Below, in pieces: positions 1 to 27,296 of a stretch of 27,296 nt of DNA. The stretch's first letter is position 1. Every line of letters starts with the position of its first letter. The DNA is from a virus. The stretch is from positions 1 to 27,296 of the IMG/VR virus record IMGVR_UViG_3300017739_001823; one strand, given 5' to 3'. Both the position numbers and the translations under genes were made by a program. Under the pieces are notes generated by a model. The model searched no databases, had not been told where the DNA came from, and saw only the letters and a program-made list of their open reading frames with translations.

Positions 1-1
1 T

Positions 2-1051
2 ACTGCACAAGGCATCATGCCACAAGTCGCTACACCGGTTGGATTACTTGAGCCACACTATATACAATCAGCTTTGGCTGAATCAATATTAATAAAAGAC
101 TCGCCATACATACCAGACTTTGCTCCAATCATAGAAATTATTTATGCACTACTATCAGTTCTACTTATATATGCAGTTATAACTTATATGAATGTTTATG
201 CTGGTGTAATATCAGCATTATTTATAAGTGTGGGCACGATGCTTCTAGGAAAATCACTAATCAGTCAGGGTATGCTAATAGATTTCACTTGGCCCTTAAT
301 TATGCAGTTTATAAGTGCTACAACCAGTTTTTATATGAGATTCAAAGAACAATGGAAACTAAGAAAACAAATAAAAGGTCAATTCAGCACATATTTGTCG
401 CCTGATATGGTAGATATTCTTGTAAAAAATCCTGAGATGATGAAATTAGGTGGCGAAAGAAAAGAAATGACATTTTTATTCACCGATATAGTTGGTTTTA
501 CACCTATATCCGAGGCCTACATGAAAAAAGACGATCCAGAGGGCCTAGTCGCACTAATAAATACATTTTTAGACCGTATGACAAAGATTTTATTAGAAAA
601 TGGTGCAACGATAGATAAATATATGGGTGATTGTATTATGGCATTTTGGAATGCACCTATTGATTGTGAGGACCATGCCAATAAAGCAATAAAATCAGCA
701 TTAGAGATTGAATTATTAGCAAAACAGCTAAATGACGAGTATAAAGACTTACCACCAATTGTCTTTGGCACAGGCATCAATACTGGTATATGTATTTGTG
801 GCAATATGGGGTCTGAATCTCGTTTTGATTACTCAGTAATAGGTGATAGTGTAAATTTGGCTGCACGACTTGAAGGCCAAACAAGGAATTACCAAACTCC
901 GGTCATTATTTCTGAGTTTACAGCTAATAAATGTGATTATGCTTTGAAAAAGCTAGATACAATAAAAGTCAAAGGCAAAGAGCAAAAAGTCGGCATATAT
1001 GCACCAATGTTTGATGGTGGTGTATTAAAGTTAGGTGGACAAAAGTCCTAA
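2..1051 (+). CDS. CHASE2-type adenylate cyclase, 5' end cut by window edge
   Basis: Class III nucleotidyl cyclase, expected to make cAMP from ATP at the inner membrane. The frame is open to the window edge, so the N-terminus is missing; residues are numbered from the Met codon at 17. Residues 1-30 resemble the end of a CHASE2 sensor domain (ATPVGL, then PHYIQ). Three hydrophobic segments follow at about 38-59, 61-82 and 87-107. The cyclase domain covers about 145-330. Metal-binding Asp157 (FTDIVGF) and Asp205 (MGD) are present. Lys201 and Asp271 (DYSVIGD) are the pair that selects adenine, and Asn280 and Arg284 complete the site, so it looks active and ATP-specific. It lies 19 bases before the lysis-type genes on the same strand. 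A sensory cyclase is unusual phage cargo; its role here is unknown. Confidence 0.9.
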   Translation, partial: TAQGIMPQVATPVGLLEPHYIQSALAESILIKDSPYIPDFAPIIEIIYALLSVLLIYAVITYMNVYAGVISALFISVGTMLLGKSLISQGMLIDFTWPLIMQFISATTSFYMRFKEQWKLRKQIKGQFSTYLSPDMVDILVKNPEMMKLGGERKEMTFLFTDIVGFTPISEAYMKKDDPEGLVALINTFLDRMTKILLENGATIDKYMGDCIMAFWNAPIDCEDHANKAIKSALEIELLAKQLNDEYKDLPPIVFGTGINTGICICGNMGSESRFDYSVIGDSVNLAARLEGQTRNYQTPVIISEFTANKCDYALKKLDTIKVKGKEQKVGIYAPMFDGGVLKLGGQKS

Positions 1052-1070
1052 AATGGAATAAATTAACCAA

Positions 1071-1481
1071 ATGGGATTTAAGCTATCTATAATCTTGAGT
1101 GTTCTGTTAGTTTCTGCCGTTCTCGGATCCGGCCTGTATATTAATTACTTGCATGACCAAATATCACAATTAAAAGCTAATGCGATTGTGTTAGAGACTG
1201 AAATACAAGCACAAAATAAAGACATTGAGAAATTAGTTGCTGATGCCAAAGCTACACAAAATAAAGTCAATGAATTGACTAAAAAAAATCAAGAAAGTGT
1301 CCGAGAAGTTAATAGACTGCGACAAACATTTGCAAATCACGATATGAATGACTTGGCACTTAATAAACCAACATTAATACAAAACAAAGTAAACAAAGCA
1401 ACATTGCGTGTCAAAAACACTTTGATTGAATTAACAAATCCGGATCAGTTTGATGAAGAATCTATTAACCCTAGCGACTAG
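1071..1481 (+). CDS. Inner-membrane spanin-like protein (Rz-like)
   Basis: A 136-residue protein with one N-terminal membrane anchor (about residues 5-24) and then a long, Lys/Glu/Gln-rich helical stretch (about 28-88) that looks like a coiled coil. This is the layout of i-spanins, which sit in the inner membrane and reach across the periplasm to disrupt the outer membrane at the end of lysis. The next gene overlaps its 3' end and encodes a lipoprotein, the usual i-spanin/o-spanin arrangement, and a lysozyme gene follows. The assignment rests on architecture and context; no family motif is diagnostic. It could be another membrane-anchored coiled-coil protein. Confidence 0.6.
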   Translation: MGFKLSIILSVLLVSAVLGSGLYINYLHDQISQLKANAIVLETEIQAQNKDIEKLVADAKATQNKVNELTKKNQESVREVNRLRQTFANHDMNDLALNKPTLIQNKVNKATLRVKNTLIELTNPDQFDEESINPSD

Positions 1482-1824
1482 CATAATTTTGATGTCCGGC
1501 TGCTCAATGCTGCCAAGTGTTGACCCTGTTGAAGTTGTGCGTGTTGAAAAAAGGCCACCAATGTATCACCCACCATTGCCACAAGAATTACAATTATTAG
1601 ATATTGATTGGGAAGTCATAAATCCTGAATTAATGAGGCAATATCTGACAGATCTAGAAAATGGCGAAGCACCACAAAATGCTTATTATGCATTGACCGG
1701 TAAAGATTATGAAAATCTCTCAATGAATATGGCAGAGTTTACTAGATACATAAAAGACATTTTGGCGATTGTAGAGTATTACAGAAAGTTTGAAGAAGAG
1801 CTAGAGGCGACAGAAAAGGATTAA
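1453..1824 (+). CDS. Outer-membrane spanin-like lipoprotein
   Basis: A 123-residue protein with a lipoprotein signal peptide: a short basic start, a hydrophobic stretch, then the lipobox LMSGC with the lipidated Cys near residue 17. After cleavage it should be anchored in the outer membrane facing the periplasm. The mature part begins Pro-rich (RPPMYHPPLP) and ends in a charged helix. The start overlaps the preceding membrane coiled-coil gene by 29 bases in another frame, as in Rz/Rz1-type pairs. I chose the ATG at 1453 over the adjacent TTG at 1450. It is longer than a classical Rz1, so it may have an additional role; the spanin call is an inference from lipobox and neighbours. Confidence 0.6.
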   Translation: MKNLLTLATSIILMSGCSMLPSVDPVEVVRVEKRPPMYHPPLPQELQLLDIDWEVINPELMRQYLTDLENGEAPQNAYYALTGKDYENLSMNMAEFTRYIKDILAIVEYYRKFEEELEATEKD

Positions 1825-1835
1825 TATGCTAATAT
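1825..1835 (+). promoter_or_regulatory. Extended -10 promoter-like site before holin-like gene
   Basis: TATGCTAATAT, identical to the 11-mer before the terminase genes, in the 35-base gap before the holin-like gene. It could give the lysis genes their own late transcript. Confidence 0.35.
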
Positions 1836-1859
1836 TTCCACATAAAAAGGGAGGAGATT

Positions 1860-2060
1860 ATGTTAGATTTCTTTGAATGGATAGTGCGTTGGTCACAAAT
1901 CATACCTTGGTTAGTTATGGGTGCAAGTGCGATTGCTGCAATAACACCTACACCAAAAGATGATGCGTGGATTGGTAAGGCCTATAAAGTGTTGGATTTT
2001 ATTGCACTTAATATCGGCAAAGCCAAAGATACAGCACAGTCCAAAAATATACTTAAATAA
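1860..2060 (+). CDS. Small membrane protein, holin-like
   Basis: A 66-residue protein with one clear hydrophobic segment (about residues 8-30, from IVRWSQIIPWL to AIAAI), then a soluble C-terminus rich in Lys and Asp. It lies between the spanin-like genes and the lysozyme, where a holin (the membrane pore that releases or times the endolysin) is expected. A strong Shine-Dalgarno (GGGAGGAG) precedes the ATG. Its stop codon overlaps the next start as TAATG. With one membrane segment and no diagnostic motif, holin is a contextual guess. Confidence 0.55.
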   Translation: MLDFFEWIVRWSQIIPWLVMGASAIAAITPTPKDDAWIGKAYKVLDFIALNIGKAKDTAQSKNILK

Positions 2061-2434
2061 TGAGTAGTCCGGAGCCATTTGTTTATAACTGCACTCTTGA
2101 TAGAGTGATTGATGGTGATACCGTTGATGTTGATATAGATCTTGGCTTCGGTGTTTGGCTCAAAAAACAAAGAGTGCGATTAAATGGGATAGATACACCT
2201 GAATCACGCACAAGAGATCTCGCAGAGAAAAAATTAGGCCTTGAAGCAAAAGCAAGGTTACAAGAGTTATGCATAGGAGATTTCAAAGTAAAGTCATTAG
2301 GGAAAGGGAAGTATGGTCGCATACTGGGAATCCCATACACACATGAAGGAAAAGATATATGTCAAATGCTTATTGACGAAGGCCATGCAGTTGCTTATGA
2401 CGGTGGTAAGAAAAAACAATGGGGAGATTACTAA
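2060..2434 (+). CDS. Staphylococcal-nuclease-like (SNase) endonuclease
   Basis: A 124-residue SNase-fold nuclease, a Ca2+-dependent enzyme family that cleaves DNA or RNA. Visible family signatures are DRVIDGDTVDVDI near residues 14-26, RVRLNGIDTPES at about 38-49 with the catalytic-region Arg and Asp, a Glu-rich helix after it, and KGKYGRILG with the second Arg. There is no signal peptide, so it should act in the cytoplasm or be released at lysis. It sits between the holin-like gene and the lysozyme with one-base overlap and one-base spacing. It may degrade host nucleic acid or process phage DNA; the sequence does not say which. Confidence 0.85.
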   Translation: MSSPEPFVYNCTLDRVIDGDTVDVDIDLGFGVWLKKQRVRLNGIDTPESRTRDLAEKKLGLEAKARLQELCIGDFKVKSLGKGKYGRILGIPYTHEGKDICQMLIDEGHAVAYDGGKKKQWGDY

Positions 2435-2435
2435 A

Positions 2436-2891
2436 ATGAACACATCAAATGAGGGAATCAGTTTAATTAAGAAATTTGAAGGACTGGAGACAACAGCATA
2501 CCGTTGCTCAGCAAATGTTCTTACAATTGGGTATGGCCATACAAAAGGAGTGCAAGAAGGCGATGAGTGGAGCGAGGCACACGCAGAGGATGTCCTAAGA
2601 GCAGATCTTGTTGAGTTTGAGGGTTATATTCACGACATGGTGAATGTGCCGTTAGAACAATGTCAATTAGATGCTCTTGTTGCATGGTGTTTCAATATCG
2701 GCCCTGCAAATGCTAAGTCATCATCAGCAATCAGACTGCTGAACGAAGGAAAATACCAAGAAGTTCCGGCTTCTATGCGATTATGGAATAAAGCGACTGT
2801 GAATGGTGAGAAAGTTGTATTGGAAGGATTAGTGCGTAGAAGGAGTGCTGAATCAATGTTATTTATGGGTAAAGACTGGACTGATATCTAA
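2436..2891 (+). CDS. GH24 lysozyme (T4/P21-type endolysin)
   Basis: A 151-residue muramidase that hydrolyses the MurNAc-GlcNAc bond of peptidoglycan at lysis. I start at the ATG at 2436, just after the nuclease stop, because the family domain begins at once (EGISLIKKFEG). The catalytic Glu is residue 15; the TIGYGHT motif supplies Thr30. The position usually held by Asp is Cys24 (AYRC), a Glu/Cys/Thr arrangement also seen in other phage GH24 enzymes. The C-terminal RR..E motif common in this family appears as GLVRRRSAE. There is no signal peptide or SAR segment, so it probably needs a holin. Its stop overlaps the next start. Confidence 0.93.
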   Translation: MNTSNEGISLIKKFEGLETTAYRCSANVLTIGYGHTKGVQEGDEWSEAHAEDVLRADLVEFEGYIHDMVNVPLEQCQLDALVAWCFNIGPANAKSSSAIRLLNEGKYQEVPASMRLWNKATVNGEKVVLEGLVRRRSAESMLFMGKDWTDI

Positions 2892-3106
2892 TGGCATTAA
2901 GTAAAACTCAAAACAAAAGATTAGCCGGTATATTAGCAGTAATGACGAATGATAATGTTCCTTACGAAGCTATTGAAGGCCTAGTCAAAGAGGGTTTTAT
3001 AGAAAACAAAAACGATGACCTGCAACTAACAGATAAAGGACTAGATGAGAAAAATCGGCTTTGTACTTTAGCCGGACTCAATATCAGTTATACGACTGAA
3101 AAATAA
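2891..3106 (+). CDS. Small hypothetical protein, wHTH-like
   Basis: A 71-residue protein with no recognised family. The sequence looks like a short winged-helix unit: basic N-terminal helix, then AIEGLVKEGFIE, then LTDKGLDEKNRL, reminiscent of the recognition helix and wing of MarR/PadR-type folds. The start overlaps the lysozyme stop (TAATG), so it is translated with the lysis module. It is the last plus-strand gene before a tail-to-tail junction with the leftward genes; the two stop codons are adjacent. A DNA-binding role is only a fold-level guess. Confidence 0.7.
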   Translation: MALSKTQNKRLAGILAVMTNDNVPYEAIEGLVKEGFIENKNDDLQLTDKGLDEKNRLCTLAGLNISYTTEK

Positions 3107-3346
3107 TTACTTGTAGCTTGAACGGTAGCCGTTGTTATTCTTCGGCTTTTTGTTTGGCTTCATGCCACCTTTATTTACTTTTCTTTTTTTCTTTTTCGGA
3201 TCTTTTGACCCATGACTTGCACCATACGGCATATCTTTTCTCCTATTTTTTTGGTTATGTGCCATTATTGATGTCGCAATAGCAAAATAACCAGTTGCTA
3301 TTGTTAATATAACAGGTATTAGGAATTCATGGAAGAACTCTGTCAT
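3107..3346 (-). CDS. Small membrane protein with a very basic tail
   Basis: A 79-residue protein with no recognised family. Residues about 8-28 form one hydrophobic membrane segment; the remaining C-terminus is packed with Lys, Arg, Asn and Gly and should be cytoplasmic and nucleic-acid- or phospholipid-binding by charge. I choose the ATG at 3346 because it overlaps the upstream stop as ATGA, typical of translational coupling in this operon; a longer start at 3370 lies inside the upstream gene. It is the last gene of the leftward operon. Confidence 0.65.
   Translation of the reverse strand: MTEFFHEFLIPVILTIATGYFAIATSIMAHNQKNRRKDMPYGASHGSKDPKKKKRKVNKGGMKPNKKPKNNNGYRSSYK
3127..3151 (+). terminator. 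Possible rho-independent terminator after the lysis module
   Basis: AGCCG (3127-3131) can pair with CGGCT (3143-3147) across an 11-base loop, followed by a run of five T. It lies 20 bases past the last plus-strand gene, inside the 3' end of the convergent gene. The stem is short, so this is weak. Confidence 0.3.
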
Positions 3347-3882
3347 TTCCACAGAGGGCCACCGTACCAAGCGACCAAACTGTATCTTGTGCCTTTGGTT
3401 ACACCAGTAACACTATGAGACAAAAAAGAAGGGAAAATAATCATTGAGCCTTGTTCAGATAATTCTTTTGGTGGTGTGGGTGTGTTAGAGAATACCAACT
3501 CACCACCTTCGTAATCATTTAATTCACTTAGTTGAACTGTAACACTTAATTTTCTTGCATACATTTCTTTTGTTTGAAACAAATCCATGTGCCAGTCGTA
3601 ATGACAATTTGTGTCATATTTCGCAATCTGAAACTCAACACAATTCAAATTTATATCAAAGCCAAATATGTGATTGTTTGCTTGGTCAACATATGGGTCA
3701 AGCAAACTTTTGAATTTACCCCATAAAGGGTGACCAAAGGGAATACCCATGACCTCACTATCCCTGATGGCAGAAAGTGTATTCCCTTCGGTCTTGGCAC
3801 GGACAGGCTTTGCGTATAGGCCTATTACTTCTTCACAAACTTCTTTTGTGAAGGGCCTGTCACCCCACCAATAACTTATCAT
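3343..3882 (-). CDS. 2OG-Fe(II) oxygenase, prolyl-4-hydroxylase-like
   Basis: A 179-residue double-stranded beta-helix dioxygenase that should couple oxidative decarboxylation of 2-oxoglutarate to hydroxylation of a substrate. The iron-binding His-x-Asp is in YDWHMD (about residues 94-99), the distal His is in FLSHSVTGV, and the 2OG-binding Arg is in KGTRYSLVAWY. The EGGELVF stretch is typical of the P4H/PKHD branch. Similar enzymes are frequent in marine phage genomes. The substrate is unknown: protein prolyl or lysyl residues, a small molecule or a nucleic acid are all possible. It overlaps both neighbours by 4 bases. It is unrelated in sequence to the TET/JBP-type dioxygenase at 10042. Confidence 0.88.
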   Translation of the reverse strand: MISYWWGDRPFTKEVCEEVIGLYAKPVRAKTEGNTLSAIRDSEVMGIPFGHPLWGKFKSLLDPYVDQANNHIFGFDINLNCVEFQIAKYDTNCHYDWHMDLFQTKEMYARKLSVTVQLSELNDYEGGELVFSNTPTPPKELSEQGSMIIFPSFLSHSVTGVTKGTRYSLVAWYGGPLWK

Positions 3883-4121
3883 TTATAGTAGCCGTAAACA
3901 GTATGAGTTAGATCTCCTCTCTTATCTGTTCTTTGAAAAAATTTATATCCCCATTGTTTACGGAACTGACTCCTACCTTCTTTATCTGACAAATATTTTT
4001 CATTGGCCCATTTATACTCGGCATCAAGCATATTTTTCCAACGGTAATAATTATCCTCATAAGACATAGTATCTATGTAGTTAAACTTCGGAAACGGTGC
4101 GAATACTTTTTCATCTTTCAT
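3879..4121 (-). CDS. Hypothetical protein
   Basis: An 80-residue, aromatic- and charge-rich protein (many Tyr, Trp, Lys) with no recognised family, signal peptide or membrane segment. I start at the ATG at 4121, preceded by AGAGG at a good distance and lying one base after the upstream stop; a longer start at 4145 would overlap the upstream gene. It overlaps the oxygenase start by 4 bases, so the two are probably translationally coupled. Confidence 0.65.
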   Translation of the reverse strand: MKDEKVFAPFPKFNYIDTMSYEDNYYRWKNMLDAEYKWANEKYLSDKEGRSQFRKQWGYKFFQRTDKRGDLTHTVYGYYK

Positions 4122-4122
4122 A

Positions 4123-4374
4123 TTAATACCTCTCATAAACTTCAAGTCTGCTAGTTTTTACTTTAACCATTTTACCTAGTTCCTCATCATAAAAATATGA
4201 TAAGCCAAGGCCCTCACGGTAATATTTACTGCCTCTTAGTTTCAAGTGTTTGCTTTCAACAGGGCCGTAGTAAGTACCAAAGATTGTTGTATTTCTGATT
4301 CTACAAAAACAACCCATCTCAAGATCTGGATTCTTAGGTGTATTATCAGGGTGTACTGATTTAATGTAAGACAT
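4123..4374 (-). CDS. Hypothetical protein, small beta-rich
   Basis: An 83-residue protein with no recognised family. It contains GCFCRI near residue 30 and alternating polar/hydrophobic stretches suggesting beta strands. The start at 4374 is chosen because GGAGG sits seven bases upstream within the end of the preceding gene, giving a 14-base overlap. An upstream start at 4401 has poorer support. Role unknown. Confidence 0.65.
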   Translation of the reverse strand: MSYIKSVHPDNTPKNPDLEMGCFCRIRNTTIFGTYYGPVESKHLKLRGSKYYREGLGLSYFYDEELGKMVKVKTSRLEVYERY

Positions 4375-4660
4375 GATTGACCTCCATATTATTTTCTTCA
4401 ATGTCGCTAATCATTTGTTGCTCAACAACTTGTAAATAAACTTTTAGAAACTCAGGTGCCCAGTTTAATGGTTTTTTATTTGCACGAAGAAAATCTATTG
4501 TTCCAAGCAATAACTTTGAACGCACATCAGATATTTCATCTCGCATCTCATGAGCAAAGTCTGACTCAGTTTTATGCCAACTTTTTTGTATATACCATTC
4601 TGCACTAGCACGGCATATGTATTGCTCCAAATCTATGAACTCATCTTTATGCCCAATCAT
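4361..4660 (-). CDS. Hypothetical helical protein
   Basis: A 99-residue, mostly helical, acidic protein with no recognised family. I start at the ATG at 4660 (MIGHKDEF), preceded by GGGAGA, which gives a 14-base overlap with the upstream gene, the same length as the overlap at this gene's own 3' end. A start at 4735 would overlap the upstream gene by 89 bases and is unlikely. Composition (Trp, Gln, Glu, Leu) suggests a small alpha-helical bundle. Confidence 0.6.
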   Translation of the reverse strand: MIGHKDEFIDLEQYICRASAEWYIQKSWHKTESDFAHEMRDEISDVRSKLLLGTIDFLRANKKPLNWAPEFLKVYLQVVEQQMISDIEENNMEVNHVLH

Positions 4661-4832
4661 GATTCTCTCCCACATCCTTTGAGATAACATAACACGCAAT
4701 GTTTTCTTTTTGAAGTCTTGCAATCTTGTCATCAACCCAACTTAGGTCTTTTGTTTGCAAACACCAAATCCAACCTTTGTCACCATTTGGTAACTCAAGC
4801 CAACGCATAACTCTATAAATCTTCTCGCTCAT
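4647..4832 (-). CDS. Small hypothetical protein
   Basis: A 61-residue protein, no recognised family. The order looks like beta-beta-alpha-beta: KIYRVMRWLEL, WIWCLQTKDLSW, a helix, then IACYVISKDVG. It overlaps the upstream DUF2958 gene by 4 bases as ATGA, arguing that it is really translated. No function can be assigned. Confidence 0.6.
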   Translation of the reverse strand: MSEKIYRVMRWLELPNGDKGWIWCLQTKDLSWVDDKIARLQKENIACYVISKDVGENHDWA

Positions 4833-5155
4833 ACCTCTATGCCTCCTGCAACTCTAGCATCCTCGTAGTATTGCATAAGAGTTTTTTCAGGTGCCCAATA
4901 TTGGTCTCTCTCAATCATTGGCACAGATCCCATACGCATCTCAGTAATTTCTGACAAAGCAACATAACCCAACTCAGGACAACCCATACCAAGGTCGCAA
5001 AGACCAAACATAGTGCCGTCCTCGTTAATCTCACTTATAAGCCAAGTGCCCTGTCCGAATGCATTAAACAGCTTCAGATAGGGCCTTCTTGCTTCTTCCG
5101 GCTTTTTCAAATTACCGGCACACAGTCTTTCAATATCTTTAGTTATCAATTTCAT
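4829..5155 (-). CDS. DUF2958 family protein
   Basis: A 108-residue protein that I recognise as DUF2958 from the core TWLISE, FGLCDLGMGCPELGYVALSE and the following IERD. DUF2958 proteins occur in phages, plasmids and integrative elements; their biochemical role is not known. It overlaps the upstream gene by one base and the downstream one by four, so it belongs to the same leftward operon as the recombination genes. Confidence 0.8.
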   Translation of the reverse strand: MKLITKDIERLCAGNLKKPEEARRPYLKLFNAFGQGTWLISEINEDGTMFGLCDLGMGCPELGYVALSEITEMRMGSVPMIERDQYWAPEKTLMQYYEDARVAGGIEV

Positions 5156-6132
5156 TACAGCACCTCCACTTTTGTAGGTCTTTCATAGAAGCCAAAGAAC
5201 TGCTCTCCGTTGGCTCTCGTAACTCTAGCAAGGAACTTTACTTGTGTTCCTTCTAAGTCATCAAGAAGCTGAACTGAATTAGCAACTTTTTTAGGACAAG
5301 TACCGTAAACTGTATAACCTTTGTTATCTTTTACAAATATCTTTGTCTGTCTGCCGTAGTAACCTTCAACAACTTTGGCCTTAGTGATAGTGCCTTCAAC
5401 AAACTGCTTGAAGCCACTTTTTTGTATTGGCTTCATGTTTGCAAGTTCTTTTAGGTAATCATTTCTTATTTGTTGATACTTTTCTGTTTTAACAGCAACA
5501 TCAGCATCACTAGGGAAATCAGCACAAATCCTAACAAAGAAGTCTATTTGTGCAGGAGTTAGTGACTGTCCATCAATACCTCTTGAATAAATATCTCTGA
5601 ATGGACCCCAAGCAAAAGTTTTTCTTGCAGCCATACAGTTAATAAACTTAGCAGCATCAACATTAGATATGTCTTGATGTTTCAATATATCCCAGTCAGA
5701 AGGATCGCCATCAAGCACATCAAAAAGTTTGTTACGAATCTGGAAGAAACCGTCAACACAGTATTCCTCAACCCATTCAGACATCTCATTAAGAATAACC
5801 TCATCAAATCCTTGTGTGGCCAATGTTGAATAGAACTTCTGGATATTGTCTGCCTTTCTGCCTGTTTTTGAAGTGTCATACTGACGCATATCACTTTTCT
5901 CACAGATATAGAAATCATCAATAGAATTAGATTTACAGTAATCAATAAAAGTATTGACTGCTTTGGTGTAATCTTTGGAAACATTACGGACATACTGCCA
6001 CTTACCCATCTGATTGATATATACAGGTGAAGGTGAAGACTCATCCCACCAATACATACAATACATTTTTTGATTAGGTTTTAGTGCGTAGGCACCGTGA
6101 TTAGGTTTTAGATTTTCATTTTTATTTGTCAT
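5155..6132 (-). CDS. Conserved-looking hypothetical, OB-like C-terminus
   Basis: A 325-residue protein whose family I do not recognise. The N-terminal half is mixed and rich in Tyr, Trp and Asp, followed by a helical middle. The last ~80 residues (from FVEGTITKAKVVEGYYG onward) look like a five-stranded OB or S1-like barrel, with alternating strands and basic/aromatic residues suited to nucleic acid binding; this is inference from pattern only. I choose the ATG at 6132 because GGAG lies directly upstream, rather than 6147. It is the first gene after a possible promoter region (6133-6221) and lies in the recombination module, so a DNA-handling role is plausible. Confidence 0.75.
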   Translation of the reverse strand: MTNKNENLKPNHGAYALKPNQKMYCMYWWDESSPSPVYINQMGKWQYVRNVSKDYTKAVNTFIDYCKSNSIDDFYICEKSDMRQYDTSKTGRKADNIQKFYSTLATQGFDEVILNEMSEWVEEYCVDGFFQIRNKLFDVLDGDPSDWDILKHQDISNVDAAKFINCMAARKTFAWGPFRDIYSRGIDGQSLTPAQIDFFVRICADFPSDADVAVKTEKYQQIRNDYLKELANMKPIQKSGFKQFVEGTITKAKVVEGYYGRQTKIFVKDNKGYTVYGTCPKKVANSVQLLDDLEGTQVKFLARVTRANGEQFFGFYERPTKVEVL

Positions 6133-6157
6133 ATTTACTCCTGTCATAAAAAAAAAG

Positions 6158-6188
6158 TCAACTCAAGCAACTATTGTCGCTCATTATG
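6158..6188 (-). promoter_or_regulatory. Shared leftward regulatory motif, copy 1
   Basis: Read on the minus strand, CATAATGA (6181-6188), 13 bases, then CTTGAGTTGA (6158-6167), a T-run and the Shine-Dalgarno of the 325-aa gene. The same two words precede the leftward operon at 17090. CATAAT could be a -10 element. A GGAATAAAA word lies just upstream on the same strand (6204-6212). Confidence 0.45.
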
Positions 6189-6221
6189 TCAAAAAAACAA
6201 CTGTTTTATTCCGTTTTGGGT

Positions 6222-6386
6222 TTACCTTATTTCTTCGTAGCAAAGGTCAATCATTTTTTTTATAAGTTCACCGTTCTTGACCATGTAATATTTTCTAAGG
6301 GCCGTCAGCTTTTTGTTTGTCTCTGGGTCAATCCTAAATTGGACTGTCTGAGTATTTGGTTTTTTGTTTTCAAAATGTAGTTTCAT
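6222..6386 (-). CDS. Ribbon-helix-helix-like small DNA-binding protein
   Basis: A 54-residue open reading frame, read directly from the minus strand: MKLHFENKKPN, then TQTVQFRIDPETNKKL, and two helices ending in LIKKMIDLCYEEIR. A basic/polar strand followed by two helices is the Arc/CopG ribbon-helix-helix layout, in which dimers bind DNA through the paired strands. A GGAG Shine-Dalgarno lies seven to eight bases upstream of the ATG. It fills an otherwise empty stretch between the HNH gene and the 325-aa gene, and could be a regulator of the leftward operon. The family call is from pattern, not from a search. Confidence 0.65.
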   Translation of the reverse strand: MKLHFENKKPNTQTVQFRIDPETNKKLTALRKYYMVKNGELIKKMIDLCYEEIR

Positions 6387-6418
6387 AAAATCTCCTAGTC
6401 TTTATTCTTGTTTTATTT

Positions 6419-6739
6419 CTAAAATGGCAGATCTGATTCGTCCTCATTCTGCGTACCCTCATATAATCTTTTTGCATATTCTTGTCCGGCAGTTTCATTA
6501 TCTAAGTAATGGTCATAAAATTTAAACTCATTCCCAAACTTTGTGTGTAATTCTGCATGATGTTTGAAGCATAAAGGAACAGTATGCTCATCACCAGATC
6601 GCATACCAAATCCTCTTTTTCTATCCACAGGTTTTAATAAATGGTGCACCTGAACTGGCGATGCACCACAAATCATGCAAGGCAAAGAAGCGACATAAAG
6701 CAGATGTGCTTTATTTTCATATCTTCTTTTTTTCTTCAT
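6419..6739 (-). CDS. HNH-type nuclease (DUF968/YbcO-like) with an SSB-like tail
   Basis: A 106-residue zinc-type HNH protein. Cys21-x2-Cys24 (CMICG), His32-His33 (VHHLL), Asp50, Cys57 and the CFKHHAELH segment give the pattern of the DUF968/YbcO/Ref-like group found in phage recombination modules, which cut DNA during recombination. GFGMRSGDEHTVPLC matches the conserved middle. The C-terminus ends NEDESDLPF, an acidic tip closely resembling the SSB tail that recruits partner proteins; that is unusual for a nuclease. It overlaps the upstream gene by 23 bases. Confidence 0.82.
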   Translation of the reverse strand: MKKKRRYENKAHLLYVASLPCMICGASPVQVHHLLKPVDRKRGFGMRSGDEHTVPLCFKHHAELHTKFGNEFKFYDHYLDNETAGQEYAKRLYEGTQNEDESDLPF

Positions 6740-6980
6740 ACATGGACTTTATAACATCTTCTAAAAACAATTTCATTCTTTGGCTATTGCCGTCCATGTG
6801 GTTTAGTTCGTCATAAACTAACCTGAATGCACGAACAAGATGTGCGACATCCATATCCATAACATTTATCCAAACATCTTTTGACTTTGAGTAGTAAACA
6901 AGATGCTCGTCAAACATATCAGACGGTATTGTTTTACCGTCCAATGCGTGTTGTATCTTGAGGGCAGTCTTAACCTTCAT
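6717..6980 (-). CDS. Hypothetical protein in recombination module
   Basis: An 87-residue, mainly helical protein with no recognised family. The N-terminal half is KIQHALDGKTIPSDMF, then an acidic/hydrophobic helix (VMDMDVAHLVRAFRLVYDEL). The C-terminus is Lys/Glu-rich. It lies two bases after the SSB-like gene and overlaps the HNH gene, so it is co-expressed with DNA-recombination functions, but nothing in its sequence shows a role. Confidence 0.65.
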   Translation of the reverse strand: MKVKTALKIQHALDGKTIPSDMFDEHLVYYSKSKDVWINVMDMDVAHLVRAFRLVYDELNHMDGNSQRMKLFLEDVIKSMYEEKKKI

Positions 6981-6982
6981 GC

Positions 6983-7405
6983 CTAGAATGGTATATCATC
7001 ATCACTGAACGGATTGTCCTCACCGTGTACCGGATCCTCTGAATCTTTCTGTTGCAGTTCTTCAGCAGACTCCCAAGGATAAAGTTTGACACCAGTGAAT
7101 GGTTTGCCGTTAGTAGCGACTTTTTTATAACCATTAAAACGGTATTTCTTACCATCAATTGTTACAGGCCCTTTCAAGTCTGGTGATGTCTCACCTTTTT
7201 TCTCATCATTGATATACAAAACACCAACTGATTTACACAGTTCATATTTTACTTTTCTCTCATCACCTTCACCGTCCTCATATTTCAAGATTGAAAAATA
7301 ACCTAACTGGCCGTCAAGTTTTATCTTTCCCTTACGAGGCACAGTTACTTTTGTCTCTTGAAAAAGAGTACCGTCACCATCATTGTGTTCAAATGAATCA
7401 CTCAT
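6983..7405 (-). CDS. SSB-like protein with DDDIPF C-terminal tip
   Basis: A 140-residue protein whose last residues are NPFSDDDIPF, almost identical to the acidic C-terminal peptide by which bacterial and phage single-stranded-DNA-binding proteins recruit partners. The body (about 20-120) is beta-rich with basic and aromatic residues (GYFSILKYEDG, KKYRFNGYKKV) and could be an OB fold, but I do not see a standard SSB core signature. Position between an annealing-type protein, an exonuclease and an HNH nuclease supports an SSB role. The start overlaps the upstream stop by 4 bases. Confidence 0.65.
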   Translation of the reverse strand: MSDSFEHNDGDGTLFQETKVTVPRKGKIKLDGQLGYFSILKYEDGEGDERKVKYELCKSVGVLYINDEKKGETSPDLKGPVTIDGKKYRFNGYKKVATNGKPFTGVKLYPWESAEELQQKDSEDPVHGEDNPFSDDDIPF

Positions 7406-7701
7406 AAAAATTTTCTCCTTAATTCTTCTGCATTACATACTGCAGATAATTTATATTCCCAACCGGCTGAGCCTTCAACCTTCCTACCGTCAACAACTTC
7501 AATGCTCATATCAAGAGGAAGACTGAACTTCAACCTACTATCATAGTGCCTAATCTCTCGGATCGCAGCAGAGATAGAGGTGTGGTCATAAGTCCGACCA
7601 ACTTTTTCCTCTATTTCTTGGTTAAGATCTTGAAACTTCCACCACTTACCATTTAAGAAACATATGAAAACATAATCTCTTAATGAACTAGGTTTGCTCA
7701 T
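7402..7701 (-). CDS. Hypothetical wHTH-like protein
   Basis: A 99-residue protein. LRDYVFICFLNGKWWKFQDLNQEI followed by TYDHTSISAAIREIR and a beta hairpin (WEYKLSAV near the end) looks like a winged helix-turn-helix of the sort that reads DNA in small phage proteins. No named family is recognised. It overlaps both neighbours by 4 bases, so it is part of the recombination operon. Confidence 0.65.
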   Translation of the reverse strand: MSKPSSLRDYVFICFLNGKWWKFQDLNQEIEEKVGRTYDHTSISAAIREIRHYDSRLKFSLPLDMSIEVVDGRKVEGSAGWEYKLSAVCNAEELRRKFL

Positions 7702-8342
7702 AGATCGTCAAGTTCGTATGCATCTACGACTTTTTGTAATGTCTCTTTGTTAGGATCCTCATCTTCCAAAGCATTCATTACTTTCTTTATCTCATCTTTG
7801 TTAGCATTGTAATGCTCTTGACAAGACTTTTCTTTTGGTTTGCTCAAGACAGTTCGTAATGTTTCTATATATCCTTCAATAGTCTGATTAGTAGCTACTT
7901 TTGCACCTGTCGGACTAAGCAAAACATAAGTCATTTCTGGTGCCTTAGTCTTATTGTTTACGGCATTATCTACTTCAAAACTAGAAGCAAACTCACCACC
8001 ACTTAGACCAAGAGAAGCCAATGCACGACCTATTGCAGATGTTTCACAGTTTTCTATGGCAGAGGTTTTATTAATCATATTGGCACCTCTGAACTCCTCA
8101 GCATAACCGTTAGCAACTTCTCTCCACATACCGTCTTGATAAACAGTAATGGAAGCAGACATGACGACTCTTTCAAGGTCATTAAAAATAATCTCAGTCT
8201 TGATGTTAGCATCAGTACCGAAATGTTTACGAAGCAAATCACATCTTGTTGCAACTTGCGTATATAGTTTGCCCTTGACATTAACTTTGTCATTTTTAGG
8301 CAGTTTTGATAACTCAGTTATCGCATCATTCAATCTATTCAT
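7698..8342 (-). CDS. Probable ssDNA-annealing recombinase (ERF/Rad52-like)
   Basis: A 214-residue protein. The central stretch ASITVYQDGMWREVANGYAE, then ENCETSAIGRALASLGL and GGEFASSFEV, resembles the conserved core of ERF-type single-strand annealing proteins and related phage proteins, where a helix rich in Ser/Ala/Arg follows the beta sheet. Such proteins anneal complementary single strands made by a partner exonuclease. I start at 8342, where GGAG precedes the ATG, rather than 8381. The next gene upstream is a PD-(D/E)XK exonuclease and the next downstream ones include an SSB-like protein: a standard exo-annealase-SSB set. The family assignment is moderate. Confidence 0.65.
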   Translation of the reverse strand: MNRLNDAITELSKLPKNDKVNVKGKLYTQVATRCDLLRKHFGTDANIKTEIIFNDLERVVMSASITVYQDGMWREVANGYAEEFRGANMINKTSAIENCETSAIGRALASLGLSGGEFASSFEVDNAVNNKTKAPEMTYVLLSPTGAKVATNQTIEGYIETLRTVLSKPKEKSCQEHYNANKDEIKKVMNALEDEDPNKETLQKVVDAYELDDL

Positions 8343-9102
8343 TATTACTCCAAATAGTTTTAGCAAATTCTTTTTCTTCATCAGACCACATCCATGAATC
8401 TAGATTAGGAAAATACAATTGTGCTATTTCATTCTTATCACCTAATTGTAATACTCGTTCTATTGCTCGTGCACTACGCATTAGGTCTTTAAAATGGCTA
8501 TCAGTATCTTCAACCACAACAGATTTCACTTCTTGCTTTCTTGTTGTTACACAAATGTAATCAACAATAGGCAGACTGTCCTCTGCTTTGGCATAAAGAC
8601 TTAATTGCCGTTTCACCGTGTTTGGCACTTCTGAGGGTATGCGACCAACGGTCTTTATATCTCTCACAATGCCATCATATTGAAGGTCAATATATCCGAG
8701 CATAGGCACGGACATACCAACATCCAACAAGATCTCTTTTTGGTATTCTTTTGGCATACCAAGTGTTTCGTAAAACTCAACTGCAGTTTTTAAATATTGT
8801 GGAACAAGATGTCGTTCCTTTGAGCATTTATCGTCATGTGGGTCTATATTGTTATGCTCTGTCAGACCTTTGAATCTACGCATAGCAAGATCTGTGCATT
8901 TCTTTAGGTTTGGCTTTTCTGATTGTAGGTAAATACCAGTAGCTTCATCAACAACCGTGCCTCGCCATGCAGCCGGTCCAGACTTTGTTTTCATACCAAA
9001 TAAATACTTTGCTACCCATCTTGCAGGATCGGTAATAAAAGTATTACAACTAGAAACGGATAGATGTTTTATCCCATGTTCAGCAAAAATATCATTTTTC
9101 AT
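8335..9102 (-). CDS. PD-(D/E)XK exonuclease (RecB/Cas4-like)
   Basis: A 255-residue nuclease of the PDDEXK_1 type. The N-terminal SVSSCNTFITDPARW and WRGTVVDEA are the usual helix motifs; the catalytic site is Asp139 (GYIDL), Asp148-x-Lys150 (RDIKT) and the QLSLYA helix (Gln166). Such enzymes resect double-stranded ends, making single strands for the annealase encoded next. It is the first gene of the leftward operon, immediately after the divergent control region, with AGAGG upstream of the ATG. It lacks the C-terminal iron-sulphur Cys cluster of many Cas4 proteins. Confidence 0.85.
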   Translation of the reverse strand: MKNDIFAEHGIKHLSVSSCNTFITDPARWVAKYLFGMKTKSGPAAWRGTVVDEATGIYLQSEKPNLKKCTDLAMRRFKGLTEHNNIDPHDDKCSKERHLVPQYLKTAVEFYETLGMPKEYQKEILLDVGMSVPMLGYIDLQYDGIVRDIKTVGRIPSEVPNTVKRQLSLYAKAEDSLPIVDYICVTTRKQEVKSVVVEDTDSHFKDLMRSARAIERVLQLGDKNEIAQLYFPNLDSWMWSDEEKEFAKTIWSNNE

Positions 9103-9121
9103 ATGTCACCTCTATATGTCA

Positions 9122-9150
9122 TTGCATTGTCAATCAAGTGTTATTATAAT
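9122..9150 (+). promoter_or_regulatory. Sigma70-like promoter for the rightward modification operon
   Basis: TTGCAT (9122-9127), a 17-base spacer and a perfect TATAAT (9145-9150). It lies 70 bases before the start of the HTH gene, in the divergent region 9103-9219, which holds no gene. A second plus-strand site, upstream of the protease gene, has the same TTGCAT and the same 17-base spacing. Confidence 0.55.
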
Positions 9151-9163
9151 TCCGTAAAGGAAT
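9149..9163. promoter_or_regulatory. Inverted repeat, candidate operator
   Basis: ATTCC (9149-9153), five bases, GGAAT (9159-9163). It overlaps the end of the -10 element and lies between the two divergent operons, so a protein bound here, perhaps the neighbouring HTH protein, could switch both. Half-sites GGAAT(A) recur before several other operons. Confidence 0.4.
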
Positions 9164-9219
9164 AAAAAAAAGCGAGGGGGTTTATAGGCCCTATGGTGAA
9201 AAGGGACCAAAGGTACCAA

Positions 9220-9432
9220 ATGAAGCTAAGAGAATATTTAAAACAGGAACAGATGACACAATACGCATTTATTGAGTTGATTGAGATGGCGACTGGTAAA
9301 ACTGTTCCACAAGGCACTTTAGCAAAATGGATTTTAGATGTGCGTGTGCCTAGAAAGAATGACATGGAAATGTTATTCAGAGTTACTGACGGCAAAGTTC
9401 AGCCAAATGATTTTTATAATTTAAAGGAGTAG
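9220..9432 (+). CDS. Small XRE/Cro-like HTH regulator
   Basis: A 70-residue protein. KLREYLKQEQMTQYAFIELIE, then GTLAKWILDVRVPR, then MEMLFRVTDGKVQPNDFY is the five-helix Cro/CI-type pattern: MTQYAF forms the first helix of the HTH and GTLAKWI the recognition helix, with PRKNDMEMLFRVTDG typical of the third and fourth helices. I prefer the ATG at 9220, with AAAGG six bases upstream, over 9193, whose purine run is too far away. It is the first gene of the rightward operon and probably binds the divergent region to control early versus modification genes. Confidence 0.75.
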   Translation: MKLREYLKQEQMTQYAFIELIEMATGKTVPQGTLAKWILDVRVPRKNDMEMLFRVTDGKVQPNDFYNLKE

Positions 9433-9434
9433 AT

Positions 9435-10061
9435 ATGGCATTTAAAGTAGTATTGCAAAACATCAATGATTTAATTGAGTACGAAGATAACCCAAGAAAA
9501 AATGAGGAAGCAGTTAGCAAAGTAGCTGACAGTATTAATACTTTTGGATTTAAAACACCAATTGTTGTTGATGAGGATAATATTATTCTTGCCGGTCATA
9601 CCAGATTGAAAGCAGCAAAGTTATTAGGCATGAAAAAAGTTCCTGTTCATGTAGCATCAGATCTGAGTGAAGAACAAAAAAGAGCATATCGTATTATGGA
9701 TAATAAGTCAGGTGAGGCAGCAGATTGGGATAATGATTTATTGTCAAAAGAGTTTCAGAATCTTGCAGAAACAGATTTTGATATGATGATGACTGGTTTT
9801 GGTGAGAGTGAGATACAAAAGCTAACAAGCGACATTTTAGAGTTTGAGCCTGCAGCTAACGCAAACTTTGACGAGAACTTTGCTTCACTTGATGATGTTC
9901 AACAAAGTAATGTTCGTATGGTAAACTTATTCCTGAATACTGAGACTGAGCCTGTATTTCAAGAGATGGTCGGATCGCTAAAAGAAAAATGGGCCCAAGA
10001 AAATTTAACAGATACAGTATATGAGGCAATAAAGCGATGTTATGAAAACACTAACACTTAA
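9435..10061 (+). CDS. ParB-like nuclease-fold protein (ParB/Srx superfamily)
   Basis: A 208-residue protein with an N-terminal ParB/sulfiredoxin-fold domain: LIEYEDNPRKNEEAV (13-27), INTFGFKTPIVV, and the nucleotide-binding GHTRLKAAKLLGM (54-66). The C-terminal half is acidic and helical with no known domain. In phages this domain often accompanies or is fused to DNA methyltransferases and other base-modifying enzymes, not partition. Members may use nucleotide hydrolysis or bind DNA. GGAG precedes the ATG, and the 3' end overlaps the TET/JBP gene by 20 bases, so the two are coupled. A targeting or regulatory role in DNA modification is inferred. Confidence 0.85.
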   Translation: MAFKVVLQNINDLIEYEDNPRKNEEAVSKVADSINTFGFKTPIVVDEDNIILAGHTRLKAAKLLGMKKVPVHVASDLSEEQKRAYRIMDNKSGEAADWDNDLLSKEFQNLAETDFDMMMTGFGESEIQKLTSDILEFEPAANANFDENFASLDDVQQSNVRMVNLFLNTETEPVFQEMVGSLKEKWAQENLTDTVYEAIKRCYENTNT

Positions 10062-10956
10062 ACCAAAATACAGTTTTGAGGAAGCAAAGAAACGGTCAGG
10101 TGAATGGATTACTGAAGATGATTTCAGTATATTGATTGAGGAAGATTGCGATGCTTATGATGAAGAAGGCAACCCACTTTTCTTTTTTAGAAAGAATGCC
10201 ATACCAACCAATCTATGTCGTGATGCTTACTATGTGCTTCGTCATGCAGCCACTCCTACAAACAATAGAGGTGCAGCCGGTGGCATCATATCTGATGAAA
10301 CAAAAAAAGATTGGGATATCGGAGACATCACAAAAGTCAGAGTAAAACTGCTTAAGAAAGATGGCACACTTTCCAATACCAATAGAGCCAATACGGTCAA
10401 CTCAGGCATTGTAGGATATTTTGACAGAAATGTTAGATTTCCGTATTGCAGACAAACAGCATGGACTGAAAAAAACTTTGACCAGTTTAGAGACGCATAT
10501 CCATATATTAAATACATAGACAAACTTTTTGAAGAAGCCTGTCCGGAAAGATACCGTGCACAGAAAGCTATGGCAGATAAAACATCCGATGATTTTGTTA
10601 TTGGTGATACGGCTTTCACAACTGTGACAGTAAATAAAAATTTCAGGACTGCACTTCATACTGATGCAGGAGATTACAAAGGTGGACTGGGTAATTTAGC
10701 AGTATTGGAGGCCGGTAAGTATGAGGGTGGTTATACAGCCATACCAAGATATGATGTTGGCTTCAATGTTAGATCTGGAGATGTCTGTTTCTTTAATGTG
10801 CATGAGTTTCATGGCAATACAGAACTAAAATCAAAACTTGCCTATGAAAGAATCAGTATTGTGTGTTATTACCGTGAGAATATGTTTCATTGTCTTGATG
10901 CCGAGAAGGAGTTTGAACGAGCAAAGGCGAGAGAGAAAGGTGATGCATTAACTTAA
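10042..10956 (+). CDS. TET/JBP-family DNA-methyl dioxygenase
   Basis: A 304-residue 2OG-Fe(II) dioxygenase that should oxidise the methyl group of 5-methylcytosine (TET type) or thymine (JBP type) in DNA to hydroxymethyl. The family hallmark NRGAAGG is at 75-81, iron ligands are His206 and Asp208 (LHTDAGD), the distal His is 254 or 257 (FNVHEFHGN), and the 2OG-anchoring Arg is probably 270 (YERISIVCYYR). LEAGKYEGGYTAIPRY lies between them, as in this family. It is the second gene of a modification operon containing a kinase and an aGPT-type transferase that normally act on 5-hydroxymethyl-uracil, which favours thymine as substrate, but a cytosine substrate cannot be excluded. Confidence 0.85.
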   Translation: MKTLTLKPKYSFEEAKKRSGEWITEDDFSILIEEDCDAYDEEGNPLFFFRKNAIPTNLCRDAYYVLRHAATPTNNRGAAGGIISDETKKDWDIGDITKVRVKLLKKDGTLSNTNRANTVNSGIVGYFDRNVRFPYCRQTAWTEKNFDQFRDAYPYIKYIDKLFEEACPERYRAQKAMADKTSDDFVIGDTAFTTVTVNKNFRTALHTDAGDYKGGLGNLAVLEAGKYEGGYTAIPRYDVGFNVRSGDVCFFNVHEFHGNTELKSKLAYERISIVCYYRENMFHCLDAEKEFERAKAREKGDALT

Positions 10957-10959
10957 TTT

Positions 10960-11376
10960 ATGGGTAAAAATAGAAATCTTAAACATCATAATGATTGGCA
11001 AACACCACCAGAGTTTTATGAGCAGTTAGATAAAGAGTTCAATTTTGATTTTGACCCATGTCCGTTACACGCAGACTTTGATGGACTTACAATAGAATGG
11101 GGACAAAGAAACTTTATCAATCCACCATATAGTCGTAAACTCAAAGAGGCTTTTGTAAAAAAAGGCATTCAAGAATCTAAGTTTGGCAAGTTATGTGTAT
11201 TCATTCTGCCTGTAAGCACAAGCACAGAGTTATTTCATGATTATATTCAACCTAATGCTAAAGATATTAGATTTGTGCGTGGCCGTTTGAAGTTTAAAGG
11301 TTTAAATGGATCCGGTCATATAGAGACCAAAGGTACTGGTATGCATGATTCTATGATTGTTATATTCGGAGAATGA
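10960..11376 (+). CDS. Phage Dam-type N6-adenine DNA methyltransferase
   Basis: A 138-residue SAM-dependent methyltransferase of the phage Dam/DNA N-6-adenine-methyltransferase family. The signatures are DWQTPPEFY (12-20), FDPCP (31-35) and the catalytic NPPYS (54-58); the SAM-binding site follows the DPCP pattern. It is short, as usual for this family. The target sequence cannot be read from the protein. It would add a second, adenine-directed mark to the phage DNA. It lies three bases after the dioxygenase gene and one base before the amidotransferase gene. Confidence 0.88.
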   Translation: MGKNRNLKHHNDWQTPPEFYEQLDKEFNFDFDPCPLHADFDGLTIEWGQRNFINPPYSRKLKEAFVKKGIQESKFGKLCVFILPVSTSTELFHDYIQPNAKDIRFVRGRLKFKGLNGSGHIETKGTGMHDSMIVIFGE

Positions 11377-11377
11377 T

Positions 11378-12046
11378 ATGTGTGCAGTAATAGGTTTACA
11401 TAGCAATGATTTCTTAGATATGAATATGCTTCGCAGTGTATTAGACCAGTCTATGATTAGAGGTAAACACGCAACAGGTATTGCTTACATAGATGACGGA
11501 CTTATCAAGTGGAAGATACTCCCAACTCATGCAAAAGATTTCGTATTACCTGATATACAAACGAAACAATTGATTGCTCATTGTCGTTATAGCACTTCCG
11601 ATTTGGACTGGAATCAGCCAATGTATAGTCAAGAGCATCAGGTAGCACTTGTTCACAACGGAGTCATCACACAAGCATCTCCTGAATCTTGGCCTGAGAC
11701 TTATGGTTATGACTTTGCCACAAAATGCGATAGTGAGATTGCTATGCGTATGTGGATAGATGATAAACACCCACTTGAGTTAGGTGAGGATAGTTCCATG
11801 TCCTGTGTAGTATTAGACAATAGAGCTAACAAACCTTATATGCATTTTTTTAGAAACAACCAACGACCTTTATATTATGCCGTGCAATCAAACACAACAA
11901 TAGTTGCATCAACAAGAGATATTATGATGAGATCTGGCATCACTCCTGACACAATCAGAAAAACTGATATGTGCAAGTCTTATAAAATCTCTGACGCACA
12001 AATTACTTATTCGGAGATTAATCTTGCCACTGAAGACTTACAATGA
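11378..12046 (+). CDS. Class II glutamine amidotransferase (Ntn hydrolase)
   Basis: A 222-residue GATase_6-type glutaminase domain. I start at the ATG at 11378 because it puts Cys at position 2, the N-terminal nucleophile exposed after Met removal; GGAG lies just upstream. Other conserved motifs are RGKHATGIA, AHCRYSTSD with the glutamine-binding Arg, LVHNGVI and CDSEI. The family hydrolyses glutamine and passes ammonia, or a glutamyl group, to a partner. No synthetase domain is attached, so the acceptor must be another protein or the base adduct. Within a base-hypermodification operon, ammonia or amide transfer to the modified base is plausible. Confidence 0.88.
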   Translation: MCAVIGLHSNDFLDMNMLRSVLDQSMIRGKHATGIAYIDDGLIKWKILPTHAKDFVLPDIQTKQLIAHCRYSTSDLDWNQPMYSQEHQVALVHNGVITQASPESWPETYGYDFATKCDSEIAMRMWIDDKHPLELGEDSSMSCVVLDNRANKPYMHFFRNNQRPLYYAVQSNTTIVASTRDIMMRSGITPDTIRKTDMCKSYKISDAQITYSEINLATEDLQ

Positions 12047-12638
12047 AGAACAGATAGCAGAACTGCTCTCAAAACAACCAGAGGGCCGTTACACTAAGTT
12101 TTTTAGACAGGCCCATAGTCTTTGGACTAGATTTAAAAATTACTCTAAGAATCCACCATTTGTTTATTTTGATAAAGGCCGTGAGGTTGCACTTATTTAT
12201 TCAACATTAAGCAAAAAAACTGGTTATACAAACCTGTATGAGATTTTTACTCTTGAAGGCCAGTCTGGTAGAGGATATGGAAGTATTATTTGGGCAATAT
12301 GGCAAACTCAAATGTGGGCATCAGGTGCAGAAAGAATGAAACTATCATGCACACCAGACTCAATAGGATTTCACATGAAGAACGGTCTAGTATTTTGGTC
12401 AGTTGATAAGTCTGGAAGTTTAAGGTCAGACCAACCAATTATGCAAGATGTTCAAAAACAAAAGATATTTAGAGAAAAAGCAATCACAGATCCAAGTATT
12501 GCACTGCCATCACAGAAAGTTCGTGACAGATTAAAGAAAGAAGATATTGAAAACTTAGATTTATCACAGAAAAAACTTATACAAACTTACGAGGCAATAC
12601 AAAAGACAGGTGATTTTTGGTTGCGTAAACATTTATGA
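12024..12638 (+). CDS. GNAT-family N-acetyltransferase
   Basis: A 204-residue protein with a GNAT core around residues 45-125: a beta strand (EVALIYSTL), YEIFTLEGQ, the acetyl-CoA pyrophosphate loop QSGRGYGS (80-87), a helix, and the closing IGFHMKNGLVFW. It should transfer an acyl group from CoA to an amine. The start is a TTG at 12024 with GGAG seven bases before it and no in-frame ATG until far downstream, so this rare start is well supported. It overlaps the amidotransferase by 23 bases. A GNAT beside an amino-acid:DNA transferase suggests acetylation of an amine on the modified base. The C-terminal helical tail is of unknown role. Confidence 0.75.
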   Translation: MPLKTYNEEQIAELLSKQPEGRYTKFFRQAHSLWTRFKNYSKNPPFVYFDKGREVALIYSTLSKKTGYTNLYEIFTLEGQSGRGYGSIIWAIWQTQMWASGAERMKLSCTPDSIGFHMKNGLVFWSVDKSGSLRSDQPIMQDVQKQKIFREKAITDPSIALPSQKVRDRLKKEDIENLDLSQKKLIQTYEAIQKTGDFWLRKHL

Positions 12639-13588
12639 AAGACCTAAGACATAAAGACAGTAGAAAAGATGCATTCATAGAATGGGCCTGTTGGTCTTTA
12701 ACTTACAAAGATTGCGATCCGGCTCTTTGGTTGCTCAATTATTTGTTTGATAGATATGAACATAATCTTGAGCAAAAATATTGGATTGCTTGGATATATG
12801 GAACGACATATCACTTACCAACAGCATGGATTATATGGAATGAGTTTCCAGACTTTGAGTTGGTTGATTTAGATCGTATTAAAGATTGGAATGATAAAAA
12901 CTATAAAAGACTAAGATACCAAACAGATACAAAGTGGAATAAAGGTCATTTACCGGCACAATACGAGAGTTATCACAAATGGGTGCATTATAAGAATCCA
13001 ACAGGTAAACAAAGAGATAAATTTAGCAAGTTCACATCTTTTGCAGATGCTTGGAATAATATTGCAACATTACACAAGTTTGGAAGATACAGCACATGGT
13101 TTTATATGCAAACTTTAAAAGATTGTGTTGGTGTTCCGTTTGAGCCGTCAAATTTACTCCTGAGTGATTATTCAGGATCCAGAAGCCACAGAAATGGTTT
13201 ATGTTTTGCTATGGGCCTAGATGAATGGGTTGACAAAAAGTTATCAAGTCCGAATATAAGATTATTAGAAATGTATGGTTATCAATTGAGAGATGAGATA
13301 AACAGAAAAGGTTTTGATATGGATTTTTATGAAATGGAAACTCTTTTGTGTAGTTTCAAAAAGATATTCAGGACAAGTCATGGCCGTTATCTTGGCTATT
13401 ATTTAGACAGACAAGCAGAAGAAATAAGTAAAGTTGAGGCTGATGGTTGGGCCGGTATAGATTGGGAAGTGTTTTGGGATGGCAGAAACGAAACATTGGA
13501 AAAGAAACTTTCAACAAGCAAAACAATACGCAAAGATTTATACACACATTTTTTAGATAAAGGTAATTTGAATTATGGCACGGTATAA
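12635..13588 (+). CDS. aGPT-PPlase-like amino acid:DNA transferase
   Basis: A 317-residue helical protein that I recognise as the alpha-glutamyl/putrescinyl thymidine pyrophosphorylase-like family. The diagnostic N-terminal region holds LNYLFDRYE, then WIAWIYGTTYHLPTAW and NEFPDFE (about 34-75); a second conserved stretch is FGRYSTWFYMQTLKDC (about 149-164), and LLLSDYSGSRSHRNGL follows. In thymidine-hypermodifying phages such enzymes displace the phosphate installed on 5-hydroxymethyl-dU by the DNA kinase and attach an amino acid or amine. Its start overlaps the GNAT stop as ATGA and its end overlaps the kinase by 14 bases, so GNAT, transferase and kinase are translated together. The attached group is not predictable from sequence alone. 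Confidence 0.85.
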   Translation: MKDLRHKDSRKDAFIEWACWSLTYKDCDPALWLLNYLFDRYEHNLEQKYWIAWIYGTTYHLPTAWIIWNEFPDFELVDLDRIKDWNDKNYKRLRYQTDTKWNKGHLPAQYESYHKWVHYKNPTGKQRDKFSKFTSFADAWNNIATLHKFGRYSTWFYMQTLKDCVGVPFEPSNLLLSDYSGSRSHRNGLCFAMGLDEWVDKKLSSPNIRLLEMYGYQLRDEINRKGFDMDFYEMETLLCSFKKIFRTSHGRYLGYYLDRQAEEISKVEADGWAGIDWEVFWDGRNETLEKKLSTSKTIRKDLYTHFLDKGNLNYGTV

Positions 13589-14114
13589 AGCAGTAGCAAT
13601 TGGTGGTGTTCCGGCCACAGGCAAATCAACACTTATGAAACAAATAATATCTACAAAAGGCACAAAAAGTCTGACCTCTTGGAAATATGGATTGATCAAT
13701 GGTTATTTGTTAGATGATGTTTGTGTCATAGGAACTTATCCTGCTAACGAGACTTTTGGTGGTACGGATCGTCTATCAATGGCATCACCAGTAGATATGA
13801 TGAAGTTTATGGATTTTAATAAATATAGTTTTATCTTTGAGGGTGACAGATTGTTCACAAAGAAAATACTTACCAAAGCAAGTAAGTTGTTTGATTTAAA
13901 AATTATCATATTAGAGCAATCTGATGAGACATTAAAAGAAAGACATATATTGCGTGGCGACACACAATCAGAGAAGTTTTTAAAGGGCCGTAAAACAAAG
14001 ATACAAAATATCAAAGAAGATGAGGCAGTCAAAGATTTAATACAGTTATATACACTTGAGGAATTCAAAGACACTGACCACCTCACAAAAGAAATTATCA
14101 GTTATCTTTGGTGA
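13575..14114 (+). CDS. P-loop 5-hydroxymethyl-dU DNA kinase
   Basis: A 179-residue P-loop kinase. Walker A is GVPATGKS (11-18). Further motifs are GGTDRLSM (62-69), reminiscent of the substrate loop in phage 5-hmdU DNA kinases, FEGDRLF (88-94), and the C-terminal lid Arg residues (KERHILRGD). These kinases phosphorylate the 5-hydroxymethyl group of hydroxymethyluracil in DNA, activating it for the transferase encoded just upstream. It is the last gene of the rightward operon and runs 17 bases tail-to-tail into the convergent primase-helicase gene. A generic small P-loop kinase is possible, but its place next to an aGPT-type gene makes the DNA kinase call strong. Confidence 0.82.
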   Translation: MARYKAVAIGGVPATGKSTLMKQIISTKGTKSLTSWKYGLINGYLLDDVCVIGTYPANETFGGTDRLSMASPVDMMKFMDFNKYSFIFEGDRLFTKKILTKASKLFDLKIIILEQSDETLKERHILRGDTQSEKFLKGRKTKIQNIKEDEAVKDLIQLYTLEEFKDTDHLTKEIISYLW

Positions 14115-15834
14115 AGTCAATAGCATCCCAATCTCCAATACTTTCAAATGGTTTGAACTTCTTTGTCTCTAAATCATATATAAACTTGGCTTGACCTATT
14201 TGCCCATACAAATCTTGCTCTCTGATTTTTCTAGTTATGACTGATGTTGTTTCATCACCACCGTTTGTTGGATCTGAGAAATTTCTGTGAACAGTCAAAA
14301 CTGCATCAGCCTGATTATGCCAATGAGCAGCACCACTTATGTCGTATGCAGTAGGTGGCTGATATGTGCCTTTATCAGTCTTGGGTAGTTTGGTTGGGTG
14401 TGCTACAACCCAAAACACAATCTCATATATTTTTGTAAATCTTTTACAAGTTGAAATAAAGTCTCTTATGTGTTCATCTTCTCTTGCATTACCAGATCGT
14501 TTTGCATCAACCTCATTGTATGGGTCTATGATTATACCATCTATCCCATATTTGAATATTGCACTCTTAGCAACTTTTAATATGAAATCAAGATTTGGTA
14601 CTGCTTCTTTTGCTTCAATAAAATAAAAATGATTATGTATAAACTTCAATCCCTTTATCAACTCATCTTTGCTGATGCGTTCATCTAAATTCACATCAAA
14701 AGGTTTACCAATATACATTTGCAACAATCTTCTTATGTGCATTGATGTTGAATGCTCAGGTGAATATATAGCAAATCTCCAACCGTGTTTTTCTGCAAGA
14801 AGTAGCAGTACTTGGTCAAGAAATAAACTCTTACCATGATTTGGAATACCAGTAACTACATGAAATGTGCCTTTAAGTATTTTATATAAGTTATCAAGAC
14901 CTTTGAGACCTATCTCATACGGCTTTTCATAATTGCCTTCATACAGATCTTGTATTTGGTCCCAATAATCATTTGCAGTATAAAGGCCATCAACAGGATA
15001 TGGTTTACAGTTATCAACAACCTCTTTAAGAGTTACGGCACCATGTTTTGTTAGAACTTCATTAGCATCTTTGCAACCTTCCGGCAAAGAAACATACCAA
15101 CATAGGTCTTTACCAAACCTATGCAATAACTCTTTATGTAATGCACGACCACTAGAATCATTGTCAGTAAATATAATTACTTTCTTGGCAACCAACGGAC
15201 ATTGTTTCAATGGCTCAAACCGTGCATCATCTTTAGCAAATTTGGCTTCTTTCGGTGCACCATTAGGGAGAGTAGTACCATTTTTGAAACCAACTTCTGC
15301 TAAAGACAATACATCCATTTCACCCTCAACAAATATGACAGTATCTTCTTTATAAATATTGTCATAGTTATACAAGGTTGGTCTGGTGTTTGGACTTTGT
15401 TTGAATTTCTTGTCCGGTGTTCTGAATTTTATATTAGCCAGATTTGATGACTTATCATAATAAGGAAAAGCAATCCAACTGTTCTCACTATATATCTTAA
15501 ACAGATCTACTGTGTTTTTTGATATGCCTCTTTTCTTAAAAAACTCATACATAGAATCTTTTTTGACTGGCTTAACATTTTGTGTAGGCCGAGCATATTC
15601 TTTTTTCTTTTCGTATGGTTTGTAAATCCCATAACTGTCAGACCAAACACCTTTGTAGCCACAATGATGACAGTTCCACAAAGCCGTATCAGATTTAATT
15701 GTAAGGCTCAACGGATTGTCGTGAGGCTTGTGAGGTGGTTGACATTGAGGACATTTCAACTTTTGACTGCCCTTAGATGTATCGTAATTCTTAATTCCTT
15801 CGGAATCTAATTTCTTTTGTAATTCATAACTCAT
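14098..15834 (-). CDS. Primase-helicase (T7 gp4/Twinkle-like)
   Basis: A 578-residue bifunctional replication enzyme. Residues 28-58 hold a CPQC...CHHC zinc ribbon that recognises primer sites, about 160-250 a TOPRIM domain (catalytic Glu170 in FVEGEMD; TDNDSSGR at 223-230), and about 300-560 a RecA-like hexameric helicase with Walker A GIPNHGKS (329-336), Walker B IIIDPYN (435-441), a sensor His479 (VVAHPTK) and the DnaB/Twinkle motif SGAAHWHNQADAVLTVHR. It synthesises primers and unwinds DNA at the replication fork. All active-site motifs seem intact. It follows the initiator-like gene with a two-base gap. No DNA polymerase is in the window. Confidence 0.95.
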   Translation of the reverse strand: MSYELQKKLDSEGIKNYDTSKGSQKLKCPQCQPPHKPHDNPLSLTIKSDTALWNCHHCGYKGVWSDSYGIYKPYEKKKEYARPTQNVKPVKKDSMYEFFKKRGISKNTVDLFKIYSENSWIAFPYYDKSSNLANIKFRTPDKKFKQSPNTRPTLYNYDNIYKEDTVIFVEGEMDVLSLAEVGFKNGTTLPNGAPKEAKFAKDDARFEPLKQCPLVAKKVIIFTDNDSSGRALHKELLHRFGKDLCWYVSLPEGCKDANEVLTKHGAVTLKEVVDNCKPYPVDGLYTANDYWDQIQDLYEGNYEKPYEIGLKGLDNLYKILKGTFHVVTGIPNHGKSLFLDQVLLLLAEKHGWRFAIYSPEHSTSMHIRRLLQMYIGKPFDVNLDERISKDELIKGLKFIHNHFYFIEAKEAVPNLDFILKVAKSAIFKYGIDGIIIDPYNEVDAKRSGNAREDEHIRDFISTCKRFTKIYEIVFWVVAHPTKLPKTDKGTYQPPTAYDISGAAHWHNQADAVLTVHRNFSDPTNGGDETTSVITRKIREQDLYGQIGQAKFIYDLETKKFKPFESIGDWDAIDFTKDN

Positions 15835-15836
15835 AA

Positions 15837-16469
15837 TTATCCTTGTAAAAATCCTTTATCATTCGTTGTATCTTTTGGTGGGACAAATTTTAAAAACTCT
15901 TCCCATCTTCTTCCATTCAGCCAAGTAGTTGCATGAGGAATAAATTTATCCTCTGTCTTATTTATTTCGCAGATCCTCGCATAATTTATACAAGCCGTTT
16001 GTATCTTTAATGCAGATTCTATCTTTATGGCTTTTTGAAAGGCCTTTGCACTTGCATACTTTCCAACCTTCCTTGGATAATCAGACCAAAATGTTGTGAA
16101 GTCTTTTGAATATAAAGTTTTTGTATCTTCTTTAGTATTAACAGGTTGCGTAACGGTATGCTTCACCGTGTCCTGCACCCTAGAGGTTTTTGCACCCATA
16201 TCCAAAAGTAATGTGTAACGGTTAGATGTATAACCACCATTCGCAGTTTTGCGATGTTCAATAGATAACAAACCAAGAGCCTCAAACTCTTTTATAGTTC
16301 TTTGCACTCCTTTAGTATCTTTTAGGCCCACCATATCTGCTATATGTCTATGTGATGGATAGCATTGATTCTTTTCATCAGCATAATTACATAACAGTAA
16401 CAATATAAGTTTTTTTGTAGGCGACAGGCCATTAACTTGCCAACCGGCATGAAACATTTGCACAGACAT
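15837..16469 (-). CDS. Replication-initiator-like wHTH protein (RepO/DnaD-like)
   Basis: A 210-residue protein. The N-terminal winged helix is visible as SPTKKLILLLLCNYADEKNQ, CYPSHRHIADMVGL and GVQRTIKEFEALGLLSIEHR, typical of phage replication O-type and helicase-loader proteins. A basic linker (about 95-125) leads to a C-terminal region (FWSDYPRKVGKYASAKAFQKAI ... HATTWLNGRRWEEF, each below 25 residues) common in phage replisome-organiser proteins. It probably binds the origin or loads the helicase encoded by the next gene. The start is two bases after the preceding small gene. Confidence 0.8.
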   Translation of the reverse strand: MSVQMFHAGWQVNGLSPTKKLILLLLCNYADEKNQCYPSHRHIADMVGLKDTKGVQRTIKEFEALGLLSIEHRKTANGGYTSNRYTLLLDMGAKTSRVQDTVKHTVTQPVNTKEDTKTLYSKDFTTFWSDYPRKVGKYASAKAFQKAIKIESALKIQTACINYARICEINKTEDKFIPHATTWLNGRRWEEFLKFVPPKDTTNDKGFLQG

Positions 16470-16471
16470 AA

Positions 16472-16618
16472 TTATTTGTGCTTAGTTTTTTTCTTTTTCT
16501 TTGGATTCTTGAAACCTACTGTCTCAACAATCAAATGGTCTTTCATCCACTTATCTGAGACACCGTCTCTTTTGAGTGCATTGTATAACGCATTTTTAAA
16601 ATCATCTGATTTACTCAT
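16472..16618 (-). CDS. Small basic hypothetical protein
   Basis: A 48-residue frame on the minus strand with a perfect AAGGAGG Shine-Dalgarno upstream of the ATG. It reads MSKSDDFKNALYNALKRDG, a short helix, then a Lys-rich tail (NPKKKKKTKHK) that could bind nucleic acid. It fits exactly between two leftward genes, with the replication gene beginning two bases after its stop. No family recognised. Confidence 0.65.
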   Translation of the reverse strand: MSKSDDFKNALYNALKRDGVSDKWMKDHLIVETVGFKNPKKKKKTKHK

Positions 16619-16645
16619 AATTCCTCCTTATTGAATATGTATTAA

Positions 16646-16828
16646 TCATAGGCGACTTATCTCCCTTATGCTAATAATCTCATCTTCATAAATAATATTA
16701 TCAGCACAATAGCGATTTAGTCTTTGATAAAGTTCAAGCAGATCTGAAACAATCATAAACACATGGTCTTGTCTTTGCTCTTTGGCCCACTTGCCGTCAC
16801 TACGAAAAGTTATCATATATTTATTCAT
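16646..16828 (-). CDS. Small hypothetical protein
   Basis: A 60-residue protein, no recognised family. It begins MNKYMITFRSDGKWAKEQ and ends with an acidic stretch (NIIYEDEIISIREISRL), looking like a small alpha/beta domain. The start at 16828 is supported by GGAG six bases upstream and gives a short overlap with the upstream gene; a start at 16879 would overlap it by 59 bases. Confidence 0.65.
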   Translation of the reverse strand: MNKYMITFRSDGKWAKEQRQDHVFMIVSDLLELYQRLNRYCADNIIYEDEIISIREISRL

Positions 16829-17090
16829 ACTGCTCTCCGAAAAGTTTTTTATTAAACTCATCAACAGGCATTTCATCAATGATTAATCTTTCGTTACTAT
16901 CTAAAACATTATTGATAACGATTTCGTCTGTAACTATTGTCCATTGCGAATTATCAACAGACTCATCTTTAAGAAGTGGTGCTGTCCATAAAGCATCATA
17001 ATAACCATCTACAGTTTCCATAATGTAAGCGTTTCCTTCATATAAAGATACTGTGTATATTTCGTATTTGTTTTGATTTGTTTTATTCAT
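16821..17090 (-). CDS. Small acidic hypothetical protein
   Basis: An 89-residue, acidic protein with no recognised family. Beta-like segments (YEIYTVSLYEGNAYIMETV; WTIVTDEIVINNVL) alternate with short helices. It is the first gene of the leftward replication operon, after the divergent control region, with TTGGAG upstream of its ATG. Small acidic early proteins sometimes mimic DNA or inhibit host functions, but nothing here shows that. Confidence 0.65.
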   Translation of the reverse strand: MNKTNQNKYEIYTVSLYEGNAYIMETVDGYYDALWTAPLLKDESVDNSQWTIVTDEIVINNVLDSNERLIIDEMPVDEFNKKLFGEQYE

Positions 17091-17108
17091 TTTTACTCCA
17101 AAAAAAAT

Positions 17109-17129
17109 TCAACTCAAGGAGTCATTATG
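17109..17129 (-). promoter_or_regulatory. Shared leftward regulatory motif, copy 2
   Basis: Minus-strand CATAATGA (17122-17129), three bases, CTTGAGTTGA (17109-17118), then a T-run and Shine-Dalgarno. It is the same word pair as upstream of the 325-aa gene, but with a spacer 10 bases shorter. It lies in the 163-base divergent region 17091-17253, which holds no gene. Confidence 0.45.
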
Positions 17130-17179
17130 TGCCAACCAAGATAGAAAGCAATAAAAAACTATCCCTATACGGAATAAAT

Positions 17180-17190
17180 TATGCTAATAT
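17180..17190 (+). promoter_or_regulatory. Extended -10 promoter-like site before packaging genes
   Basis: TATGCTAATAT contains TGC directly before TAATAT, an extended -10 pattern, 63 bases before the terminase small-subunit start. The same 11-mer lies before the holin-like gene at 1825-1835. GGAATAAATT (17171-17180) adjoins it. Confidence 0.4.
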
Positions 17191-17253
17191 CTTTGGTAAA
17201 CCTTGAATACATTGCATTTTATGTAAAAATAATCTGGGAAAAAATGGGAATAC

Positions 17254-17817
17254 ATGAATAAAAAAACTTCAAAACTAAGAAAACTAACACCAAAAATAAA
17301 AGATGACATCAGGCAAAGTTTTGTTTATGGCATAGATAACGAAGGTGTAAAAGAGTACCCAACTTTAGATGCATTAATAAAGAAACACAAAGTAGCAAAG
17401 TCAAGTTTATACAGATTAGCACAAACAGAAAAATGGAAGTTTCAAAGAGATGACCACCAAAGATCGTTTGAGCAAGAGATAGAAAAACAAAGGGTGCAAA
17501 GAAGGGTTGAAGAATCAATAGGTTTTGATAACAGCTCAATAAATTTAGCAAAAGGCATTTATAGCACAGTCGCAAAGATGCTTACAGAAAATACGAACAG
17601 ATTGAATAGAGGCCAGTTAGGTATGCCTGCAGCACAGTTGCGTAGCTTAGTTTCAGCAGCATCTATTGCACAACGGATTGCTAAACTAGCACTTGGAGAA
17701 TCAACGGAGAATATTAATGCCAACATCAAAGACGACACTGCCTTCAGAGATGCTATGGAAATCTTGGACGAGTATGCAAGAGCCAAGTCAAGCAGCAACG
17801 ACATTACTTTACAGTAA
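17254..17817 (+). CDS. terS: Terminase small subunit-like protein
   Basis: A 187-residue protein beginning with a helix-turn-helix region (TLDALIKKHKVAKSSLYRLAQ, about 38-58) that would recognise the packaging site on phage DNA, followed by a helical oligomerisation region rich in Gln, Arg and Glu. Terminase small subunits vary too much for a motif-level proof; the call rests on HTH, size and position directly before and overlapping the large subunit gene. It is the first gene of the rightward packaging/structure operon. Confidence 0.7.
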   Translation: MNKKTSKLRKLTPKIKDDIRQSFVYGIDNEGVKEYPTLDALIKKHKVAKSSLYRLAQTEKWKFQRDDHQRSFEQEIEKQRVQRRVEESIGFDNSSINLAKGIYSTVAKMLTENTNRLNRGQLGMPAAQLRSLVSAASIAQRIAKLALGESTENINANIKDDTAFRDAMEILDEYARAKSSSNDITLQ

Positions 17818-19024
17818 TTGGATTAATACAGCACGAAGCAAACAGATCGCACCAAGCAAAGATTTTTTTATATGGCTTATATTGGCCGGTAGAGGTTGGG
17901 GAAAAACAAGAACAGGTGCACAAGATATTGCCCTCTATGCACTACGCAATCCCAATGTTAATTGTGCAGTTGTAGCACCAACGCATGGAGACTTGAGGAG
18001 AGTATGTTTTGGAGGCCCATCAGGTCTTATGTCAATAATCCCAGAAGAATGTTTAGACGCAAAAAAGCAGAAAGGTTATTCATCATCATTAAATGAAATC
18101 AGATTAAACAACGGCTCCAAGATTATAGGATTTGCAGCACAAGAGCCGGATAGGTTAAGAGGACCACAGTTTCACCGTGCATGGTGTGATGAGTTAGCCG
18201 TGTGGAGATACCCAGAAGCATTTGACCAACTTATGTTTGGTTTGAGGCTTGGTGATAAACCACAATGTATCATCACAACAACACCAAAGCCAACAAAGAT
18301 AATAAAAGATCTAATCGGAAGGGAAGATTGCATAACATATCGTGGTAGCACATTTGAGAATGTTGAGAATCTTGCTGAGTCAGCACTTGATATGCTTAAA
18401 GAGAAATACGAGGGAACAAACTTAGGCCGTCAGGAATTGTTTGCAGAAATAATAGATTCAGTAGAGGGTGCATTGTGGAATAGTGAACTCATTGAAGAAG
18501 CAAGAATGTCAGAAGATACAGACCAAGAACTCAAACAAATAGTAGTCAGCATAGATCCGGCAGTCACCAATAATCCTAACAGTGATGAGACTGGCATACT
18601 GGTAGTTGGAAAAGACCACAAAAACGAGTATTATGTACTTGACGACCTGTCTGATCGGTATAGTCCAGACGGATGGGCAAGGAAAGCAATCAATGCATAT
18701 TATGATTGGAATGCTGACCGTATCGTTGCTGAGGTAAACAACGGTGGGGATTTAGTGGAACGGTTATTAAGAAGCATAGATGTCAATATTCCTTATCGTG
18801 CAGTGAGAGCCAGTAGAGGTAAGATTATCAGGGCCGAGCCGATAAGTGCTTTATACGAGCAAAGGAAAGTGCATCACATTGGGAGTTTTCCTGAGTTAGA
18901 AAGTCAAATGTGTTCTTTTACAGGAGAATCAAACCAGTCGTCACCAGACCGTCTTGATGCTTTAGTTTGGGGTTTAGCTGAACTAAGCAAATCAAGAGGA
19001 GAAGTAAATTGGAGAGTTAGCTGA
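17774..19024 (+). CDS. terL: Terminase large subunit
   Basis: A 416-residue DNA-packaging motor, ATPase followed by RNase-H-fold nuclease. With the ATG at 17774, Walker A is AGRGWGKT (38-45), Walker B ends CDE (138-140), the coupling motif TTTP is near 169, and nuclease acidic residues are Asp261 (SIDPAV), Glu320 (VAEVNNGG) and Asp395 (DRLDALVW). Upstream in-frame starts (TTG 17693, ATG 17717 and 17750) would only duplicate small-subunit coding sequence, and the family domain begins right after 17774. It overlaps the small-subunit gene by 44 bases and the portal start by one. Confidence 0.93.
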   Translation: MQEPSQAATTLLYSNWINTARSKQIAPSKDFFIWLILAGRGWGKTRTGAQDIALYALRNPNVNCAVVAPTHGDLRRVCFGGPSGLMSIIPEECLDAKKQKGYSSSLNEIRLNNGSKIIGFAAQEPDRLRGPQFHRAWCDELAVWRYPEAFDQLMFGLRLGDKPQCIITTTPKPTKIIKDLIGREDCITYRGSTFENVENLAESALDMLKEKYEGTNLGRQELFAEIIDSVEGALWNSELIEEARMSEDTDQELKQIVVSIDPAVTNNPNSDETGILVVGKDHKNEYYVLDDLSDRYSPDGWARKAINAYYDWNADRIVAEVNNGGDLVERLLRSIDVNIPYRAVRASRGKIIRAEPISALYEQRKVHHIGSFPELESQMCSFTGESNQSSPDRLDALVWGLAELSKSRGEVNWRVS

Positions 19025-21075
19025 TGGCACAAAGAAAGAATTTTTTTCAAAGACTGTTTGGAACACAAGATGTCCCAATAAGAAAACAAGAATCAATGAT
19101 GGGCTACTTCGGTATGCCCACAGGTAAATCAAGAGACTACGACTATCACGATCTTGCTGATGAAGGATATTTGCAGAATGCGATTGTTTACAGATGCGTA
19201 AACGAAATATCAAAAGGTGCATCAGCAGTACCAATACAAATTTATGCAGGTGATGAATTATTAGAAAGACATCCACTTATAGATTTGATGGCAAGACCAA
19301 ACCCACTACAATCAAGAAGTGAGTTCATATCATCTTTGTCAGGCTTCTTACTGCTTTCTGGTAACTGTTATATATTGAAAACAGGCAATGCAGGACCACC
19401 ACAAGAGTTACATTTTTTAAGACCAGACCGTGTTGAGATAAATGCATCACGAAACAAAACAATACCTGATTCATACGACTATAAGATTAATGGCAAAGTA
19501 TCAGCTAAATATCCTGTGGACCCAGAGACAGGTAAAAGTGATGTTAAACAAATCAAGTTATGGAATCCAATAGATGATTATTACGGTGCATCACCATTGT
19601 TTGCAGCAGCAGTAGAAGTTGACCAACACAACCTTGCTTCAAACCACAATATCAATTTGCTCTCTAATGGTGCAAGGCCTAGTGGTGCAGTTGTATTCAA
19701 ACCAAGAGACGACCAAGGATTTGATGTAAGTTTATCTGAATCTCAAAGACAGCAATTGCTAACAGATCTTAACAACAGATTTACAGGCTCACACAATGCA
19801 GGAAGACCTTTATTACTTGAAGGTGATTTTGATTGGAAAGAAATGTCATTAAGTCCAAAGGATATGGATTTCATAAACCTTAAACACATGGCAGCAACAG
19901 ACATAGCATTATGTTTTGGTGTTCCAAGCCAGTTAGTTGGTGTGCCTGATGCACAAACATATGCAAATGTGGCAGAAGCAAGATTGGCATTGTATGAAGA
20001 AACTATTATCCCACACCTTAAACAAATAGAATCAGACTTCAATGAGTGGTTAGTGCCTATGTATGGTGAAGGATTAGAGATGCGTTTTGATGTTGATTCT
20101 ATACCGGCCCTAGCTGAAAGAAAAAGAAGAACATTTGAAAACATGGTCCAAGCAGTAAACATGGGTATTCTTAGTAGAAACGAGGCAAGAGAAGAAATAG
20201 GAAGGAGTCCAGTTGATGGTGGTGATGACTTATATATTTCGGCAGCACTTATTCCTATTGGTGATACAGATGTGCCGGAGCCAGAAGATCCATTATCACC
20301 AGAAGAAGTGCCAGACCTAGAAGAAGGCATGGACCAACCAGAAGCAGAAGAAGATATTGATGAGGCCATGTTTGAAGACGAGGGTGACTGGTTTGAAGAT
20401 GCAATCAAAGCAATATCAGATATTGACCTAACACCAACAGACAGTATGAAGAACGAAGCACAAAGAGGTCTTGACTGGAGAAAAGAATATGGCAGAGGTG
20501 GAACACAGGTTGGTCTTGCGAGAGCAAACCAGTTGATACGCAAAGAAAGATTGTCGCCTGACACAGTATTGAGAATGTATAGCTTTTTCTCTAGACATGA
20601 AGTGGATAAGGAAGGCAGAGGATTCAGACCAAGCCAAGAGGGTTATCCAAGCAATGGTAGGATTGCGTGGGCCTTGTGGGGTGGTGATGCCGGTTTTAGT
20701 TGGTCAACAAGAAAGCGAAACCAAATAATGACAGAAAGGGATAAACAATATGAAGGTTTAGCCACAAAGAAAGTTACTGGTAAAGTTAGGGAAGGACTGT
20801 CAAACAAAGTTAAAGAACATAATGAGAAATATGGTGACAGTAAAACAAAACGAGTAACATTAAGAATGCTTGAGGCAGTATTTCGTAGAGGAGTGGGTGC
20901 GTACAATACGAACAGATCTTCGGTACGGCCCTCAGTGATAGCACAAGGTGGAAGTGACAGGTGGGCATATGCTCGTGTTAATTCTTTCTTAAGTGCATTG
21001 AGAACAGGCAGATTCAGAGGTGGTAAACATGACACAGATTTATTCCCAAAAGGTCACCCACTCAGTAGCAAGTAA
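19024..21075 (+). CDS. HK97-family portal protein with two extra C-terminal domains
   Basis: A 683-residue protein; typical HK97 portals have about 400-450 residues. Residues 1-400 are a full portal, with YRCVNEISKGASAVP, HPLIDLMARPNP, LSGNCYI, GASPL and the C-terminal MKHMAATDIA-like helix and FGVPSQLVG. The portal forms the dodecameric DNA channel at one capsid vertex. A very acidic linker (about 420-465) leads to a domain at about 468-570 (LDWRKEYGRGGTQVGLARAN; GRIAWALWGGDAG) and a basic one at about 605-683 (RMLEAVFRRGVGAYNTN; DRWAYARVNSFL) that resembles DUF5824. The frame is continuous, so the fusion looks genuine. The roles of the extra domains are unknown. Confidence 0.9.
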   Translation: MAQRKNFFQRLFGTQDVPIRKQESMMGYFGMPTGKSRDYDYHDLADEGYLQNAIVYRCVNEISKGASAVPIQIYAGDELLERHPLIDLMARPNPLQSRSEFISSLSGFLLLSGNCYILKTGNAGPPQELHFLRPDRVEINASRNKTIPDSYDYKINGKVSAKYPVDPETGKSDVKQIKLWNPIDDYYGASPLFAAAVEVDQHNLASNHNINLLSNGARPSGAVVFKPRDDQGFDVSLSESQRQQLLTDLNNRFTGSHNAGRPLLLEGDFDWKEMSLSPKDMDFINLKHMAATDIALCFGVPSQLVGVPDAQTYANVAEARLALYEETIIPHLKQIESDFNEWLVPMYGEGLEMRFDVDSIPALAERKRRTFENMVQAVNMGILSRNEAREEIGRSPVDGGDDLYISAALIPIGDTDVPEPEDPLSPEEVPDLEEGMDQPEAEEDIDEAMFEDEGDWFEDAIKAISDIDLTPTDSMKNEAQRGLDWRKEYGRGGTQVGLARANQLIRKERLSPDTVLRMYSFFSRHEVDKEGRGFRPSQEGYPSNGRIAWALWGGDAGFSWSTRKRNQIMTERDKQYEGLATKKVTGKVREGLSNKVKEHNEKYGDSKTKRVTLRMLEAVFRRGVGAYNTNRSSVRPSVIAQGGSDRWAYARVNSFLSALRTGRFRGGKHDTDLFPKGHPLSSK

Positions 21076-21880
21076 AGAATCTCATACAATACGGAGAAGG
21101 GTAAACACTGCAAGAGAAGCAAGAATACTTTTGCGTATAAAAAATAATCTTGAAAGAAGATTTGCCAAAAGAGTTTATGCAGTCATGCGGAAACAAGTCG
21201 GTGCATCTATGTTTCTGTATCGTGAGTTCGGAAGGTTTGAAGTTTCAGAGTTTGCAAGAAGAATGCAAGATGATTTCCAACCACTTATAGAACAACACTT
21301 CAAAAGAGTTTATAGAACTATCTTTGAGTTCAACGAAAACAAATACAATACTAACAATCAAAAACAAGAAGCAGAAGCATTTATATTCGGAAGGGCAAGA
21401 GACTTTGAAGAATTAGTTGCAGAATATTACAACTCAAGAAATCTTATTCTTGCCGGTGTATCAATCAATATTGCCAATCGTATAAGCAGAGACATAGACA
21501 GACTGCGAGTTGAAGGTTTGTCTATTGACCAGATAGCAAGAGAGATCGCTACAAAATATAGATTCTTAACGAGAGCAAGAGCCAATATGATTGCAAGAAC
21601 TGAAACACATAATGCAGCCGGACTTGCAAACCATAGGTATCACGGTATATTGCAAGAAGATACTGGTATTCAAATGATGAAGAAGTGGGTGCCAGTCAAT
21701 GATTTAAGAGTTAGAGATGCACACGGAGAAATGGCAAATAAACCTGCAATACCAATGGACGAGCCGTTTGAAGTCGGTGGTAAGTTAATGCAACATGTAG
21801 GGGATCCTAACGGTGGACCAGAAAATGTGATAAATTGTAGGTGTAGCATTGTTTATGTTGATGCTAGAGATATGGACTGA
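21029..21880 (+). CDS. Minor head protein, SPP1 gp7/Mu F-like
   Basis: A 283-residue head-morphogenesis protein of the Phage_Mu_F family. The hallmark C-terminal region is present: ARTETHNAAGLANHRY, then KKWVPVNDLRVRDAHGEM and the closing VINCRCSIVYV. The N-terminal half is basic and helical. Such proteins associate with the portal and DNA inside the head. I use the ATG at 21029, preceded by GAGGTGG, rather than the in-frame GTG at 21020; it overlaps the portal gene by 47 bases. Confidence 0.88.
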   Translation: MTQIYSQKVTHSVASKESHTIRRRVNTAREARILLRIKNNLERRFAKRVYAVMRKQVGASMFLYREFGRFEVSEFARRMQDDFQPLIEQHFKRVYRTIFEFNENKYNTNNQKQEAEAFIFGRARDFEELVAEYYNSRNLILAGVSINIANRISRDIDRLRVEGLSIDQIAREIATKYRFLTRARANMIARTETHNAAGLANHRYHGILQEDTGIQMMKKWVPVNDLRVRDAHGEMANKPAIPMDEPFEVGGKLMQHVGDPNGGPENVINCRCSIVYVDARDMD

Positions 21881-21884
21881 ATTG

Positions 21885-21913
21885 TTGCATTGATATACCA
21901 TATATGGAATAAT
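21885..21913 (+). promoter_or_regulatory. Sigma70-like promoter before the protease-capsid genes
   Basis: TTGCAT (21885-21890), 17 bases, AATAAT (21908-21913), the same -35 word and spacing as at 9122. The spacer ends in a palindrome, CCATATATGG (21898-21907). It lies in the gap before the prohead protease gene and could boost capsid expression. Confidence 0.45.
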
Positions 21914-21935
21914 TTTAAAAAAATGGAGAATCTTT

Positions 21936-22877
21936 ATGAGTGATTTGAAATCAGCACTAGAAAAAGTGCAAGAACTTGTGGATTCCCAAAGTGAACACTC
22001 ACCTTCAATGGAAGATCCAAAACTGGATAACGAGGAAAGTAAAGCAAGGATAAGACGAGATGTGTTCACCACAGAAGCAGAAGCATTAGCAAGAGCAGAG
22101 GTGATTGGTTGTGAGGGTACACATACTCACGACGAGAACGGCAACAAAGTTTTTATGCCGTGTAGCACACACCAAGAATACAGAGACAAGACAGGCCGTG
22201 ATGTCAGATCCGAGCCTGAGTCCATGACAGAAGATGTCAAAGCCGAATATAAAGCAATAGAAGAAGATGAGAGCAAAGAGTATGGCACCTTTGAGGGATA
22301 TGGCTCAGTCTTTGGAAATACAGATCTTGGTAATGATGTTATACAAAAAGGTGCATTCACAAAATCACTAACAGATTTCAGGACGGCAGACAATGTCAAA
22401 CTGCTATATCAACATAAGTCAGATATGCCTATTGGTAAGTTTGATGAAATATATGAGGACAGTAAGGGCCTCGTTGTAAGAGGCAGACTGGCTCTTAAAA
22501 CACAAGCCGGTAAAGAAGCATATGAACTAATGAAGATGGGTGCACTTGATGGCCTGTCTATTGGTTTTAAAGTAGATCAGAAGTCTGTGTCCTATGAAAA
22601 AGATACAAACAGAAGAATAATTAAAGAAGTCAAACTGATGGAAGTGTCCTTAGTAACTTTTCCTATGAATCCACGGGCAACCGTGCGACAGGTCAAGGGC
22701 GAAGATATTACTGTCAGAGAGTGGGAAAAAGGTTTGCGAGATGCTTTCCAATTATCTCGGTCTGAAGCAAAAATCGCTGCAACTGCAGTGTTCAAGTCTT
22801 TTGATGAGCGAGAGGCTCATATAGATTCAGAGGTCGTAGATGCGATTAAGGTATTAACTAATAAATTTAAACTTTAA
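21936..22877 (+). CDS. HK97-family prohead protease with N-terminal Cys/His motif
   Basis: A 313-residue U35/S78-type serine protease that matures the capsid by cutting scaffold and capsid protein. The catalytic domain is at about 115-255: His160 (LLYQHKSDMPIG), Ser208 (LDGLSIGF) and Glu236 (LMEVSLVTFPMNP). Residues 44-82 form an added motif, ALARAEVIGCEGTHTHDENG followed by FMPCSTHQEY, with Cys59, His63, His65, Cys76 and His79 possibly forming a metal site; this is not part of the standard protease. The C-terminal ~60 residues are helical. It is followed 11 bases later by the major capsid gene. Confidence 0.92.
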   Translation: MSDLKSALEKVQELVDSQSEHSPSMEDPKLDNEESKARIRRDVFTTEAEALARAEVIGCEGTHTHDENGNKVFMPCSTHQEYRDKTGRDVRSEPESMTEDVKAEYKAIEEDESKEYGTFEGYGSVFGNTDLGNDVIQKGAFTKSLTDFRTADNVKLLYQHKSDMPIGKFDEIYEDSKGLVVRGRLALKTQAGKEAYELMKMGALDGLSIGFKVDQKSVSYEKDTNRRIIKEVKLMEVSLVTFPMNPRATVRQVKGEDITVREWEKGLRDAFQLSRSEAKIAATAVFKSFDEREAHIDSEVVDAIKVLTNKFKL

Positions 22878-22888
22878 GGAGTGTAATT

Positions 22889-24106
22889 ATGTCGGAAGAT
22901 GTAAAGACAGTTGTTAATGAAGTCGCACAGGCTTTTGACGAGTTCAAAAAGGTCAATGACGAAAGACTTGACAACATAGAAAAAGGTTTATCAACAGCTG
23001 ATACTGACTCAAAATTGGATAAGATTGAAGCAAAACTACAATCATTAGAAGATGTTAAGTCAGAGATTGAAGCTAAAGATGAATCAAACGCAAAACTTGA
23101 AGAAAGACTAATATCGGTAGAAAAAATGGTCTCAAGACCAGAAGCCGGTTTAGATGCTCCTCAAGTGGATACAGTCGTTAAGGCATTTGACGCATGGTGT
23201 CGTAAAGGTGATAAGGCCCTTACAGATCCAGAGATTGTCAAAGCATTAACAGTAAGTAATGACGCTACTGGTGGTTACCTAGCACCACCTGAGTATGTAA
23301 GAGAAATGATTAAAGATATTACTGAAATATCTCCAATCAGATCTATTGCCAGAGTTAGAAATACTTCTAGCAAGTCTGTGCAATTTCCAAAGAAAGTTGG
23401 AACATTTGCTGCTCAGTGGGTTGGTGAAACCGGAACAAGAAGCGAAACAACTGGATATCAAGTTGGTTTAGAAGAAATCCCTGCACACGAGCATTACGCA
23501 GAAGTGCATATTTCTGAGGCAAACTTAGAAGATTCAGTATTTAACCTAGAAGCTGAAATGCAGTCTGAGTTTGCAGAGCAATTTGCAAAGGCAGAAGGAA
23601 CTGCATTTGTAAGTGGTAATAGTGTAAACAAGCCAGAAGGACTTTTGCAGAACAGTAGTGTCTCAGAAGTTAATTCAGGAAGTGCTAGTGCACTAACTGC
23701 TGACGGTCTGATTTCATTGGTACATTCAATCAAATCAGAATATGGTAGAAATGGTACTTTTATTTTCAACAGAAACACATTAGCTGAAATCAGAAAATTA
23801 AAAGATACTGCCGGACAATATGTATTCCAAGCTGGAATGTCATTACAAGCCGGTGTGCCAAATACCATTCTTGGTTATCCGTATGTAGAAGTAACAGATA
23901 TGCCTGCAATTGCCGGTAATGCATTCCCAGTAATGTTTGGTGATTTCAGAAGAGCATATTTGATTATTGATAGAGTAGCTTTATCAGTGCTTCGTGACCC
24001 ATTCACAGTTGCTAATAACGGTAATGTAAAATACCTAGCAAGAAGAAGAGTTGGTGGTCAAGTGGTACAAGCTGAAGCAATCGTTAAACAAAAAATCGCA
24101 AGTTAA
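22889..24106 (+). CDS. HK97-fold major capsid protein
   Basis: A 405-residue capsid protein. The first ~100 residues are an acidic coiled coil acting as the scaffold-like delta domain, removed by the protease. The HK97 body follows: GGYLAPPEYVREMI, ISPIRSIARVRNT, then AQWVGETGTRSETTGYQ and the conserved GYPYVEVTDMPAIAGNAF and GDFRRAYLI near the C-terminus. Predicted cleavage lies before about residue 105. It makes the icosahedral shell. Gene order protease-capsid matches HK97-type phages. Confidence 0.95.
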   Translation: MSEDVKTVVNEVAQAFDEFKKVNDERLDNIEKGLSTADTDSKLDKIEAKLQSLEDVKSEIEAKDESNAKLEERLISVEKMVSRPEAGLDAPQVDTVVKAFDAWCRKGDKALTDPEIVKALTVSNDATGGYLAPPEYVREMIKDITEISPIRSIARVRNTSSKSVQFPKKVGTFAAQWVGETGTRSETTGYQVGLEEIPAHEHYAEVHISEANLEDSVFNLEAEMQSEFAEQFAKAEGTAFVSGNSVNKPEGLLQNSSVSEVNSGSASALTADGLISLVHSIKSEYGRNGTFIFNRNTLAEIRKLKDTAGQYVFQAGMSLQAGVPNTILGYPYVEVTDMPAIAGNAFPVMFGDFRRAYLIIDRVALSVLRDPFTVANNGNVKYLARRRVGGQVVQAEAIVKQKIAS

Positions 24107-24118
24107 GGTAGGTGAATA

Positions 24119-24568
24119 ATGAAAGATTTAGCAAATAATATCAAAATGGTTCAATCACTTGCTCCTGCAGTTGTCAGTTCTGACACAAATGGATCCGGTG
24201 TGGACTTACTTGGATTTGAGTCAGCTTCAATTGTTGTTGATACAGGTGCAGAAGGTGTAACACTTTCTTCATCAGTCAAGATTGATTTCAAACTTGAAGA
24301 ATCAGACGACGATAGCACATATACTGCAGTCACAAGTAATGACTCAGTATCAGACGGTGCAGTTGATTCAAACGGTATATTCTTAACATTAGATGACAAT
24401 GCAGAGTCACCGCAGATAATGACCATAGGTTATCTCGGTAGCAAAAGGTATATAAGAGTTGTGGCAGATCTAACAGGGTCTCACTCAACAGGTACCGCAA
24501 TGTCAGCATCTGTTATTTTAAGTCATGCCAGACATAGTTCTGATGCATCTTCAAATTCAGATAGATAA
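24119..24568 (+). CDS. Probable head accessory/decoration protein
   Basis: A 149-residue, beta-rich, acidic protein placed directly after the capsid gene. Segments GFESASIVVDTGAEG, KLEESDDDSTYTAV and GYLGSKRYIRVVADLTG look like an Ig-like or jelly-roll sandwich, of the kind found after many HK97-type capsid genes. A decoration or head-completion role is inferred from position and composition only. GTAGGTGA precedes the start, and a strong hairpin follows the stop. Confidence 0.6.
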   Translation: MKDLANNIKMVQSLAPAVVSSDTNGSGVDLLGFESASIVVDTGAEGVTLSSSVKIDFKLEESDDDSTYTAVTSNDSVSDGAVDSNGIFLTLDDNAESPQIMTIGYLGSKRYIRVVADLTGSHSTGTAMSASVILSHARHSSDASSNSDR

Positions 24569-24580
24569 TTGTTATGTTTT

Positions 24581-24604
24581 GGGGTGGTTTAGGCCACCCC
24601 ACTT
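24581..24604 (+). terminator. Rho-independent-like hairpin after capsid genes
   Basis: GGGGTGG (24581-24587) pairs perfectly with CCACCCC (24594-24600) across a 6-base loop, followed by AC and TTTT. It lies between the accessory gene and the next plus-strand gene, so it may attenuate transcription or stabilise the capsid transcript's 3' end. The T-run is short. Confidence 0.65.
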
Positions 24605-24619
24605 TTAAGGTAAAAAATT

Positions 24620-24988
24620 ATGGCAAAGAAATATAAAATTATAATTCCTAAACCGGCTACTGCTGATGCATTGGGATCCGAAGTCAAATTATATGAAGTT
24701 GATGAAATAGTTGATGCTTCTGAGGATTGGCAAGAAGAAAACATGAAAACATTCGTAGAGAACGGTTGGGCAATGGAAGTCAAAGTAGATTCAATAGAAG
24801 AAACTGTTGATATGGAAGGCGAAGTCAAAGAGGCCGAAGAAGAGCCTGTAAGAGCAAGAAATGAGAAGGGCCAACTTGTTGGCGACGATCCAGACACACC
24901 TGATGTTAATGAAGCATGGGAAGGTGGTGTTGCTCCTAAAAAGACAACCAAAAAAAGAGGCCGTCCTAAGAAATCAACAAAGAAATAG
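24620..24988 (+). CDS. Hypothetical structural-region protein with AT-hook-like tail
   Basis: A 122-residue protein of unknown family. The N-terminal ~55 residues form a small domain (KIIIPKPATADALGSEVKLYEV; WQEENMKTFVENGWAME), then comes a very acidic stretch (about 55-75), a Pro/Asp region, and a basic end KKTTKKRGRPKKSTKK containing the AT-hook core RGRP. AT-hooks bind the minor groove of AT-rich DNA. It follows the hairpin in the structural operon. Head-tail connection is possible from position, but nothing in the sequence shows it. Confidence 0.65.
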   Translation: MAKKYKIIIPKPATADALGSEVKLYEVDEIVDASEDWQEENMKTFVENGWAMEVKVDSIEETVDMEGEVKEAEEEPVRARNEKGQLVGDDPDTPDVNEAWEGGVAPKKTTKKRGRPKKSTKK

Positions 24989-25043
24989 CTAAGACTATCC
25001 ATAAATAAGTAATATTGTTAATATAGTTAGAGCAGACGCTGAA

Positions 25044-25057
25044 ATGGTAGATACCAT
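25044..25057 (+). repeat. Perfect short inverted repeat in leader of tail-region gene
   Basis: ATGGTA, two bases, TACCAT, within the 89-base gap 24989-25077, 21 bases before the next start codon. The surrounding bases (GCTGAAATGGTAGATACC) resemble a tRNA-Leu D-arm, but there is no cloverleaf. The gap also holds TAATAT (25014-25019-region), a possible -10. Confidence 0.45.
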
Positions 25058-25077
25058 GACACATAAAGGATTAGTAC

Positions 25078-25428
25078 ATGGCTGCAGGATTTCATCATTT
25101 CATAATAGAGCAAGGAGCAACATTTAAACATGTTCTGACTCTAAAAGACTCAAGCGACACAGTAATAAATCTAACAGGTTTTAGTGCTGAAATGGACTTG
25201 AGAAAAAATCAAGATGATACATCAGAAGTCATAACATTAACCGTAGCAAATGGCAGAGCAACAATGGGTGGTGCTGCCGGAACAATCACATTAGAAATAT
25301 CAGCCTCAGACACAGCCTCACTAACAGTTGGTGATGGTGTTTACGACATTAAACTTACAGATTCAAATAACAAAGTAGATCGCATACTTGAAGGCACATA
25401 CTCAATAAGAGGTAATGTCAGCAGATGA
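25078..25428 (+). CDS. Small beta-rich tail/fibre-associated protein
   Basis: A 116-residue beta-sandwich-like protein: QGATFKHVLTLKDSSD, INLTGFSAEMDLRKNQ, ANGRATMGGAAGTITLEISAS and VYDIKLTDSNNKVDRILEGTY. This order (LTG...R, NG...G.I.L.IS, YDI.L) matches small phage proteins encoded beside tail fibres or baseplate-attached proteins. Its stop overlaps the fibre start as ATGA, so the two are coupled. Structural role is inferred. Confidence 0.65.
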   Translation: MAAGFHHFIIEQGATFKHVLTLKDSSDTVINLTGFSAEMDLRKNQDDTSEVITLTVANGRATMGGAAGTITLEISASDTASLTVGDGVYDIKLTDSNNKVDRILEGTYSIRGNVSR

Positions 25429-27296
25429 GTATAGTCAAAAAGATAACTATAACAGGCCCAAATGATATTTCTGTCATAACAGTTGGCACACAGGGAGCGA
25501 CTGGAGGTGCCGGTCAAAAAGGTGAAACAGGACAAAAGGGCCAGACTGGAGCAGACTCAACTGTTCAAGGCCCAACTGGTGCAAAAGGAGATAAGGGCCA
25601 GAAGGGTGAAGTCGGTGTAACTGGTAATACTGGTAGCACTGGTAACACCGGAGATAAAGGACAAAAGGGAGAAGTTGGCAGTCAGGGTGATAAAGGCCAA
25701 AAGGGTGAAGTTGGAGCGACAGGCTCTAAAGGACAAAAAGGCGAAGTTGGTGTAACAGGATCCCAAGGAGATAAAGGCCAGAAAGGAACGACAGGAGATA
25801 CTGGAGCGACTGGTAGTAAGGGTCAGAAAGGAACAACTGGTGATACTGGCTCACAAGGAAATACTGGAGACAAGGGCCAGACAGGAACTACTGGTGATAA
25901 AGGTCAGAAAGGCACGACTGGAGATAAAGGACAGAAAGGAGAGGTTGGTGTTACAGGAAACACTGGTGCAACTGGTGATAAAGGCCAGAAGGGAGAAAAG
26001 GGCCAGAAAGGTTTGAAGGGCCTTCAGGGTAATTTTGGTGGCCAAACAGTTCAATACAACTTTTCAACAAACACAACAGACAATGACCCAACTGCCGGTA
26101 TATTAAAATTCAACAATGCTAACTTATCATCAGCATCACAAATGTTTATTGATGATGAGGACCAAGCATCAACTGACATACAGGCATATCTAAGAACTAT
26201 TGATGATTCAACATCAACCATAAAAGGCCACATAAGAATATCAAACAAGACTGATGCAACAGACTTTGCATTGTTTCAGATCGGTGGCTCTATTACTGAG
26301 GCAACAGGATATTTCAAAGTACCAGTATCTTATTTAAGTGGTGCAACATCTTTCAGTAATGCCGAAGAACTAACGGTAACTTTTGCAAGAACTGGAGACA
26401 TAGGTGATACAGGAGCAAAAGGACAGAAGGGTGAGACAGGCTCTACTGGAGCCGGTGGTAGTAAAGGCCAAAAAGGTCAAACTGGAGTTACCGGTGATAC
26501 TGGTCCTTCTGGCTCTACTGGTCCGAGTGGGTCAGATGGCAGTAAAGGTCAAAAAGGTGAGATTGGGCCGACAGGTAATAATGGGTCTAATGGAACTGAT
26601 GGAGACAAAGGTCAGAAAGGAGAGCAAGGACAATCAATAACTGGCGACAAAGGACAAAAAGGTACGACTGGCGATACTGGTGCAACCGGCCCTGCAGGAA
26701 ACAATGGAACAGACGGCACAAAAGGACAGAAAGGCGAGATTGGAGCCGGTGGTGATAAGGGCCAAAAAGGAGAAAGTGGCTCAGACGGTAATGATGGGAA
26801 TGATGGATCTGCCGGAAGTAAAGGCCAGAAGGGTGAGGCCGGAACTAATGGAACAAATGGCTCTGATGGGGATAAAGGACAGAAAGGTGAGATTGGTGTT
26901 ACTGGTCCAACAGGCCCAACTGGAAGTGGCTCTCAAGGTGATAAAGGACAGAAGGGCCAATCTGGAAATGATGGCTCAAATGGTAATGACGGAAACAAAG
27001 GACAGAAAGGCCAATCAGGAACAAATGGAAGCGATGGCGATAAAGGACAAAAAGGAGAAATAGGTGCTAGTGGTCCTGCCGGATCTGATGGTAATGATGG
27101 CAGTAATGGAAGTAAGGGTGAGAAAGGCCAAAAAGGTGTTACTGGAACAACAGGTGATGCCGGAGCAACAGGACCTCAAGGAAGCACAGGCCCTTCCGGT
27201 AATGATGGTAGCAAAGGTCAGAAAGGACAGACAGGAGGTGATGGGCCTTCTGGATCTACTGGCGACAAAGGTCAAAAGGGAGAAGTTGGAAATACA
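25425..27296 (+). CDS. Collagen-like fibre protein, 3' end cut by window edge
   Basis: An open frame of 624 codons with no stop before the window edge. After a 20-residue head, residues 21 to about 205 and about 324 to the edge are Gly-X-Y repeats forming a collagen-type triple helix, with a non-repeat globular insert of about 118 residues between them. The repeats favour GDKGQKGE-like units: Lys in the Y position and acidic residues, the charge pairing that stabilises bacterial collagens without hydroxyproline; Pro is scarce. Trimeric collagen-like fibres occur in phage tails and bind hosts. It is the last gene seen and overlaps the upstream gene by 4 bases. Confidence 0.92.
   Translation, partial: MSIVKKITITGPNDISVITVGTQGATGGAGQKGETGQKGQTGADSTVQGPTGAKGDKGQKGEVGVTGNTGSTGNTGDKGQKGEVGSQGDKGQKGEVGATGSKGQKGEVGVTGSQGDKGQKGTTGDTGATGSKGQKGTTGDTGSQGNTGDKGQTGTTGDKGQKGTTGDKGQKGEVGVTGNTGATGDKGQKGEKGQKGLKGLQGNFGGQTVQYNFSTNTTDNDPTAGILKFNNANLSSASQMFIDDEDQASTDIQAYLRTIDDSTSTIKGHIRISNKTDATDFALFQIGGSITEATGYFKVPVSYLSGATSFSNAEELTVTFARTGDIGDTGAKGQKGETGSTGAGGSKGQKGQTGVTGDTGPSGSTGPSGSDGSKGQKGEIGPTGNNGSNGTDGDKGQKGEQGQSITGDKGQKGTTGDTGATGPAGNNGTDGTKGQKGEIGAGGDKGQKGESGSDGNDGNDGSAGSKGQKGEAGTNGTNGSDGDKGQKGEIGVTGPTGPTGSGSQGDKGQKGQSGNDGSNGNDGNKGQKGQSGTNGSDGDKGQKGEIGASGPAGSDGNDGSNGSKGEKGQKGVTGTTGDAGATGPQGSTGPSGNDGSKGQKGQTGGDGPSGSTGDKGQKGEVGNT
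25485..26040 (+). repeat. First Gly-X-Y (collagen) repeat block
   Basis: Nine-base periodic coding repeat with frequent near copies of GATAAAGGCCAGAAAGG. The GGN codons set the period. A second block runs from 26394 to the window edge; 26041-26393 encodes the non-collagen insert. Confidence 0.85.
26394..27296 (+). repeat. Second Gly-X-Y (collagen) repeat block, continues past the edge
   Basis: Same collagen-type periodicity as the first block, with more Asn and Asp (GNDG, GTNG, GSDG) and the recurring KGQKGE unit. Direct repeats at DNA level make this region prone to slippage and to misassembly. Confidence 0.85.

Follow-up and report, generated by a model that had tools for sequence, protein, structure and literature searches.

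Genes of the locus

The window, meaning the whole stretch of DNA analysed here, is a complete IMG/VR record of 27,296 bases without end repeats and is probably a fragment. Seven open reading frames (ORFs) lie head to tail on its plus strand at positions 9435-14114, as originally predicted, with neighbours either overlapping by no more than 23 bases or standing a few bases apart. They are preceded by a small ORF, and the features are as follows.

9193..9432, + strand: putative small regulator of the Cro/XRE type, opening the operon (Cro-like by eye)
9435..10061, + strand: ParB_N-domain protein, ParB (PF02195, 7e-8; phrog_620, 7e-54)
10042..10956, + strand: TET/JBP-type 2OG-Fe(II) dioxygenase, TET (PF12851, 5e-25)
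10960..11376, + strand: Dam-type N6-adenine methyltransferase, Dam (PF05869, 1e-15; NPPY motif)
11378..12046, + strand: stand-alone class II glutamine amidotransferase (glutaminase) domain, GAT (PF13522, GATase_6, 4e-11)
12024..12638, + strand: GNAT acyltransferase, occupant of the slot discussed below (GNAT fold in the model; homologues match PF00583)
12635..13588, + strand: amino acid:DNA transferase, ADDT (PF18724, 4e-19)
13575..14114, + strand: P-loop DNA/nucleotide kinase (Walker A GGVPATGKST; Ploopntkinase3)

The families originally named hold for all seven products, since ParB_N, Tet_JBP, Dam, GATase_6 and ADDT pass the Pfam cut-off and the GNAT and the kinase are assigned through their homologues. 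The Cro-like ORF gives nothing above noise against Pfam, and homologues of it are found upstream of ParB in several relatives (e.g. L010, L011 and L021). Promoter and terminator scans of the region remained at background level. TET displays the HxD...H iron ligands and the 2OG arginine of the Tet_JBP family, with H206-x-D208, H257 and R270 invariant in an alignment of 18 sequences. PDB searches with TET, by sequence and by profile, returned no relevant match, and its PHROG match to a queuine transferase looks like a misannotation.

The start of GAT was moved from TTG 11357 to ATG 11378 (MCAVIG...), because a Met-Cys start is conserved among the homologues and exposes the catalytic cysteine. 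C2 is present in 59 of the 60 aligned homologues, the remaining one being cut by a contig end or a gap. The protein has the class II signature, namely a Cys directly behind the initial Met together with the Arg, Asn, Gly and Asp residues of glutaminases; C2, R28, R70, N94, G95 and D118 are conserved in cassette-type homologues, and 58 of the 60 copies in the alignment have kept their catalytic residues. A profile of the family reaches PurF and GlmS structures in the PDB (3e-8 to 1e-4), while a PDB sequence search with the window's own GAT gave no relevant match. With 222 amino acids, GAT stands alone without a fused synthase domain to receive ammonia, and the ammonia-receiving partner must therefore act in trans.

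For the last three genes, structural models and homologues supplement the window's own sequence. The GNAT scores 0.007 with Pfam, under the cut-off, but its AlphaFold model (pLDDT 94.8) matches GNATs in Foldseek with a best E of 1e-6 and 459 matches at E <= 0.001, and 11 of 14 homologues match Acetyltransf_1 (PF00583). ADDT belongs to PF18724, which we take to be the former aGPT-PPlase2, so that a transferase of the ADDT/AADT type known from thymidine hypermodification is present. PDB searches by sequence and by profile brought no relevant match for it. The sole confident structural neighbour of its model (pLDDT 89) is the PaMx11 gp46 glycinyltransferase (8z2m/8z2n), an enzyme for 5-phosphomethyl-dU (5-PmdU), matched with a probability of 1.00 and TM of 0.53-0.58, but with an E of 0.009; this shared fold bears out the transferase family given in the original prediction. 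The kinase matches Ploopntkinase3 at 1.1e-5, under the Pfam cut-off, with a perfect Walker A motif. Ten of its 16 homologues match the same profile, the Walker A core is invariant among them, and one member of the family matches HMUD2; a PDB sequence search with the window's own kinase found no relevant match.

A conserved cassette with an interchangeable slot

Relatives were taken from viral contigs and scored with profiles, and gene order was counted over 55 distinct ADDT sequences at loci with enough sequence. All contigs bearing the cassette are linear and may be incomplete, the largest reaching 55.8 kb; the phages are uncultured marine viruses. The order ParB-TET-GAT-slot-ADDT-kinase recurs in dozens of these contigs, which argues that the cluster is not due to chance, and flanking genes vary in strand and position while the order of the cassette stays constant. 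GAT lies upstream of ADDT at all 43 testable loci and the kinase downstream at all 50, whereas the upstream position holds at 33 of 35 loci for TET and at 28 of 30 for ParB. Judged from coordinates, the two exceptions for both TET and ParB appear to be L109 and L110, very divergent contigs that keep the cassette order, with a TET on a long branch located ~5 kb upstream and a long ORF directly before ADDT in which ParB-like motifs are seen by eye, although not confirmed by Pfam. Altogether, the locus is very probably a DNA hypermodification cassette. The reading of the region as a base-hypermodification operon is thus supported, and so is the view that the kinase and the aGPT-type transferase form its core.

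The count of seven genes has to be revised. Dam occurs only in the window and in the near-identical contig L009, and 54 other cassettes have -13 to +8 bp between TET and GAT. As a private gene, Dam is ruled out as a core member and is a lineage-specific insertion. Co-occurrence of all seven families is limited to these two contigs; the other six recur, and the conserved unit has six genes, one of which is an interchangeable slot. ParB adjoins TET in nearly all cassettes and is a putative DNA-loading or targeting partner of this enzyme; phage carboxymethyl-cytosine systems likewise come with ParB-domain proteins, of unassigned role (PMC12783734).

The slot, situated between GAT and ADDT, is found in three states: (i) a GNAT of the window type, (ii) an amidoligase-like protein together with a different GNAT (PF13673, 3e-13), or (iii) nothing at all (L066, L068 and L077). 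The amidoligase-like protein, encoded in 14 of 59 cassettes, has weak matches only (phrog_2443, 1e-4; PF12224, 0.008, under the cut-off). At least 11 changes of slot type are needed on a tree of 59 TETs, and sister contigs with near-identical TETs may differ in their slot (e.g. L017 and L059), while the cassette genes flanking it remain constant. The slot thus looks like a position for interchangeable finishing enzymes added to a constant core. Cassettes with an empty slot keep a GAT with intact residues, so that the partner of GAT is to be sought within the TET/ADDT/kinase core.

As to the origin of the window, no named phage matched the region by megablast, and no relative was confirmed when the ADDT profile was run against bacterial and archaeal genome contigs, for which reason no host or prophage is named. 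The large terminase subunit has only scattered phage relatives with identities at or below ~48%.

Substrate base and proposed chemistry

The partner C5-cytosine methyltransferase of phage TET/5-methylcytosine systems was searched for as PF00145, which is absent from the window, from all cassette-bearing records searched (linear, possibly incomplete contigs of up to 55.8 kb, which may lack such a gene for that reason), and from HTVC112P and Nonlabens P12024L. For a dUMP hydroxymethyltransferase of the thymidylate-synthase type there is likewise no convincing match, with TET in its place: PF00303 has no match in the window and none above the cut-off in cassette records of up to 55.8 kb, the one sub-threshold match (G002) scoring 13 bits. 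The related complete phage HTVC112P has neither a C5-methyltransferase nor a thymidylate synthase. Since the cassette contigs contain no C5-methyltransferase match and no convincing thymidylate synthase, TET is taken as the source of the 5-hydroxymethyl group.

A natural replacement bears on the later steps. In one lineage (L036 and L045), two other proteins stand in place of the GNAT and ADDT: one of 262 amino acids, which matches the 8z2m glycinyltransferase (5e-11) and the ADDT-domain structure 25qc (2e-19), and one of 273 amino acids related to the flavin-dependent lyases 8z2o and 8z79 (about 1e-11). By homology, the incoming pair would constitute a 5-aminomethyl-dU route. ParB, TET and the kinase stay intact, and as TET and the kinase both persist after the swap, they are tied to the supply of the phosphomethyl substrate. 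This same lineage is the one whose GAT has lost R28, G29, T73, N94, G95 and D118; because its active site disappears precisely where the transferase is exchanged, GAT is linked to the transferase step itself. The simplest reading, which is suggestive, is that an active GAT and the cassette ADDT do the job of a glycinyltransferase and a flavin lyase, the swap being a single event in one lineage. Together with the gene absences, it makes thymine the likely substrate of TET. TET residue D211, considered as a discriminator between thymine and 5-methylcytosine, fails in this role, as it is also present in the TET of phage Melnitz, whose genome has a C5-methyltransferase.

In the mechanism proposed, ParB would load or target the system on DNA, where TET would convert thymine post-replicatively to 5-hydroxymethyluracil (5hmU). 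The P-loop kinase would phosphorylate the hydroxymethyl group, giving 5-phosphomethyl-dU, and GAT would hydrolyse glutamine and pass ammonia to ADDT, which would displace the phosphate to yield 5-aminomethyl-dU. The slot enzyme would finish the amine, the GNAT of the window probably forming 5-acetamidomethyl-dU, and an amidoligase-like protein with another GNAT, or no enzyme, would take this part elsewhere. The modified base may protect phage DNA from nucleases or bacterial defences. The gene families, catalytic residues, conserved cassette, swaps and lack of a C5-methyltransferase match are direct observations, while the thymine substrate, the transfer of ammonia to ADDT, the acylation and the protection are inferred. 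The chances that GAT ammonia is used at the ADDT step are about even. A post-replicative thymine-hypermodification cassette following the whole of this route is the best explanation, held tentatively and at slightly less than even chances. A little more tentative still is the proposal of a glutamine-dependent DNA aminase, in which the glutaminase feeds ADDT and the TET-made base becomes a 5-aminomethyl-dU anchor for swappable acylating modules.

Other readings have to be weighed against this route. The relatives of ADDT elsewhere are known as transferases of amino acids and not of ammonia. ADDT could thus install a whole amino acid (glutamate, aspartate or glycine), GAT later amidating or trimming the side chain and the GNAT acylating the remaining amine. 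Such a course agrees with the name of PF18724, with the glycinyltransferase fold, and with the natural occurrence of glutamyl/glutaminyl thymine as a phage base (PMC11550810). However, an ATP-using synthetase is normally required to amidate a carboxylate, and L066, L068 and L077 have only ParB, TET, GAT, ADDT and the kinase; moreover, the loss of the GAT active site coincides with the arrival of a glycine-type transferase. Installation of a whole amino acid is hence considered rather unlikely, if the most serious competitor of ammonia transfer. That the base is cytosine, TET oxidizing host or phage 5-methylcytosine to a 5hmC that is subsequently phosphorylated and decorated, seems improbable: characterized phage TET systems do pair with C5-methyltransferases (PMC12730594), and in the Methylophilales phage Melnitz such a gene adjoins those of TET and a kinase homologue, but PF00145 is missing from the cassette-bearing records searched, HTVC112P and Nonlabens P12024L, and the proteins swapped into L045 are homologues of enzymes acting on 5-PmdU.

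Two further readings are given very little credence. GAT might belong to a peptide or amidoligase module and be a mere neighbour of the DNA-modification genes, given that GAT homologues in other phages adjoin genes for amidoligases (as in Shrooms and 1.262.O) or COOH-NH2 ligases and that an amidoligase-like gene accompanies the minority of cassettes counted above; yet most cassettes contain a GAT with intact residues and no amidoligase, and GAT directly follows TET and does not swap with the slot. It is equally improbable that TET would produce 5-carboxyuracil from thymine, the kinase an acyl phosphate and GAT ammonia a 5-carboxamide. An acyl phosphate is a classic ammonia acceptor, and stepwise oxidation is possible for TET enzymes (PMC12730594), but a carboxamide would offer the GNAT no good substrate and L045 keeps TET and the kinase alongside homologues of enzymes that use 5-phosphomethyl-dU.

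If the favoured ammonia-transfer route is true, it would represent a second way to an aminomethylated base, with ammonia instead of glycine and a flavin lyase, and a second entry to thymine hypermodification, by oxidation in DNA rather than through a modified nucleotide pool. Abundant marine phages would moreover possess a naturally modular system for labelling DNA, and phages would have a new means of hiding their DNA from the defences of bacteria. The existence of thymine-oxidizing enzymes other than the kinetoplastid JBPs would attract broad interest.

Relation to known systems

Among the closest known systems is the thymidine hypermodification cluster of Pseudomonas phage PaMx11, which comprises the gp46 glycinyltransferase, the gp47 flavin-dependent lyase, the gp48 acetyltransferase, gp49-50 and the gp51 thymidylate synthase; in the genome of PaMx11, the source of 8z2m/8z2n, the transferase, FAD oxidoreductase and acetyltransferase genes are adjacent and the thymidylate synthase follows. 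Common to both systems are the ADDT-type transferase fold, an acetyltransferase, a kinase and, as proposed for the cassette, a 5-hydroxymethyl base that is decorated step by step within DNA. However, PaMx11 obtains the 5-hydroxymethyl group from an enzyme of the thymidylate-synthase type, whereas TET is its proposed source in the cassette; PaMx11 has a flavin lyase where the cassette has a glutaminase, and the GNATs differ. Caulobacter phage Cr30 likewise has TET, ADDT (~30% identity) and kinase within ~9 kb, but no GAT was found in it, a TAGT-like glycosyltransferase lies between these genes, and the genome has a thymidylate-synthase homologue.

Iyer 2013 and Lee 2022 reportedly foresaw TET-primed and combinatorial thymidine hypermodification, and Iyer et al. 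2013 are said to have predicted TET-generated hydroxymethyl pyrimidines as starting points. The phage TET/C5-methyltransferase/glycosyltransferase systems of Burke et al. 2021, which reportedly start from 5-methylcytosine (cited in PMC12730594), share TET-primed modification in DNA; here, kinase and ADDT replace the glycosyltransferases and there is no C5-methyltransferase match. A class II GAT has a precedent in phage base modification, the Gat-QueC of phage 9g (dG+) (PMC6884629), where it is fused to QueC and serves 7-deazaguanine chemistry, whereas the present GAT stands alone beside a pyrimidine pathway, and no Pfam match to QueC or transglycosylase genes was seen among the ORFs scanned.

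A similar gene set is the five-gene system of Rhodococcus phage Tonitrus, made of ParB, a TET-like protein, aGPT-PPlase2, a 5hmU kinase and a hypothetical protein (PMC11955845). ParB, TET, an ADDT-family transferase and a kinase are adjacent in both, and no glutaminase or acetyltransferase is reported in Tonitrus, which was compared by description only. The combination of ParB, TET, aGPT-PPlase2 and kinase is therefore already known. An unusual product had been expected from the original gene list; this part stands in that the set has no simple map onto a described base, and the end product is probably unusual, but the original reading overstated the pairing of TET with kinase and aGPT-PPlase2, which had been noted in Tonitrus. 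A literature search, with most subscription papers outside its reach, found no report of a glutaminase-ADDT pairing. Compared with Tonitrus and the other systems, it is this pairing of GAT with ADDT, together with the swapping of the slot, that appears to be new.

Window genes outside the cassette

Several open reading frames of the window lie outside the proposed thymine-hypermodification cassette:

2-1051 (+), class III nucleotide cyclase domain (PF00211, 1.8e-20), at the window's left end
3343-3882 (-), second 2OG-Fe(II) oxygenase (PF13640, 2.5e-16)
24119-24568 (+), ORF adjoining the capsid gene, with a weak match to retropepsin-like aspartyl proteases (0.002)
25425-27296 (+), long collagen-repeat protein (PF01391, 7e-70), extending past the right end of the window

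The cyclase looks phage-encoded, because a related contig (L034) carries a 595-aa CHASE2-cyclase protein (L034:240-2027) adjoined by the same phage genes as in the window. Contig comparison also revealed that a homologue of the capsid-adjacent ORF is kept in the related L022, where a Pfam search of this homologue returned no match.

A degenerate glutaminase

In L045, of the lineage in which GNAT and the amino acid:DNA transferase (ADDT) are replaced by glycinyltransferase and flavin-dependent lyase homologues, the stand-alone class II glutaminase (GAT; L045:10906-11511) has lost its glutaminase residues, yet its 202-aa ORF is still uninterrupted; the degenerate protein may retain a structural role.

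Tet_JBP dioxygenase (TET) loci in named phages

TET genes of named phages lie in the following settings:

L002:5375-7597, Pelagibacter phage HTVC112P: ParB-TET, then an FkbM-type methyltransferase
L003:6001-8618, Nonlabens phage P12024L: TET, then a glycosyltransferase of the TET-associated type (PF20691, 4e-21)
L008:4010-8090, Methylophilales phage Melnitz: C5-methyltransferase, TET and kinase homologue (38% identity) near one another

No GAT, ADDT or kinase adjoins ParB-TET in HTVC112P, and a C5-methyltransferase is absent from the whole 35.7-kb genome of P12024L. This phage is cultured, and its TET and glycosyltransferase are candidates for a system resembling that of base J. The Melnitz group is possibly a cytosine counterpart of the cassette.
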